Made by a program: the position numbers and the translations under genes
Notes under the pieces: generated by a model
The model's input: the letters and a program-made list of their open reading frames with translations, nothing else
Database searches by the model: none
Told to the model about the DNA's origin: nothing
Assembly (NCBI GenBank): GCA_903642225.1
Contig: CAHJWI010000017.1
Location: forward strand, 1 to 64,000
From: Acidobacteriaceae bacterium
Lineage (GTDB): Bacteria > Acidobacteriota > Terriglobia > Terriglobales > Acidobacteriaceae
Length of the DNA: 64,000 nucleotides
Reading direction: 5' to 3'
In this document: in pieces, positions 1-64,000 of the stretch
How positions within the stretch are numbered: position 1 is the first letter of the stretch
Layout of the letters: every line of letters begins with the position of its first letter

Positions 1-62
1 TTGGTTAGAGCGCTACCTTGACACGGTAGAGGTCTCCGGTTCGAATCCGGACGTGCCTACCA
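1..62 (+). tRNA. tRNA-Val(GAC), 5' end outside window
   Basis: The 3' part of a tRNA gene. Anticodon stem CTACC (13-17) pairs with GGTAG (25-29) around loop TTGACAC, giving anticodon GAC at 20-22 (valine). The T arm is TCCGG/CCGGA (35-39, 47-51) with the TTCGAAT loop. The acceptor 3' strand is 52-58, the discriminator A is at 59 and an encoded CCA is at 60-62. The acceptor 5' strand and most of the D arm lie before base 1. Confidence 0.95.
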
Positions 63-404
63 TCTTTTCAATGAATACAAGCATTTACGGCGCAGCCGTC
101 ATGCCGCCCTCCAAGGGTGACAGTACGTGACAGTACGCAGTTTCCGGCGAGGCCTGCGCGCCCACCATCAGCTTCATCGCCCGGCTGTTTGCCAGCCGCT
201 TATCCGTCCGTGCAAACGGGGCTAAGCTGCTTTTTCCCGACATGATCTTGAAGCGAATGCTCCGGCCAGCGGCAAAGCGGGGCGGCATCAGCAAGAACAT
301 CGAAACTTTTGACGTAGGTGCGGAAATTCGCACCGGCTGCCTTGCACCGACAATTATGCACATTCGACTTTGCATCTGTGATGCGATAAGGTTGGCTTCC
401 AAAG
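63..404. other. Intergenic region between tRNA-Val and imuA
   Basis: About 340 bases with no convincing gene. The open frames here lack family features and overlap each other on both strands. The one structured item is a perfect 10-base tandem repeat (TGACAGTACG twice, 118-137). An extended -10-like TGCGATAAG lies at about 382-390, without a good -35 box, and could be the imuA promoter; that is weak inference. Confidence 0.4.
118..137 (+). repeat. 10-bp tandem direct repeat (x2)
   Basis: TGACAGTACG occurs twice back to back at 118-127 and 128-137, downstream of the tRNA gene. It may be a binding site, or slippage with no function. Confidence 0.5.
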
Positions 405-421
405 GCGAACAGAAAGCGAAC
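405..421 (+). promoter_or_regulatory. Candidate LexA operator ahead of imuA
   Basis: GCGAAC, five bases, then GCGAAC again: a perfect direct repeat at 405-410 and 416-421. It contains GAAC-N7-GAAC, which is the reverse complement of the GTTC-N7-GTTC LexA box known from Alphaproteobacteria. imuA-imuB-dnaE2 cassettes are classic LexA targets, so the location fits. The repeat ends three bases before the ATG chosen for imuA, so bound repressor would cover the 5' end of the transcript or the ribosome site. No lexA gene is in the window. Confidence 0.6.
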
Positions 422-424
422 ACG

Positions 425-1543
425 ATGCATGCTCAAGCAGCACACCTAAAACGCGAAATCGAGGCGAAGCTGGCCAGTCGCATTCCAGCGGCGTTGTCAC
501 CCATCGCTCAGCAAGCGCCAAGGCTGCATCCGATGGGCAGTGTTCGGATAGATAATTTATTGGGCGGCGGTCTGCCACTCGGCTCAGTGTGTGAACTGAC
601 CGGATTAGACGGCTCCGGTCGTACATCACTCGCGCTCTCGCTCTTGTCACAAGCTTCCAGGACCTCCGCCTGCGCTTACATCGACGTGAGTTGCAATCTA
701 TCTCCGCACAGTGCAGCCGCAGCCGGGGTACGGCTTGGCAACCTGCTTTGGGTGCGGTTTGCTGCGGCTGCACAAATAGTCGAGGCTGCCTCACGTTTAC
801 CAGTAATTCCGCCCTTAGAAGTGGGCACTAGTCAACGCCGCCTCCACGATGGTTGTGGCAGCTCGCATCCGCGAGGCGAAACTAAGGGCCTTGCTCCTGC
901 TCTGGAAGAGATGTTGTTTTACAAGGAAGAACGGCGCAGGAGAAAGATGCAGGGAACTCCGGGCCATCCTAACCAGCCGCTGGGTCTGCACACCCCGTCA
1001 CAGGACCAGGTGGACTGGGAACGTTGGAATCTTCGCAGGGTCGATGAAAGTGACCCTTTACGACAGAGGGACAAAGAGGCGGCAGAAGCGGCGCGACTCC
1101 GCGCAAGGACTTTCGCGGCGGCAAATGCAGATGGGCCACGCGAAAAGAAACCATTCGATAGGTTGGCTCGCGCACTTCGTGCAACAGACCAGGTGCTGCA
1201 ATCTGGGGGCTTCCGCGTAGTTGTGCTCGACATGGCTTTTCTCGACGCGAAGGATGCGCTGCGTATTCCGTCGGCAACATGGTTTCGGTTCCGTCGTGCC
1301 GCACAGGAGAGCGACGCCATCCTGCTCTTGTTAACGCAGACGCCGTGTGCACGTTCCAGTGCAGCCTGTGTTCTGGAGTGCTCGGCATCAGAACCGCCAA
1401 AGATTCAGGGTGTGTTAAGCACAGCGCAGCGTGTGACCGAGGTTGCGCGACAGCGAACTGGCCCAGCACAGGGCAGGAAAGCACCGGGTCGGGTCACGAG
1501 TTGGAGTGCGGAGCCGGCGTGGATGCAGGCAGCAGGAAAGTAA
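425..1543 (+). CDS. imuA: ImuA-like RecA-fold mutagenesis protein
   Basis: First gene of a damage-inducible translesion synthesis cassette. A 372-aa product with an N-terminal RecA-like region: GGGLPLGS at about 48-54, then a Walker A-like G-LDGS-G-R-T at 60-67. The usual lysine of this P-loop is arginine, so ATP hydrolysis is doubtful. The middle (about 150-270) is charged and poorly conserved. I start at ATG 425, since the frame upstream to 242 has no RecA-like character and the start sits just after the LexA-like repeat. The stop is two bases before imuB. In studied species ImuA (or ImuA') partners ImuB and is needed for induced mutagenesis. The family call rests on the P-loop region plus the operon context. 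Confidence 0.85.
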   Translation: MHAQAAHLKREIEAKLASRIPAALSPIAQQAPRLHPMGSVRIDNLLGGGLPLGSVCELTGLDGSGRTSLALSLLSQASRTSACAYIDVSCNLSPHSAAAAGVRLGNLLWVRFAAAAQIVEAASRLPVIPPLEVGTSQRRLHDGCGSSHPRGETKGLAPALEEMLFYKEERRRRKMQGTPGHPNQPLGLHTPSQDQVDWERWNLRRVDESDPLRQRDKEAAEAARLRARTFAAANADGPREKKPFDRLARALRATDQVLQSGGFRVVVLDMAFLDAKDALRIPSATWFRFRRAAQESDAILLLLTQTPCARSSAACVLECSASEPPKIQGVLSTAQRVTEVARQRTGPAQGRKAPGRVTSWSAEPAWMQAAGK

Positions 1544-1545
1544 GT

Positions 1546-3051
1546 ATGTTCACCGCGATACTCATCCCTGAGTTTCCCGTCATTGCGTGGCAACGAAGCT
1601 CTTACGACACACATAACCAGGCGTGCGCTGTTCTTGAGGGAACCGCACCGCAGGAGAAGGTCGCTTCGCTGTGCGCAAAGGCGAGAGCAGTCGGAATTGA
1701 ACACGGGATGGGTAAGGCACAGGCGGAAACAGGGGGGATGACGCTGTTTCGCACCCGGCAAATCGACGAAGAGCGGATTGCGTTTGCAAGTGCACTGGAG
1801 GTTGCAGAACGCTTTTCTCCCAGCATCGAAGCCATTGCATCACCCTGGAACGCATATGGGGAGGCCGACCATATGCATGTCGTTCTGCTGCTCGACAGTG
1901 CTGGAACGGGCACTCTCTTCGGCTCCGCTGAAAGCTATGCCCAGAAGCTTCACAGCGACCTGTCCCGTGCAGGTTTTCCCGCGCACATCGGTTCCACCCC
2001 CAATGCGGAAGCGGCGCTCATACTTGCGCGAAGCGTCGGAGGCGTTGGTTGCGCGGACCGGGGTAGCCTGCGTGGCAGGCTTGCCCAACTTCCGATTGCG
2101 TTACTGCCTTGCGACGGGAAGACACACGCCGTGTTGAACCGATGGGGCATCCGTACGCTGGGCGCGTTGGCTGCCTTGCCGGAAACTGCACTTATTAGTC
2201 GCCTTGGGCAGCAAGGCAGGAGGCTGCAGCAGCTTGCTCGCGGTGAGGCTGAACACCTGCTTGTTCCGCAAGAGCCGGACTTTACGCTTTCAGAGACGAC
2301 GTCTCTCGATAGCCCGTTGGAATTGCTGGAGTCTCTGCTCTTCGTGATTTCTCCCATGCTGGAGGAGATTATGCGAAAAGCAATGAGCCGCGCATACGCG
2401 CTTCGCTCCGTGAAGCTGACGCTTCTGCTGGATCGAGCGAAGCCGCATTCGGTCGAGGTACGGCCAGCAACGCCTACCCAGAACCGGGAGGTACTGCTGA
2501 AATTGCTCAACCTGGAGCTGCAGGCGAAACCGCCAACGGCGGGGATCCTCACCGTCACACTGACAGGAGAGGCCGCACAACCGCAAACGGCGCAACATGG
2601 CCTGTTCCAGGCGCAGTTCCCCGAACCTGACAAGTTGGAGTTACTGCTTGCCCGGCTTCGTGCGATTGCAGGCGAGGACAACGTCGGTTCACCGCAACTT
2701 CGGGACAGTCATTCAGGAGATGCTTTCTCTGTAACAACGTTTCGGCCAAGCGTCCAGAGCACCACGTTAGAAAAATCTTTCCCGTCTACTCTCGCCATCC
2801 GCATGTTCCGTCCGCCTCAGTCTGTGCGGGTGACCTGCTGGGGCGACCAGCCACGTGCAATGTTCTGGCAGGGGGCGAGACTCGCGATTGCCTCTGCTGC
2901 AGGCCCATGGCATTCATCAGGCTCGTGGTGGGATGGACAGGCATGGGATCACGACCTTTGGGACGTGGTGACAGTGGAACCAGTGCAGGCGCTTCGACTG
3001 CAGCAGGATCATAGCTCGCATGCGTGGTCCGTGATGGGGCTTTATGACTGA
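1546..3051 (+). CDS. imuB: ImuB, Y-family polymerase-like protein without catalytic acids
   Basis: A 501-aa Y-family polymerase homologue that acts as the hub of the ImuA-ImuB-DnaE2 mutasome. The start ATG 1546 is two bases after the imuA stop. The motif that carries the first catalytic aspartates in DinB is here LIPEFPVIAW (6-15), with no Asp. The canonical S-x-D-E is replaced by SPSIEA (91-96), where Asp becomes Ile. A DNA-synthesis role is therefore unlikely, as is known for ImuB. HhH-like and little-finger regions follow (about 185-390), then a C-terminal extension. QLPIALLP at about 184 is not a clear beta-clamp motif, and I cannot assign one. The stop overlaps the dnaE2 start by eight bases. 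Confidence 0.92.
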   Translation: MFTAILIPEFPVIAWQRSSYDTHNQACAVLEGTAPQEKVASLCAKARAVGIEHGMGKAQAETGGMTLFRTRQIDEERIAFASALEVAERFSPSIEAIASPWNAYGEADHMHVVLLLDSAGTGTLFGSAESYAQKLHSDLSRAGFPAHIGSTPNAEAALILARSVGGVGCADRGSLRGRLAQLPIALLPCDGKTHAVLNRWGIRTLGALAALPETALISRLGQQGRRLQQLARGEAEHLLVPQEPDFTLSETTSLDSPLELLESLLFVISPMLEEIMRKAMSRAYALRSVKLTLLLDRAKPHSVEVRPATPTQNREVLLKLLNLELQAKPPTAGILTVTLTGEAAQPQTAQHGLFQAQFPEPDKLELLLARLRAIAGEDNVGSPQLRDSHSGDAFSVTTFRPSVQSTTLEKSFPSTLAIRMFRPPQSVRVTCWGDQPRAMFWQGARLAIASAAGPWHSSGSWWDGQAWDHDLWDVVTVEPVQALRLQQDHSSHAWSVMGLYD

Positions 3052-6000
3052 ACGGTATATGGAGCTGCATGCGCGTTCGGCTTTCTCTTTTTTGGAAGGC
3101 GCTTCTCTGCCAGAGGCCATGACCCAGCAGGCGGCCAATCTTGCACTGCCTGGTCTAGCCATTCTCGACCGCGACGGTCTGTATGGCTCACCTCGCCTCT
3201 ATACGACAGCGCAGAAGCTTGGTCTTCGCTCACACATCGGCGCAGAAGTCTCCGTCGACAGGTTTGGCATGCAGGCAACGCCGCCCGCATGGCAGCCGCA
3301 CGCGATTCCGAGCCGCCCAGTGCGCCTGTCCTTGCTCTGTGAGTCGCAAACCGGCTACCGAAATCTTTCAATGCTGATCTCAAGCTACAAGCTGGCGCAG
3401 CGAACCAAAGGCGATGGCGTTGCCGTGTTCCGAACAGTACAACAACATGCGGAAGGTCTGGTTTGCTTGACGGGTGGCGATGAGGGCCCGCTCGCCGCAG
3501 CACTGGAGCGCGGCGGCATGGACGAGGGCCGCAGCACGCTCAACGCCTTGGTCCGAACCTTTGGTCCGAAGAACGTTTACGTGGAACTGCAACGCCATGG
3601 TGTCTGCGGGCAAGAAGTACGCAATCAGGCCGCCATCGCTCTCGCGCGTGAGTTTCACCTGCCGTTGCTCGCTACGAACGGCGTAAACATGGCCACCGAG
3701 TTTGAACGCGAAATCCTAGATGTGCTCACAAGCATCCGGCATGGCTACTCGTTAGATGATGCAGGCCTGCTGCTGCAACACAACAGCAAGCGGCACCTTC
3801 GTTCTGCCGCACAGATGTGTGCCCTCTTCCGTGATGTCCCCGAAGCCATAGCTCACACCGCAGAGTTGTCCGATCGGCTTACCTTCCAAATGAAAGACAT
3901 GGGTTACGAGTTCCCGCGGTATCCCATACCGGAAGGCGAAAGCATGGACAGTTTTCTGCGCAAGCGTACCTTCGAGGGTGTGGCGCGGCGCTATGGCTGC
4001 AAAGCAAGCGGCAAGCTACGCGCCAACGCGGACCGGCAAGTAGACAAGGAGCTTGCACTCATAGCGAAACTGGGTCTGGCGGGCTATTTCCTGATCGTGT
4101 GGGACATCGTTGAATTCTGTCGCAAGAACGGGATCCTTGTGCAAGGCCGAGGTTCTGCCGCCAACTCCGCTGTCTGCTACTCCTTGGGGATCACTGCCGT
4201 GGATCCGGTGGGAATGGAATTGCTGTTTGAACGGTTTCTCTCCGAGGTCCGTGGTGAGTGGCCCGACATCGACCTTGACCTGCCTTCAGGTGATGACCGC
4301 GAGCGCGCCATCCAGTATGTGTATGAGCGTTATGGCCAGTTGGGCGCTGCCATGTGTGCCAACGTCATTACCTACCGTGGACGCTCTGCCGCGCGCGAGG
4401 TAGGAAAGTCGCTCGGCTTCGATGCAGACATGCAGACGAGGCTTACGCGGCTGGTCGGCTCCTTCGAGTGGAAGGGACCGACTGACACGATGGAACACCA
4501 CTTTAAGCAGGCCGGTTTTGACCTCCATCATCCGCGCATCGCGAAGTACCTCGAACTGTCTATTCGAATGCTGGATCTGCCCAGGCACCTGGGTCAGCAC
4601 TCGGGCGGCATGATCATCGCTCAGGGCCAACTTGCTTCCGTAGTGCCGCTCGAACCCGCATCTATGCCGGGGCGCAACGTGGTGCAGTGGGACAAGGAAG
4701 ACTGCGCCGACATGGGCCTCATCAAAGTCGACCTGCTGGGGCTCGGCATGATGGCGGTGTTGAAGGATTGTGTCGAGTTGATCCCGCGCCACTACGGCAA
4801 GCAGATCGACATCGCTCAGATTCCGCATGACGACCCCAAAGTCTACGAGTCTCTGCGCCGTGCGGACACGATCGGGCTCTTTCAGGTGGAGAGCCGGGCG
4901 CAGATGGCTTCCCTTCCACGGAACAACCCTGACAAGTTCTACGACCTAGTGGTGCAGGTGGCGATCATCCGGCCTGGGCCCATTGTGGGGCAGATGATGA
5001 ACCCATATATGGAGCGGCGGCAGAGGCGGCAGGAGATCGCGTATCCGCACCCACTGCTGGAACCTGTGCTTCGCCGTACCCTGGGCGTGCCGCTATTTCA
5101 GGAGCAGTTGCTTCGGATAGCAATGGTCATCGCCAACTTTACTGGTGGCGAAGCGGAAGAACTACGCCGCGCCCTGGGCAGCCGGCGGTCACAGGAAAAA
5201 ATGAAAGCGCTCGAAATCAAGCTGCGTGCTGGTATGGATAGCAATGGTGTCGGTCCCAAAGCGCAGGAGGAGATCATCCTTGCCATCAGCTCGTTTGCCC
5301 TTTACGGCTTCCCAGAGAGTCATGCCGCCAGTTTCGCGCTGATCGCGTACGCATCGGCATGGCTGAAGTTCCACTACCTGCCTGTTTTCACGGCAGCGAT
5401 TCTAAACAACCAGCCGATGGGTTTCTACTCGGCCGCCGTGCTCGTCAAAGATGCGCAGCGACACGGTCTACGTATGAAGCCGGTCGACATTTTGCGTTCG
5501 CAGTGGAACTGCACTCTGGAACAGGAGGAGGATGAATCCTACTCGCTGCGACTTGGCCTGCGTTATGTCCGTGGCCTGCGCGCAAATGTTGCTGCGGAGA
5601 TTGAGCGGGTACGCGCAATGCGGCCGTTTGGGTCCATCGAGGAGCTCGCCCGTCGTGTGCCGTCACTCTCGCAGGCAGACCTCACTGTGCTTGCGGAAAC
5701 GGGGGCCTTAAATCCGCTCGGAGAACGAACTCACCGACGCGACGCACTGTGGCAGGTTGAACGTGCCGCACGGGCTGCAGGCCCACTGTTATCCGAACTC
5801 GACCGTGACGAGGAAGAGAGTTCACCGCTTTCAACTATGAACCCGGAGGAGCGCATGGTGGCCGACTACGCCGGAACCGGTGTAACGGTCGGGCGTCATC
5901 CAATGTGGCACTGCCGTCCTCGGCTTCGGCAACTCAGCGTCTTTCGCGCTGGTGATCTGAGACTGGTTCGCAACGGTGTGAGGACACGCATCGCCGGCCA

Positions 6001-6253
6001 GGTAATTGCACGACAGCGGCCAGGCACCGCCCACGGATTTATTTTTCTTTCATTAGAGGATGAGACGGGTATCGCAAATGCCATCGTTGATCCCGACCTT
6101 TACGAAGCCAATCGCAACCTTGTGACTTACGCTAAATTCCTACTGATCGAGGGCACGCTTCAGAACATTGATAAGGTCATCCACCTTCGCGCCAAACATA
6201 TCGAAGAACTAACCGTCACGGCAGCACCTATGGAATCCCATGACTTCCATTAG
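3044..6253 (+). CDS. dnaE2: Error-prone DNA polymerase III alpha subunit DnaE2 (ImuC)
   Basis: The 1069-aa catalytic polymerase of the SOS mutasome, normal length for DnaE2. Order: N-terminal PHP domain (1 to about 270, starting MTERYMELHARSAFSFLEGA), then palm and fingers with GRGSAANSAVCYSLG and the catalytic acids in PDIDLDLPSGD (about residues 407-417). An HhH region follows at about 850-900. A C-terminal OB fold contains RTRIAGQVIARQRPG and a short tail. The start ATG 3044 overlaps the imuB stop, so translation is probably coupled. It gives replication past lesions at the price of mutations, as in Mycobacterium and Caulobacter. Confidence 0.97.
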   Translation: MTERYMELHARSAFSFLEGASLPEAMTQQAANLALPGLAILDRDGLYGSPRLYTTAQKLGLRSHIGAEVSVDRFGMQATPPAWQPHAIPSRPVRLSLLCESQTGYRNLSMLISSYKLAQRTKGDGVAVFRTVQQHAEGLVCLTGGDEGPLAAALERGGMDEGRSTLNALVRTFGPKNVYVELQRHGVCGQEVRNQAAIALAREFHLPLLATNGVNMATEFEREILDVLTSIRHGYSLDDAGLLLQHNSKRHLRSAAQMCALFRDVPEAIAHTAELSDRLTFQMKDMGYEFPRYPIPEGESMDSFLRKRTFEGVARRYGCKASGKLRANADRQVDKELALIAKLGLAGYFLIVWDIVEFCRKNGILVQGRGSAANSAVCYSLGITAVDPVGMELLFERFLSEVRGEWPDIDLDLPSGDDRERAIQYVYERYGQLGAAMCANVITYRGRSAAREVGKSLGFDADMQTRLTRLVGSFEWKGPTDTMEHHFKQAGFDLHHPRIAKYLELSIRMLDLPRHLGQHSGGMIIAQGQLASVVPLEPASMPGRNVVQWDKEDCADMGLIKVDLLGLGMMAVLKDCVELIPRHYGKQIDIAQIPHDDPKVYESLRRADTIGLFQVESRAQMASLPRNNPDKFYDLVVQVAIIRPGPIVGQMMNPYMERRQRRQEIAYPHPLLEPVLRRTLGVPLFQEQLLRIAMVIANFTGGEAEELRRALGSRRSQEKMKALEIKLRAGMDSNGVGPKAQEEIILAISSFALYGFPESHAASFALIAYASAWLKFHYLPVFTAAILNNQPMGFYSAAVLVKDAQRHGLRMKPVDILRSQWNCTLEQEEDESYSLRLGLRYVRGLRANVAAEIERVRAMRPFGSIEELARRVPSLSQADLTVLAETGALNPLGERTHRRDALWQVERAARAAGPLLSELDRDEEESSPLSTMNPEERMVADYAGTGVTVGRHPMWHCRPRLRQLSVFRAGDLRLVRNGVRTRIAGQVIARQRPGTAHGFIFLSLEDETGIANAIVDPDLYEANRNLVTYAKFLLIEGTLQNIDKVIHLRAKHIEELTVTAAPMESHDFH

Positions 6254-6265
6254 GAGCTGCCGTGG

Positions 6266-6364
6266 GTGAGCGATGACCTGCCCTGGCGAGAAGCAGCCGC
6301 CAAACAATGGTGGCTAGAAAATGCTGCCGCATCCGCGGCATCCCGACTACGCCAGCAACGCTAG
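6266..6364 (+). CDS. Possible 32-aa ORF after dnaE2
   Basis: A short frame from GTG 6266 to TAG 6362-6364, beginning VSDDLPWREAAAK and rich in Ala, Trp, Gln and Arg. AGGAG at 6252-6256, overlapping the dnaE2 stop, lies nine bases before the GTG and would suit translation as a fourth operon member. I recognise no family. It could be a small mutasome partner or a chance frame. The ribosome site and the position 12 bases after dnaE2 are the only support. Confidence 0.35.
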   Translation: MSDDLPWREAAAKQWWLENAAASAASRLRQQR

Positions 6365-6467
6365 GTCAGAGCGAACACCGTTCCCGTGCGCGCGCAGGTG
6401 CGGGACTCGGTCGAGTTCGTTCGTATGGTTTGGGAGAAATAGAACGGCACCTTGAGGAGGAACAGTC

Positions 6468-6680
6468 GTGCTGAAGTCGAGTCGAGGCAATCGGCTGAGC
6501 AATGGTTGGCAATGCCCCTACTGCCGGACCGAAGTGGACGCCCGCACCTTCCGTCTTAATCCGACCAACGTCCGCATGCTCCTGTGCCCGAATGCAACTT
6601 GTAACCGGAGCTTCGACTGGAAGACACAGAACAGAGGAAAACTCTGGCCAGAACAACGTGCATACACAGTCCTACGGTAA
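6468..6680 (+). CDS. Small zinc-ribbon protein
   Basis: A 70-aa hypothetical protein. Two cysteine knuckles are visible: CPYC at 16-19 and CPNATC at about 40-45, a typical four-Cys zinc-ribbon layout. The start is GTG 6468, chosen because a strong ribosome site GAGGAGG lies at 6454-6460. The C-terminal part is basic and aromatic (FDWKTQNRGKLWPEQR). It lies 214 bases after dnaE2 on the same strand, so it may or may not share that transcript. A nucleic-acid or protein-binding role is plausible from the fold only; I do not recognise a named family. Confidence 0.6.
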   Translation: MLKSSRGNRLSNGWQCPYCRTEVDARTFRLNPTNVRMLLCPNATCNRSFDWKTQNRGKLWPEQRAYTVLR

Positions 6681-6694
6681 GGTCGGCCGCCTTG

Positions 6695-6727
6695 GGCCTG
6701 GCGTGCGAATACTGAGTTGCCCAGGCC
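6695..6727. terminator. Possible stem-loop between convergent genes
   Basis: GGCCTGG (6695-6701) pairs with CCAGGCC (6721-6727) around a 19-base loop, between the zinc-ribbon gene and the convergent glycosidase. There is no T-run, so termination is a guess from position. Confidence 0.3.
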
Positions 6728-6799
6728 GCTAACGTGTCCGTCGTTTGTGCGACGCTGCGTACGGTGTTATCCCAAAACACTCAAGCTAATCGTTTCAGG

Positions 6800-8503
6800 C
6801 TAGACCGACGTGGCCGAAGACGAGCCGTTCACTGTCCACTCAAAGCGAATCACTTCATTCCCTTCGCGAGAAGTGCACCAGACTTCTGGGGTTGTGCTTT
6901 GGGTGACTTGGAAGGGGTGAGCTCCGTGCTGCTGTACCACCAAGGCCATAGCAGATCTCATCGCCGCCCTCGCTTCCGCTGACATTGCTGACGGATCGGG
7001 AGCAACAAATAAAGACGAACCTGACCTCGCAACTACTTCCATCCAAGATGCGGTCTCTCGCCAACCAACTTCTGGTGTGATTGCAACGATGTCCGGGTCT
7101 ATATGAGAGAAGGTTCCGTGCTGAGCGAGTCTTTGGGCGAGCGCGTTCACACCCATGCGCCGGGTGCGCTCCCAATCCTTACCGCTCGTATCGTCGCCGA
7201 CGCGCTGTGATTCGAAGATGCCTGCGGCGAGATGTCCTACTGTGTTGCAACCAAGAAGTACGGTCCCATCGCCCGCTGCAGCTCGGATTTGACGGTACAG
7301 TTCGCTCATCACCTCTGCGTTGGTAATCGTTCGATTGTGGAAGCTCCATCCTGGAGCGGTGAGTTGATCGCCCATTTGAAATCCCCACCGGCCAAATATC
7401 TCCCACGTGCTGAAATCGTGCTTCAGCAAGGAGTAGCCCCACTTCACCGGAGCAGAGACGGTCTCGAGCACCTGCGTCATAGCTTCAGGGACAGTAGGAT
7501 CAAACGCCAGCGCTGCGTCTCTGAACTGTGTGCCAAAACGCTGGCCAGGGAGCAACAGGTTGGGTAACGCCTGAGCAGGAGCTCGCAGGGGTCGAATCCA
7601 AAGGCCCGGCTGTAGATCACGTTTGCGTATTTCCGCCGCTAAGCCAGGCATTGATGGGAACCGGTGGGGGTCTTGCCATCCATCGTCGATGACTACATGC
7701 GGCCTAGCAGGACCGGCGGGAGCCAGAGAAGCTAGCAGATCCGAATCACGCAGGATGCCTGCCGCCGTGTTCTTGCCGTAAGCATAGTTCCAATCGTTCA
7801 CGCCGTAGAGAGGCGTACGTGGGAGCCGTGGTTGCGGGCACATGCTTGCACAAAAAGTTCGCATCGCCTCGTGAAAAGGAACTTCTGGCGGAAAGCTCCG
7901 CTGAACCACAGTGCATAGAGTGAACCTACGTCCGCGGAGGTCAGCCGCGCCCCCGCCGTTGCGAACATCTATCGTCAGGGTGACGCCTGAAGCATCCCGT
8001 TGCCAGAAGCACATTGCAGCAGCACCGGTCTGTACGCCATATCCGACACACCCAGCAGTCGAACGAACGACGTAGTACCAAGGCATAACACGCTCAGGTT
8101 GCGTTCCTCGCCACTCGAGGTCTCCGTAGGCGCGCTCCCAATGGTCTCCCAGGCAGAGCGCATTTTCAGTATTTGCGCCCTTCCATCGCACACGCAGGCG
8201 CACGAGCCCCACTGCTGTGACCTCCAGAACCATTTGCAGCGCCAGGCCGTGGCTCGCCTCGAGTGGTTCGGCATTTAGTTTGCAACCCGATGCAGTCCAG
8301 CTACTACCTTGAAAGTGCATCGCGTGCATCGATGAGTCGTCATAGAGTGCGGAGATTGAATCCGGGCGACGGAGAACATCCGTGTTCCCGACAACGTTTT
8401 CGACAGCAGAAGCACTTACCTGTCCTGTGGACGACGAAAGAGCCAGAGAAGCAAGCGTTGCGGATCCTAGAAACTGCCGCCGAGTCGGATGAGAAGTCGT
8501 CAT
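6800..8503 (-). CDS. Tat-exported GH36/clan GH-D-like glycosidase (alpha-galactosidase-like)
   Basis: A 567-aa exported glycoside hydrolase. The N-terminus has a twin-arginine signal (TRRQFLGSA, R8-R9) with a short hydrophobic segment and an Ala-rich cleavage region near 30-35. A beta-rich domain runs to about 225. A TIM-barrel follows: VIDDGWQDP (271-279), the probable nucleophile Asp363 in LLKHDFST, and the probable acid/base in RVGDDTSG (434-441). This layout matches clan GH-D (GH27/GH36). Substrate cannot be fixed; an alpha-linked galactoside or similar plant sugar is likely. It stands alone, facing the zinc-ribbon gene, with no transporter or other hydrolase beside it. Confidence 0.75.
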   Translation of the reverse strand: MTTSHPTRRQFLGSATLASLALSSSTGQVSASAVENVVGNTDVLRRPDSISALYDDSSMHAMHFQGSSWTASGCKLNAEPLEASHGLALQMVLEVTAVGLVRLRVRWKGANTENALCLGDHWERAYGDLEWRGTQPERVMPWYYVVRSTAGCVGYGVQTGAAAMCFWQRDASGVTLTIDVRNGGGAADLRGRRFTLCTVVQRSFPPEVPFHEAMRTFCASMCPQPRLPRTPLYGVNDWNYAYGKNTAAGILRDSDLLASLAPAGPARPHVVIDDGWQDPHRFPSMPGLAAEIRKRDLQPGLWIRPLRAPAQALPNLLLPGQRFGTQFRDAALAFDPTVPEAMTQVLETVSAPVKWGYSLLKHDFSTWEIFGRWGFQMGDQLTAPGWSFHNRTITNAEVMSELYRQIRAAAGDGTVLLGCNTVGHLAAGIFESQRVGDDTSGKDWERTRRMGVNALAQRLAQHGTFSHIDPDIVAITPEVGWRETASWMEVVARSGSSLFVAPDPSAMSAEARAAMRSAMALVVQQHGAHPFQVTQSTTPEVWCTSREGNEVIRFEWTVNGSSSATSV

Positions 8504-9263
8504 GTCCCCAATCTATAGCTGGTTCTGTGATTTTTGCCGAAAGCCTGCTCACAGATGTCCGTCATGCCGGTTGCGATAGCCACGTGTTCACGACCCCACC
8601 CACTCTGCGGCCGGCAATCCCACTACTCTGGGGCAAATTCTATCTGTAGTTTCCTTCGCGCTGGACAACACTGAGGGTGCCCGTCCCGGCCACTTGGCTC
8701 GATGCTGCTTCTTGGGGATGCGACTGGGCCGCAAATTGGTCTATGGGAGCAGGCGCTCGCCGATTTGTCTTATGCGCTTCTGCTCAAAGACGTCGGTTGC
8801 AGCAGCACTCCGCGCGCATGGCCACCGCGTTCGAGGCCGACGATCTGGTGATCAAGCAGCACTTCAAGTTCATCAACCAGGAGAAGCTCGGCAGGCCAAA
8901 CCGCAAGGCCCTCACATTTGTATGGAAGAAGGCCCCGGCCAAGTGACCCGCCGCCTCAAGATCCTCGCCGGCAGCAACCAGCAGGTCCTCGGCATCGGCA
9001 GCGCGACAGGCACGGCAACCGACGTTGGCGCCCTATTCGAACGCAGACCGCAGCCTATGTCCCGATCCGCAACATCACCCTGAACGGCACTGGAGGCACT
9101 GGCTACTCCTGCCCCTGCGAGTACCGGCACCACGGTCGGCAACGGCAACTCCACCTCTGCCGACTCGCAATGGTCCTCTCAATGATATCTGCGTGTACGC
9201 CTATCCTGCACCGTGGCTTTTGATCTGCAAAAAGACTGCCGCCTTGACGGCAGCCTGATGGAC
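8504..9263. other. Gene-poor interval with decayed coding fragments
   Basis: No intact gene is recognisable. Short frames that read like fragments of real proteins change frame along the plus strand: one ends at 8946 with EADDLVIKQHFKFINQEK, another reads LKILAGSNQQVLGIGSAT (about 8958-9011), and a Ser/Thr-rich stretch ends near 9182. The parts cannot be joined without frameshifts. Confidence 0.45.
8821..9183 (+). pseudogene. Unassigned gene remnant(s)
   Basis: From about 8821 the plus strand reads MATAFEADDLVIKQHF and continues with protein-like composition to a TGA at 8944. A second piece (LAGSNQQVLGIGSATGTATD) follows in another frame, and a third (ATPAPASTGTTVGNGNS, ending in TGA near 9182) in yet another. 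The last resembles a low-complexity linker from a secreted protein. I do not know the parent families. Chance open frames in GC-rich DNA remain possible. Confidence 0.3.
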
Positions 9264-10160
9264 TTAAGCGATTCCCATGCCACCGGTGACGCCGTAGATT
9301 TCCCCGGTGGTGTAGCTGCTCTCCTGCGAAGCGAGGAGGACATATGTTGGAGCCAATTCCACCGGCTGTCCTGGCCGTTTGAATGGGGTGCTCTCACCGA
9401 GCTTCTTCAGCTTGTCCTTGTCGCCATCTGCCTCCTGGAGAGGCGTCCACACCGGCCCCGGTGCGACAGCATTGATGCGGATGCCGTGGTCTTCCATGAG
9501 AGGCTTGCTTAAACCTTTGGTGAAGTTTGCGATGGCTGCTTTCGTCATCGCATAGTCGAAGATGTTGGGCGAGGGGTCGTACCCCTGCACGCTGGTGGTG
9601 TTGATGATGGATGCACCCGGCTTCAGGTGCGGGACTGCAGCTTTTGTAATCCAGAACAGCGCATAGACGTTTGTCTTCATAAGTTCGTCGAAGCGCTCCG
9701 TCGATGTCTCGGTGATGCCTTGCGTCTTGCCCATTTTGCCGGCGTTATTGACCAGGATATCCAGGCCGCCAAGCTGTTCGACTGCGTCGGCAACCAGCCG
9801 CTGGCAAAAGCCTTCGTGCGAGATGTCGCCGGGCAACAGCACTGCCTTTCGTCCGGCTTCGCGAATGAATGCGGCGACCTCCTCCGCATCTTTCTGCTCG
9901 GCCGGCAGATAGTTGATCGCAACGTCCGCGCCCTCGCGGGCGAAGGCGATAGCCGCGGCACGGCCGATGCCGGAATCCGCGCCGGTCAACAGGGCTCTGC
10001 GGCCTGCCAGACGGCCCGATCCTTTGTAAGATTTCTCGCCGCAATCAGGCTTTTCACTCATTGCGACTTGTGTGCCGGGGGTGGGCAGGACTTCAACGTT
10101 CTTCGGCGGTCCGGGATATTCGGTGCGCGGGTCTTGTACGGTGGTCAGATCGGTTGGCAT
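9264..10160 (-). CDS. Short-chain dehydrogenase/reductase (YghA-like)
   Basis: A 298-aa NAD(P)-dependent oxidoreductase of the classical SDR superfamily. It has a 50-residue N-terminal extension (PRTEYPGPPK region) typical of the YghA/glucose-ribitol dehydrogenase branch. The cofactor motif TGADSGIG is at 59-66 and NNAG at 138-141. The catalytic set is Ser190, Tyr203 and Lys207 (FDYAMTK). The start is ATG 10160, preceded by TTGAGGAAATC; a longer frame exists upstream to 10328 but reads like leader DNA. Substrate unknown; relatives are linked to general stress. It is the only intact gene within the decayed 8.5-11 kb stretch. Confidence 0.88.
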   Translation of the reverse strand: MPTDLTTVQDPRTEYPGPPKNVEVLPTPGTQVAMSEKPDCGEKSYKGSGRLAGRRALLTGADSGIGRAAAIAFAREGADVAINYLPAEQKDAEEVAAFIREAGRKAVLLPGDISHEGFCQRLVADAVEQLGGLDILVNNAGKMGKTQGITETSTERFDELMKTNVYALFWITKAAVPHLKPGASIINTTSVQGYDPSPNIFDYAMTKAAIANFTKGLSKPLMEDHGIRINAVAPGPVWTPLQEADGDKDKLKKLGESTPFKRPGQPVELAPTYVLLASQESSYTTGEIYGVTGGMGIA

Positions 10161-10334
10161 GATTTCCTCAAACTCAAATGTGAGCTTGTTAGCTGAGATG
10201 CTTCCTGTGATCCAGAGCGAGTATCTTTGCCGCCGCGCACCAGGCCCAGAGATTGGTGGCCATACTATGTGGCGTGTGTGAATCTGTGGCGTATGCACAT
10301 AGCGATCTGGTAATTCACCTGGATTCATCGAGGC

Positions 10335-10585
10335 GTGATAGAAACATGGCTCCGTAGCCTGCTGAGTGGCGATCTTGCAACCATTGTCGTTAAGTGCCGA
10401 AACCCGCGGTCCAAGGATCGGTCGCGACCCTATGCGCTGATGGCGGACCTGCGGAGCAACACCGGCCGGTATTGGCGCGGCCGCAAACGACGACGTATCC
10501 GCTGGGCAAGCTTTTACGCCGCAACCGCACGGTGGCGGCTGTTGGTCTCGTAGCGTTCATAGCGCTGCTCGGGATTGGGACATAG
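10335..10585 (+). pseudogene. Remnant of a bacterial Ser/Thr protein kinase
   Basis: The plus strand shows the tail of a PknB-type kinase domain and its membrane anchor in two frames. One frame carries LATIVVKCRNPRSKDRS followed by YALMADLRSNTG, which matches the usual end of the C-lobe (KCLEKDRSLRYQxAxDMRADLxR). About 40 bases later, in the next frame, comes GKLLRRNRTVAAVGLVAFIALLG, the basic juxtamembrane segment and single TM helix, ending in TAG at 10585. The catalytic part is missing upstream and the sensor region downstream. Such kinases are plentiful in Acidobacteriota. The call is from motif resemblance only. Confidence 0.55.
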
Positions 10586-10666
10586 TCTTCTGGCGGCTAG
10601 GCTTTTAGGTTACGGCAAGTCCCACCAGCCTTATGCTTACTCGCGGCTCGACAGGGACAAGCCTGC

Positions 10667-10858
10667 TCACCCTTTACACCGGTAGGTGGGTACAGCGGCA
10701 CTGTCACCTTTGCGTGCGGAACGCATGGCCGTCAGCGAACCAGCACCGATGGTGACGGTGGTTGTGGCAACCGAGCCGCTCAACGTGACAGTTGCGGGGG
10801 TAAAAATGCACGTAGCGCAGGTCGGCAACGTGACAGCTTCAGGAGGAGGAGCGCAACA
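10667..10858 (-). pseudogene. Remnant of a surface-protein Ig-like C-terminal domain
   Basis: On the minus strand a 63-codon piece reads CIFTPATVTLSGSVATTTV and ends in TGA at 10667. This is the wording of the Ig-like repeat found before the C-terminus of many acidobacterial secreted proteins (C-x-F-x-P-x-x-V-T-L). No start or upstream domain is present, and the frame is closed at both ends. A larger gene has probably been lost here. Confidence 0.45.
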
Positions 10859-11014
10859 CGCAGGTCGTAGCGTTGAGCGTTACCAATCAATAACGAAGTA
10901 CCGCAGCAAACGAACAGCGCAGGAACCTGCCACTACAAGCGACCTCTTCCTGCCTTGGCAAGCAAACCGAAGCGCGCTCACTTCGATAGCATCGGAGAGA
11001 ACGCGGAGGAAGGT

Positions 11015-11431
11015 TTGAAGCAATCGACACACAGCTTAGAAATCACGACCCGGAACCAGGGCCTGTACGAATGCACACCAGCCGTCGAGCAATGGGTGAG
11101 GCAACAGGGCATGCAGACCGGTTTGTTGACGGTGTTCTGTCGGCACACGTCTGCGTCGCTTCTGATCCAGGAGAACGCCGATCCCACTGTACGCGTTGAC
11201 CTTACGGCGTACTTCAACCGTCTCGCGCCAGAGAATGGTCCTTATGCACACGACTCTGAAGGCTCCGATGACATGCCGGCGCATCTGAAGACGGCGCTGA
11301 CGCAGGTGCAGCTCTCGATACCGCTTGTGGACGGCCGACTCGCGCTGGGAACCTGGCAGGGCATTTACCTGTTTGAACACAGGGTGCGGCCCCACCGGCG
11401 ACAGATTGTGCTGCACCTGATTGGGGAATAG
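11015..11431 (+). CDS. YjbQ-family protein (UPF0047)
   Basis: A 138-aa single-domain protein of the YjbQ/UPF0047 family, some of whose members have weak thiamine-phosphate synthase activity. Hallmarks: FCRHTSASLLIQENADP, DDMPAHLK and GTWQGIYLFEHR. I choose TTG 11015 as start because GGAGG sits at 11005-11009 and the resulting length is exactly that of the family; an ATG frame reaching to 10955 runs into decayed DNA. It is convergent with the giant lipoprotein gene. The physiological role is unsettled. Confidence 0.88.
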   Translation: MKQSTHSLEITTRNQGLYECTPAVEQWVRQQGMQTGLLTVFCRHTSASLLIQENADPTVRVDLTAYFNRLAPENGPYAHDSEGSDDMPAHLKTALTQVQLSIPLVDGRLALGTWQGIYLFEHRVRPHRRQIVLHLIGE

Positions 11432-11645
11432 GGGCGCAGCAGCGGCGTGTGTCGTCGGGAGTACGGATGGCAACAAGCCTGGTGCCGCTCCTGAATGAGG
11501 GGCGAGTTGTCAGCCGTCCAGCGGTGATGCTGGAGAGAGCTTGGCAGTGTGGTTTGGAGGATCTGCTGAAGTGCTTGCCGCACGAGAAAATGCTGGTGTG
11601 CGCAAACAAACCGAGGACATACGTTGCTGGCCTGGGTTGGGCCTG

Positions 11646-14600
11646 TTACTGAATGACAATGTCCAGGGCTCCCGATGGGGATGCGCCGGGGTTGATGGCT
11701 ACCAGTACCGCGATCCCTGCGGATGCAAGGTCGGACGCCGGTATATCTACCGTGACATGCGTAGAATCCACCAGCGTTGTAGTTCGATAGCTGCCGTTCC
11801 AGGTGATCGCGACACCCGGCAGGAAGTTGCCGCCGCTGATGGTGAGCAGGGTGTTACCGGAGCCGTGTGTAAGGTTCGGCGATGATCTGCCGGAGAATAG
11901 GGCGGTGGTGCCCGTTGAGAGCAGTTGAGGGAGGACAAAGCCCCCACGCATGAGGTACAGGTGACCGTCGCTGGAGAGCAGGGCCAGGCCGTCCTGTCCC
12001 CAGCGGAGCATTTCCATTTCGCCGTTATAGGGGGTGGTCTTGGCGGCTGCCACACCCAGAGACACAATACCGGACAGCTGATAATTGGTAGCGTTGTAGG
12101 CGGCTATTCCATCCACTGTTGCGCTGTTATTGGCACCGGTTGCTACAGGGAAGAACGCTCGCCCCAGCTCCCGGTCAGCAGCGAACGCGCGTGGCGTGGA
12201 GGAGATGTCGCTGTTGACACCCTGAAACACACCAAGGGGACTTACCGGGCTGGTGGATGGATCGGCGACCGCGCCGGCCCGGCCAAAGATGAGGCCGCGG
12301 TCGATTTTGCTGCAGCCGAGGCTGTTGAGGGTTGAGCCGTTTGTGTAGCCAGTGGTGAGTCCGCCGGCGGAAACGGACGAGCTGTAAAGCTGGTCACCGT
12401 TTGCCACAGTGTCGACGGAATAGAGCCTGCTGGAATCGTAGAAGTTTAGGCAGGTGCCGGCGTAGGTGCTGGTGGTCGCGGTACGGGGGATGGCGGTCCC
12501 AGCACTTTGATTAATGTCGTAAAGCCAGATGCCGGAGGAGGTTCCTCCGTCGATGGCAACCACAGTGTCGGAGTTGGGCAGGGTGGCTATGTCCTGCGGG
12601 GTTACACCTGTGGCTGGGAAGGTGACGTTAAGGTCTGCTGTACCGGTCAACAGGTTGATGCGGGAGAGACCGGCCGTACCGGTGAGCAGGGTATACAGTT
12701 CGTTGCCGTCACTGGAGACGGCCATGCGTGTGGGTTGCGAGCCGACGTGAACCGGTGCTCCCACGGTGCCTGTCTCAGGCTGGATAGCGACGACGGAGTT
12801 GCCGGCGACCGTGGTTGAGTTGGTGTTGACTGAAGCAAAGATGCGGCGGCTGAACGGCTCGTACACGATGCTGTTGGCGAGCACGGACGTGACCGTGTAC
12901 ACGGAAAAGGGTAGCGCGTTCGATACACCGCCACCCGGTGCAGGTGTGCTAACGGTGACGGCGCCCCAGCCAAGTGCCGCGATGCTGGACGCAGGGATCA
13001 CCGCCGTGAGCTGGGTTGCGCTGATGTACGTGGTGGCGAGAGAGGTGCCGTTCCACAGAACGGTAGCGCCACCGGAGAATCCCGATCCCTTTACCGTAAT
13101 GGTGGTGTTGGCCGCACCTGCCTGGATGGAGGACGGGGAGAGCGAGGCCACCGTGGGAGCGACGTTGTAGTGGCTGCCGGTGACCCCCGTGTCGACCTCG
13201 ACGGAATTGTTGATGGGGAGTGGGTCGGTGTTAGAGCCTGTGACTGCCGCGGTGAGAGTGGAGGTGCCGGCATCTGCCTCAAGCACATTGACGGTGACGA
13301 TCGCCGTTGCGCCGTTGGCCAGCGTTCCCAGCGAGCACAGGGTGGGCGAACCGATGCTGCAGGTGCCGAGTGTGGTACTCACCGATGAAACACTTCCAAG
13401 CGACGGGGCGGAGATCTGGACGGCAACGCCGCTGGTGGGAGCACTGCCGTGATTTGTGACCAGAAGGTTGATGGGGACAGCCGTGCCGGTCGGTACGGGA
13501 GTGGAAGACGAGGCGCTTATAGCGAGATCGGACTGGATTGCGCTGACGTCGGTTACAGCGTTGGACTGCACAGAAAAGACGCCCGAGAAGCTTCGGACAG
13601 CAAGTCCGTTTGCGCCCCAGCGGGAGAGACCATTGACGCCTTGCGGGAACGCAATGGTACCGCCGGCAGCCAGTTGGTAGAGCGCCGGCATGTTGAGCGG
13701 GACGGTGCTCGCTTGCAGGGTGTTGTCGGAGAGGTTGAATACCTGGATGCGGCTGAGCGGGTCGTACGGGTTGGACGAGGGCTGGTCGAGCACAAAGATG
13801 CGTCCAGTGCCGGTGTCGGCAAAGGTGGGTCCAATAGCCGCGGTGGTGCCGCTCATTGTGAGCAGGCCGGCCACCGTGCCGGTTTCTGCGTCATAGATGG
13901 CACCGAAGTCGGTGTAAAGTCTGCCGTTGTTCAACTGCATCTCGGGGCTGATGAGGCTGGCCAACGCGGGTGTGCTGTTGGTCGCTTTGTAGCTTAGGCC
14001 GGCACTGCTGAAGGTATAGGTGTTGAGGCCGGTTCCGCCGGAGTATAGCTCGCCAGTTGAAGTGTTTGCCTGGAGTGCGAGAGCGCGAGGTGTGTAACTT
14101 GCCGGACCGGTGTACCTGGTGGGGCTGCCGGCGCTGCGCAGTGTACCGCTGTCGTAAATCGCGAACTGTGGACTGCCTGCCGATGCCTGGACCACTACCG
14201 AATTGGGTGAACCGGGAAGAGCCACAAGCGAAAGTGCGACCGGCGGTAGATCGACATACCCGGTCGACGGGTTCAGGGCGAGTTGGAACTGGAGCCCCGC
14301 CGTGCCTGCGGCAAGGTCGACGCGACGCACGGCGGCAGCGCCGTCCAGACCCACCCACAAGCCCGTTCCGTCCGCAGTGAGGGCGAGCTTGTTCGGCTCA
14401 CTCCCGACATAAATTGGAGATCCCAGCGTACCGGTTGCCGGGTCAAGCGAGACGATAGAGTTGCCCAGCGGAGCTCCGGCTGAACCCGGGATGGAAAGGT
14501 AAAACAATCCATTTGCCGAGTTGTAGACCATGCTGTTGCTGACAACAGGGATGTATGCCGTGAAGTACGCCGTGGAAGAGATACCACCACCCGGTGAGGG

Positions 14601-17600
14601 CGTGACTGCATTGAACGCGTAATTGCCGGGCAGGGCGAGGCTCCCCGCCGGGACGGACACGGTGAGAGTGGTGCTGTTGACGAACGTCGTGGCGAGGGCT
14701 GTGCCGTTGAGCTGTAGTGTCGTGTTTGGCTGGAAGCCGGTGCCGGCGAGACTTAGGGTCTGTGCTGCGTTGATGGCGCCGTATGCCGGGCTGATGCCCG
14801 TGAGCACCGGCGCAGGTGGGTTGGAGATGGTAAAGGTGGCCGTGTTTGAGGTAGTGGGGGTTGCGGTCGGATTGACGACGGTTAGGATGGCGGAACCCAC
14901 ATAGCCGAGCAAGGTTGCCGGCACCTGGACGATGAGGCTGGTTCCGGACAGCGACGTGGCAAGCGATGAGCCGTTCCACTGGACGATGGACGTGCTGCCA
15001 AGGTTTGTGCCGTTCACAGTAAGCGTTGTTGCCGATGCGCCGACAATGGCGGAAGCAGGGCTGATGGAGGTGATGGTCGGGGTGGACGTGCGCTGGCCCA
15101 CCAGCAGTGTGAACGGGGCCGACACGCGGTTGGAGGGTGCGGGGTTGGTGACCGTGATGGCGAGAAGAGCGGCGGCGGACTGGTCTGCGACGGTAAGCGC
15201 AAAGGTGACGCTTGTGACGCTGCGGTATGAGGTCACGCGCGAGGCACCGTTGACCTGGACCGTAGCACCAGCAAGGTAATTCGCCCCCGTGACGGTGACC
15301 TGCGTTGGCGTTGATACCCCGATGGAAACGCTGGCCGGTGTAAGCGCGGTGATGGTGGGTTGCAGGTAGGCGACGGACACCGAGACTGCTGAAGAGGTGC
15401 CGCCACCCGGAGCCGCGTTGACGACAATGATGCTGAGCGTGCTGGCCGACGCCTGCTCCGCCGCTGTAAGGGCGACGGTGAGTTGAGTTGGGCTAACAAA
15501 CGTGGCTGCGTGGGAGACGCCGTTTACCTGGACGGTGGAGGTGGAGACAAAGCCGGAGCCGGTGAGCGTGACGGGCGTGCCGGTAGCGCCTCCAACTGCA
15601 ACCGCAGTTGGCGAGGCGGCGGTCAAGACTGGCAGAGGATTGGTCACCGGGAGAGACACTGCCGCCGTGGTTCCCCCACCTGGAGCTGCGTTCGTGACGG
15701 TCACGTGGAGAGTGGACGCGACAGCCTGGTCAGCGACGAGGGTGGTGAAGGTTAATTGCGTCGCGCTCTTGAAGGTTGTTAGGTGCGGCGTACCGTTCAC
15801 CATGACCGCTGAACCGGCGATGAAGTTGGATCCTGTAACCGTGATGGTAGAGGTGCTGCCACTGGTGCTTACGGCGAGGGTGCCGGGAGCAAGCGTAATG
15901 GGTCCAGGCAGCGGATTTGCAATCGTGATGGTTGCGCTGCCGGTGCTGCCACCACCGGGTGTGGGATTAGCGGCAACGACGCTTAGGGTGGTCGCAGTGG
16001 CCTGCTCTGCCGCGGTGAGTGCGATGGTGAGCCGGGTTGCGCTCACGTAGCTGGCAGTGTGGGCGACGCCGGCTACGGTGACGGCGGCACCTCGGACGAA
16101 TGCCGTTCCGCTGACCGTGACGGTGGTCGGCGTCGTGGTGCCAACCGGGATGGAGCTCGGGCTGACGGTGATGGCGCTGCCTGGCGCCGGGTTGTTGACC
16201 GCGATGGTGGCGACATTCGAGAAACCGCCGCCTGGGCTGGGGTTCGTCACTGTCAGGCTTAGAACGCCACCTGTGGCCTGTTCTGCCACGGACAGGTTCA
16301 GAGCCAGCGATGTTGCACTGGCAAAGGTCGTCGCATGCACAATACCGTTGACGGAAACGACAGCACCTGTAACAAAGCGGCTGCCAGTGACGGTGATGGA
16401 AGTCGTTGCAGACGTTCCGGCGAGCACGGCACTGGGCGCAAGGCTGGCAATGACCGGTACGGGATTTTGTACGTGGAATGTGACAGCAGCCGAGGTCCCA
16501 CCGCCAGGTGCCGGCGTGAACACCGAAATGGGGAGATCGACGGCTGTCGCCTGGTCGGCGACTGTGAGTTGCGTTGTGAGCAGGATGGCACTGACAAACG
16601 CTGTTGTACGTGGGTTGCCGTTGACTTGAACGACCGTTGCTTGAACGAAGCCGGATCCAGCGATTGCGACCGTGAGTGGAACGGTTGCACCAGCCGTGGA
16701 ACCGGAGGGTGAAAGGGTCAGAGTTCCAGGGACGGGATTGACTACCGGGAGTTGCACGGTATTCGAGGTTCCGCCGCCCGGTGTCGGATTGGTCACAGAC
16801 ACGGCGAGAGTGCCGGTGGCTGCCTGGTCCGCCGCAAGCAGCTGCGCCGTGATCTGCGTGGTGCTGAGCAGGGTGGTCGCTCGTGCACTGCCGTTAACCA
16901 GAACCCTGACGCCCGGCTCAAAGTTGCTGCCGGAGATGGAGAGTAGCGAGGGAACGGCGGCCACAGCGACGGAGGCCGGGGAGACCGCGATGGTGCCTGG
17001 TACTGGGTTGCTAAGGACGATGCTTACAGCTGCGGTGACACCGCCGCCTGGCAACGGGTTGCCGACGGCGATCGTCAAGGTACCCGGCGTTGCAAGGTCG
17101 GTAGCGGAGAGAACGAACGTGAGACTTGTGGAAGTTACCGACGATGTGGACCGCGACTTTCCGTTGACGAGTACAGATGAGCTCGCGACGAAACTGCTGC
17201 CGGACACAGCCACTGTGACCGGCGTGGTGGTGCCAGCAACGATTGTGGTGGGAGAGACAGAGATGGAGCCAGGCTGCGGATTGGCGACAGTGATGGTCGA
17301 AGCCGGAGACGAGCCGCCGCCGGGGCCGGGGTTGGCCACAACGACCGGCAGTGTTCCGGCGGTGGTGAGGTCCGCAGTCGTGAGTGTGAAAGTAAGTCTA
17401 GTTGCGCTGGTGTAGGTGGCAGCACGCGACGTTCCGCCTACCAGAACGGCAGAACCCGAGACGAAATTGGTGCCATTCACAGCCACCGCCACCGGCCCCG
17501 ACGTACCCAAAAGGATGGTGGAGGGCGACAACACGAGGGTGCCCGGAACCGGGTTGGCCACGGTGAGCGTTGCCGCTGGCGACGACAGGGCACCTGACGG

Positions 17601-19562
17601 GCTGGGGTTGATCACGACGACCGGCAAGGTACCAGCGGTGGCCAGGTCCGCTGCCGTTAGCACGAATGAGATTGTCTTGCCGTTGACAACGGTAGCCGGG
17701 CGAGGCATGCCACCAACAGAGACAGAGGATGCAGCAATAAAGTTCGTCCCCGTGACGCTGACGGTGGCCGGCGGTTTGGCCCCGGCCAGGACGGTGGAAG
17801 GCGAAAGTGTGAGCGCACCAGGCTGCGGGCTGCTGACCACGAGGCTTGCCGGCAAAGACGACCCGCCACCTGGATTCGGGTTGGTTACCACAATTGCCAG
17901 CGTTCCGAAAGCAGCAGTTTCAGCCGCCGTTACTGGAAAAGTGAGGCTGGTTGAACTGGCGACGGAGGCCATGCGCGATACGCCATTGACCGAGGCGGTC
18001 GCTGCCGCGGAGAAGTTTGAACCGCTAAGCGTCACCGTGGTGGACGTGGAAGCACCGGCCACGAGCGACGCCGGTGCCAGTGCTGTGATGACTGGAACCG
18101 TGCCGGTGACGGCAAGGTTGACCGTCGCAGACGAGCCTCCACCAGGGGACGGATTGGTGACCACAACGGGCAGGCTCGCTACGGTGGCGACTTCTGCCGC
18201 GGCGACGGAGAAGCTGAGCTTTGCGGTGCCTGCAACTGCCGCGGCGCGCGAAACGCCATTGACCGAGACGGTGGCTCCGGGTGCAAAGCCGGATCCGCCA
18301 AGGCTGACAATGGTGGCCAGGGCCGTGCCCACGGGAATCGTGGATGGAGAGAGAGCACCTACGGACGGCACGGGATTGGCAATGCTGAGCGAGGCAGGGG
18401 CGGATGCTCCGCCGCCGGGCGCTGGATTGGTGACGACGATAGGCAAGGAACCAGCAGTTGCCTGTTCTGCCGTGCTTACCGGAAAGTTGAGGCTGGTGGC
18501 ACTCAATACTGTTGCAGAGCGCGATGACCCCGCGACAGAAACGGTTGCACCCGCGACGAAGCTGGTACCGGTAAGCGAGACCGTGGTGGGCGCAGATGTA
18601 CCGGCTGTGATGGTCAAGGGTGCAATTGCCGCAATAGATGGCGTGGGATTTTTGACCGGCACGGCCAGCTTGGCGGAGATGCCACCGCCAGGTGCAGGGT
18701 TCTGAAGGGCAACCTGCAGCGTGGTACCGACGGCTGTGTCAGCTACCGTGGAGACGAAGGAAAGCTGTGTACCACTGCCAACGATTGTCGTGCGTGCTGT
18801 GCCATTGACGAGGACAGTAGTGCCGGCCATGAAGCCAGATCCCAGCACAGTGATGCTCGCAGGGGAAGCGCCCACGGACAGTGACGTCGGTACGGTGGAC
18901 GAGATGGTGGGTACAGGGTTGGTGATGAGGAAGCCTGAAGCAGTTGAGCTGCCGCCACCCGGCACGGGATTGACGACCGTCATTGGGAATGACCCGGCTG
19001 TCGCAGCATCGGCGGCAGTCAGGGTGACTGAAAGTTGGGTTGGACTGATATATGTAGTGGGCCGGGCCGCACCACTGAACATGGCCGTTGTTCCCGTCGA
19101 GAAGCCGCTTCCGGTCATCGCCACCACAACGCTTCCGCCACCGGTGGTTGCGGAGGCAGGAAATGTTTGCGAGAGTACCGGCTTGGGGTTGTCCACTTCA
19201 AGGGTGCCCCCTGAGCCGGCGAGCACACCGTGGTCTGACGCGGTAACCGGGACAATGGAGCCCACCGGGAACTGGGTGGAAGGTACCGTCGCCGTTAGCT
19301 CTGTTCCGCTTACGTAGGTGGTTGCGACGCTGAGTGCGTCAACAAGAACGGTTGTGCTGCTTTGAAAACCTGTCCCGTATACCGTCAGGGTGGATGCCGT
19401 TGCCACCGGAATAACAGCCGGCGAGACGGATGTTACGGACAGAGCCGAAGCGGTGGTTGCACTGACTTGCGTCGGTTTTGCAGACGAAGGACTGGACCCG
19501 CAGCCTGCAACCAGCGCCGCTAGGCTTCCTATTACGGCGGCAGTGATGACCTGAGCTTTCAT
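11646..19562 (-). CDS. Giant IPT/TIG-repeat lipoprotein with two propeller-like regions
   Basis: A 2638-aa exported protein. The N-terminus is a lipoprotein signal (hydrophobic run, then LVAGC with Cys at 21). I count 18 consecutive IPT/TIG modules of about 90 residues (about 35-1668), each ending in an NPxPGGG-type turn. A propeller-like region with PATGT and YVGSEPNKLALTADG follows (about 1668-2005), then a DUF11/CARDB-like domain (about 2005-2120), IPT module 19 (about 2130-2220), a second propeller-like region that resembles the first (VHVGSQPTRMAVSSDG), and IPT module 20 at the C-terminus. It is probably anchored at the outer membrane and used for adhesion or polymer contact; that role is inferred from architecture. 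No partner gene adjoins it. Confidence 0.9.
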   Translation of the reverse strand: MKAQVITAAVIGSLAALVAGCGSSPSSAKPTQVSATTASALSVTSVSPAVIPVATASTLTVYGTGFQSSTTVLVDALSVATTYVSGTELTATVPSTQFPVGSIVPVTASDHGVLAGSGGTLEVDNPKPVLSQTFPASATTGGGSVVVAMTGSGFSTGTTAMFSGAARPTTYISPTQLSVTLTAADAATAGSFPMTVVNPVPGGGSSTASGFLITNPVPTISSTVPTSLSVGASPASITVLGSGFMAGTTVLVNGTARTTIVGSGTQLSFVSTVADTAVGTTLQVALQNPAPGGGISAKLAVPVKNPTPSIAAIAPLTITAGTSAPTTVSLTGTSFVAGATVSVAGSSRSATVLSATSLNFPVSTAEQATAGSLPIVVTNPAPGGGASAPASLSIANPVPSVGALSPSTIPVGTALATIVSLGGSGFAPGATVSVNGVSRAAAVAGTAKLSFSVAAAEVATVASLPVVVTNPSPGGGSSATVNLAVTGTVPVITALAPASLVAGASTSTTVTLSGSNFSAAATASVNGVSRMASVASSTSLTFPVTAAETAAFGTLAIVVTNPNPGGGSSLPASLVVSSPQPGALTLSPSTVLAGAKPPATVSVTGTNFIAASSVSVGGMPRPATVVNGKTISFVLTAADLATAGTLPVVVINPSPSGALSSPAATLTVANPVPGTLVLSPSTILLGTSGPVAVAVNGTNFVSGSAVLVGGTSRAATYTSATRLTFTLTTADLTTAGTLPVVVANPGPGGGSSPASTITVANPQPGSISVSPTTIVAGTTTPVTVAVSGSSFVASSSVLVNGKSRSTSSVTSTSLTFVLSATDLATPGTLTIAVGNPLPGGGVTAAVSIVLSNPVPGTIAVSPASVAVAAVPSLLSISGSNFEPGVRVLVNGSARATTLLSTTQITAQLLAADQAATGTLAVSVTNPTPGGGTSNTVQLPVVNPVPGTLTLSPSGSTAGATVPLTVAIAGSGFVQATVVQVNGNPRTTAFVSAILLTTQLTVADQATAVDLPISVFTPAPGGGTSAAVTFHVQNPVPVIASLAPSAVLAGTSATTSITVTGSRFVTGAVVSVNGIVHATTFASATSLALNLSVAEQATGGVLSLTVTNPSPGGGFSNVATIAVNNPAPGSAITVSPSSIPVGTTTPTTVTVSGTAFVRGAAVTVAGVAHTASYVSATRLTIALTAAEQATATTLSVVAANPTPGGGSTGSATITIANPLPGPITLAPGTLAVSTSGSTSTITVTGSNFIAGSAVMVNGTPHLTTFKSATQLTFTTLVADQAVASTLHVTVTNAAPGGGTTAAVSLPVTNPLPVLTAASPTAVAVGGATGTPVTLTGSGFVSTSTVQVNGVSHAATFVSPTQLTVALTAAEQASASTLSIIVVNAAPGGGTSSAVSVSVAYLQPTITALTPASVSIGVSTPTQVTVTGANYLAGATVQVNGASRVTSYRSVTSVTFALTVADQSAAALLAITVTNPAPSNRVSAPFTLLVGQRTSTPTITSISPASAIVGASATTLTVNGTNLGSTSIVQWNGSSLATSLSGTSLIVQVPATLLGYVGSAILTVVNPTATPTTSNTATFTISNPPAPVLTGISPAYGAINAAQTLSLAGTGFQPNTTLQLNGTALATTFVNSTTLTVSVPAGSLALPGNYAFNAVTPSPGGGISSTAYFTAYIPVVSNSMVYNSANGLFYLSIPGSAGAPLGNSIVSLDPATGTLGSPIYVGSEPNKLALTADGTGLWVGLDGAAAVRRVDLAAGTAGLQFQLALNPSTGYVDLPPVALSLVALPGSPNSVVVQASAGSPQFAIYDSGTLRSAGSPTRYTGPASYTPRALALQANTSTGELYSGGTGLNTYTFSSAGLSYKATNSTPALASLISPEMQLNNGRLYTDFGAIYDAETGTVAGLLTMSGTTAAIGPTFADTGTGRIFVLDQPSSNPYDPLSRIQVFNLSDNTLQASTVPLNMPALYQLAAGGTIAFPQGVNGLSRWGANGLAVRSFSGVFSVQSNAVTDVSAIQSDLAISASSSTPVPTGTAVPINLLVTNHGSAPTSGVAVQISAPSLGSVSSVSTTLGTCSIGSPTLCSLGTLANGATAIVTVNVLEADAGTSTLTAAVTGSNTDPLPINNSVEVDTGVTGSHYNVAPTVASLSPSSIQAGAANTTITVKGSGFSGGATVLWNGTSLATTYISATQLTAVIPASSIAALGWGAVTVSTPAPGGGVSNALPFSVYTVTSVLANSIVYEPFSRRIFASVNTNSTTVAGNSVVAIQPETGTVGAPVHVGSQPTRMAVSSDGNELYTLLTGTAGLSRINLLTGTADLNVTFPATGVTPQDIATLPNSDTVVAIDGGTSSGIWLYDINQSAGTAIPRTATTSTYAGTCLNFYDSSRLYSVDTVANGDQLYSSSVSAGGLTTGYTNGSTLNSLGCSKIDRGLIFGRAGAVADPSTSPVSPLGVFQGVNSDISSTPRAFAADRELGRAFFPVATGANNSATVDGIAAYNATNYQLSGIVSLGVAAAKTTPYNGEMEMLRWGQDGLALLSSDGHLYLMRGGFVLPQLLSTGTTALFSGRSSPNLTHGSGNTLLTISGGNFLPGVAITWNGSYRTTTLVDSTHVTVDIPASDLASAGIAVLVAINPGASPSGALDIVIQ
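14553..19460 (-). repeat. 18 tandem IPT modules (~270 bp period)
   Basis: Within the giant lipoprotein gene, about 4.9 kb consists of 18 diverged copies of a module of about 90 codons. Modules 4-16 are most alike, sharing G-x-x-F-x-x-G-A-x-V-x-V-x-G near the middle and NP-x-PGGG near the end. Modules 1, 17 and 18 are more distant. The degree of divergence at codon level means the copies are not recent. Confidence 0.85.
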
Positions 19563-20100
19563 AGGGATGCCCAGAATACAAGTGAATGTCGCTCATTGAC
19601 GACCGACGAGCGGTGATTGTTGTAGTGAATGTGCAAACGTTAGTTGTCTGTTCCAATTTGGAGCAGGCCACGAAGCTCCTTTTCCCCGTTTTGCACCTAC
19701 CTTGGTGCTAACTGAAATTGTGCGATGCCGCGCGGGTTGAGAACAGGTCAGTACGAGTGAAATCTTGAGATGTTCAACCCGCTACCTGCCCGAGGGTCAC
19801 CGGCTTCGGGGATTGGCGGGTTGGCTCTGCTGTGGGCACCGACAGGTGAGGCGCAATGCGGCTGGGAGCAGCTTTGAGAGCCGGTGCGGAAGTCAATTGG
19901 GCACGAGCGTTTGAGGCAGGTCTGAGCCGGTTCGCGGGCAAGACCGGCCATATACTTCGTTGCAATTACACTTTTCGTAGTTCTCGCCCTGCACGGCCGT
20001 GGGCAGGTACATCAATGGGGAGCGGAACGGGCTGCACTTGCGATAGAACAGGAGTAGCTAACAGACCTCGCCAGCACCGATTCGGTCACGATCTACCAAA
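19563..20100. other. Intergenic region upstream of the giant lipoprotein gene
   Basis: 540 bases without a credible gene. It lies between the start of the giant lipoprotein gene and the end of the DUF4440-like gene, both minus, so it should hold the promoter of the former. It contains a long imperfect inverted repeat at 19732-19782 and a small hairpin GCACC-TACCTT-GGTGC at about 19692-19707. No clear -35/-10 pair was found. Confidence 0.4.
19732..19782. repeat. Imperfect inverted repeat upstream of giant gene
   Basis: GCGGGTTGA-(GA)-ACA at 19732-19745 mirrors TGTTCAACCCGC at 19771-19782: a 12-base match with a two-base bulge and a 25-base spacer. It is about 170-220 bases upstream of the giant lipoprotein start. 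It could be an operator pair or an mRNA leader structure. Confidence 0.5.
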
Positions 20101-20586
20101 TTACCGTTGCTTCGAGGATTTGTCGTCAACCTGTGCTGCTGCTGGTACCGGCCGGACACCAGTGTGCTGCGAGGCAACGAGCTTCCATGAGCCAGCGATG
20201 CGCTGCGCAACAAAGGTGGAGCGGAGTTCGCGTGCGTGAGTGATGCCATCTGGGCCCGGCATGGTGAAGCTTACCTTGAAAGTGTCTATGGCGGTGTTGC
20301 CGAACACGCGGATCTGCTCTTCGCTGATGGTGCTTGGTGGAAACTCGACCCTTTTCTCCGTGGTGTAAAAACCTAGAAAGCGATCGTGCGCATCCACTTT
20401 CCCCGCAGGTGACACCTCTACGAAGCGATCGTCTATAAGACGGCTGAGAGTTGTCGCGTCGAAGTTCTGCTCCGCGGCAAGAAAGCTCTTGACCAGTTGC
20501 GCCACGGCGGTCTCAGACGTTTGCTGCGCACACACGGAAAAGGGAGCAACGAGGCTCAAGGCAAGAAATAGGAGCGGAGCACGCAA
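20101..20586 (-). CDS. Secreted SnoaL/DUF4440-like protein
   Basis: A 161-aa protein with a signal peptide (LRAPLLFLALSLVAPF, then SVCAQ) followed by one NTF2-like domain. DUF4440 wording is clear: LVKSFLAAEQNFDATTLSRL, FVEVSPAGKV, and the closing strand FVAQRIAGSWKLVASQHTG. The tail is Ala/Lys-rich. The start TTG 20586 puts the signal peptide at the very N-terminus and has GGAAGGGGG just upstream; an ATG at 20658 would add 24 non-signal residues. The fold binds small ligands, but no function can be given. It lies 75 bases after fabF on the same strand. Confidence 0.8.
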   Translation of the reverse strand: MRAPLLFLALSLVAPFSVCAQQTSETAVAQLVKSFLAAEQNFDATTLSRLIDDRFVEVSPAGKVDAHDRFLGFYTTEKRVEFPPSTISEEQIRVFGNTAIDTFKVSFTMPGPDGITHARELRSTFVAQRIAGSWKLVASQHTGVRPVPAAAQVDDKSSKQR

Positions 20587-20661
20587 CTTGATAACCCCCC
20601 TTCCGAGAGAAGAACGCACCAACTGGCATGCAGACCGGCAGTCCGTAACCCCTGCCACAAA

Positions 20662-21933
20662 CTACTCACCGTCCCAACGCTTGAAGATGAGAGAACCATT
20701 GGTACCGCCGAAGCCGAAAGAGTTGCTGAGGGCGTATCTTACCTCGTGCTCGACCGGGATATGGGGGACATAGTTCAGGCGGCACTCGGGATCGACGTTG
20801 TCGAGGTTAATCGTGGGTGGCACGATCCCCTTCTGCATGGCCATCAGCGTGATGCCGGCCTCAAGACCACCGGCACCGCCGAGCAGGTGGCCGGTCATGG
20901 ATTTGGTCGAAGACACAAGCAGGGTGTGGTTCAAGGCGCGCTCGCCGAAGACATTTTCCATGGCTTTCGATTCCATGGCGTCGCCCAGCGGTGTGGAGGT
21001 GGCGTGTGCGTTGACGTAGTCGATGCTGTCCGGCGACAGGTCGGCAGACTTGAGGGCGTTAGCCATGGCGCGGCGGCAACCTTCGCCTTCCGGTGCCATG
21101 CCTGTCATGTGGAAGGCGTCGGAACTCATGCCGTAGCCGACTACTTCGCCCAGGATGTTGGCGCCACGGGCCTTGGCGAACTCCACCTCTTCCAGGATCA
21201 GGATGCCTGCGCCTTCTCCAATAACGAAGCCGTCGCGGTCCTTGTCCCATGGACGGGAGGCCCTGGTGGGCTCGTCGTTGCGTGTGCTCAGGGCCTTCAT
21301 GCTGGCAAAGCCGCCGACGCTCAAAGGCGTAATGGCACCTTCCGCGCCGCCTGCAATCATGGCGTCGGCATCGCCGCGCTGGATCGTGCGGTACGCATCA
21401 CCAATGGCATGGGCAGAGGTTGTGCAAGCCGTAGCGGTTGCCTCGTTTGGGCCCTTTGCCTTGTATTTAATAGAGACGTGGCCCGCGGCAAGGTTGACGA
21501 TGGTGGCCGGGATGAAAAACGGCGAGATCTTGCGGGGACCGCCGTTCATCAGGTTGGTGTGTTCCCGCTCCATGACGTCGAAGCCGCCAATGCCGGAGCC
21601 GATGTGGACCCCAACGCGCTCAGCATTTTCTTCCGTGACGACGAGACCAGCGTGCTGCATGGCTTCTGCACTGGCTGCCATGGCGAAGTGGATGAAGCGG
21701 CCCATTTTTCGGGCCTCCTTCTTTTCCACAAATCGGTACACGTCAAAGTCCTTCACCTCTGCGGCGAAGCGAACGGGATGGCCTTCAAGCCCGAAGTGGG
21801 TGATTTCGGCCATACCGCTCTTGCCCTTCATCAGGTTTTCCCAAATGACAGGAGCAGTGTTGCCGATGCCACAGATCAGACCGATACCGGTAACCACGAC
21901 GCGGCGCGCCGGAATGGTGCGAACCTCAGCCAC
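20662..21933 (-). CDS. fabF: Beta-ketoacyl-ACP synthase II
   Basis: A 423-aa condensing enzyme of type II fatty acid synthesis that extends acyl-ACP with malonyl-ACP in the cytoplasm. The catalytic triad is complete: Cys170 in TACTTSAHAIG, His310 in NAHATSTPLGD and His349 in STKSMTGHLLGG. The C-terminal SNSFGFGGTNGSLIF is typical of FabF. The length is normal, with about ten extra N-terminal residues. It starts two bases after the acpP stop, so the two genes form a tight acpP-fabF operon, the usual bacterial pairing. Confidence 0.97.
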   Translation of the reverse strand: MAEVRTIPARRVVVTGIGLICGIGNTAPVIWENLMKGKSGMAEITHFGLEGHPVRFAAEVKDFDVYRFVEKKEARKMGRFIHFAMAASAEAMQHAGLVVTEENAERVGVHIGSGIGGFDVMEREHTNLMNGGPRKISPFFIPATIVNLAAGHVSIKYKAKGPNEATATACTTSAHAIGDAYRTIQRGDADAMIAGGAEGAITPLSVGGFASMKALSTRNDEPTRASRPWDKDRDGFVIGEGAGILILEEVEFAKARGANILGEVVGYGMSSDAFHMTGMAPEGEGCRRAMANALKSADLSPDSIDYVNAHATSTPLGDAMESKAMENVFGERALNHTLLVSSTKSMTGHLLGGAGGLEAGITLMAMQKGIVPPTINLDNVDPECRLNYVPHIPVEHEVRYALSNSFGFGGTNGSLIFKRWDGE

Positions 21934-21935
21934 GG

Positions 21936-22178
21936 TTACTTTGCCTTTGCGTGCGCTTCGATGTAGTCGGTCGCATCCTTGACGGTCTTGATCTTTTCGG
22001 CATCTTCATCCGGAATCTGGATATCGAACGCTTCTTCGAATTGCATGACAAGCTCGACGACATCGAGCGAATCAGCTCCGAGGTCTTCCTGAAAAGAGGC
22101 GCCGGGGGTGACTTCCGCCTCGTCCACCTGAAGTTGTTCCACGATGATGCTTTTGACCTTCTCGTCGACTGCTGCCAT
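21936..22178 (-). CDS. acpP: Acyl carrier protein
   Basis: An 80-aa acidic carrier protein. The phosphopantetheine site is Ser37 in [12 protein letters not shown], and the rest ([35 protein letters not shown]) is standard AcpP. The start is ATG 22178, with a purine-rich ribosome site GGAGATCGAAG before it; the frame continues to 22232 but adds residues that AcpPs lack. It shuttles acyl chains to FabF, which is encoded immediately downstream. Confidence 0.97.
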
Positions 22179-22540
22179 GATTTCTTCGATCTCCTGAACC
22201 TGAATGATGCGTTGCGCATCCGCTGGATGCACAAGCTGAAGCCGCCCACGCGAGCGGCTGCGGGATGCGATGTGTCTGCCGGGTCACGGGTTTTCCCACA
22301 CGCCGGGCACTCAGGCAGTGTACAGACAACGGGCGCTGGAAACCAGCCGACGTAGTCAGTCCCACCGTGAAGCGATCAAGCCGAACGGCTGCAGCTGCGA
22401 CCCGCGGGCGCGGTGTTGTGTAGTTTGTGTGCGGGTGCGTAACATTTTTCAAAGCAACCTTCCACAGTCAAGGCCATAATTGCAGAGAGGCCCTAGGTAC
22501 ACAGCCGTGCACTCACCTGCCTTCACTGTTGCGAACCAAT
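22179..22540. promoter_or_regulatory. Divergent intergenic region between acpP and diguanylate cyclase gene
   Basis: 360 bases with no gene. On the minus strand a TTGACT at about 22472-22467 with AT-richer sequence 17 bases further could be part of an acpP promoter, but no convincing -10 follows. The diguanylate cyclase promoter must also lie here. Confidence 0.35.
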
Positions 22541-23881
22541 ATGCCTGTCTTGCTTCTTCCTGATCTGTTCGCCATGATCTTTTTTGCATGTGTGGTTGCC
22601 CGCGTGCGCCGCAACGTGCAGCATGATGCTGCTGGGCTGTGGACAGCAGGCCTGGTCTTCATCGTGCTTCAAGGCGTGGCGCGACTGCTGTACCTGGCAC
22701 CTTCCGCGCCGCTGTGGCACCACGTGTGGCATGCAGTGGCGCTGGATGCATACAGCCTTGCCGGAGCTGTGTTTCTGCAGTCCGCGATAGCGTCGTTGCG
22801 ACGGATGCCGCGGTCGTGGTTTTACCTGGGTATAAACACGTTGCCGCACCTGCTGCTGCTGACGATGTATGGCATGGATCTGAAATCCAAAGGAGCATAC
22901 CTGGGGCTGTCGGCCATGGGGCTGATTGTGGGTGTGCTCTCCGCGGTATTCTTCCGGCGCGGGTGGAAAGATGTCATTGTCTTTTCTGCCATCTGGATAC
23001 CGCTGATCGTGGCGATGTCCCAAACCAGCGTACGCACTGCCATTTACCTAAGTTTGTTTCTGCTGTTTGCCACCGTCGCCGCTGCATTCGCGGTGAACCT
23101 GCCGCGAACCAGCAAAGGACGGATCCTGATTGCCGGCGGTTTTTTTGCCTGGTCGCTTTGCTTTGTGACACACCCGTGGACCGCGACATGGGGTTCCACG
23201 TGGGTGCAGCTGGCGAGTGAAGTGTGGGACATGCAGAAATTTGTGATCACGCTGGGGTTTGTACTGGTGCTGTTTGAATGCCAGGTGCGGGATAGCGAGT
23301 GGCTGGCACTGCACGACCAGTTGACCGACCTGCCAAACCGGCGGCTCTATGAGGACCGGCGGGAACAGGCCTTTGCGCGCGCCAAACGAAACAAGACGGC
23401 CCTGCTGTTGTTCAACCTGGACCTGGATGACTTCAAAGCCATCAACGACACGCTGGGCCACGCTGCCGGCGACGCGCTGCTACGCGGTTTGGCGAAGAAT
23501 CTGCAGGCTTGCGTACGCACGGTGGATACAGTGGCGCGACTGGGCGGCGACGAGTTCCGCCTGCTTGCGGTTGACCTGAAAGAGGAGCCGGGTGACGATG
23601 CCGCTGCACGTCTGCACCATCAGGCGGAGCGGATTGCCATGCAGGTCCGGAGCGCGGTCGAGCTTCCGGTGGAGGTGGATGGCCTGCATGGGAAGCAGTT
23701 GGTGCACGCATCCACCAGCATCGGCATCGCCTTTTACCCGCAGGACGGCCTGGACGCGGTGGAGCTGGGCCGGGTCGCCGATGAACGCATGTATGCGGAC
23801 AAACAGCGACGCAAACTGCAGAGCGCAAGAGATACCGATGCGCCGATGATGAGCGTTACCAGCGAAGCTGCCGAGTCGTAG
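22541..23881 (+). CDS. Membrane diguanylate cyclase (GGDEF)
   Basis: A 446-aa protein. The N-terminal half holds about seven hydrophobic segments (residues 1-245, starting MPVLLLPDLFAMIFFACVV). A cytoplasmic GGDEF domain follows: HDQLTDLPNRRLYEDR at about 258, and the active site LGGDEF at about 334-339. With an intact GGDEF it should make cyclic di-GMP from two GTP. I see no clear RxxD inhibitory site directly before it. The membrane part is an unnamed sensor. The start ATG 22541 is the first Met before the hydrophobic region; the ribosome site is poor. It is convergent with the glutaminyl cyclase gene, ten bases apart. Confidence 0.9.
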   Translation: MPVLLLPDLFAMIFFACVVARVRRNVQHDAAGLWTAGLVFIVLQGVARLLYLAPSAPLWHHVWHAVALDAYSLAGAVFLQSAIASLRRMPRSWFYLGINTLPHLLLLTMYGMDLKSKGAYLGLSAMGLIVGVLSAVFFRRGWKDVIVFSAIWIPLIVAMSQTSVRTAIYLSLFLLFATVAAAFAVNLPRTSKGRILIAGGFFAWSLCFVTHPWTATWGSTWVQLASEVWDMQKFVITLGFVLVLFECQVRDSEWLALHDQLTDLPNRRLYEDRREQAFARAKRNKTALLLFNLDLDDFKAINDTLGHAAGDALLRGLAKNLQACVRTVDTVARLGGDEFRLLAVDLKEEPGDDAAARLHHQAERIAMQVRSAVELPVEVDGLHGKQLVHASTSIGIAFYPQDGLDAVELGRVADERMYADKQRRKLQSARDTDAPMMSVTSEAAES

Positions 23882-23891
23882 TTGCTGTAGA

Positions 23892-24695
23892 TCAGGGACG
23901 CGGTACGAGCTTGATCTCAAAGATGGCAGGCCACTGCTTACCGGTGATAAACAGCCGGTCGTGCGCGCTGTCGTACGCGATGCCATTCAGCACCGACTCC
24001 GCGTTGACACGTTGTGAATCGGGCAGGATTCCGTGCAGGTCGATCCAGCCGAGCACGCGGCCGTCCCGTGGAGAGATGCGCGCGATGCGGTCGTCGTGCC
24101 ACACATTGGCGTAGATCTCACCTTTTACGTACTCCAGCTCGTTCAATTGCTGAATGGCCTTTGCACCGTCGTGCACGCTGATGCTGCGGGTTTCCTTGAA
24201 CGTGACGGGGTCGCGGAAGCGCAAAGTGCTGCTTCCGTCTGACGTGATGATGCCCGTCTTGTCATGGGTCATGCCCCAGCCTTCGCCGGTGTAGCTGAAT
24301 TGCCGGATAGGCCTGAAGGTAAACCGGTCGTAAACAAAGCCCGTGTGCGTCTGCCACGTCCACTGGTACAGGTTCGGGCCCCAGTCCACAATGCCCTCGC
24401 CGAAGTACCTCGGATCGATCTCGTGCTTCTGGACGGGATTACCGGTGGACGGCGCGTCGGCAAGCAGGGCGCTGTGGCCTTCCAAGCCTGTGCCTTCGTA
24501 GAACAGGCCGTCCAGGAAGAGAAAGCCTTCGGTGTAGCTGCCTGTGCTGTGCGGAAATTTGTTGACGACCGTGTAGCCGTAAACAGGCGTGCCCTTTGCC
24601 GCGGCAGGCTGCGCAGGCATATGCGTACAGCCCAGGGTTGCGGCGAAGGCGACGAGCGCGATGGCGGAGCTAAGGAAGCATGCGGAGTTCACCAC
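23892..24695 (-). CDS. Glutaminyl-peptide cyclotransferase (plant/bacterial type)
   Basis: A 267-aa exported five-bladed-propeller glutaminyl cyclase, which turns N-terminal glutamine into pyroglutamate. A signal peptide with a possible lipid-attachment Cys (ATLGC, Cys23) is followed by family motifs: SYTEGF with the key Glu56, YTGEGWGMT, QLNELEYV, and ESVLNGIAYD near the end. The start is GTG 24695. It would act on exported proteins in the periplasm. It overlaps nothing and has no obvious partner nearby. Confidence 0.88.
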   Translation of the reverse strand: MVNSACFLSSAIALVAFAATLGCTHMPAQPAAAKGTPVYGYTVVNKFPHSTGSYTEGFLFLDGLFYEGTGLEGHSALLADAPSTGNPVQKHEIDPRYFGEGIVDWGPNLYQWTWQTHTGFVYDRFTFRPIRQFSYTGEGWGMTHDKTGIITSDGSSTLRFRDPVTFKETRSISVHDGAKAIQQLNELEYVKGEIYANVWHDDRIARISPRDGRVLGWIDLHGILPDSQRVNAESVLNGIAYDSAHDRLFITGKQWPAIFEIKLVPRP

Positions 24696-24748
24696 ACCAG
24701 CTTAGACGGCGCGGGTGCGTCGGGAGTCGCGCACACTTGTCATCGTTG

Positions 24749-24997
24749 TCAGCCAAAGAGGGTGGGCGCGGCCGCCGGAACCGGCAAGCCGGGTAGTCCG
24801 CCACCACAACGAGGGCACTTGCGCTGATGCACGCGGATGCCCTCCTCACCATACTCAAAGCCGCAGGCGGGCCGCTGACACTGAAGCAGATAGACGCTTT
24901 GGCCGTCCATGCCTCCTTCGATCCAGTCCGCTTTCCGAATCACTTTTTGCCGATGTCGGTTGACGGTGCCGGGCCGGGTAGATTGCGGTTCTGCCAC
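24749..24997 (-). CDS. Small zinc-ribbon hypothetical protein
   Basis: Up to 82 aa. The core reads LLQCQRPACGFEYGEEG followed by RKCPRCGG, a four-Cys zinc ribbon, then a Pro/Gly tail (GLPGLPVPAAAP). The N-terminal third is basic and may be untranslated; an inner ATG (codon 30, MDGQSVYLLQC) is a good alternative start. An overlapping plus-strand frame has no protein features. It lies 53 bases before the glutaminyl cyclase start on the same strand. Function unknown. Confidence 0.6.
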   Translation of the reverse strand: MAEPQSTRPGTVNRHRQKVIRKADWIEGGMDGQSVYLLQCQRPACGFEYGEEGIRVHQRKCPRCGGGLPGLPVPAAAPTLFG

Positions 24998-25040
24998 TGC
25001 TGTTCCCTCGGTATCTAAGCTTGATCTCTAGAATAGCGGG

Positions 25041-26249
25041 ATGGACGCTTTTGAGAGTGCACCTGTGTACGACTGCATCGTGCTGGGCGCGGGTGCTGCC
25101 GGCATGTTGTGCGCGGCGGAAACTGCGAAGCGCGGCCGGCGGGTGCTGCTGGTAGACGCGGGGGAGCGCGCCGGGCGCAAGATCCTGATCAGCGGCGGCG
25201 GCCGGTGCAACTTCACAAATATGCATTGCACACCGGCAAACTTCCTAAGCGAGAACCCGCACTTTGCGAAGAGCGCGCTGGCGCGGTACACGGCGCAGGA
25301 CTTCATCGCACTGGTGCAGAAGCACCGCATTCCCTTCCATGAGAAGACGCTGGGACAGTTGTTTTGCGACCATTCGGCGCAGGCGATTGTGACCATGCTG
25401 GAAGCGGAATGCCGCGATGCCGGCGTGGAAACACGCATGCGTACGCAGGTGCTAGGGGTCTTGGCGGATGGTGACGGCTTCGCGGTGCGTGTACTGAACG
25501 GGACACTGAAGGCACGTACGGTGGTCGTGGCAACGGGTGGACTATCGATCCCCAAAATGGGCGCGACCGGTGTGGGTTACGACGTGGCGCGTGCGTTTGG
25601 TTTGAAGGTGGTGGAGCCTCGGCCGGCACTGGTGCCGCTGACCTTCCATGGTGACGACGCGGAACACTGGGCCGACCTTTCAGGGCTGTCCGCGGAGGTG
25701 GTTGCGACGGCGGTGCCGGTAGCGAAACAGCGTGTCGCGTCGCCGACATTTCGCGAGAAGCTGTTGATTACGCACAGGGGCCTGTCCGGGCCGGCGGTGC
25801 TGCAGATTTCGTCATATGTGCGAGCAGGGGAAAAGGTGCGCTTTGACCTGGTGCCGGAAGATGGCGTCTTTGCGCCCATGCTGGACTCGCGTGCCATACG
25901 CGATGCCCAGACGGCATACGGCCTGCTTCGGCAGTGGCTGCCGGCACGGCTGGCAGAGCGCTGGCTTGAACTGAACCTGCCGGCGGACTGGAAGAATGCG
26001 TCGATCGCAGCGTTGGAAACACAGCTGCATGCGTGGACGCTTACACCCGGCGGCGACGAGGGGTATGCGAAGGCAGAAGTCACTGCGGGTGGCGTGAGTA
26101 CAGCCGAGCTGGACAGCACGACGATGCAGGCCAAGCGGGTACCGGGGCTGGCGTTTATTGGCGAGGTGGTCGACGTCACCGGGCACCTGGGCGGCCACAA
26201 TTTCCAGTGGGCTTGGGCGAGCGCAGTGGCGGCGGCACAGGCGTTATGA
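25041..26249 (+). CDS. BaiN/HI0933-family FAD-dependent oxidoreductase
   Basis: A 402-aa flavoprotein of the HI0933/YhiN/BaiN family. The FAD dinucleotide site is VLGAGAAGMLCA (14-25). The family signature ISGGGRCNFTN is at about 50-60, and the C-terminal FAD motif GHLGGHNFQWAWASA closes the protein. The length is typical. Named members include BaiN, which reduces bile acid double bonds, but most homologues in soil bacteria have no known substrate, so I give none. It is convergent with the MATE transporter gene, 24 bases apart. Confidence 0.92.
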   Translation: MDAFESAPVYDCIVLGAGAAGMLCAAETAKRGRRVLLVDAGERAGRKILISGGGRCNFTNMHCTPANFLSENPHFAKSALARYTAQDFIALVQKHRIPFHEKTLGQLFCDHSAQAIVTMLEAECRDAGVETRMRTQVLGVLADGDGFAVRVLNGTLKARTVVVATGGLSIPKMGATGVGYDVARAFGLKVVEPRPALVPLTFHGDDAEHWADLSGLSAEVVATAVPVAKQRVASPTFREKLLITHRGLSGPAVLQISSYVRAGEKVRFDLVPEDGVFAPMLDSRAIRDAQTAYGLLRQWLPARLAERWLELNLPADWKNASIAALETQLHAWTLTPGGDEGYAKAEVTAGGVSTAELDSTTMQAKRVPGLAFIGEVVDVTGHLGGHNFQWAWASAVAAAQAL

Positions 26250-26273
26250 CAACGGCAGGGAGCGCCGGAGAAG

Positions 26274-27695
26274 CTACTGTGCAGCGACTTCGTTGTGTAG
26301 CTGCGGCTTGGCGACGCCGCGCAAAATGAGCCGACGCGAGCGGCTGTTCCAGTACGCGCATAGCATGCAGGCGATGAGCACCAGTGCAATCGTGAGTCCT
26401 GCCCAGATGCCAAGCACGCCGTACGGGCTAAAGGCGGTGCGATGCCGCACCAGGCCGTGGAACGCAAGCACCATGCCCACCGGCAGGCCGACCAGCCAGT
26501 AGCCGACAAAATTCGCAAACATGGGTACGCGGGTGAGTCCCATGCCGCGCAGCGCACCGGTCAGGATGATCTGCACGGCGTCGAAGATGGCAAAGAGACC
26601 GGCCAGCACAAGCAGCGGACGGACGAGTGCGGCGATGCGGACATCGTTCGTGTACACCAGTGTGAGTGCGTGCGGTATCGAAAAGAACACAGCAGCTGCG
26701 CACACCATGAAGCCGATGCCCAGGCCGAGTGCGAGCAGACCGGCGCGGCGTGCTTTTGCCGGGTCTGCCGCGCCCAGCGCGTGGCCGACGGAAACCGCCG
26801 CAGCGGATGAGATACCGAGCGGCACCATGTATGCCATGGCCGCGTAATTCAGGGCAATCTGGTGTGCGGCAAGCGCGTCTGCGGAAATGTGACCGGCCAT
26901 GACAGTGGCGACGGCAAAGGCTCCGACCTCAAGCAGCAACTGGACGGCCGACGGCATGCCGAGCCGCAGGAGCTCGCGTAAATGGCGCAGGTGCGGTGCA
27001 GCCCAGTGGGCAAACAGTGGATGACCGCGACGCCGCTCGTGCGCCCATGCAAAGCCCAGCAGCATGGCGGCCATCAGCAGGCGCGACAGCACCGTCGACA
27101 GTGCCGAGCCGCGGACGCCCATGGCCGGAAAGCCGAGCTTGCCGTTGATAAGCACGTAGTTGGCCCCCCAATTGGTGAGGTTGGCAAAGACAAACGTGAG
27201 CGTGATGACTCGCACCTGGCCGACGGCCTGCAGGTATCGGCGCAGCGCCGCGTAGAGCAGCAGCGGCAGCGTTCCCCAAAGCAGAACGCGCAGGTAGCCG
27301 GCTGCGGGCGCCACAAGCTCCGGACTTACTCCCAGCTTCGCCGCAATGCCGCTGATGCCGAACAACAGCAGCATAAGCAATGGTGACACTGCCAGCGCGA
27401 TGTACACACCCTGTGCCAGCCAGCGATGGCACGCGTCGAAGTTACGCTCGCCGTAGCTGCGCGCGATGACCGTATCCAGCCCAAGTAAAAGCCCCAGACC
27501 AAAGAGAGACGGCGCATAGTACAGCGCATTGCCCAGCGCCACGGCACCGATGGCCACAGGCCCAAGACGGCCCACCATAATGACGTCGACGACGCCTTGC
27601 AGCATCCAGCCGAGCTCTGCCAGAGCCACCGGAACGGCCAGTCGCACCATGGCGGCGAGCTCTTTCCGGTACAGCGATTGAGTGCCAGAGGTCAT
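26274..27695 (-). CDS. MATE-family multidrug efflux transporter
   Basis: A 473-aa inner-membrane antiporter with 12 predicted helices arranged in two related halves (MatE Pfam domains). Tell-tale segments: VALAELGWMLQGVVDVIMVGRLG in the first helix pair and the inter-half RLGMPSAVQLLLEVGAFAV. Family members expel cationic drugs using sodium or proton gradients. The start ATG 27695 precedes the first helix; a longer frame upstream lies over the GNAT gene and is a shadow. The GNAT gene is 46 bases upstream on the same strand, so the two may form an operon. Confidence 0.93.
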   Translation of the reverse strand: MTSGTQSLYRKELAAMVRLAVPVALAELGWMLQGVVDVIMVGRLGPVAIGAVALGNALYYAPSLFGLGLLLGLDTVIARSYGERNFDACHRWLAQGVYIALAVSPLLMLLLFGISGIAAKLGVSPELVAPAAGYLRVLLWGTLPLLLYAALRRYLQAVGQVRVITLTFVFANLTNWGANYVLINGKLGFPAMGVRGSALSTVLSRLLMAAMLLGFAWAHERRRGHPLFAHWAAPHLRHLRELLRLGMPSAVQLLLEVGAFAVATVMAGHISADALAAHQIALNYAAMAYMVPLGISSAAAVSVGHALGAADPAKARRAGLLALGLGIGFMVCAAAVFFSIPHALTLVYTNDVRIAALVRPLLVLAGLFAIFDAVQIILTGALRGMGLTRVPMFANFVGYWLVGLPVGMVLAFHGLVRHRTAFSPYGVLGIWAGLTIALVLIACMLCAYWNSRSRRLILRGVAKPQLHNEVAAQ

Positions 27696-27741
27696 CTTGT
27701 AGATGGTACCGGGAAACGGAACGGTGGACGACCTGCAGCGG

Positions 27742-28278
27742 TCAGAGGGTGCGTGCCATGACGGCGTCGTGGTGCGTGGTCTTACCCACGGTAAAGAAGC
27801 GCTCGCCGACATGCGTGAAGCCCATCCGGTTGTAGAAAGCGATGGCGCCGCTGTTCTTGCCGTAAACGCCAAGCAGCAGCCGCTCGTACCCCTGTTCCGT
27901 TGCACTGTCGATGGCCTGCTGCATGAGCGCACGACCGATACCTGACCCCTGAAAGCGGTGCAGCAGATAGATGCGGCGTAGCTCGTAGTCGCGAGGCGAA
28001 AGGTCCGGCAGCGGCAGGTCCGGCGCGGTGCAGATGGCGTAGCCGACTGCGGCATCACCCGGCGCGGATTCGGCGACCCATGTGCGGTTCTCGGGGGCTA
28101 CCAGGTACTTCGTGTAAGCCGCCTCCGAATGATTTTTGTGAAAGTGGGCAAGGATGTCGGCGCCGTCGAGTACGTCGGCGAAGGCCTCAAGAAAGCTGGC
28201 TCCGCCGACCAGCGAGAGCATGGGCTCGTCGCCGGGAACGCAGCCGCGGATGCGGAACAGGGACATATACCGCAGCAT
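27742..28278 (-). CDS. GNAT-family N-acetyltransferase
   Basis: A 178-aa acetyltransferase. The acetyl-CoA loop is RRIYLLHRFQGSGIGRALM (Q/R-x-x-G-x-G/A), followed by NSGAIAFYNRMGF near the C-terminus. Acceptor unknown; antibiotics, peptides and polyamines are all possible in this family. The start may be ATG 28278 or ATG 28266 four codons later (MSLFRIRG). It may be co-transcribed with the downstream MATE pump gene, which would suit a detoxification pair, but that is conjecture. Confidence 0.9.
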   Translation of the reverse strand: MLRYMSLFRIRGCVPGDEPMLSLVGGASFLEAFADVLDGADILAHFHKNHSEAAYTKYLVAPENRTWVAESAPGDAAVGYAICTAPDLPLPDLSPRDYELRRIYLLHRFQGSGIGRALMQQAIDSATEQGYERLLLGVYGKNSGAIAFYNRMGFTHVGERFFTVGKTTHHDAVMARTL

Positions 28279-28435
28279 AGCAACGCCGCGCAGTGCACGC
28301 CTGTGGTGTTACAGGATGAGAGTCGCAGCAGTTGCCATGCCATGCAGCAAGGTGCCAACAGCGGCGGAGACGGAAGCGGAGGGCCGGGCATCCCATGCAG
28401 AGATGAGCAAAGCACGTACGCCAAAAAAGGAAGAG

Positions 28436-30148
28436 ATGTCGGAGCCGAAGCCGACAACGAACGCCGCGTCTGCCGTGTTGGAGACACAGATCAAGACAAA
28501 GACAGCGCCCAAGGCAAAGACGGTCGCAGCACCACCCGGCGAAGAAAGCGGTGATGCCGCCGCCCCTGGCATGAGCGAGCCGGATGCACCGCGGATTCCC
28601 CAAGCCGCAAAGACGCAGACGGAAGCAGCCGCAGTAAAGGTGGTGCGCGGCAAGAAGGCGATCTCCGGCAAGGCCGCAGCACGCACCGGCACCACGCCGG
28701 CGGACGCTGAGCGCGCTTCGCGGCAGCAGGCTGCGGCCGCAGCGCTTGCGGCGGAACTGCCAGACAGCTTGCGCGTGCTTGCCGGCAACGACCGCGTAAC
28801 GGTTCGGCGCGACGGTGTGCCTGCGGCTAACGGAAAAACTGTTGTGTACTGGATGCAGCGCGCGGAGCGTGGCGTGGACAACGCAGCCCTTGACTGCGCC
28901 ATCGCGGTCGCCAACGAACTGCGTTTGCCGGTGGTCGTGTACTTCGCCGGCGTCTCAGACTTTCCGCATGCAAATTTGCGGCACTATGCCTTTTTGAACC
29001 AGGGCCTGCGCGATGTGAAGGCTGACCTGGCAGAGCGCAATGTGAGCTTTGTGCTGCGCAACGCGCCGCGCGAGGACTGGCTGACACTGTTCAATGATGT
29101 GGATGCCGCCATTGTGATCGGCGACGAGAACCCGATGCGCGTGCCGGAGGGCTGGCGGCAGCACGTGACGAAGAACATCAAGGTGCCATTCTGGACGGTA
29201 GATGCCGATGTGATCGTGCCATCCAAGCGCTTCGACAAGGTGCAGTACGCTGCCTACACCATGCGTCCGCGACTGTGGAAGATGCTGCCGGAGTACCTGG
29301 AGCCACATGCGAATCTGAAGGCCGACCACGCCTGGAAAAAGCCCAAAGGCTTTGTGGAAGATGACCCTGCCGCAGACATGACCGCCGGCTGGACGCACCT
29401 GGACCGCAGCGTCGGGGCGGTGCCGGACTTCACCGGCGGAGCGCATGCTGCAACGGCGCGCCTGGAACTTTTCGTGTCGAAGATGCTGGGCACGTATGCC
29501 GAGCGCCGCAACCACCCGGAGGTGGACGGTACCTCGCAGCTAAGCTTGTACCTGCACTACGGCCACATCAGCCCCATCCGTATTCTGCTTGCGATTGAGG
29601 GGGCCGTTGCTGAGAATAAGTCGCTGCGCGAGAGTGCGGACAGCTTTCTGGACGAGATGGTGACGTGGCGCGAGTTATGCGTGAACTACGTGAAGTACAA
29701 CCCGCACTACGACGACCCGGAGTGCGCTGAACCCTGGGCCGTAGCAACGGTTGAAAAGCATGAGCACGATCTGCGCGATCCCCTGTATACCGTGGCGCAG
29801 ATGGAGCGCGGCGAAACCGGCGATGAGTTATGGAATGCGGCGCAGCGACAGGGCGTGCGGCATGGATGGATGCACAACTTTCTGCGCATGTACTGGGGAA
29901 AGAAGATTCTGGAGTGGTCGCCAAGTAACCGCGAGGCCATGAAAACGGCGATCTACCTGAACGATAAATACTTTATCGACGGGCGGGACCCCGGCGGCTA
30001 CGGCGGCATTGCTTGGGCGATTTATGGCAAGTTCGACCGGCCCTGGGGTGAGCGGAAAGTCTTTGGCAAGATCCGGTACATGAGTGGCGCAAGTACCGGC
30101 AAGAAATTTGATTCCAAGCGGTACATCGCGCAGCATCCCCCGCTGTAA
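28436..30148 (+). CDS. Class II CPD photolyase with long N-terminal extension
   Basis: Flavin-dependent repair of UV cyclobutane pyrimidine dimers. The core (about residues 110-570) carries class II wording: YWMQRAERGVDNAALDCA near its start, LYLHYGHISPIR, and FGKIRYMSGASTGKKFD near the end. Before it lies about 110 residues rich in Ala, Lys, Glu and Thr, probably disordered. The start is uncertain: ATG 28436 has AAGGAAG just upstream, ATG 28403 is an alternative, and the open frame reaches back to 28154 over the divergent GNAT gene. Class II enzymes are typical of plants and animals but also occur in several bacterial phyla. Confidence 0.9.
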   Translation: MSEPKPTTNAASAVLETQIKTKTAPKAKTVAAPPGEESGDAAAPGMSEPDAPRIPQAAKTQTEAAAVKVVRGKKAISGKAAARTGTTPADAERASRQQAAAAALAAELPDSLRVLAGNDRVTVRRDGVPAANGKTVVYWMQRAERGVDNAALDCAIAVANELRLPVVVYFAGVSDFPHANLRHYAFLNQGLRDVKADLAERNVSFVLRNAPREDWLTLFNDVDAAIVIGDENPMRVPEGWRQHVTKNIKVPFWTVDADVIVPSKRFDKVQYAAYTMRPRLWKMLPEYLEPHANLKADHAWKKPKGFVEDDPAADMTAGWTHLDRSVGAVPDFTGGAHAATARLELFVSKMLGTYAERRNHPEVDGTSQLSLYLHYGHISPIRILLAIEGAVAENKSLRESADSFLDEMVTWRELCVNYVKYNPHYDDPECAEPWAVATVEKHEHDLRDPLYTVAQMERGETGDELWNAAQRQGVRHGWMHNFLRMYWGKKILEWSPSNREAMKTAIYLNDKYFIDGRDPGGYGGIAWAIYGKFDRPWGERKVFGKIRYMSGASTGKKFDSKRYIAQHPPL

Positions 30149-30224
30149 GGGAAGGAGGCAAGCACCACAAACAGAGTTCGAGTCGCCTGTGCCACACCGT
30201 GATTTGCCCCGGCATGAGAGCTTG

Positions 30225-30260
30225 TTGACGGCAGCGAAGCCGCGACTACGCTGCTGTCAA
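30225..30260. terminator. Long stem-loop after photolyase gene
   Basis: TTGACGGCAGCG (30225-30236) pairs with CGCTGCTGTCAA (30249-30260) through 12 positions with one G-T pair and a 12-base loop. It lies 77 bases after the photolyase stop and 300 bases before the next gene. No T-run follows, so it may be a terminator of an unusual kind or an operator. Confidence 0.45.
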
Positions 30261-30555
30261 GAAGCATTGTTCGTGGGTCATGGCTGATGGTAGATTCAGG
30301 AAAAGCCACGCAGTCACTACTCGCTCGACTCTCCCTTGAATTGCCGAGCGGATGACATGGCAAAGCTACCCCTGACGTGGCACACACGCGGCATCGCAGG
30401 GAGCAGCGGGTCTTCAACAAGCTTAAGATTTCTCTTAACCAGCCACCCTGTTGTACGGAAGTCCGGTTGCACCAGCGCACACCTGTGCACGTTGCAGCGG
30501 CACCTGGGTTGGCTTGCGTTTGGTAAATCGACACATCGGCGATGGTTGTGCACGC

Positions 30556-33500
30556 GTGCTACGGCAGACGCTTGCGCTTGCTCTTGTAGCCCTGACGATT
30601 GGCGCGCAGGCGATTGATGCCCCGCCGATTGGTGCCCAGATGTCGGCGCAGCAGAGCGGCGACGCAGCAACGGCTCCGGCCACAACGACACAAAGCACAA
30701 CAAACATCGCACAACGCAGGGCGCGTATTTTCGCGCAAAGCAGGTCGCATGCGAACGGCGCCGCAGCCACACTGCAGGCAGCACGCAAACAGCATGCGGA
30801 GCTTGCCGCCGTGGCTGGACGCAAAGCAACGGATGCTGTGCTTCACGCAATGGCGCTGCCCGGTGCTTCCAGACTTCAGCGGAACAGGACCGCGCTCACC
30901 ACGTCGCTGTCCACCCCGTGGCAAGCTGTCGGGCCGATGCAGGTGTCCACGGCCGCATACGGCCTGGTCACCGGCCGGGTAACCGCAGTTGCCCTTGATC
31001 CCGCGGACAGCACCGGCAACACCGTGTACCTGGGCACCACCGGCGGTGGCGTGTGGAAAAGTACGAACGCGGCGGGCACTGCGGCGAACGTCAGCTTTGC
31101 ACCGTTGACCGACACGCTGCAGGTGTTCAGCCCAAATGCCGGCACCAGCTCCGCGGCATCGCTTTCTATCGGCGCCATGACGGTACAACCCGGCGGAACC
31201 GGCGTTTTGCTGGCAGGCACGGGCGATCCCAACGACGCCACAGACAGCTACTACGGCGAGGGCATCCTGCGCTCGCCCGACAACGGCACTACCTGGACGC
31301 TGGTGGAGCAATCCAATGATGGCGTCGCCAGCCACGCCTTTACCGGCGAGGGCTTCGCCGGCTTTGCCTGGAGCACAGCGAACCCCAACCTGGTGGTGGC
31401 GGCGGTGTCGTCGTCCGCAGAAGACAGCAACGTTGGCGGCAGCGTTGCGGGTACAAGCGCGCGCGGCCTGTATGTCTCGACCGACGCCGGTGTGACATGG
31501 CAGATGGCGACGATCGATGACGGATCGAACCACTTTGTGCAGAGGCCGTCCGACATCTTCAGCGCCACGTACGAGGGCAACGCGGCGACAGCAGTTGTGT
31601 GGAATCCGCTGCGGCAAAAGTTTTACGCTGCGGTGCGGTTCCACGGGTACTACGAGTCGGCGGATGGCATGACATGGACACGCATGGCAGCGCAGCCTGG
31701 TGCAGGCCTGACCACTGCGGCGTGCCCCACCCGCAGCGGCAGCACCGGCGTTACCAGTTGCCCCATCTTTCGCGGCGCGCTTGCATTGCAACCAGTGTCC
31801 GGCGACCTGTTCGCACTGACAGTAGATGCCGGCAACGGAGACAGCGGCCTGTACCGCGACCTGTGCAGCAGCACCGGCAGCGCGTGTGCCAGCAGCACCG
31901 TGCTATGGGCGCAAAAGCTGCCAAGCACGCCCTTGGAAGACGGCTCCGGCGTGATAGCGCAGGGCGACTATAACCTTTCGCTTAGCGCCGTGCCTGCCGC
32001 AACCGCTCTCAGCACGACAGATACACTGCTGTTTGTCGGCAACGCGGATCTCTTCCGCTGCCGGCTGTCGGACGGCTGCAGCCTGCGCAACACCACCAAC
32101 GCTGCCACCGGCTGTGCCGCACCGGCCATGGTCGCACCCGCGCAGCATGCCATCGCCTTCCAGACGAACTCTGCCAATACCGCTGCGCCGCTGCTGTACT
32201 TTGGCAACGACGGCGGCCTGTGGCGTTCTACCGACGGCGTAAACCAGCAGGCGACCAGTTGCGGCGCCGACGATGCGACCCACTTCGACAACCTGAACGG
32301 CGCTCTGGGTTCGCTGGCAGAGGTTAGCGGCCTGAGCACGCATCCCTCAGACGGCGGCATCGCGCTGGTGGCGCTGGGAGCGCTTGGCAGTGCGGCGTCC
32401 ACTGCTTCCTCCTCCACGGGAAGCCTGCAAAGTGTGTGGACGCAAATGGGCACCGGTGAAAGCGGAAATGTGGCCATTGACCAGGCTTCGCCCACCAACT
32501 GGCTGCTGCAATCCGGCTTTGGCGTCTCGCTGTATCGCTGCACCAAGGGCACAGCGTGCGCACCGGCGGACTTTAACGGGCCGCCTGCCATTGGCGCATC
32601 GCAGGTGAACGGCGATACGGAGTTGACCGACGCACCAATCCTTTTAGACCCTGCGCTGAACAGCAACGTCATTGTGGGCACCTGCCGTGTGTACCGTGGA
32701 CCAGCGGGCGGTGGAAGCACGTGGACGTCAGGAGCCGACGCGATCAGCACGCCGTTGTCGGGTCCGGCCAACTCGATCTGTGCCGGTTCCAATGGACTCA
32801 TTCGTTCCATCGGTGCCGGCGGCTTGACGCAGTTGACAGCCTCCTCCGCAACCAGCGGGTCGCCGGTGTTGTACGCCGGCCTGGCCGGCTCAAAGGACGG
32901 CGGCACCAATGCCTTTGGCGGACACTTCTACCGGACCACCCAGGGCAATTTGGCCAACGGCGGCACCCAATGGACCGACGTGACCGCCGGCACCGTGACG
33001 AACGACACGGCCAACAACGGTCGCTTCAACCCCTTCAGCTTCGATGTGTCCTCGATTTCCATCGACCCGGGCGACCCCTCTGGCCTGACGGTGTACGCCA
33101 CCGTCATGGGGTTCAACACACCGGTGGTGTATCGCTCCACCGATGGAGCGGCGAGCTGGGCGAACATCAGCGCGAACCTGCCGTATGCACCGGTGAACGC
33201 GGTTGTGGTGGACCCGAACGACAGCAACGTCGTCTACGTGGGGTCAGACACGGGCGTGTATGTGACCACGGACGTCACCTCCTGCGCGGCCGCAAATGCC
33301 CAGTGCTGGAGCGTGTACGGCACCGCCTTACCAAATGCGCCGGTCACCAAACTCGTCGCATCCGTTGCCTTTGCCCTGCCCGGGAACGGCGCGGGTGTGC
33401 TGCGCGCCGGCACCTACGGCCGCGGCATCTGGCAGTTGCCGCTGATCACTGCCGGCCAATCCGCGCGCGCTGTCGCAACGCTGTCGCCCACCTCGCTCAG

Positions 33501-35895
33501 CTTTGGGTCGCAGGCCGTGGGCTACACGAGCGCGTCCAAAACAATTACCGTGAGCAACACAGGCACGGCGGCGCTGACAATTGCCCGCGTTGCGGCCAGC
33601 ACCGGTTGGATCGAGACAGACAGCTGCGCCGGTGCAACGCTGGCACCGGGTGGAACGTGCACCGTCCAGGTCAGCTTTGCGCCGGCAACCGCCACGGCGC
33701 AGACCGGCACGCTGCAGGTGTACGGCAATACCCTGGGCGGGTACGCCTCTGCAGCACTATCCGGCACGGGCACGGGCACACCCGCCGTTGCAGTCTCGCC
33801 AGCTTCCCTCAACTTTGCGGATACGGCCGTAAAGGCCACCTCCGCGGCGCAAACGGTGACCGTGACCAACAACGGTAACTTACCGGCAACGCTGCAGGCG
33901 CCATCGGTCACCAGCGACTTTCACCTGTCCGCCAGCACCTGCGGCACGTCGCTTGCCGTGGGTGCCAGCTGTGCGCTGAGCGTCACGTTCACACCTACCG
34001 GTACCAGCCTGCGTGCGGGTCTGCTGCAGCTTGCGGATAACGTAGGCACGCACTCCGTTACGCTGAACGGCAACGGCATCGCCGGTGACGTAACCGTCTC
34101 GCCCCTGGTCCTCCAGTTCCCGGACACACCGCTGAACCAGGTGAGCGCCGACAGGACGGTAACAGTGCTGAATAGCGGGAACGGACCACTGCAGCTGGGC
34201 GCGATTACGGCAAGCGGCGACTTCGCAGAGAGCGACACCTGCGCCGGTACCACACTTGCAGCCGGCAGAAGCTGTGCGGTGGCTGTCCGTTTCTTTCCGG
34301 TCGCCTCCGGCCTGCGTACGGGCACACTGGTCATCGCGTCTAACGCCAAGAGCGACAACACGAGCACGGCAAGCGTCGCGCTGAGCGGCAAGGGTTCCGG
34401 CAAGTTCAACGTGGTGCTGACGCCCACCACGCTCGATTTCGGCACGGCCTTCGTCGGTGCCGCGACCGGAGTCAAGAACATTACCGTCTCCAACACCGGA
34501 GCGAGCACGGGGAACCTGGGCACACTCACGGTCTCCGGCGACTACGTGTTGAAGGCCAACACATGCGGCACCACGCTGCCCTCACAGACCGGATGCACCG
34601 TATCGATTGCCTTTGCACCCACCTCTACCGGCACACGCACAGGGTCGCTGACCGTCACCGACGATGCGGGCACCCAGGTGGCCATGCTCACAGGCATCGG
34701 CACCTCCGCAGCAACGGACACCCTGACCCCGCTCTCCCTCTCGTTCGCAGCGACGACCGTCAACTCCAGCAGTTCCTCGCAAAGCGTATCGCTGACCAAC
34801 ACCGGAGACGTTGCCCTGACCCTGATCGCTGCGCGTATCACCGCCGGTGATTTCTCCGCAGTCAACGGTTGCGGTCCGTCGCTGCCGGCCCACAGTTCCT
34901 GCAGCATCGCGGTCACGTTTTCCCCTAAGTCCGTCGGAGCCCTGAGCGGCACGCTCGAGATCGACGACGTCCAGCACGCGCAGTTCGTGACCCTTGCCGG
35001 TTCCGCAACGGCAGGCGCTGGCGTTACCCTTTCGCCAGGGTCGCTGACTTTTGCGGCTACCGGCGTCGGTGTTGCTACCTCAACCCAGGCCGCCACCCTG
35101 ACCAACAACGGCACATCCCCGCTCAGCCTGGGATTGATCGCCACCACGGGGGACTTTGCTCCAGTGGCGAACGCCGGAAGCTGCACATCTGGCGCAGTAA
35201 TTCCGGTGGGCGGCAGCTGCACGTTGCAAGTAGCTTTTGCTCCAGGATCCGCCGGCACACGCACCGGTACATTAACCGTCGCCAGCAACACCGCGACCCA
35301 GACAGTTCGGCTCACCGGTCAGGGGATCGACTTTACCTTCGCGGCTAACGGTCCCACTAGCGTCTCGGTTGTCTCCGGCAAGAGCGCAACCTTCCCCCTG
35401 CTGCTGACCCCCGCGGTTGCAAGTTCCCTGCCTATTACGTTTGCCTGCACGGGCGCGCCTTCGAACGCAAAGTGTACCGTCACATCGCAGTACAACGATC
35501 TGTCGGCCACAAGCACGGTCTCTGCGGTAGTGCTGACGGGAACGACTGTGGCCATGTTGACGCCGCAAACTTTGCCTCACCAGGGTTCCGGATCTGACCG
35601 GGACTGGTACCCACTGCTTGTGCTGGCGATGATGGCTCCATGCGGCCTCCTGTTCAGACGGTCCGCCGCTCGCTCACTACTGTCGCTGATCGTACTGGCA
35701 ACTCTCGCCGTGTTGTTCGTCGGCTGCGGTTCCGGGCGGCGCACCGCAGATACCGGGGACGGATCGGGAGGTGCAGGGAGCTCAGGAAGTGGCACGACGG
35801 TAACACCGACTGGCTCCTACAGCCTTGTGGTCTCTGTCACGGGCGCCGGGCTTACTCGTCAAGTGCCGCTCACCCTGGTCGTCACCGCACAGTAG
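30556..35895 (+). CDS. Giant BNR-propeller/ASH-repeat surface protein
   Basis: A 1779-aa exported protein. From GTG 30556 it has a signal peptide (LRQTLALALVALTIGAQA). A sortilin/BNR-type propeller region (to about residue 975) repeats motifs such as GVWKSTN, SPDNGTTW, STDAGVTW and RSTDGAASW, ending in GTYGRGIWQLPL. Six choice-of-anchor-D (ASH) modules follow, each starting like LSPTSLSFG. Then come an Ig-like piece, two hydrophobic helices (WYPLLVLAMMAPCGLLF and LLSLIVLATLAVLFVG), a Cys in VGCGSG, a Gly/Ser linker and a small beta-strand tail. The frame is open from TTG 30451, so the start is uncertain. Role unknown; cell-surface location is inferred. Confidence 0.85.
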   Translation: MLRQTLALALVALTIGAQAIDAPPIGAQMSAQQSGDAATAPATTTQSTTNIAQRRARIFAQSRSHANGAAATLQAARKQHAELAAVAGRKATDAVLHAMALPGASRLQRNRTALTTSLSTPWQAVGPMQVSTAAYGLVTGRVTAVALDPADSTGNTVYLGTTGGGVWKSTNAAGTAANVSFAPLTDTLQVFSPNAGTSSAASLSIGAMTVQPGGTGVLLAGTGDPNDATDSYYGEGILRSPDNGTTWTLVEQSNDGVASHAFTGEGFAGFAWSTANPNLVVAAVSSSAEDSNVGGSVAGTSARGLYVSTDAGVTWQMATIDDGSNHFVQRPSDIFSATYEGNAATAVVWNPLRQKFYAAVRFHGYYESADGMTWTRMAAQPGAGLTTAACPTRSGSTGVTSCPIFRGALALQPVSGDLFALTVDAGNGDSGLYRDLCSSTGSACASSTVLWAQKLPSTPLEDGSGVIAQGDYNLSLSAVPAATALSTTDTLLFVGNADLFRCRLSDGCSLRNTTNAATGCAAPAMVAPAQHAIAFQTNSANTAAPLLYFGNDGGLWRSTDGVNQQATSCGADDATHFDNLNGALGSLAEVSGLSTHPSDGGIALVALGALGSAASTASSSTGSLQSVWTQMGTGESGNVAIDQASPTNWLLQSGFGVSLYRCTKGTACAPADFNGPPAIGASQVNGDTELTDAPILLDPALNSNVIVGTCRVYRGPAGGGSTWTSGADAISTPLSGPANSICAGSNGLIRSIGAGGLTQLTASSATSGSPVLYAGLAGSKDGGTNAFGGHFYRTTQGNLANGGTQWTDVTAGTVTNDTANNGRFNPFSFDVSSISIDPGDPSGLTVYATVMGFNTPVVYRSTDGAASWANISANLPYAPVNAVVVDPNDSNVVYVGSDTGVYVTTDVTSCAAANAQCWSVYGTALPNAPVTKLVASVAFALPGNGAGVLRAGTYGRGIWQLPLITAGQSARAVATLSPTSLSFGSQAVGYTSASKTITVSNTGTAALTIARVAASTGWIETDSCAGATLAPGGTCTVQVSFAPATATAQTGTLQVYGNTLGGYASAALSGTGTGTPAVAVSPASLNFADTAVKATSAAQTVTVTNNGNLPATLQAPSVTSDFHLSASTCGTSLAVGASCALSVTFTPTGTSLRAGLLQLADNVGTHSVTLNGNGIAGDVTVSPLVLQFPDTPLNQVSADRTVTVLNSGNGPLQLGAITASGDFAESDTCAGTTLAAGRSCAVAVRFFPVASGLRTGTLVIASNAKSDNTSTASVALSGKGSGKFNVVLTPTTLDFGTAFVGAATGVKNITVSNTGASTGNLGTLTVSGDYVLKANTCGTTLPSQTGCTVSIAFAPTSTGTRTGSLTVTDDAGTQVAMLTGIGTSAATDTLTPLSLSFAATTVNSSSSSQSVSLTNTGDVALTLIAARITAGDFSAVNGCGPSLPAHSSCSIAVTFSPKSVGALSGTLEIDDVQHAQFVTLAGSATAGAGVTLSPGSLTFAATGVGVATSTQAATLTNNGTSPLSLGLIATTGDFAPVANAGSCTSGAVIPVGGSCTLQVAFAPGSAGTRTGTLTVASNTATQTVRLTGQGIDFTFAANGPTSVSVVSGKSATFPLLLTPAVASSLPITFACTGAPSNAKCTVTSQYNDLSATSTVSAVVLTGTTVAMLTPQTLPHQGSGSDRDWYPLLVLAMMAPCGLLFRRSAARSLLSLIVLATLAVLFVGCGSGRRTADTGDGSGGAGSSGSGTTVTPTGSYSLVVSVTGAGLTRQVPLTLVVTAQ
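33478..35325 (+). repeat. Six tandem ASH (choice-of-anchor D) modules
   Basis: Six modules of about 100 codons inside the giant surface protein, beginning near 33478, 33787, 34087, 34411, 34720 and 35023. Each has an entry like L-S-P-x-S-L-x-F, a VSNTG/VTNNG-type strand, a conserved Cys pair (S-C-A or T-C-G, then S/T-C-x-V) and a G-T-L-x-V strand. Confidence 0.8.
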
Positions 35896-36204
35896 CTGGG
35901 TTGCCATCGCGGCCGAGACATACCACTCTTTTCAGGAGTGGCTAAGCGCTAAAGTACGCTGAACGTTAGTGCCGGTTGAAATCTACTTTGTAGACGCGAA
36001 TCACTTGACGAAGCATCCCTCGGCGCACGTTGTAAGCCCAGAGTTAGCTTGACTGACCACGATGCCAGACCGCCTGTGGCACGAGCGCGAAATATATCCC
36101 AACGAGCCGCCGAGTGACAGGCTGTGATTCACCAAACATGAGTTTGTTTCAGCGGACCACGCGTAAAGGAATCGGATACGACCACCGATGCGAGAGAGCG
36201 TGTC
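35896..36204. other. Intergenic region between convergent surface-protein and ctaF genes
   Basis: About 310 bases with no gene. It contains a small hairpin (35923-35941) just after the surface-protein gene. The rest shows nothing I can assign. Confidence 0.45.
35923..35941. terminator. Possible weak terminator hairpin
   Basis: CCACTC (35923-35928) and GAGTGG (35936-35941) form a six-base stem with a seven-base T-rich loop, 28 bases after the surface-protein stop. No T-tract follows. Confidence 0.35.
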
Positions 36205-36618
36205 CTACCACTGTCCCCAGGCCCGCGAGACATAATCGCTCAGACTCATAAATACAAGGATCAGAAAGGTAAAGAAACCGGATGCCACGGTAAGCTTCAC
36301 CAGCCGCGAACTGTATTTCACGTGCATGAAGAAGAGCACCACGAAAACAGCTTTAGTACATGCAATTGCGATTGCAACAGGCGCGTTTAACCGACCCAGA
36401 GGGACGTACGCGAAACCCACAGTCGCCAACGTGCCGATCATAAGAACGCCGAAGATCGACAGGTACATTACTGGGCTCACAATGTGGTGAGCAACATGCT
36501 CCGGGTTATTTACGTTTGGCGCATCGATGGCATTCAGGTTTTGGCCGGAGGCTGTGACCGGCGTCAGGTTCTGTGACGTTACCTGTTCGCCGTTCCTGTT
36601 GCTTGTGTAATCGCTCAT
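36205..36618 (-). CDS. ctaF: Cytochrome c oxidase subunit IV (caa3 type)
   Basis: A 137-aa small membrane subunit with three helices in the second half (MYLSIFGVLMIGTLATVGF, VAIAIACTKAVFVVLFFMHV, and a third ending LVFMSLSDYV). FFMHVKYSSRLVKL is the family hallmark (COX4_pro). The N-terminal 45 residues are polar. It is the last gene of the respiratory operon, 56 bases after subunit III. It stabilises the oxidase rather than taking part in catalysis. Confidence 0.9.
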   Translation of the reverse strand: MSDYTSNRNGEQVTSQNLTPVTASGQNLNAIDAPNVNNPEHVAHHIVSPVMYLSIFGVLMIGTLATVGFAYVPLGRLNAPVAIAIACTKAVFVVLFFMHVKYSSRLVKLTVASGFFTFLILVFMSLSDYVSRAWGQW

Positions 36619-36674
36619 GTGTTCCTCTTGCTCTGGAGTCTGGCTGTTTACTGCGTCTGCCTTGCTGGCGAGGA

Positions 36675-37433
36675 TCAGTGCCGATTAATCAGGTACAGCA
36701 GCGGAAACAGGAAAATCCACACAATATCGACAAAATGCCAATACAAGCCGAAGTTCTCAATGGGCTGCACGTACCCTGAGGTGTACGCTCCACTGTTTGA
36801 TTTCCAGAGCAAAACGATCAAGATTGCAATCCCGATGATCATATGAACCGCGTGCACACCTGTCATGGCGAAGTAGAGGGAGAAGAAAATCTGTGTCTTC
36901 TCTGCCACGTCGATGGGCAGTGGCTTCTCCTTGCTGCCGGCTGGCGGGGTGGTGAAATCACGAATATCAAAAGCCGCGCCGGGCACGTGGTGCTCACGGA
37001 ATTTGTCACTGTACTCACCGGTCTTGATGCCCAGAAAGGCGAATCCCAGGACAACCGTTGCAAGCAGGGAAATCTGGAGGAACTTCTTGTTACGAACCTC
37101 TGCAGACCACACTGCCATGGCCATGGTGAATGACGAACTGATCAGTACGATCGTGTTGATTAAGCCCAGAGGCATGGAAATGGTGTTGGATGCCGCTACA
37201 AAAGCGTCGTAGTACCAATTGCGATACAGCAGGTAGGCCATGAAGAGGCCACCGAAAAACATGATCTCCGTCAGCAGAAACAACCACATGCCAAAGCTCG
37301 CCGCCTCACGCTGCTGTTCTGCCGTCTCAAAATGATGTTTCTGGTAGAACGGGTGATCGTGCACACCGGTGGAGTGCTCGACCTCCGGCGACGGCGGATG
37401 CGTCAGTTCAGAAATGGTCGTGCTAACCGACAT
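36675..37433 (-). CDS. ctaE: Cytochrome c oxidase subunit III
   Basis: A 252-aa subunit of the heme-copper oxidase in the inner membrane. Family segments: [38 protein letters not shown], and the C-terminal [18 protein letters not shown]. About seven helices, with a hydrophilic stretch of about 45 residues (about 135-180) between helices 4 and 5. It contains no redox centre and supports proton-uptake stability. It is separated from subunit I by 134 bases, the longest gap in the oxidase part of the operon. Confidence 0.95.
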
Positions 37434-37567
37434 GTTCTCTTCCTCTTCCCAGATATCCAGAGCACTCAGATACCCGTACCCTTGTCGGGCTTGACACTCA
37501 CTTTACTTCAACTTGGTCCGACCTAAGGGGAAGGCCCAATCGCCTCCACCCCTGGTATGCAGAGAAG

Positions 37568-39229
37568 CTAGGCGACGTGCTGTGCCTCCCGTGCTGTTTT
37601 GCGGGCCAGCCACTCATAATCGTAGGCTTCCTGCTCCACGATTGGCGTCACTAGGAAGTTTTCGGTCAAGGGCGGCGATTGGATTTGCCATTCCAGGCCA
37701 GTCGCCTGCCACGGGTTATTACCCGCGATCGCTCCGTATTTCAACGACCAGCCGAGATAGAGCAACGGCAATAAGTAACCAACACCCAGCACCGTCGCTC
37801 CAGCTGTAGACAAAACATTGAGAACCTGGAACTCAGCGGGATACGCGTGATAGCGGCGAGGCATGCCCAAGTACCCCACGACGAACTGCGGGAAGAAAGT
37901 CAGGATAAAGCCGATAAACGTGATGATCGCTGCCAGCTTGGACACCGACTCCGGATACATGCGGCCGGTCATCTTTGGCCACCAGAAGTGAACTCCGGCG
38001 AGGAATGCCATAAGCATGCCGCCGACCATGACGAAGTGGAAGTGTGCCACGATAAAGTAGGTCTCTGTGAGATGGATGTCCATTCCAAGCGAACCGAGAA
38101 AGACACCGGTCAGGCCACCGATGGTAAATAAGCCGATGAAGCCAAAAGCGTACAGCATGGGTGTTTCGAAAGTGACCGACCCCTTTTGCAGGGTAAAGGA
38201 CCAATTGAAGATTTTTATCGCGGAGGGTACAGCTACAAGCATAGTGAGCAGTGAGAACACCAGTACTGAATAGTTCGACACGCCCATGATGAACATGTGG
38301 TGGGCCCAGACAAAAAAGCCGAACAGCGCGATGGCAACCGACGAGAATGCGACGGCAGTATAACCAAATACTCGCTTGCGACTGAACGTCGAAATCACCT
38401 CAGAAATAACACCAAACCCGGGCAGGATCATGATGTACACGGCCGGGTGTGAGTAAAACCAAAAAAGGTGCTGGAAGAGCAACGGATCGCCACCCTTTGC
38501 CGGATCAAAGACGCCGATGCCGACGAGGCGCTCCAGCGCGACCAGGGTGATCGCAATGGCGAGGACCGGTGTACCCAGAACCATCATGATGGCAGCTGCG
38601 TAATTCGACCACACAAATAACGGCATCTTGAACCAGGTCATGCCTGGCGCACGCATACGGTGCACGGTCACGATAAAGTTCAGTCCGGTGAAGATGGAGG
38701 AGAAGCCTGCGATAAAGATCGCGGTGGCGGTCGTGATCACATGGGTATTCAGGTAGTGAGTCGAGAGCGGGGTTGTGAACGTCCAGCCTGTGTCGACACC
38801 GCCAAGCACAAGCGACGCCAACACAAAAGTGCCACCGATCATGTATAGATACCAGCTCAGCAAATTGATCTTTGGGAACGCCAGATCCTTGGCACCGATC
38901 ATGATTGGAATTAAGAAATTGCCGAGCGTGGCCGGCACGGAAGGCACCAGGAACAGGAAGATCATGACGATGCCGTGCATCGTGAACATCTTGTTATAGG
39001 TGTCGGCAGCCATCAGGTCGCCGGCCGGCGTCAGCAGTTCCAGCCGAATCATGCCGGCAAAGAAGCCGCCTAAAAAGAAGAAGAACGTGATTGACACCAA
39101 ATACAGCATGGCGATGCGCTTGTGATCGCCCGTCAGCAACCACGACATCAAGCCGTGCTCATTGTTGAGGTAATTGCGCTTCGGCAACGTGGCCGTGCTT
39201 TGATCGGGCAGGGATACGATCGTGCTCAT
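37568..39229 (-). CDS. ctaD: Cytochrome c oxidase subunit I
   Basis: The 553-aa catalytic subunit of an A-type heme-copper oxidase, reducing O2 to water and pumping protons. Heme and copper ligands are present: [10 protein letters not shown] (low-spin heme His), [18 protein letters not shown] (CuB His and the cross-linked Tyr), WAHHMF (two CuB His) and [11 protein letters not shown] (both heme His). Its start overlaps the end of subunit II by four bases (ATGA), so the two are translationally coupled. It reads as part of one transcript from actA. Confidence 0.98.
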
Positions 39230-40275
39230 GGCTTCACCATTTCCGGGGTGGTTGGCGCTGCGTCGCTTGACTTAGCTGTCACCAGCGTTTGCTGATTACG
39301 ATAGTTGCTCTTTAGGGTTTTGATGTATTCGACAAGGTCAATCAGACCTTCTTCGGATACCTGACCCTGATAGGTGGGCATAATCGGCTTGTAGCCTGCC
39401 GGGACGTGCTGGGACGGATTCAGAATCGTGTCACGCAGCCATCCACTGGTTGCGATCTGGGTGGAACCATCATCCATGGTGATCTTTGCGCCGTAGAGAC
39501 CAGAAAGGTTGGGGCCCCGCGCTGCCGCCGTGCCATTATGGCAACTGTTGCAGCCGAGCGAGCTGAAGATACGTTCACCATTCTGCGCAAGACTTGTACC
39601 GCTGGTCGAAGTCTCCGTCCATTTCTGGTAGTCGTCCGGAGTCATCGCAACGATCTCGCCTATCATGCCGCTGTGAAGCGTGCCGCAGTACTGCGTGCAG
39701 AAAAGGTGGTAGGTGCCTGGCTGCGTTGCGTTGAACCACACCGTGGAGTAGCGTCCAGGAATGACCTCGCGTTTCACGCGAAAAGCAGGAATGGAGTACG
39801 AGTGGAAGACGTCCTGCGAGATCATGGTCAACTGGACAGGTCGACCGGTTGGCACGTGTAGGGCGTTGATCTCATGCTGGCCGCCGGGATGTTCGGCCTT
39901 CCACATCCATTGTTTGCCGACGATGTAGATCTGCATGGCGTTCGCGGGCGGATTGTAGATGCGGAAATAGAGCCAAGCACCCCAGACGAAGACGAAGAGA
40001 AAGATGCCGAGGGGGATGATGGTCCAGGTGGCTTCGAGCAGCGTCGAGCCTTCTACCTGAATCGCCACGGGGTGCTTTTCTGCACGGTATTTAAAGGCGA
40101 AAGTAAACAGGAGCGCGCCGACAAGGACCAGCCCGAAGATGGTCATTGCCCATAAAAACAGGTAAAGAGCGTCCGTCCACGGCGCGATCGTCGACGCTTC
40201 CTGCGGCCATAAAGCGAATGTTGTCATCCACTTGGTGAGGAATTGCCAGAGTACCGGACTAATGAAATGGGACAT
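39226..40275 (-). CDS. ctaC: Cytochrome c oxidase subunit II with fused cytochrome c (caa3)
   Basis: A 349-aa electron-entry subunit. Two N-terminal helices (about 38-62 and 82-105) anchor a CuA cupredoxin domain with ligands His158, Cys193, Cys197, His201 and Met204 ([13 protein letters not shown]). A C-terminal cytochrome c domain binds heme through GCNSCH (Cys242, Cys245, His246). The fused heme domain defines the caa3 type and allows direct electron intake from alternative complex III. An N-terminal signal peptide is not obvious. Confidence 0.97.
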
Positions 40276-40371
40276 CGTGACCTTTTTTCTCGTCTTCCTA
40301 AGTCTTTTCCCTTGTTGCAGGTGGAGATGAAAGCGGATGCAGCGGGTGTTGCCGTATGCCGTAAGTTTTTG

Positions 40372-41289
40372 TTATGAAACGTCTTCGCGGCCAAGCGTGA
40401 GCTTTTTCGCGGCGAGCTGGTGATCACGGCGGAACATGATGAACATAAAGCCGCCGAGGCAAGCCATGGTGAGCATGCCGCCTACCTGGACGACGCGGGC
40501 GACGATGAGGCTGTGCTTGTTGCGGTGTGGATCGTAATGGTAGCAGTAGGTGAGGATGTTGGCGACCGGAGAGCCGATCTTGTTGCCGGAGGCTTCGACG
40601 AGACCGAGCAGAACGTCCTTGGGCGAGTATTCGACGCCAAGGTAATACTGGGCGACTTTGCCGTCGGGGGTGAGGATCTGGATGGAGCTCGCGTGGGCGA
40701 ATTGGGTGAGCTTGCCGTCGGGGCCGGGCACGCGAACGTAGCCGAAGCCAACGGCCCGGGAGAGCGCGTCGATGGAAGGCTGCGGGCCCACGAGGAAGTG
40801 CCAACCGTCTTCAGTGCCGGGGCGGGCGTAGCGTTTTGTGTAGAGCGCCTTCTTTTTCGCTGCCATGTCGACGGTGTCGGATGGATCGATAGAGGCGATG
40901 ATGACCTGGAAGTCTTTGCCGGGGCTGAGGTGGACCATGGCGAGGGCCTGGGTGAGGCCGTCGAGCTCCTCAGAGCAGAGCATGGGGCACTGGTAGTAGA
41001 CCAGAGCCAGAACGGCGGGTTTGCCGTTCTGAAAATAGTCGCCCAGATGAATCGGCTTCCCGGTCTCGTCGGTGAAGGTGGAAGCGAGGGGAATCCGGGT
41101 GTTGAGGTGCTGCTCAACCTTGGCGGAGTTGAGAACGATGGGAAGCTCGTTGCCGTACTGGTCGCCCGTCTGCTTGTCGCCTGGGGCGGCAACCTGAGCA
41201 GATCCAGTGGCAGATGCGACCAAGCCGCAGACAAGCGCCATCATCTGCAGCAGACGGCTCATGGTGCGGGTTGGCGTTGGGGAGGTCAT
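40372..41289 (-). CDS. SCO1/SenC-family copper chaperone
   Basis: A 305-aa thioredoxin-fold protein that loads copper into the CuA site. A signal or anchor helix (MMALVCGLVASATGSAQ) precedes the domain. The metal site YYQCPMLCSEELD has Cys101 and Cys105, with a conserved His further on (TQFAHASS). The C-terminus has a TM helix (VGGMLTMACLGGFMFIMF), giving two membrane anchors, not usual in eukaryotic Sco but common in acidobacterial and related operons. It lies between the unassigned one-TM protein and ctaC, where it serves maturation of the adjacent oxidase. Confidence 0.93.
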   Translation of the reverse strand: MTSPTPTRTMSRLLQMMALVCGLVASATGSAQVAAPGDKQTGDQYGNELPIVLNSAKVEQHLNTRIPLASTFTDETGKPIHLGDYFQNGKPAVLALVYYQCPMLCSEELDGLTQALAMVHLSPGKDFQVIIASIDPSDTVDMAAKKKALYTKRYARPGTEDGWHFLVGPQPSIDALSRAVGFGYVRVPGPDGKLTQFAHASSIQILTPDGKVAQYYLGVEYSPKDVLLGLVEASGNKIGSPVANILTYCYHYDPHRNKHSLIVARVVQVGGMLTMACLGGFMFIMFRRDHQLAAKKLTLGREDVS

Positions 41290-41320
41290 TGCTTTTCCTG
41301 GTTTCTACGTCTCTATTGTT

Positions 41321-42091
41321 CTACTGAGGCTCTCTTGCGTTTTTTGGGTCCGACTTCTTTTCAAGTTTCGCGTGCTGCTCGGGTTTTTGTGGCTCCGCAG
41401 CGGCCATTTTCTGATCGCGCTTTTCCATTTCGTCGAGCTCGTAAGCGGTACGTGCGAAGCCGTTGGTGAGCGGCACAGTCGCGATGTGAGGCAGATCGCC
41501 GGTCATACCTGCAGTCAACAACGGGGCTGCAGCGCTTCCTCCATTGTTCGCTGGCAGGCCGCGTTTTACAACAAGCAGCATGGCAATCTCAATCGGTATC
41601 CGGACGCCGCCGGGTGTGCCCTGGCCGGGCTCGATCGCGGTGTAGTGGTTGAGCAGCAAATCCTCGCGGGCGTGCAGGTCGGCGGTGGACTGGTTGGAGT
41701 CGTCGGCATCAAGGCGGGGCGTGGGAAAGGCCTGAGTCAGGACTGCGGCTTCCTTCTGCTCCATCTCGCCGTTGGTCGCGAGGCTGTCGCCACGATGCAG
41801 GCCGACTTTGTTCGTGACCTGCGAGGTCTGGGGATCGAGGCTGGCTTCGCTGCTGTCCTGCTTGAGCAGGCCGAAGTTGATCGCCTTACCCATGGCATAG
41901 CAAAGAACGAAGAAGACAAGGAGAAAGCCGACAAGACCGCCGAGAAAGACCACCACGCCTTTGGCGTTGACGTCTTCGACCTCGTAGCCCGGGTTTTCTG
42001 CGTTCGTCTTCGGAGCGGGATGGCCGACCGGCTTTTCGAGTCCGTGCTCTTCGTGCGATTCGGTGTTGTGCTGCCCAGAATTAATGGCCAT
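41321..42091 (-). CDS. Unassigned one-TM protein in the ACIII-caa3 operon
   Basis: A 256-aa protein I do not recognise. An acidic and His-rich N-terminus (1-45) is followed by one strong TM helix, GVVVFLGGLVGFLLVFFVLC (about 45-64). The rest is polar. It contains RIPIEIAMLLVVKRGLP (about 163-179) and ends in a highly charged tail. There are no heme, copper or Fe-S ligand motifs. Its start overlaps the end of actF by 11 bases, so it is translationally coupled to complex III. It may be an accessory or assembly subunit. RIPIEIAM...L is reminiscent of small ACIII-associated proteins, but I cannot confirm this. Confidence 0.85.
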   Translation of the reverse strand: MAINSGQHNTESHEEHGLEKPVGHPAPKTNAENPGYEVEDVNAKGVVVFLGGLVGFLLVFFVLCYAMGKAINFGLLKQDSSEASLDPQTSQVTNKVGLHRGDSLATNGEMEQKEAAVLTQAFPTPRLDADDSNQSTADLHAREDLLLNHYTAIEPGQGTPGGVRIPIEIAMLLVVKRGLPANNGGSAAAPLLTAGMTGDLPHIATVPLTNGFARTAYELDEMEKRDQKMAAAEPQKPEQHAKLEKKSDPKNAREPQ

Positions 42092-43448
42092 GTTCCGGCT
42101 CCAGGATCTCAGCGGTGTGCGGATCGTTGAGAACGATCAGCGGTCGCTGTGAAAGGTTGGTGAGGTAGTACCACAGCCAGATGCCCATAACGCCAACGGG
42201 CACGGTGAGGTAGGCGAGCATGGTGATGCCGGCACGGCCAAAGTGCTCCATCGACTCCGGGAAGTTGGGTTCGATGAGCCAGAAGAGGTCAAAGGCACGG
42301 GCAAAGATCATGAACGCCGTGAGCGCAAGCATTCTGCTGCGGGTGCGCTTGAACGAACGGCTGAGCAGAAGTGTGAACGGGATGACCCAGTGAAAGATGA
42401 AGTCGAGTGAGCAGACCGCCCACCAGCCCCCACGGATGCGGTGGAGGTAGAAACCGATTTCGTCCGGCAGGTTAGCCGACCAGATGATGAGGAACTGGGC
42501 AAAGGAGAGATAGATGTTCAGCATGACGAAGCCGAACAGGAACTTGCCGAGGTCGTGCTGTTCCGTGACTCGCAGCGCAGAGGCAATGGGCTGTACGCGG
42601 GCAAGACGAATGATGGTGTGGATACCGAGGGCGAGAACGAGATAGCCCTGGCCGACAAGGAACTGGAGGCCCCACATGGTGGAGTACCAGGTGATGTCGA
42701 GCGACATGATGAGGTCGATGGCAACGACCGTAAGCAGGATGGTGTAAATGAGGATGCCGATGCCGGAGAGATTCTCACACCGAATGCGCCAGTACTCGAA
42801 GGAGGCCTGGGTACCGGCTGCCGGGTCGGCGTCGCGCTGCAGCGACCAGGTATTAAGGAGGTAGCTCCAGACGCCGATGAAGGCGAAGACGACGACAAAC
42901 TGCAGGACGACCGAAAGCGGCGAAAGCATGACGCGCTTCCAGTCAAGGGCGTGGGCCTCGCCGGGGGTGAGAAGGTGGTTTGAAAGAGCCTGCGAGACTG
43001 CATTGCCGGTGGGGTAACGCAGCCAGAGATACATGCCCTTGCCGAAGAGCAGGATGGGTATGAGACCAACGACGAGCAGGGGCAAGGTGCGAGTCATCGC
43101 CTCAAGCGGACGGCGGAGCATGAGACCCCACTTGCCGCCGGAGACGTACTGCAGCATAAGCACGCAGAGGCCGCCGCCGCAGAGCGAGAACATCATGAAC
43201 CAGCTGAGCAGCAGGGCACGGAGGAAGTGTTGCTGACCTTCGTGGTTGAAGAGGAAGATAGCCGAGATGACGAGGAAGACAGCACCGACGACGAGGGCGC
43301 GGGTGCGCCAGACGGCGACGATGGGCGGCGCGCCGAGATCGCTGGGCAACACGCGTGCGCCGTGGTGCGCCAGGGGAAGTACGCCACCGGTGTCGTCCAG
43401 TTCGTGGGAGCCAAGCCCATGTGCGTTCAGTTCGTGTCCGTGTGCCAT
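42081..43448 (-). CDS. actF: Alternative complex III subunit ActF (NrfD-like)
   Basis: A 455-aa quinone-interacting membrane subunit with about ten helices. It has an N-terminal His-rich leader (MAHGHELNAHGLGSHELDD) and then hydrophobic segments such as ALVVGAVFLVISAIFLF, LLVVGLIPILLFGKGMYLW and YLTVPVGVMGIWLWYYL. It is a shortened paralogue of ActC. In known ACIII structures ActC and ActF form the membrane pair that handles quinol and possibly protons. It overlaps the next gene by 11 bases. Confidence 0.92.
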   Translation of the reverse strand: MAHGHELNAHGLGSHELDDTGGVLPLAHHGARVLPSDLGAPPIVAVWRTRALVVGAVFLVISAIFLFNHEGQQHFLRALLLSWFMMFSLCGGGLCVLMLQYVSGGKWGLMLRRPLEAMTRTLPLLVVGLIPILLFGKGMYLWLRYPTGNAVSQALSNHLLTPGEAHALDWKRVMLSPLSVVLQFVVVFAFIGVWSYLLNTWSLQRDADPAAGTQASFEYWRIRCENLSGIGILIYTILLTVVAIDLIMSLDITWYSTMWGLQFLVGQGYLVLALGIHTIIRLARVQPIASALRVTEQHDLGKFLFGFVMLNIYLSFAQFLIIWSANLPDEIGFYLHRIRGGWWAVCSLDFIFHWVIPFTLLLSRSFKRTRSRMLALTAFMIFARAFDLFWLIEPNFPESMEHFGRAGITMLAYLTVPVGVMGIWLWYYLTNLSQRPLIVLNDPHTAEILEPEHGH

Positions 43449-43534
43449 TCGCTCTCTCGTTCCGATCCTGTAGGTCCTTGCCGAACCGCTTGCCTAGGAT
43501 GTTTGCCGTGCGCTGCTGCGATACAGGTGCTGGT

Positions 43535-44386
43535 TTACTTGGGACCGCTCATGTTGGTCGGGTTTTCTGCCGTTCCGGCATCACCGTAGATCGGAGCGGA
43601 GGTGCCGCGGGGAGAGGCGCTGGTGTTCTGAGTGGTAGAGCCGGTACGGTTTGCCGGCGAGTTGCCACCGCCGTTGTAGCTGCCGTCACCCGGGTCGCCG
43701 GGCATGCCGTTGTCAATGTTGCCGGGAGTTCCCCAGACCGCCGTGGCGGGCAGGGCCCACTCTGACGCGAAATTACGGGAAAGGCCACTGCGTTCCGCGA
43801 CATCGCCAAGCTTTTCTACCTTGTTGCCACCTGCGTCGGCCACAGTGGCGCTTTGGCTGAGCTGGAGTGCGCGGATGTAGGCGACGACGGCCCAGCGCTC
43901 TTCGACGTTGAGCTGCGCCGAGTAATCAGGCATGGCACCGTAGCCGTTGGCGATGACGTTGTAGAAGTGTCCAAGCGGCATGCTGCGCATACGGTCTGTA
44001 TGGAAATTGCCGGCGGGACGGTAGCCGCGCTGGACGACGATGCCGCCGCCGTTGCCCACGCGGGAGTGGCAGGCGCTGCAGAAGACGTTATATTCCTGCT
44101 GTCCGCGCTGCAGCAGGGCGATGTCGACAGCCATGGGCATGCCGTCACCTTCTTTGCCAGCCTCAAAGCCGGTCATCAGATAGGAGGTGGCGTCCAGCTG
44201 GCCGCGGGCAACGGTGTTTTGCGACTGGGGACGGACAGAGCGGCCGTCAGAGTAGAGGGATGAGCCGCGCTGCGGGTAGAACTTGGGCTGGTTGTGCATG
44301 TCCTGGCGGCAGCCGGCGAGCGAGAGGATACCCAGAGCGGTGAGGCCGGTGAGGAGGATGCGCGGGGTGGTGGTCTTGTTCAGCAT
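43535..44386 (-). CDS. actE: Alternative complex III subunit ActE, monoheme cytochrome c lipoprotein
   Basis: A 283-aa periplasmic cytochrome. The N-terminal lipobox LAGC puts the lipid on Cys26, and heme binds at FCSACH (Cys103, Cys106, His107). A distal Met is likely in MPLGHFYNVIANGYGAMPDY. The last 90 residues are Gly/Asn/Ser/Pro-rich and appear disordered, longer than needed for the fold. It passes electrons from ActA/B towards the oxidase. The start overlaps the actD stop by one base. Confidence 0.93.
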   Translation of the reverse strand: MLNKTTTPRILLTGLTALGILSLAGCRQDMHNQPKFYPQRGSSLYSDGRSVRPQSQNTVARGQLDATSYLMTGFEAGKEGDGMPMAVDIALLQRGQQEYNVFCSACHSRVGNGGGIVVQRGYRPAGNFHTDRMRSMPLGHFYNVIANGYGAMPDYSAQLNVEERWAVVAYIRALQLSQSATVADAGGNKVEKLGDVAERSGLSRNFASEWALPATAVWGTPGNIDNGMPGDPGDGSYNGGGNSPANRTGSTTQNTSASPRGTSAPIYGDAGTAENPTNMSGPK

Positions 44387-44928
44387 TACAGGTCCACCTC
44401 AACCACGCTGACGGCGTGAAACTGTTCCAGAAAGAGGCGGGTGTCTTCAAGCTCGAAGCGAGGATCAATGGCTTCAAGGCAGAGGAAGAACTTGTCGTCT
44501 GTTGCACCCGAACGGAAGTTGGGGGCGTTGAAGACCGGGTGGTAGGGCTGGGGCAGGCCATTGAGGGCAAGCATGGAGAAGGCGGCGGAGAGGCCTGCGA
44601 AGAGGATGGTCCACTCGTATGCCGGGATGATGAACGCGGGCCAGGAGAATAGGGGACGGCCGGCGATGTTGACGTTATAGGAGATCTGGGACATCCAGAC
44701 CTGCATGAGACTCGCGGTGGTGAGGCCCATGATGCCGCCGAGCAGGGTAAGCAGGGGGACGCGGTTGCGATGAACATCGAGCGCGGTCGCGGCTTCTTCG
44801 ACGGGATAGGGCGTGTAGCACTCCATGCGGCGAAAGCCGGCGTCGCGGGCTTTCTCCGTGGCGTGAACCATTGCCTGGGGCGTGTTGAATTCGGCCAGGA
44901 GGCCGTAGATACCTTCTTCTACTGGCAT
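44386..44928 (-). CDS. actD: Alternative complex III subunit ActD (DUF3341)
   Basis: A 180-aa membrane subunit with DUF3341. The N-terminal soluble part begins GIYGLLAEFNTPQAMVHAT and carries RRMECYTPYPVEEAATAL. Two helices follow (LLTLLGGIMGLTTASLMQVW and FIIPAYEWTILFAGLSAAF). The C-terminal FFLCLEAIDPRFELEDT is typical. There is no cofactor; it packs against ActC. It is one base from actC and overlaps actE by one. Confidence 0.94.
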   Translation of the reverse strand: MPVEEGIYGLLAEFNTPQAMVHATEKARDAGFRRMECYTPYPVEEAATALDVHRNRVPLLTLLGGIMGLTTASLMQVWMSQISYNVNIAGRPLFSWPAFIIPAYEWTILFAGLSAAFSMLALNGLPQPYHPVFNAPNFRSGATDDKFFLCLEAIDPRFELEDTRLFLEQFHAVSVVEVDL

Positions 44929-44929
44929 G

Positions 44930-46375
44930 CTAGGCCACCTCGTTAACGGTGTCTTCCGCGGAGACTTCGTCGATCTTGGTCTGCGGAAGCATCATCTTGA
45001 TTTCGCTCATGGGGATCATGGGAGCAAAGCGAACAAAGAGGAGGAACAGGGTGGTGAAGAGGCCCATGGTCCCGATGTAGAGCATGTAGTCCCACTTGGT
45101 GGCGCGGTAGGTGCCCCAGCTGGATGGGAGAAAGTCGCGGTAGAGCGAGGTGACGACGATGACGAAACGCTCAAACCACATGCCTATGTTGATGACGATG
45201 GAGATGGTGAACAGGTACCAGACCTGGATGCGGAGCTTGCGCCACCAGAGGGTGCCGAGAGGGAGCGCGATGTTGAAGAGGATGAGGAGCCAGTAGCCCC
45301 AGCCCATGGGACCGAACATGCGGTTCCACATCATGAACCACTCCCAGTGGGAGGCGGAGTACCAGGCCATAAAGACTTCGAGACCATAACCGTAGGCAAC
45401 AATGAGGCCGGTGCCGAGCATGACTTTGGCCATGTTGTCGAGGTGGCGGAGGGTGACTAGGTCTTCCATATGGTAGAACTTGCGGATCGGAATGGCCAGG
45501 GTGAGAACCATGGCGAAGCCGGAGTAGATGGCGCCGGCGACGAAGTAGGGCGGGAAGACGGTGGTATGCCAGCCGGGAAGAGCGGCGACGGCGAAGTCGA
45601 AGCTGATGACCGTGTGCACGGAGAGCACGAGAGGCGTGGACAGGCCGGCGAGGAGGAGGGACGCGGTTTCGTACCGCATCCAGTGGCGAGTGCTGCCGCG
45701 CCAGCCGAGCGACAGGAGACCGTAGAACCATTTGGCGAATGGGAGTGAGGCCTTGTCGCGGAGGGTGCCGAAGTCGGGCACCATGCCGATGTACCAGAAG
45801 ACGACCGAGATGGTGGCGTAGGTGGAGACGGCAAAGACGTCCCAGCAGAGCGGCGACCGGAACTGCGGCCAGATGTTCATGGTGTTGGGCAGAGGCAGGA
45901 GCCAGTAGCCAAGCCAAGGGCGGCCGATGTGGAGGACGGGGTACATGCCGGCACAGACGACGGCGAAGATGGTCATGGCTTCGGCAAAGCGGTTGATGGA
46001 GTTACGCCAGCCCTGCTTGAAGAGAAGAAGGATGGCGGAGATGAGGGTGCCGGCGTGGCCGATACCGATCCACCAAACGAAGTTGATGATGGCGAAGCCC
46101 CAGGCGCCGGGGATGGTGACACCCCAGATGCCAACACCGCGGAGGACGAGCCAGGTGACCGCGATGACGACGAGCGACGCAACACCGCCGGCCGCGATGA
46201 GGCCAAAGAACCAGCCGAGTGGGGTGTGCGAGGTGAGCACGATGTTCGCGATTTTTTGCGTAACGGAGGTGTAGTTATGTCCCGGAGCGATGACCGCGAA
46301 CTCGCCGGTGCGCGGGTCGATCATGGGATCGTTGACGGGATGACGATAGGGGTGCGCGAGGGGTTTCGTCGCCAT
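44930..46375 (-). CDS. actC: Alternative complex III subunit ActC (NrfD-like quinol subunit)
   Basis: A 481-aa NrfD/PsrC-type membrane protein with ten helices. Key stretches: [38 protein letters not shown], and YTVFWYIG-like helix pairs in the middle. In ACIII this subunit binds quinol next to the Fe-S chain of ActB. Its ATG overlaps the actB stop by one base. Confidence 0.95.
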
Positions 46376-49300
46376 TATGCCGTCTCCGCTGTTTCGAGTT
46401 CGGGGTTCGGGTTCGTGACACCGGCGATATAGCTGGTGCGCGGACGGTAGTTGAGATCGGCCAGTACCTGGTAGCTGCGCTCTTCCTTCTTCAACTTGTT
46501 GACCTTGGCTGCGGGGTCATTGATGTTGCCGAAGGTGATGGCCGAGGTGGGGCATGCCTCCTGGCAGGCGGTGATGATTTCGCCGTCGCGAACGGCACGA
46601 CCTTCCTTGTCGGCCTCGATTTTGGCGTACTCGATGCGCTGGATGCAGTAGGTGCACTTCTCCATGACGCCGCGGGAGCGGACGCTGACTTCGGGGTTGC
46701 GCATGAACTTGAGCGACTCGGTGTCGTAATCCGCGTAGAGGAGGAAGTTGAAGCGACGGACCTTGTAGGGGCAGTTGTTGGAGCAGTACCGCGTGCCGAC
46801 GCAGCGGTTGTAGACCATGGTGTTGATGCCTTCGGGCGTGTGGACCGTGGCGCCGACGGGGCAGACCTGCTCGCATCCTGCGTTTTCGCAGTGCTGGCAC
46901 ATCATGGGCTGGAAGTGGGCCTTGGGTGCGTGGAGGTCGCCCTCGAAGTAGGTGTCGATGCGGAGCCACTGCATGTTGCGGCCGACTTTGACCTGCTCGC
47001 GGCCGATGACGGAGATGTTGTTCTCGGCATAACAGCTGACAACGCAGGCGTTGCAGCCGACGCAGCTGTTGAGGTCGATGGTCATGCCCCAGGCGTTCTG
47101 CATGACGTTTGTGCTTTTGTCTTTGTCGGTGTAGTTCCAGGCGTTGGGGAAGAAGCTGTCGTCGTGCTTGGGAGTCTCTTTGAGGAGAGTGCTCTCGTGA
47201 GCGTACTCGGGCTCCTTCTGCATTTCTGCCAGGGTGGCGGTGCGAATGATGGCGCGCTCCATGGCCTCGTGGCCTGGAAGGGACTCGTTGCCGCTCGTTG
47301 CCTTGTGGGCGAGGTCGCTTTGGGCCATCTTGCCGCGCTGGTCCATGCTGTGGACCGAGGTGACGCAGAGGTCGTGCTTTTCGCCGGTCTTGTTCACCTT
47401 GAGGCCGGTGGACAGGTAGGGCGAGGCGCTGCTCTGGAGCTTGTAGGCGTTTGAGCCGACAAACTGGGCCTGACGGCCAAACCAGCGGCCCTGGCCGAAG
47501 GTGACGGTGATCACGCCGTCGGGGTGGCCAGGAACCATGAGCGGCGGGAAGTTCACCTTTTGGCCGTTGACTTCAAGCTCGATGAGCTGATCCTCATTCA
47601 CCTTGAGGTCGGCCATGGTGTTCATGCTCATGAGGGCGGCGTTGTCCCAGCTCATGTGGGTGATTTGACGAGGCATCTCCTGAAGCCAGCCGTTGTTGGC
47701 GAAGCGGCCGTCATAGGTGCCGGTATCGCCGCGGAAGGCGAGCTCGTAACCGCCGCTGGAGGCGGGGAAAGACGGGAGAGAGGCTTTACCGGGGGTCTTG
47801 CCTGCGGCGGTGAAGGCGCTGCCTTCTACCCAGCCGTCGTGGAGGGCCTTGCGCCAGCCAGCAGCGGGATCACCGGTGATGTAGGTCTTGCTGTTGGCCT
47901 GGACGATCTCCATGGTGGAGACGCCAGTGTTCTCAAGCAGGGTTTGGAGGACGTCGTAGTGGGTGACGCCGCCGTAGAGCGGGTCGATCATGGGCTGCAG
48001 GATGGTGACGGAGCCGTCGTAGCTGCGGGCGTCGCCCCAGCTCTCAAGGAAGTGAGCCTGGTTGATGTGCCACGTTGTGCGAGCGCCGGTCTCGTCTGGA
48101 TGCAGGCCCATGTGAACGGTGTACGGCACAGCGCCGAGGCCGTCGCCGAAGCCGAGATCAAGCGGCGAGCTGTAGATGGGATTGCCACCGAGAATGACCA
48201 GCGCCTTGACCTGCCCGGACTTCATGGCACCGACCAGGTTACGGAAGTCGGCCATCTGCTCGGTGGGGATTTCTGCAACGGGCCGGGTGTAGACGACGGT
48301 GGAACCGACGGCACCGAGTTGCGCGTTGAGGGCGAAGGCGGCAGCGTGGATGGCGGGCGATGCCTGCTCGCCAGGAATGACGACAGCCTTTGCGCCTGAC
48401 TTCTTGAGGTCGGCGAGGAGGGCGGCGAAGTACTTCCGGGCAAACTCGTCACCGGAGAAGCTGCCGCCATTGGCAAGAGCCGTCGCGAACCGCTCGATAT
48501 CGGAGGGCTTGAGGCCGAGACGGTGTTCCGCCTTGGCACCGGTGACAGTCGGCATGCTCTCCACGACGTAGAGCCGGTTCATGGTCTTGCCGGCCTCGTA
48601 GGCGTGGCGCTCAGCGTATGCGGCAGAGAGCGGAAGGAAGCCAGGAAAGGCGTTGGAGGCCAGAAAGTCGGCATCGAGGGAGACGATGACATCGGCGTTT
48701 TCGAGCTTGTACTGCGCGTCAGTGTACTCGCCGAAGGCTGCCTTGGAGGCAATGCGCGAGCTGTCGCGGTTGATCGGCTCCCACTGAACGAGCCTGGCAC
48801 CCGGGTACTTGGCCTGTGCGGCTTTCCACTGCGCGGCAAAGGTGGGCGAGATGATGGTTTCCGTCAAAAAGACGAGGCCCTGACCGCCGGCCGGAAGCTT
48901 TTGGACCTGCTCGAGAAAGGAGGTCTGGAAGTCTTCGAAACTGGAGTTGACGTTCTGGGCGCGGGTGCGATCAATGACGTGCTTGGAGCGGTCGGGATCG
49001 TACAGATCGAGCAGGGTGGCCTGGGTAAAGAGGTCCGTTTTACCCTTGCTCATGGGGTGCTCAGGGTTGCCGTCAATCTTGACGGGGCGGTACTCCTGGC
49101 TTTTGACCAGGATCGGGACGGCACCGGTGGGGAATGGGTGGGCGGTGGCGAAGAAGTTGGGCTTGCCGAGAACGAGGTCCTCGGGCTGCTTGATGTAGGG
49201 GTAGATCTCTTCGTCAGGCTGCTTGGTGCAGCCGGTAACGCCGGCCAGGGCGAGCGACGCACCCATGACCTTCATGAAGCCGCGACGAGAGAAGCCGTCG

Positions 49301-49491
49301 GTCATTTCGGAGGCCTGGCGGGGGAATTCCTCCTTGACCATCTCGATGAAGCCGGGGGCGTCGACGAGGTCGTCGATGGACTGCCAGTACTTTTTGCCGC
49401 GCTTGCCGTCGAGGCGCGCGCGCACTTCGTCAAGCGTGAGTTTTGCTGGCACGATCGAGGTGACGACGTTCGCTGTGGTGCTCTCGGTCAT
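46375..49491 (-). CDS. actB: Alternative complex III subunit ActB (molybdopterin-fold plus Fe-S)
   Basis: A 1038-aa periplasmic subunit that fuses a molybdopterin-oxidoreductase-like part (about 1-780, without visible Mo cofactor ligands) to a four-cluster ferredoxin part (about 780-1038). A twin-arginine-like element with a lipobox-like end (FSRRGFMKVMG, then VTGC) lies about 70 residues in. Cluster motifs: CVGCNACVVSC, CQHCENAGCEQVCP, CVGTRYCSNNCP and CTYC...CQEACP. I start at ATG 49491 (MTESTTANVV); the frame runs on to 49866 inside actA and is a shadow. ActA lies 41 bases upstream. Confidence 0.95.
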   Translation of the reverse strand: MTESTTANVVTSIVPAKLTLDEVRARLDGKRGKKYWQSIDDLVDAPGFIEMVKEEFPRQASEMTDGFSRRGFMKVMGASLALAGVTGCTKQPDEEIYPYIKQPEDLVLGKPNFFATAHPFPTGAVPILVKSQEYRPVKIDGNPEHPMSKGKTDLFTQATLLDLYDPDRSKHVIDRTRAQNVNSSFEDFQTSFLEQVQKLPAGGQGLVFLTETIISPTFAAQWKAAQAKYPGARLVQWEPINRDSSRIASKAAFGEYTDAQYKLENADVIVSLDADFLASNAFPGFLPLSAAYAERHAYEAGKTMNRLYVVESMPTVTGAKAEHRLGLKPSDIERFATALANGGSFSGDEFARKYFAALLADLKKSGAKAVVIPGEQASPAIHAAAFALNAQLGAVGSTVVYTRPVAEIPTEQMADFRNLVGAMKSGQVKALVILGGNPIYSSPLDLGFGDGLGAVPYTVHMGLHPDETGARTTWHINQAHFLESWGDARSYDGSVTILQPMIDPLYGGVTHYDVLQTLLENTGVSTMEIVQANSKTYITGDPAAGWRKALHDGWVEGSAFTAAGKTPGKASLPSFPASSGGYELAFRGDTGTYDGRFANNGWLQEMPRQITHMSWDNAALMSMNTMADLKVNEDQLIELEVNGQKVNFPPLMVPGHPDGVITVTFGQGRWFGRQAQFVGSNAYKLQSSASPYLSTGLKVNKTGEKHDLCVTSVHSMDQRGKMAQSDLAHKATSGNESLPGHEAMERAIIRTATLAEMQKEPEYAHESTLLKETPKHDDSFFPNAWNYTDKDKSTNVMQNAWGMTIDLNSCVGCNACVVSCYAENNISVIGREQVKVGRNMQWLRIDTYFEGDLHAPKAHFQPMMCQHCENAGCEQVCPVGATVHTPEGINTMVYNRCVGTRYCSNNCPYKVRRFNFLLYADYDTESLKFMRNPEVSVRSRGVMEKCTYCIQRIEYAKIEADKEGRAVRDGEIITACQEACPTSAITFGNINDPAAKVNKLKKEERSYQVLADLNYRPRTSYIAGVTNPNPELETAETA

Positions 49492-49532
49492 GCGGGTTCC
49501 GTTCTCAAGCGATTCTGTTCCAGAGGTCGTGA

Positions 49533-50453
49533 TCATCGGTGGCAGACCTCGCAGCTCTGGAGTTCGTGCGGTGTGCGAATGCGGTACTTGTCGTCGAGAT
49601 AGGTGCCGAGCGCCTGCTGCGAGGTGAACTTGACATAGCGCGCGGGCAGGATCGCTCCTGTTTCCGTGTCGGAGTAGGTTTGCCCGGAACCGGCGCGGGG
49701 AACAGGCTGAAGGTGCGTGCCGCTGCCGCCATTGGACCGGCTGTTGCCGCCGAGAGTGGTGAGCGAGTTGAGCTGTGCCAGTTCGGGGTTCTGCTCGCCG
49801 GGGTCCTTTGTGACGCAGTTCACCTGCTGGGCGGTGGCGGTTGTGTTCTTGCCGGTTTCCGCGCACCAGACGGGCTTGGAAGAGGACGGTCCGGACCAGG
49901 CCATGTTATAGATTTCGCTGGTCGGTCGCAGATTTTTGACCGGATTACGATGGCAGTTGAGGCACCACTCCATCTGCAGGGAATTTTCCATGTACATGAT
50001 GGGCATCTCGTCGACGCGGCCGTGACAGCTGGCGCAGCCGATGCCCTTGTTCACGTGGATGGCGTGATTGAAATACACGTAGTCCGGCAGGTCGTGCACA
50101 CGGATCCACTTGATGGACTGACCGGTCGCCCAGCTCTGGCGAACCGGCTCAAGCATGGCGGCGTTGGTCCAGATCTGCGAGTGGCAGTTCATGCAGGTTT
50201 TGGTGGGGGGAATACCGGAGTAGGCGGCTTTTTCCACTTGGACGTGGCAGTACTGGCACTGGATGCCGAGACCCTGAACGTGGTGTCGGTGGCTGAAAGG
50301 CACCGGCTGGTCAGCGCGCTGGCCCTGCTTGGTGACCCAGGGAGAGCGCTGGAGACTGTTAAGCGCCACGCCCAGGGCGACGACGATGAGTCCGGTAAGG
50401 ACCAGGCCTGCGCGGGCCAGGGCGTTCGAACTGCGATCAAATACTTGCGCCAT
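49533..50453 (-). CDS. actA: Alternative complex III subunit ActA, pentaheme cytochrome c
   Basis: A 306-aa cytochrome with one N-terminal anchor helix (about 12-31) and five CxxCH sites: CQYCH (66-70), CMNCH (87-91), CASCH (140-144), CLNCH (164-168) and CEVCH (301-305, one residue before the C-terminus). Five hemes is the usual ActA count. It takes electrons from ActB and passes them on to ActE or the oxidase. First gene of the respiratory operon, so the promoter should lie in 50454-50650. Confidence 0.95.
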   Translation of the reverse strand: MAQVFDRSSNALARAGLVLTGLIVVALGVALNSLQRSPWVTKQGQRADQPVPFSHRHHVQGLGIQCQYCHVQVEKAAYSGIPPTKTCMNCHSQIWTNAAMLEPVRQSWATGQSIKWIRVHDLPDYVYFNHAIHVNKGIGCASCHGRVDEMPIMYMENSLQMEWCLNCHRNPVKNLRPTSEIYNMAWSGPSSSKPVWCAETGKNTTATAQQVNCVTKDPGEQNPELAQLNSLTTLGGNSRSNGGSGTHLQPVPRAGSGQTYSDTETGAILPARYVKFTSQQALGTYLDDKYRIRTPHELQSCEVCHR

Positions 50454-50615
50454 CGGTGCGTCCTGCTTCCTCTAGTCCGTCCGAAGAATCCTTCGCAAAA
50501 GGCTGGGATTCCCGCCGTTCCTGCCCTGTTGATGGGCCTTGCGGGTCTAACCGTGGACCCTGAGTTTGTTTTGTACGTTGTTGCCTGACGGGATTGGTTG
50601 TCTCTGTCACCACAA

Positions 50616-50621
50616 ACTATA
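50616..50621 (-). promoter_or_regulatory. Possible -10 element for the act-cta operon
   Basis: TATAGT on the minus strand, 163 bases before the actA start. No good -35 is at the right distance. The same bases hold the stop codon of the extended doc frame, so doc and the operon promoter would overlap. Confidence 0.3.
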
Positions 50622-51219
50622 GCAGTGGCAGGTTGATGGATTCCTGTTGAGGTGTGCGGTGATTGTCTTGTCTTTTGTTGAACTTTCGATAATCGGTGTT
50701 GGTAGGTTTGCGCGGGCCCAAGATGCTGGGCAGAGCGGGAAACGTACCACAATTTGAGATTGTTCTAAGGTCGCTCAGGGGACCACAGTTGTAAATTGCG
50801 GCTGGAAAGGTCCGAGTTCGCGCAAGCGGAGCCTCGTGGCTTGGCGGCGGCGGTGTGAAGCCAGGCGACCACTCGGCTTCAGTGAGATCGCTGGCGGCGA
50901 CGCGCAGGACCATGGACTTGACCTCGTTCTCGGGCACAACGAACATGTGGTCGTTCACGTCGAGAAACGTGATGATGGCTGCGAGGCCGATTCGCTTGTT
51001 GCCGTCAAGAAAGACGTGGTTCTTGATGAGACCCCATCCCAGGGAAGCAGCCAACATCGGAACCGTGACCTCTGGTTCGTAGTGGAGCCTGTTTTCGACG
51101 CGGTCGAGAGCGGACAAGAGAAGGTTCCTGTCTCGAAGACCATGGCTGCCGCCGTAGGTGTCGATCAGGTCAGCGTGGATTGCCAGGACCAGATCTTCTG
51201 CGAGGATCTGGATGGGCAC
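50617..51219 (-). CDS. Doc-family toxin with abnormal C-terminus
   Basis: A Fic/Doc-fold toxin; P1 Doc phosphorylates EF-Tu. The frame gives 200 aa against about 125 for the family. Residues 1-117 are standard: LAIHADLIDTYGGSHGLRDR, then the active site HVFLDGNKR (His68, family HxFxDGN/ANKR). After EAEW (about 117) the sequence turns Pro-rich and non-family. In another frame the DNA reads AWLHTAAAKPRG, the expected Doc ending, so a one-base loss near 50866-50872 is likely. The start is GTG 51219, one base after the antitoxin stop. The active site is upstream of the change, so toxicity may persist. Confidence 0.8.
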   Translation of the reverse strand: MPIQILAEDLVLAIHADLIDTYGGSHGLRDRNLLLSALDRVENRLHYEPEVTVPMLAASLGWGLIKNHVFLDGNKRIGLAAIITFLDVNDHMFVVPENEVKSMVLRVAASDLTEAEWSPGFTPPPPSHEAPLARTRTFPAAIYNCGPLSDLRTISNCGTFPALPSILGPRKPTNTDYRKFNKRQDNHRTPQQESINLPLL

Positions 51220-51220
51220 G

Positions 51221-51442
51221 CTACTTGGCGAGCTCGTCGTAAGACGCCGACCATTGAGGCTCAGTGCGTTTGTAGGCACGCATACCTTCGTCGAAGGGGA
51301 CGTAATCTGGCGCGGTGCCGGTCGATTTGGGGTGCGGTTGCACGTCGACCTCGGTGCCTTCACTAAGGCCTGCCAGACGCATCTGCTCTTCGGTAAACAA
51401 CACACCGTAAGAGTCGCCGATTCGCTGTATCTGGAAAGTCAT
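51221..51442 (-). CDS. AbrB/MazE-like antitoxin
   Basis: A 73-aa protein starting at ATG 51442. The N-terminal half has a SpoVT/AbrB-like swapped-hairpin look (MTFQIQRIGDSYGVLFTEEQ, LAGLSEGTEVDVQP). The C-terminal half (FDEGMRAYKRTEPQW, YDELAK) looks like the toxin-binding tail of antitoxins paired with Doc. Upstream of doc, one base apart, which is the usual order. Such pairs normally autoregulate through the antitoxin. Longer open frame upstream to 51607 is the shadow of the glycosylase. Confidence 0.85.
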   Translation of the reverse strand: MTFQIQRIGDSYGVLFTEEQMRLAGLSEGTEVDVQPHPKSTGTAPDYVPFDEGMRAYKRTEPQWSASYDELAK

Positions 51443-51527
51443 ATGGCGAGTATACGAACGATTCGACGGCTGAATGCGTGTTTTTGGATGGAAGGCAGTG
51501 GACAATTCAATGTGGGACACTGCTGCT

Positions 51528-52268
51528 ATGCCAAGACCAAGTGCTGACCGACCGCCGCCGTACGATGCAGCCGAGGCGGTGCAGGCGCTGGGCGCGGCGG
51601 ATGCCAAGCTGCGGCGACTGATGGAACGGGCGGGGCCGTTTACGTTGCGGGTCAGCGGGACGCAGTCGCCGTTTGAGGCGCTGGCGGAGTCGATCGTGTT
51701 TCAGCAGTTACATGGCAAGGCGGCGCGGGCGATCCACACGCGGATGGTGGAGGGATTTGCGGGGGTGTGCGGTGTGGGGGTGCATCCGTCGCCGGAGCAC
51801 TTGCTGGAGTGCCCGACGGTGCAGCTGCGAGAGGCGGGGCTAAGCCACAACAAGACGCTGGCGCTGCGGGACCTGGCGGCGAAGACCATTGATGGGACGG
51901 TGCCGACGCTGGCGCGGATCAAGCGGATGGAGGATGAGGCGATCATTGAGCACCTGACGCAGGTGCGGGGCATCGGGCGGTGGACGGTGGAGATGTTTCT
52001 GATGTTTCGGCTGGGGCGGCCGGATGTGCTGCCGGTAAGCGACTACGGCGTGCGGAAAGGGTTTGCGCTGACGTTTGGGACGCTGAAGCCGACGGACAAG
52101 GTGGGCGCGGCAGATTTGTCGAAGGCGGATGTGATGGAGAAGCGGGCGAAGAAGTGGCACCCATGGTGCAGCGTAGCGAGCTGGTACATGTGGCGTGCCT
52201 GCGACCTGGGCAAGCCGGGGGCGGAGATGGTGCTGCCGGGTGGCGGTGCTGCGAAGGTGAAGGCTTGA
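51528..52268 (+). CDS. AlkA-type DNA-3-methyladenine glycosylase
   Basis: A 246-aa HhH-GPD base-excision enzyme. The helix-hairpin-helix LTQVRGIGRWTVEMFLMFRL is followed by the catalytic Asp region RPDVLPVSDYGVRKGF. The early FEALAESIVFQQLHGKAA is typical of AlkA. It removes alkylated purines from DNA. The start is ATG 51528 (MPRPSAD), with ATG 51510 possible. It is divergent from the antitoxin gene, with fewer than 90 bases between, so they share a control region. The last base pairs overlap the next small gene. Confidence 0.93.
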   Translation: MPRPSADRPPPYDAAEAVQALGAADAKLRRLMERAGPFTLRVSGTQSPFEALAESIVFQQLHGKAARAIHTRMVEGFAGVCGVGVHPSPEHLLECPTVQLREAGLSHNKTLALRDLAAKTIDGTVPTLARIKRMEDEAIIEHLTQVRGIGRWTVEMFLMFRLGRPDVLPVSDYGVRKGFALTFGTLKPTDKVGAADLSKADVMEKRAKKWHPWCSVASWYMWRACDLGKPGAEMVLPGGGAAKVKA

Positions 52269-52432
52269 CGCTGTTGCTTGGGCTGGCGCGGGCGTTCATC
52301 AACTTTTTTGGGATCACGAAGCCTCTGGTGGGACAGGAGCGCCGTGCGGCGTGGTTTATTGGTGTGCTGTTGCTGTTGATTGTGGTTGGCATGCTGCTGG
52401 CGCTTGTGGCATTTCTGCATATTCGAGGGTAA
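52265..52432 (+). CDS. Small one-TM membrane protein
   Basis: 55 aa from TTG 52265, which overlaps the glycosylase stop (TTGA). It reads LLLGLARAFINFFGITKPLVG, then one strong helix WFIGVLLLLIVVGMLLALVAF, and ends HIRG. There are 0 bases to the GTG-open frame of the next gene. Order and overlap argue for translation coupled to the glycosylase. Codon use matches neighbours. Family unknown; a role as an accessory of the downstream glycosyltransferase is only a guess. Confidence 0.65.
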   Translation: MTLLLGLARAFINFFGITKPLVGQERRAAWFIGVLLLLIVVGMLLALVAFLHIRG

Positions 52433-52444
52433 GTGGGAGGGTTG

Positions 52445-54454
52445 GTGAAGATTTCAGTTCCTGAGTTACCGGCCGGTATGCGGCGGGTAAGTGTTGCGAT
52501 GTTATTGCTGGTTTTTGCGGTGCAGTTGGTGCACGTGGCGCGAGTTACATCGGCGAACTGGGATGAGTGCCACCACTTATATGACGGGTATAACATTCTG
52601 ACGCACCGGGACTACCGGTTGAATGCGGAGGTTCCGCCTCTGGTCAAGATAACGGCTGCGTTGCCGTTGCTGCTGATGAAGATTGGACCGATGCCGGCGC
52701 AGGATAAATCGCAGGCGCTGAATGCCTTTATCGGTGGGCGGGAATTTGTGTTTGGGAATGGCGGAGATCGGGTGCTGTTCCCTGCTCGGCTGATGTGCTG
52801 TTTGTTTGCGCTGGCGCTGGCGGGGCTGGTGTACATGGTGACGCGGCACCTTTTTAGCGGGTGGGCGGGGTTGGCGGCGCTGGGGCTGTTTGTGTTCGAT
52901 CCGCTGTTGCTGGCGCATGGTTCGCTGGTGAGTACGGATGTGGCGAGTGCGCTGTTTCTGTTTGGGTCCGTCGTTGCTTTCTGCAGGTATGCGGAGCGGC
53001 AGACGGCAGGACGGTTTGTAGCGGCAGGATTGTTGGTGGGTCTGGCATTGACTGCGAAGTTTACCGGGATTCTGGCGGTGCCGATGCTGCTGGCGCTGGC
53101 ACTGGCGGAGGGTTTGCGGCAGCGGAACTGGAGGGTGCTGGGCCCGCGGCTGGCGTCGGCGGGCGGCATGTTGCTGGTGGGGTGGGTTGTAGTGTGGAGC
53201 TTCTATGGGTTTCGCTACAGGGCTGCGCCGGTGGGGCTGGACTTATCGCCGCTGACGACGCCGTACCTGGCGGGTATGCCGAATGCAAAGGATGGGGCGA
53301 AGCTGGCTTTTGTGGCGAAGTACCACTTACTGCCAGAGGCGTATGTGTGGGGTTTAGCGAATACGAAGTACACGGAGCAGGAGTACACGAGTTACTTTTT
53401 TGGGAAGGTGTACAGGCATGGCCCGTGGACTTATTTTCCTGTTGCGTTTCTGGTGAAGTCGACGCTGCCGTTGCTGTTGCTGCTGGCTGGGTCTGGTGTT
53501 GCGTGGTGGAGAACTGGGTGGAGGCGGCTCAGCCTACTTGCCTACTTTCTTGTTCCTGTCGGAGTTTATGGTGCCGTGATTACAACTTCACACTTTGATA
53601 TCGGTGCGCGGCACTTACTGCCGATATACCCGTTCTTGTATGTGGTGGCGGGTGGCGTTGAGGCGACGATGCTGCAGGGCGGCATGGTGTGGGTAGCGAT
53701 TGCGGTCGTTTTGCTGGGATGGCAGGCCGTGACGTCGGTGCGGGTGATGCCGGCGTATATGGCGTATGGCAATGAGGCGATGGGTGGGCCGCTGCAGGTT
53801 CGGCGATACCTGAGTGATGCGAATGTTGATTGGGGGCAGCAATTGAAGGGGGCTCGCCAGTATCTTGCGGAGAACCAGGTGAAGGATTGCTGGTTTGGGT
53901 ATTTTCCGGATGGTGCCGTCGAACCCCGGGACTACGGGATTGCGTGCAAGCGGCTGCCGACGCCGAGCGGGACGTGGTGGATGGGTTTGCCGACAGAGGT
54001 GCCGCCTGCGATTGAAGGCACGGTCCTGTTGAGCGAGAGCGTGCTGGATGGGGTGGAGAGCGGAGATGGGCCGCTGAACCCTTACGCTTCATTTCAGAAG
54101 CTTAAGCCTCTGGCTGTGATCGAGGACGGGGTGTATGTGTTCCGGGGCCGGTTTGCGGTTCCGCTGGCGGCCGCGTGGATCGACGTGCGACGGTCTGCGG
54201 AACTGGAGCGCGCCGGCGACAAGGATGGTGCGTTCAGGGCTGCAGCAGAAGCGGTGACACTGGCGCCGAACCAGGCCAAGACTCAGCTGAACGTGGCGGA
54301 CATGCTGGCACAGCGCGGTGCATGGAACGATGCACTGCTGCATTATGAACTGGCGGAGCAATGGCTAAACGCCAACCGGCCGGAGCTGGAAGAGGAAGAA
54401 GTCGGACCGGCGATCCGGGCGGGGTTGGCGCAGGCGCGGTCACACACGAAGTAA
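52445..54454 (+). CDS. GT-C (GT39/PMT-like) glycosyltransferase with TPR-like tail
   Basis: A 669-aa membrane protein. The first loop after TM1 has ANWDECHHLYDG, the acidic pair typical of ArnT/PMT-type enzymes, with NAEVPPLVK following. About ten to twelve helices extend to about 425. A soluble part with a TPR-like C-terminus (AELERAGDKDGAFRAAAEA, LNVADMLAQRGAWNDALLHYELAEQ) follows. It probably moves sugar from a polyprenyl phosphate donor to an acceptor on the periplasmic side; donor and acceptor are unknown. The start GTG 52445 follows GGGAGGG; GTG 52433 is also open. Confidence 0.82.
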   Translation: MKISVPELPAGMRRVSVAMLLLVFAVQLVHVARVTSANWDECHHLYDGYNILTHRDYRLNAEVPPLVKITAALPLLLMKIGPMPAQDKSQALNAFIGGREFVFGNGGDRVLFPARLMCCLFALALAGLVYMVTRHLFSGWAGLAALGLFVFDPLLLAHGSLVSTDVASALFLFGSVVAFCRYAERQTAGRFVAAGLLVGLALTAKFTGILAVPMLLALALAEGLRQRNWRVLGPRLASAGGMLLVGWVVVWSFYGFRYRAAPVGLDLSPLTTPYLAGMPNAKDGAKLAFVAKYHLLPEAYVWGLANTKYTEQEYTSYFFGKVYRHGPWTYFPVAFLVKSTLPLLLLLAGSGVAWWRTGWRRLSLLAYFLVPVGVYGAVITTSHFDIGARHLLPIYPFLYVVAGGVEATMLQGGMVWVAIAVVLLGWQAVTSVRVMPAYMAYGNEAMGGPLQVRRYLSDANVDWGQQLKGARQYLAENQVKDCWFGYFPDGAVEPRDYGIACKRLPTPSGTWWMGLPTEVPPAIEGTVLLSESVLDGVESGDGPLNPYASFQKLKPLAVIEDGVYVFRGRFAVPLAAAWIDVRRSAELERAGDKDGAFRAAAEAVTLAPNQAKTQLNVADMLAQRGAWNDALLHYELAEQWLNANRPELEEEEVGPAIRAGLAQARSHTK

Positions 54455-54485
54455 GAGTGCCGGGGCGCGGTTCTACACTGAAGCC

Positions 54486-56270
54486 GTGGCTGATAATTTT
54501 GCGCAAACGCTGAAGGCCCAGGCCGACATCGTCAAGATCATTGGCGAGTATGTGAAGCTGCGCAAGGCGGGTGCGCGGAACTGGACGGGCTTGTGTCCGT
54601 TTCACCAGGAGAAGTCACCATCCTTCAGCGTCAATGCGGTGGAGAACTACTACTACTGCTTTGGGTGCAAGCAGACGGGTGACGTCTTTACGTTTGTGAT
54701 GAAGCTGGAAAACGTGTCGTTTCCGGAGGCGGTGAAGGCGGTTGCCGGGAAGATGGGCGTGCCGATGCCGCGGCGAGAGTTTGGGTCGCCGGAAGAGGCG
54801 GCGCAGGCCGGTGTGCGCAAGGGGCTGCTGGATATTCACGAGGCGGCGACGCAGTACTTTGAGCAGGCGCTGCAGGGGCCGGAGGCGGCGCGGGCGCGGG
54901 AGTACCTGACCGGCCGGGACCTTTCGCCGGAGGTGCAGAAGATGTTTCGCATCGGGTATGCGCCGGATGATTTCAACAGCATGCGGGATGCCATGCTGAA
55001 GGAATTTTCTGACGAGGTTCTGCGGAGCTCCGGGCTGTTCAGTGCAAAAGAGCAGAGCGATGAGGGGCGGCCGGTGGGGCCGCTGTACTCGAAGTTTCGC
55101 AAGCGGATTACGTTTCCCATTGCGAATGAACAGGGCAAGACGATTGCGTTTACGGCGCGGGCACTGGACAGCGATGAGAAGAGCGGGCCGAAGTATATGA
55201 ACTCGCCGGAGACGCCGCTGTATAGCAAGGGGCACGTGCTGTTCAACCTGGACAAGGCGAAGGGGTCGATGCGGACGCAGGATTATGCGCTGCTGGTGGA
55301 AGGACAGATGGACTGCATTCGCGTGTTTACGGCCGGTGTGCAGCCGGTGATTGCGACAAGCGGGACGGCCTTTACGGAGCACCAGGTGCGGCTGCTGGGA
55401 CGGTTTACGAAGCGTGTGATTGTGAATTTCGACCCGGACACAGCAGGCGCCAACGCATCAGAGAAGACGTTGGGCTTGCTGACGGAAGAGGGCTTTGAGG
55501 TGACTGTGGTGACGCTGGAGGGCGGCCTGGACCCGGACCGGTATGTGCGGGAGCATGGCATCCACGCGTATGCCGCGGCACTGAGCGCGAAACAGGCGTA
55601 CAGCGATTACCTGATCGAGCGGGCTAAGACGTTGTTTCCGGCGCGGACGGCAGACGCGAAGCTGAAGGCGATGAACTTTTTGCTGCCGCATATTCGTCGG
55701 CTGCCGAGTGCCATTGCACGAAGTGAGTTTGTGGACGATGCTGCGCAAAAGCTGGCGATTGACAGTGCGTTGCTGCGGCAGGAGATGCAGCAGGCGGCGT
55801 CGCAGCGGCTGGGCAGCGTGCGTCAGACGGCGGCACCGGCCATGAGTGAAGCGGAGCGTGTGCTGCTGCGCGCCCTGGTGCTGCCGCCGGCGGAGCGAGC
55901 CCGGCAGCGAGCGGCAACAGAGATTGCGGCGCATCCGGAGTGGCTGGAAGGGCTGACTACAGCGACGCTGCTGGAGGTCCTGGCACACGCTCCGCTGGAC
56001 GCCGTGCTGGACCCGATGATGCTGGCGCCAGATGATGCGAGCCGGAACATGCTGGCGCGAGTGCTGGCCGAGGATCATGGCGAGGACGAGACCAGCCTAT
56101 CGGCAGACACGGGCAATGCCCTGCACACCCTGGAGCGGCGAAGGCTGGAACGCCGGCAGAGGGAGTTGCGGGTTGCCAGCGCCGAAGCAGAGCGCAAGGG
56201 CGATGCGGCGGCGATGGACGGGATGACAGCCGAGCTGATGCAGGTAAACCGGGCATTGCGCACGCTGTAG
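54486..56270 (+). CDS. dnaG: DNA primase
   Basis: A 594-aa replication primase. The CHC2 zinc site is Cys37, His40, Cys58, Cys61 (LCPFH and CFGC). A TOPRIM core follows with LVEGQMDCIRVFTAG (Glu) and IVNFDPDTAG (Asp-x-Asp). The C-terminal helicase-binding region (about 430-594) is helical and ends in Arg/Glu-rich helices. The start is GTG 54486, 31 bases after the glycosyltransferase. No rpoD follows, unlike the usual dnaG-rpoD layout; instead it ends at an intergenic stem-loop and the convergent GH3 gene. Confidence 0.97.
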   Translation: MADNFAQTLKAQADIVKIIGEYVKLRKAGARNWTGLCPFHQEKSPSFSVNAVENYYYCFGCKQTGDVFTFVMKLENVSFPEAVKAVAGKMGVPMPRREFGSPEEAAQAGVRKGLLDIHEAATQYFEQALQGPEAARAREYLTGRDLSPEVQKMFRIGYAPDDFNSMRDAMLKEFSDEVLRSSGLFSAKEQSDEGRPVGPLYSKFRKRITFPIANEQGKTIAFTARALDSDEKSGPKYMNSPETPLYSKGHVLFNLDKAKGSMRTQDYALLVEGQMDCIRVFTAGVQPVIATSGTAFTEHQVRLLGRFTKRVIVNFDPDTAGANASEKTLGLLTEEGFEVTVVTLEGGLDPDRYVREHGIHAYAAALSAKQAYSDYLIERAKTLFPARTADAKLKAMNFLLPHIRRLPSAIARSEFVDDAAQKLAIDSALLRQEMQQAASQRLGSVRQTAAPAMSEAERVLLRALVLPPAERARQRAATEIAAHPEWLEGLTTATLLEVLAHAPLDAVLDPMMLAPDDASRNMLARVLAEDHGEDETSLSADTGNALHTLERRRLERRQRELRVASAEAERKGDAAAMDGMTAELMQVNRALRTL

Positions 56271-56286
56271 GCCGTGCGACATCCCT

Positions 56287-56302
56287 GTCCGAAAACCGGG
56301 AC
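56287..56302. repeat. Short GTCCG...CGGGAC imperfect palindrome
   Basis: GTCCGAAAACCGGGAC, directly after dnaG. It shares TGTCCGAAA with the larger hairpin 90 bases further on, so the two look like related elements. Pairing is imperfect (four-base stem). Confidence 0.4.
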
Positions 56303-56377
56303 CTGAAATATGGCGTTGCGCACGTGGGTTGGGTGATAGGTATTGAGACGGCGGTTGGAGAGTGGAAGGCGCGGAGA

Positions 56378-56403
56378 CCCATGTCCGAAAGTCCGGACAT
56401 GGG
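56378..56403. terminator. Perfect 10-bp stem-loop between dnaG and GH3 gene
   Basis: CCCATGTCCG (56378-56387), loop AAAGTC, CGGACATGGG (56394-56403). The genes on either side converge, so it probably ends transcription in both directions. There is no T-run, so it is not a standard intrinsic terminator. Confidence 0.55.
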
Positions 56404-56456
56404 GCACACGTTAAGTGGGGAGGTGGTTATGCTGCGGTTCCGGCCAGGGACGCCAG

Positions 56457-59027
56457 TTAGAAGGCGGCGGAGGCTGCCTGTTTGCTGATCTCTACGGTGT
56501 CTTTGAGTGGGAGGGAGTCGACGTTGTCGCCGACTTCTACCGTGAAGTGGCCGGGATCGACGACCCACTTTTTGCCGGCTACGTCGTAGTAGGCAAAGGA
56601 GCGGGCATCCAGCGGAACAGTGAGGTGCTTTGTTTCGCCGGGGGCGAGTTCTACGCGGTCAAAGCCTTTGAGCTCGCGGATGGGGCGGGGGAGTTTAGTG
56701 TGAGGGTCGCCGACGTAGACCTGGGCGACTTCGGCGCCTTTGCGGGTGCCGGTGTTGGTGACGTCGAACTCTACGGTCATGGTGGCGCCCGTGCCGGGTG
56801 TGGCTTTCAGGTTTGCGAACTTGAAGGTGGTGTAGCTGAGGCCGTAGCCGAAGGGGAAGAGCGGTGTGATCTTCTCCTTCTGGTAGCCACGGTAGCCGAC
56901 GAAGATGCCTTCCTTGTAGGTGACCTTGATGCCGCCATCCTGCGGGTAGAAGTTGTTGAAGGTGGGATTGTCCTGCTCGCGCCGCTCGAAGGTTGCGGGC
57001 AGGTGACCGCCGGGGTTGATGTCGCCGAAGACGGCTTCTGCGAGGGCGGTGCCGCCAGACTGGCCGCCGTACCAGGCCTCGATGAGTGCAGGGACCTTGT
57101 CGATCCAGGTGGTGGAGTCGACATTGCCGCCGCTGGTAAGCGAGACGATGGTCTTAGGATTGGCAGCGGCCATGGTGCGGATCAGGGCGTCCTGGCCGTA
57201 GGGGAGGTCAAAGGTACGGTCGCCGCCTTCGCCTTCGGATTCGTTGTCTTTGTTGGTCTGGTAGCCGGCAGCGACGAGTACAACGTCGGCTTTGGCGGCG
57301 AGTGCTTTGGCGGTGTCGGTGACGACGGAATCTTCAGGAACGAGGGCAAGGCGAACCTTGCCGCCGATGGGGCCCTTTTGCCAGGTTTGGACGACGACCT
57401 TGTGGGTGCCGGCTGAAAGAGGCATGGTGAGGTGCGGCTCAAAGGCGCGGACGTACTTCCAGTCGTCGATGACGGGCTTGCCGTCGATGTAGACCAGCAG
57501 GCCGTTGCTTTCGCCGCCAGTGGTGGCCGCGAGCAGATAGGGCGCGGCAGTGGCTACGGTGACGTAGCCAGTGATGCGCTGGGACGTGACCTTGTTTCCG
57601 CCGGTCATGAGGGCGTCCATGAGTTCATCGAGGTTGTCGGAGATGGCGTCCCAACCGACGCCGGTGATGTCGATGTTTTTGGCGTGGTGTTGCGTACCGG
57701 CGCCGGAGAGGTCGCCGTTGTCGAACTTTTCGATAAGGACGCCGGGCTTGCTGCCGGTTTCGTCGGTGGTGAAGCTGGTGCGCTGCGCAAGCTGCGAGAG
57801 GGTGGGCAGGCCAACGTCGTACAGGACGTTTACGTTGTCGCCGGCGGTGCGCTCCATGCCGACGAGCGGGCCGGTCAGGCTGAACGGAACGACGCCCGCG
57901 CTACCGCCGCCGACGGCTGTGCCGGGATAGGCGTCGGGGCCAACGACAAGGATCGTCTTGACCTGGGAGCGGTCGAGCGGGAGGAGGTTGCCGGTGTTCT
58001 TGAGCAGGGTGATGGATTCGCGCGCGCCCTGCAGGGCCACGGCGTTGTTCTTCGCGTCAAAGGTGGAGATGGTGCTGTCACGCTGGGAAGAGCCGGGGGC
58101 CAGCCAGCCAAATGCGGCGGCGGTGAGCAGGATGTGGCGGACCTTGTCGTCGATGGTGCTCTGCTTGACGGTGCCGTTGGCAAGAGCGGGAAGGAGGTTG
58201 GCCTCGTTCATGAAGGCGCCGTTGGGCATTTCGATGTCGAGGCCGCCGTTGGCCGCGCCGACGCCGTCGTAGGTGGCGACCCAGTCGGACATGAGCGTGT
58301 AAGGGAAATGCCAGTCGTTGCGCAGGATGTCGATGTTGAGGTGGGAGTTTTGGGTGGCGTGCGCGCCGTTGATGAGGTTGTAGCTGTCCATAACGGCGCC
58401 GACGTGGGCCTTTTTGACGGCCATCTCAAAGGCGGGAAGATAGATTTCGCGGAGGGTGCGTTCGTCGACGATGGAATCGGAATCGTGGCGGAGGTATTCG
58501 GAGTTGTTGGCGGCGAAGTGCTTGACGGTGGCGCTGACGCCCTGCGTCTGCATGCCGGTGATGTAGCCGACGGCCATTTCGCCAGAGAGGTACGGATCCT
58601 CGCCGAAGTACTCGAAATTGCGGCCGTTGCGGGGCGAGCGGTAGATGTTGACGCCGGGGCCGAGCATGAAGTGGACGCCGCGGACACGGGCGTCGCGGCC
58701 GATGCCGGCACCGACCTTTGCGGCGAGGTCGCGGTCCCAGGTGGCGGCGAGGCCGATGCCGGCGACGTAGGTGGTGGAGGGAAAGCCGCTGTTGGAGCGC
58801 GTGCCGTAGGGGCCGTCGGACATTTCAAGCGCGGGTACGCCGGCGGAGGGCACGGCACGGGCGGCAAAGCCGGTGCCGCCGATGTAGTCGACCTTCTGCT
58901 CGGGGGTCATCTTTGCGATGATGTCTTCGACCTGCTGCTTTTCAGCGTCCGTGGGGGTGTGCGGAGCCTGGGCAGCGGCGAGAGTGGTAGCGGCGAGGGC
59001 CAGGGCGAGCAGGGCTTTGCGGGGCAT
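56457..59027 (-). CDS. Secreted GH3 beta-glucosidase with PA14-like insert
   Basis: An 856-aa exported hydrolase releasing terminal beta-glucose or xylose. The signal peptide is MPRKALLALALAATTLAAAQA. The GH3 N-terminal barrel follows with GRNFEYFGEDPYLSG, KHFAANN and the nucleophile Asp248 in LMSDWVATYDG. The GH3 C-terminal domain is split by a PA14-like domain (about 400-565, YLLAATTGGESNGLLVYIDG). It ends in a fibronectin-III-like domain (TGTRKGAEVAQVYVGD). The start is ATG 59027; the frame is open to 59093. No transporter gene adjoins it. PA14 inserts in GH3 enzymes usually shape the active site for oligosaccharides. Confidence 0.94.
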   Translation of the reverse strand: MPRKALLALALAATTLAAAQAPHTPTDAEKQQVEDIIAKMTPEQKVDYIGGTGFAARAVPSAGVPALEMSDGPYGTRSNSGFPSTTYVAGIGLAATWDRDLAAKVGAGIGRDARVRGVHFMLGPGVNIYRSPRNGRNFEYFGEDPYLSGEMAVGYITGMQTQGVSATVKHFAANNSEYLRHDSDSIVDERTLREIYLPAFEMAVKKAHVGAVMDSYNLINGAHATQNSHLNIDILRNDWHFPYTLMSDWVATYDGVGAANGGLDIEMPNGAFMNEANLLPALANGTVKQSTIDDKVRHILLTAAAFGWLAPGSSQRDSTISTFDAKNNAVALQGARESITLLKNTGNLLPLDRSQVKTILVVGPDAYPGTAVGGGSAGVVPFSLTGPLVGMERTAGDNVNVLYDVGLPTLSQLAQRTSFTTDETGSKPGVLIEKFDNGDLSGAGTQHHAKNIDITGVGWDAISDNLDELMDALMTGGNKVTSQRITGYVTVATAAPYLLAATTGGESNGLLVYIDGKPVIDDWKYVRAFEPHLTMPLSAGTHKVVVQTWQKGPIGGKVRLALVPEDSVVTDTAKALAAKADVVLVAAGYQTNKDNESEGEGGDRTFDLPYGQDALIRTMAAANPKTIVSLTSGGNVDSTTWIDKVPALIEAWYGGQSGGTALAEAVFGDINPGGHLPATFERREQDNPTFNNFYPQDGGIKVTYKEGIFVGYRGYQKEKITPLFPFGYGLSYTTFKFANLKATPGTGATMTVEFDVTNTGTRKGAEVAQVYVGDPHTKLPRPIRELKGFDRVELAPGETKHLTVPLDARSFAYYDVAGKKWVVDPGHFTVEVGDNVDSLPLKDTVEISKQAASAAF

Positions 59028-59232
59028 TGTGTGGCTCCGGAGGATCTTCTCAAGACAGTGTTGCCGAAATTGTATTGCGTACCAAAGGAACACGCTGGAT
59101 GAGTGTCTGGCAAATGACGTAAGCCGGGCGGGAACGCGAACGAGGCTCGCATCTACGCGGATGGGCAGGGATGAGGAAGTGCTTTTTCAGAGCGATGAAT
59201 TGAGGTGATCTTCCTTCGCGTCCCCTGCGCTG

Positions 59233-61182
<1,950 letters not shown>

Positions 61183-61273
61183 GGTGTTCCCTGCTCTTCC
61201 GTGGCGGTTTGGGGGCGCGATGCGCCTTGGACCGCTTGCTTATTTTCGCATTTGGGGTCTGTTGAGGCTTGAA

Positions 61274-61298
61274 CCCACCTTAGCTTCGTGAAGGTGGG
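61274..61298. repeat. CCCACCTT...AAGGTGGG palindrome followed by GCACCC
   Basis: An eight-base perfect stem (61274-61281 and 61291-61298), nine-base loop and a following GGCACCCA. Similar 'AAGGTGGGGCACCC' palindromes recur between genes in acidobacterial genomes as I recall them. It sits between moeA and the Hsp70 gene and may also act as a terminator. Confidence 0.45.
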
Positions 61299-61331
61299 GC
61301 ACCCACTGGAGTGAGATGCGTAGAGGCAGTA

Positions 61332-62582
61332 TTAGCGGAGGAGAAGGGTGACGTTGGCGCCTGCCGGGAGGGTTTCGGCGGTTGGGGGAACGACGAGGTA
61401 GCAGTTGGCGCGGGCGTTGCTGTGGAGGTCGCCGGAGCCTTGCCAGCCGGTGGGTCTTACTGTTGCGCCTTCGAGGGTGGACTGCATGTGGGCGGGTAGG
61501 AAGCGGGTGAGGCCGGGGCGGACGGCGACGGCTTCGGTAAGGGTGGCGTTGGCGAAGACGGGAGCGGGCGCGGTTTCGCCGGCAAGGGCGCGGAGCATAG
61601 GCATGGCGAAGAGGGTGGCCGTGACCTGAGTGGAAACCGGGTTGCCGGGGAGGCCGAAGATCCACTGCGCGGGTAGGTTGCCGATGGCGGGGATGCGGCC
61701 GAAGACGGCGGGCTTGCCGGGCTGGATTTTGACGCCGGTGAAGAAGAATTGGGCACCCATGTTGAGGAGGACTTCTTCGACGAGGTCGTACTTGCCGGCG
61801 GAGACGCCACCGGAAAGGAGGAGAAGCGGCGTGGAGCGGACCGAGGCGATCGCCTGCTCGAGCGCTTCGCGGGTATCGGCGACGGGTGGCAGGGTGTGCG
61901 GATCGCCGCCGTTGCTGCGGACGAGCGCGGCCAGGCAGTGGGAGTTCGAGTTGCGAATCTGCATGGGGCCGGGAGTGTCGGCGACGCCGACCAGTTCGTC
62001 GCCGGTGGAGAGGATGGCAACGATGGGTTGGGGCCAGACCTGCAGGGTGGCTGCGCCGATGGACGCGGCGAGAGCGAGTTCTGCAGCGCCCAGGCGTGTG
62101 CCGGCGGGAAGGACGAGGTCGCCGGCGCAGGCCTCGGCGGCGCGGGGGACGATGTTTTCGCCGGGGCGCAGAGGTTTGTCGGGTAGTGGTTTGACGGTGT
62201 TTTCGCCGCGGTCCACGTGCTCGAGCATGCGGACCGCGTCAGCACCCTGCGGGATGGGTGCGCCGGTCATGATTTCGATGGCTTGGCCAGGCTGGAGGGC
62301 GGGGCCGGTCCACTGCTCGCCGGCACGGATGGAGCCGATGAGGTGCAGTGGCTGCTGGCCGACTTCGCCACGCACCGCGTAGCCGTCGCGGGTGGAGCGG
62401 TCGAAGGGGGGCTGGTCGCGGTCGGCGTGCAGCGGTTGGGCGAGTACGCGGTTGAGGGCGGCGTCAAGTGGGACTTGGACCGGCGGGCCAGGGGGAACGG
62501 TGGCATGGGCGTGGTCGGCGACAAGGCGCAGAGCTTGAGCGCAGTGAAGCAGAGGGGAGGTGCCGGGCTTGGAATCAGTCAC
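61332..62582 (-). CDS. moeA: Molybdopterin molybdotransferase
   Basis: A 416-aa MoeA that inserts molybdate into adenylylated molybdopterin. Motifs: QPPFDRSTRDGYAVR, MTGAPIPQGADAV, LSTGDELVG, GGVSAGKYDLVEEVL and FGLPGNPVST. The start GTG 62582 gives normal family length; ATG 62711 would add 43 residues including low-quality sequence. No other moa/mob genes are nearby. Molybdoenzymes elsewhere in the genome would need it; ActB in this window keeps the fold but has lost the cofactor. Confidence 0.94.
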   Translation of the reverse strand: MTDSKPGTSPLLHCAQALRLVADHAHATVPPGPPVQVPLDAALNRVLAQPLHADRDQPPFDRSTRDGYAVRGEVGQQPLHLIGSIRAGEQWTGPALQPGQAIEIMTGAPIPQGADAVRMLEHVDRGENTVKPLPDKPLRPGENIVPRAAEACAGDLVLPAGTRLGAAELALAASIGAATLQVWPQPIVAILSTGDELVGVADTPGPMQIRNSNSHCLAALVRSNGGDPHTLPPVADTREALEQAIASVRSTPLLLLSGGVSAGKYDLVEEVLLNMGAQFFFTGVKIQPGKPAVFGRIPAIGNLPAQWIFGLPGNPVSTQVTATLFAMPMLRALAGETAPAPVFANATLTEAVAVRPGLTRFLPAHMQSTLEGATVRPTGWQGSGDLHSNARANCYLVVPPTAETLPAGANVTLLLR

Positions 62583-63062
62583 GTTGTCAGTATCGCGCGG
62601 GCGGCGAGGTGATGCGTGGCCGCCGCAGCCGATAGCGTGATCCCGGAGGGCAGGGTTCATTGCCGAAGTTGGCGCAGTGAAGCGAATTGAAGGAGCGAGC
62701 TGCTTTTCCACTTGCGCGATAGGTGCAGTTGGGCGAACATAAAGCGAAGAAACCAGAGTGCGGCGTCAGCAACTAACACCGCACTGCCGGTTTAGAAGAG
62801 ATTGAACGTGGGTGGCGAGTCGTCTGCAGGACGGAGTGCGACGCTGGCTTTGCACAGGCGTGCAAGGCGCGGCGCGGGCATCCTTTGCGGACACAGAACG
62901 TCGCTGCCCAGATGGCTGGGCCTGGGACGCACGCGGAGGGACCAACCCGTGGGCGACGATGTCGGCGGCGCACCGTGGGCCGTGCTTCCCGTGCGATTCC
63001 CAGGCTCAGCCAGCATAAAACGTGTGCGAGCCAGAAGGGCGCCTGCTGCATCCAACTTCGGC
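62583..63062. other. Divergent intergenic region
   Basis: About 480 bases between moeA (minus) and the propeller gene (plus). No gene, RNA or repeat could be supported; open frames on the minus strand are Arg/Pro-rich and lack family features. Both promoters should lie here, but no clear boxes were found. Confidence 0.4.
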
Positions 63063-64000
63063 ATGAAGATGTCTACGGTGAACCGTATGAGGGCAAGCGC
63101 GAAGCAGGTGCACATGGTTTTGGCGCTGATGGCGTGTTTGACCACAGCGGCGACAGGTGTGACAGCGGCGGCGCAGGGTGGTACTGGCGGACGACTGTTG
63201 GTGCTTTCAAAGCGGGCGCATACGCTGAGCATTGTGGATCCTGCGACGCTGAAGGTGGTGGGTAGCGCGCCGGTGGGCGACGACCCCCATGAGGTGATTG
63301 CGTCGGCAGATGGAAAGACTGCGTACGTGTCGAACTATGGCTTTGGTGCGTTCCATGCACTGGCTGTAATTGATTTAGTAAGTAGCACGCCGCGTACCTC
63401 GATTGACCTGGGTGCGCTGACCGGGCCGCATGGGCTGGACTTTGTGGATGGTTCGGTGTGGTTTACGGCCGAAGGCGCGAAGGCCATTGGGCGTTACTCG
63501 CCTGCTACGGGCAAGGTGGACCTGATTTTAGGGACAGGGCAGAACCGGACCCATATGGTGCATGTGCTACCGGGTGGAGAGCATGCCATTGTGACGAATG
63601 TGAGCTCCGGCACGGTGAGTTTGCTGGATCGTGAAGAGATGAAAATGATGCCACCTCCGCCGGGAGGAGGTGGGCCTGGTGGTGGGCCAAGTGGACCTGG
63701 TGGTCCTGGTGGCGGTCCGGGTGGACCTGGTGGGCCGGGTGGATCACGTAAGGATTGGAATGAGACCGTGATCAAGGTGGGCAATGGGTCAGAGGGGTTC
63801 GACCTGTCGCCGGATGGACGTGAGATCTGGGTTGGGAATGCGCAGGATGGGACGATCAGCGTGATCGACTACCCGAGCAAGCGCGTTGCGGCGACGCTGC
63901 AGGCGAATGTGCGTGGGGCGAACCGGTTGAAGTTCACGCCGGACGGTGTGCATGTTCTCGTGTCGACGCTGGATGGTAGCGGACTTGCGGTGCTGGATGC
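63063..64000 (+). CDS. Secreted YVTN-type beta-propeller protein with collagen-like insert (3' end outside window)
   Basis: Open from ATG 63063 to the window end (312+ codons). A signal peptide (about 1-37: basic start, then VLALMACLTTAATG, cleavage after AAA or AAQ) is followed by propeller blades: LLVLSKRAHTLSIVDPATL, DPHEVIASADGKTAYVSNYG, and EGFDLSPDGREIWVGNAQDG. Between blades three and four is a Gly/Pro run (about residues 198-227) rich in GPGG units. Starts at 63069 or 63087 are also possible. It resembles PQQ-/YVTN-repeat proteins; substrate or partner unknown. Confidence 0.85.
   Translation, partial: MKMSTVNRMRASAKQVHMVLALMACLTTAATGVTAAAQGGTGGRLLVLSKRAHTLSIVDPATLKVVGSAPVGDDPHEVIASADGKTAYVSNYGFGAFHALAVIDLVSSTPRTSIDLGALTGPHGLDFVDGSVWFTAEGAKAIGRYSPATGKVDLILGTGQNRTHMVHVLPGGEHAIVTNVSSGTVSLLDREEMKMMPPPPGGGGPGGGPSGPGGPGGGPGGPGGPGGSRKDWNETVIKVGNGSEGFDLSPDGREIWVGNAQDGTISVIDYPSKRVAATLQANVRGANRLKFTPDGVHVLVSTLDGSGLAVLD
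63653..63751 (+). repeat. Gly/Pro-rich collagen-like coding repeat
   Basis: About 30 codons in the propeller gene read almost only Gly and Pro, in GPGG and GGP units, starting after MKMMPPPPG and ending GGPGGS. It is a natural slippage point for length changes. Confidence 0.75.

Follow-up and report, generated by a model that had tools for sequence, protein, structure and literature searches.

Does the direct repeat that stands immediately before imuA in this acidobacterial genome act as a LexA operator, and if so, of which type? The window, a stretch of 64,000 nucleotides from the start of a contig of an Acidobacteriaceae bacterium, carries the repeat on the forward strand at 405-421 as GCGAACAGAAAGCGAAC, i.e., GCGAAC (405-410), AGAAA, and GCGAAC (416-421). 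These are exactly the letters given in the original prediction, including the GAAC-N7-GAAC at 407-421. The repeat is followed by ACG and the imuA start codon (ATG, 425-427), so that the sequence with its flank up to imuA reads GGCGAACAGAAAGCGAACACGATGCATGCT. On the reverse strand, the predicted LexA-type operator (405-421) reads GTTCGC-TTTCT-GTTCGC, with the core TTCGC-N6-TTCGC at 405-420; its assignment draws on the repeat itself, a matrix score, and relatives.

The genes downstream, all on the forward strand, form an operon without gaps up to position 6253 that joins a RecA-like ImuA, a Y-family-like ImuB, and an error-prone DnaE2. imuA (425-1543) encodes a protein of 372 aa that matches Pfam RecA (1.2e-10) and, below the cut-off, NCBIfam ImuA_translesion (2e-9). 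imuB (1546-3051) was assigned from weak matches to DNA polymerase IV (best 4.3e-12) and its position between imuA and dnaE2, while dnaE2, or imuC (3044-6253), scored 1212 bits against NCBIfam PRK05672, over the cut-off. The imuA start at 425 is sound, since it agrees with the nearest homologues, whose frame is closed by an in-frame stop 9-12 bases upstream of the aligned N-terminus. Directly upstream of the cassette, positions 1-61 resemble the 3' portion of a tRNA-Val with anticodon GAC, truncated by the contig start; this 3' end, sought as an integration repeat, was present in a single copy within the window.

The repeat unit and its occurrence at lexA, recA, and imuA

The original prediction took GAACN7GAAC as the motif to be looked for at lexA and recA. 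This choice did not hold up: the window holds three copies of the bare motif where 1.85 are expected, which is not significant, and the genome holds 107 versus 83 for the reversed control. None was found upstream of the genome's own lexA or recA, where the matches fall within coding regions. We therefore rejected it as the working motif. RTTCGC-N5-RTTCGC with one mismatch allowed was also rejected as too loose (104 versus 69 in the control), the contrast being supplied by the T-rich spacer. For TTCGC-N6-TTCGC, by comparison, 0.24 copies are expected in the window and three were found, a count reached in 0 of 100 shuffles. As read from the sequences compared here, the working unit is TTCGC-N6-TTCGC, with a period of 11, a T-rich spacer, and a free first base in each half-site (mostly A or G); the box before imuA departs from a strictly T-rich spacer.

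A weight matrix was trained on the lexA and recA sites of other genomes only, with imuA sites left out. It gave 23.9 bits to positions 404-421, the second rank in the window, with the third place at 14.9 bits; run on random sequence of genome length, it found no place that scored as well. The one place in the window that outscored it, at 62732-62749 on the reverse strand (TTCGCTTTATGTTCGC, 24.3 bits), lies between a moeA-like gene on the reverse strand and a gene for a YncE-like beta-propeller on the forward strand, both named by sequence reading. An inverted repeat, AGTGCGG...CCGCACT, follows this box on the forward strand, and an Rfam search there returned no match. A second exact copy of the core, at 453-468 on the reverse strand, scored 5.3 bits and sits inside imuA in a conserved run of codons; it is probably a coincidence rather than a further operator.

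We read the genome itself and its relatives as stretches around matches. Just upstream of the ATG of its own lexA, the genome carries GTTCGCCTTTTATTCGC (C14:65794-65810; GTTCGC-CTTTT-ATTCGC), which has the exact core, stands before a TACAAT -10 element, and occupies the space separating that element from the -35. Upstream of recA is TTCGCTTTTTCTTTGC (ATTCGC-TTTTT-CTTTGC), which has one mismatch, confined to one half-site, and overlaps the -35 element. TTCGC-N6-TTCGC is thus common to lexA, recA (with one mismatch), and imuA, which upholds the earlier view of the repeat as a LexA-like box that an acidobacterium carries at a target where one is expected, here as a predicted operator. Absence of GAACN7GAAC from lexA and recA, which had been proposed as grounds for refutation, would have led to a wrong rejection, since the shared unit is present at both.

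The unit is strongly conserved in relatives. Upstream of lexA, the exact core is present in 78 of 80 named Acidobacteriaceae/Terriglobia, among them T. roseus, Granulicella mallensis, Edaphobacter lichenicola, and Acidipila rosea, and the other two carry it with one mismatch. For recA relatives in the family, the core is exact in 19 of 29 and has one mismatch in four more. Where the start of imuA relatives could be read, it is exact in 26 of 28 and has one mismatch in the remaining two, against an occurrence of 0.2% in shuffled upstream sequence. Across 100 family genomes, TTCGCYTTTNNTTCGC was counted 296 times versus 11 for the reversed control (27-fold). A chance repeat in the imuA leader, with no regulator behind it, would agree with the chance level of bare GAAC-N7-GAAC in the window and its mild enrichment in the genome; it is refuted by the fuller unit, which is conserved family-wide at lexA, recA, and imuA, exceptions being few, and is enriched well above the control, and we give it practically no weight.

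These loci also bear on whether a true alphaproteobacterial GTTC-N7-GTTC box was imported with a horizontally acquired cassette. Such an origin would suit the imuA box, in which both half-sites are GTTC, and the cassette, which lies beside a tRNA end and encodes an ImuA (425-1543) that is 55% identical to that of another genus of the family versus 30-32% to that of its own genus. It is contradicted by the boxes at the native lexA and recA, which are of the TTCGC type with ATTC or CTTT instead of GTTC; moreover, the most similar cassettes in other acidobacterial genera bear the same box. Import of this kind is extremely unlikely. Judged by these identities, the imuA cassette has itself probably been exchanged between genera. 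One genome of the same genus (G095) contains three imuA-like genes.

Promoter context and other candidate targets

The box ends three bases before the imuA ATG, and its core four. This distance had been called unusually close; it is in fact the norm in the family, as the boxes of imuA relatives mostly end 1-13 bases before the start. The repeat points toward the gene as GCGAA at 25 of the 26 imuA sites with an exact core, opposite to its direction at lexA and recA. Relatives show two layouts of box and promoter, at the transcript start. In the first, which L065 and L066, the nearest homologues, share with L069, L072, L090, L091, and L093, a -10 element precedes the box by 3-12 bases. In the second, seen in many relatives, the box itself contains a GAANAT, and a -35-like element precedes this GAANAT by 17-19 bases. 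A promoter scan before imuA in the genome itself found no forward-strand promoter and no clear sigma-70 promoter. When aligned with L065, in which TTGACT-19-TATTCT is followed by the box 12 nt downstream, the genome weakly suggests GATAAG at 385-390 on the forward strand, with TGC just before it, as the likeliest candidate -10; the leader would then span roughly 27 bases and contain the box.

A leaderless or nearly leaderless imuA, with the whole box either preceding the transcription start or located at it, would be compatible with control by LexA. The box ends only 3-4 bases before the ATG, and in the second layout the mRNA would start at the end of the box with a leader of about 7-15 bases; the first layout, in contrast, would place the box in or at the leader. 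We regard the leaderless arrangement as rather unlikely. Repression by covering the transcription start region would fit the imuA relatives best.

In relatives, boxes also precede other DNA-repair genes, and weaker sites precede such genes in the genome itself. Boxes were found in relatives before dnaB, a gene for an Rv2578c-like radical SAM protein, a DEAH-box helicase gene, and a three-Cys-motif partner gene, as well as between ruvB and dnaG. The box before dnaB and the one between ruvB and dnaG (L333, L334, L348) suggest that replication genes are under LexA in Acidobacteriaceae. The commonest extra target was the Rv2578c/PA0069-like radical SAM gene (L335, L340, L346, L347, L349, L352); its product is distantly like spore photoproduct lyase, which makes it a candidate DNA-repair gene of the regulon. 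A match at uvrA in one relative (L350) was dismissed as a codon coincidence. In the genome itself, weaker sites of 14-16 bits lie before uvrB, recG, and ftsK; these are tentative, because matches with one mismatch are near chance there (34 versus 27 in the control). Stronger sites were found by a ribonucleotide reductase gene, a DUF3606 gene, and a gene for a cysteine-rich small protein of 140 aa. The division and cell-wall cluster is headed by mraZ, and another box (C55:1273, L133; 22.4 bits) lies some 260 bases upstream of this gene, where it may connect SOS with cell division.

Covariation of the LexA recognition helix and the operator half-site

The genome encodes a single LexA match, with none other at E 0.001. 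The protein has the LexA_DNA_bind and Peptidase_S24 domains and the invariant LexA residues A88-G89, S121, and K159. It is 64-89% identical to the LexA proteins of Acidobacteriaceae, the best matches being an uncultured Terriglobus (89%) and T. roseus (87%).

We compared about 100 lexA loci from other families of Acidobacteriota. Their lexA promoters very often take the form TTGA(C/T) - repeat - TAnnnT, in which a direct repeat with a period of 11 occupies the 17-base spacer. The half-site varies across the phylum (TTCGC, TTCAC, TTACGC, TTACAC, TTGCGC, and TTCGTC). Helices with Asn as the third residue (SLNAVYKH, SPNAVFKH, SYNSVQKH) pair with CAC, whereas those with Ala or Gly (SLATVHKH, SYGTVYKH, SFGTVQKH) pair with CGC or its like. 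Scored by a fixed rule, this pairing holds in 49 of 49 scorable loci and in 31 of 31 family votes; Fisher's test on the families gives 1e-8, with the families listed by hand and that of the window included. In a tree of LexA built outside the helix, both traits change together four times, two of them on well-supported branches. These two to four independent joint switches are too few for a sign test, and the families are related. In alignment, the covarying position corresponds to Asn41 in the LexA of E. coli, a residue that reads operator bases in LexA-DNA structures.

The covariation is good, if not decisive, evidence that LexA reads the box. It is also somewhat favored by these comparisons that Acidobacteriota share a single operator architecture, a period-11 repeat in the spacer between -35 and -10 of lexA, the half-site of which would have switched repeatedly with single helix residues (Asn with CAC, Ala/Gly with CGC). 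If true, the phylum offers a natural series for reading the joint change of specificity in a repressor and its regulon. A possible further operator layout occurs in two other families of the phylum (L197, L202), whose lexA genes open with ATGGTGAACAAAATGGTGAACA, a direct repeat that has a period of 12 and covers the start codon.

The helix also serves to judge a further explanation, in which the box is the operator of another repressor, such as an S24 or XRE-type damage regulator, and its copy at lexA is part of a cascade. Several family genomes do encode further, weaker S24-type proteins beside LexA. However, the genome itself has the one LexA match only, the operator tracks the LexA recognition helix across the phylum, and the targets are the classic LexA set; control by another repressor is therefore very unlikely.

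Predicted regulation and relation to known LexA systems

The shared operator unit is present at lexA, recA (with one mismatch), and imuA, is conserved and enriched, precedes repair genes, and tracks the LexA helix. The repeat at 405-421 is most probably (about 93%) the SOS operator of imuA-imuB-dnaE2, which the single LexA of the genome would bind and thereby repress the operon until damage occurs. LexA binding, repression, and induction, like the exact imuA promoter and transcription start, are what we infer from the pattern of sites. In the proposed mechanism, a LexA dimer would sit on two TTCGC half-sites that are 11 bases, or about one helical turn, apart, cover the transcription start region of imuA, and keep the operon off. 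RecA filaments on damaged DNA would then cause LexA to cleave itself and vacate the operator; with LexA gone, the error-prone polymerase set encoded by imuA-imuB-dnaE2 would be made.

Acidobacteriota are among the commonest soil phyla, and the motif permits prediction of the SOS regulon across the phylum, in which inducible mutagenesis by imuA-imuB-dnaE2 is probably controlled by LexA. The motif also lends itself to a simple test of the code that relates the LexA helix to its operator. Among the papers searched for LexA in Acidobacteria, Solibacter, and Terriglobus, none described an acidobacterial SOS box, though an earlier mention is possible.

The closest known counterpart is the alphaproteobacterial SOS box GTTC-N7-GTTC, a direct-repeat LexA operator (PMC8565304). 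The two share a direct repeat with an 11-base period, TTC in each half, and a location at lexA, recA, and imuA-type cassettes. The acidobacterial box differs in its TTCGC half-site and T-rich spacer, with CAC, ACGC, and TTTGC variants in other acidobacterial families, and the strict definition of GTTC in both halves fails at the genome's own lexA (GTTC/ATTC) and recA (ATTC/CTTT). The description of the box as alphaproteobacterial in style was hence right about its architecture and wrong about its half-site. The recognition helices differ likewise: SKSGIHRL in alphaproteobacterial LexA and SLATVHKH in the acidobacterial protein. The box at 405-421 is very likely a direct-repeat LexA operator with an architecture already known from Alphaproteobacteria, which suggests that such operators with an 11-base period are not confined to that class.

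Control by LexA is the general rule for imuA-imuB-dnaE2 cassettes elsewhere in bacteria (PMC3901139, PMC6511836), and the present cassette shares their gene order and expected LexA control. It differs in that no lexA lies inside the cassette and the operator is of the acidobacterial type, usually oriented as GCGAA at the imuA start. In E. coli, the LexA operator is CTGT-N8-ACAG and the recognition helix SPNAAEEH. The E. coli repressor belongs to the same family, and its Asn41 corresponds by alignment to the covarying helix position; its operator, in contrast, is an inverted repeat with a different half-site, whereas that predicted here is a direct repeat.
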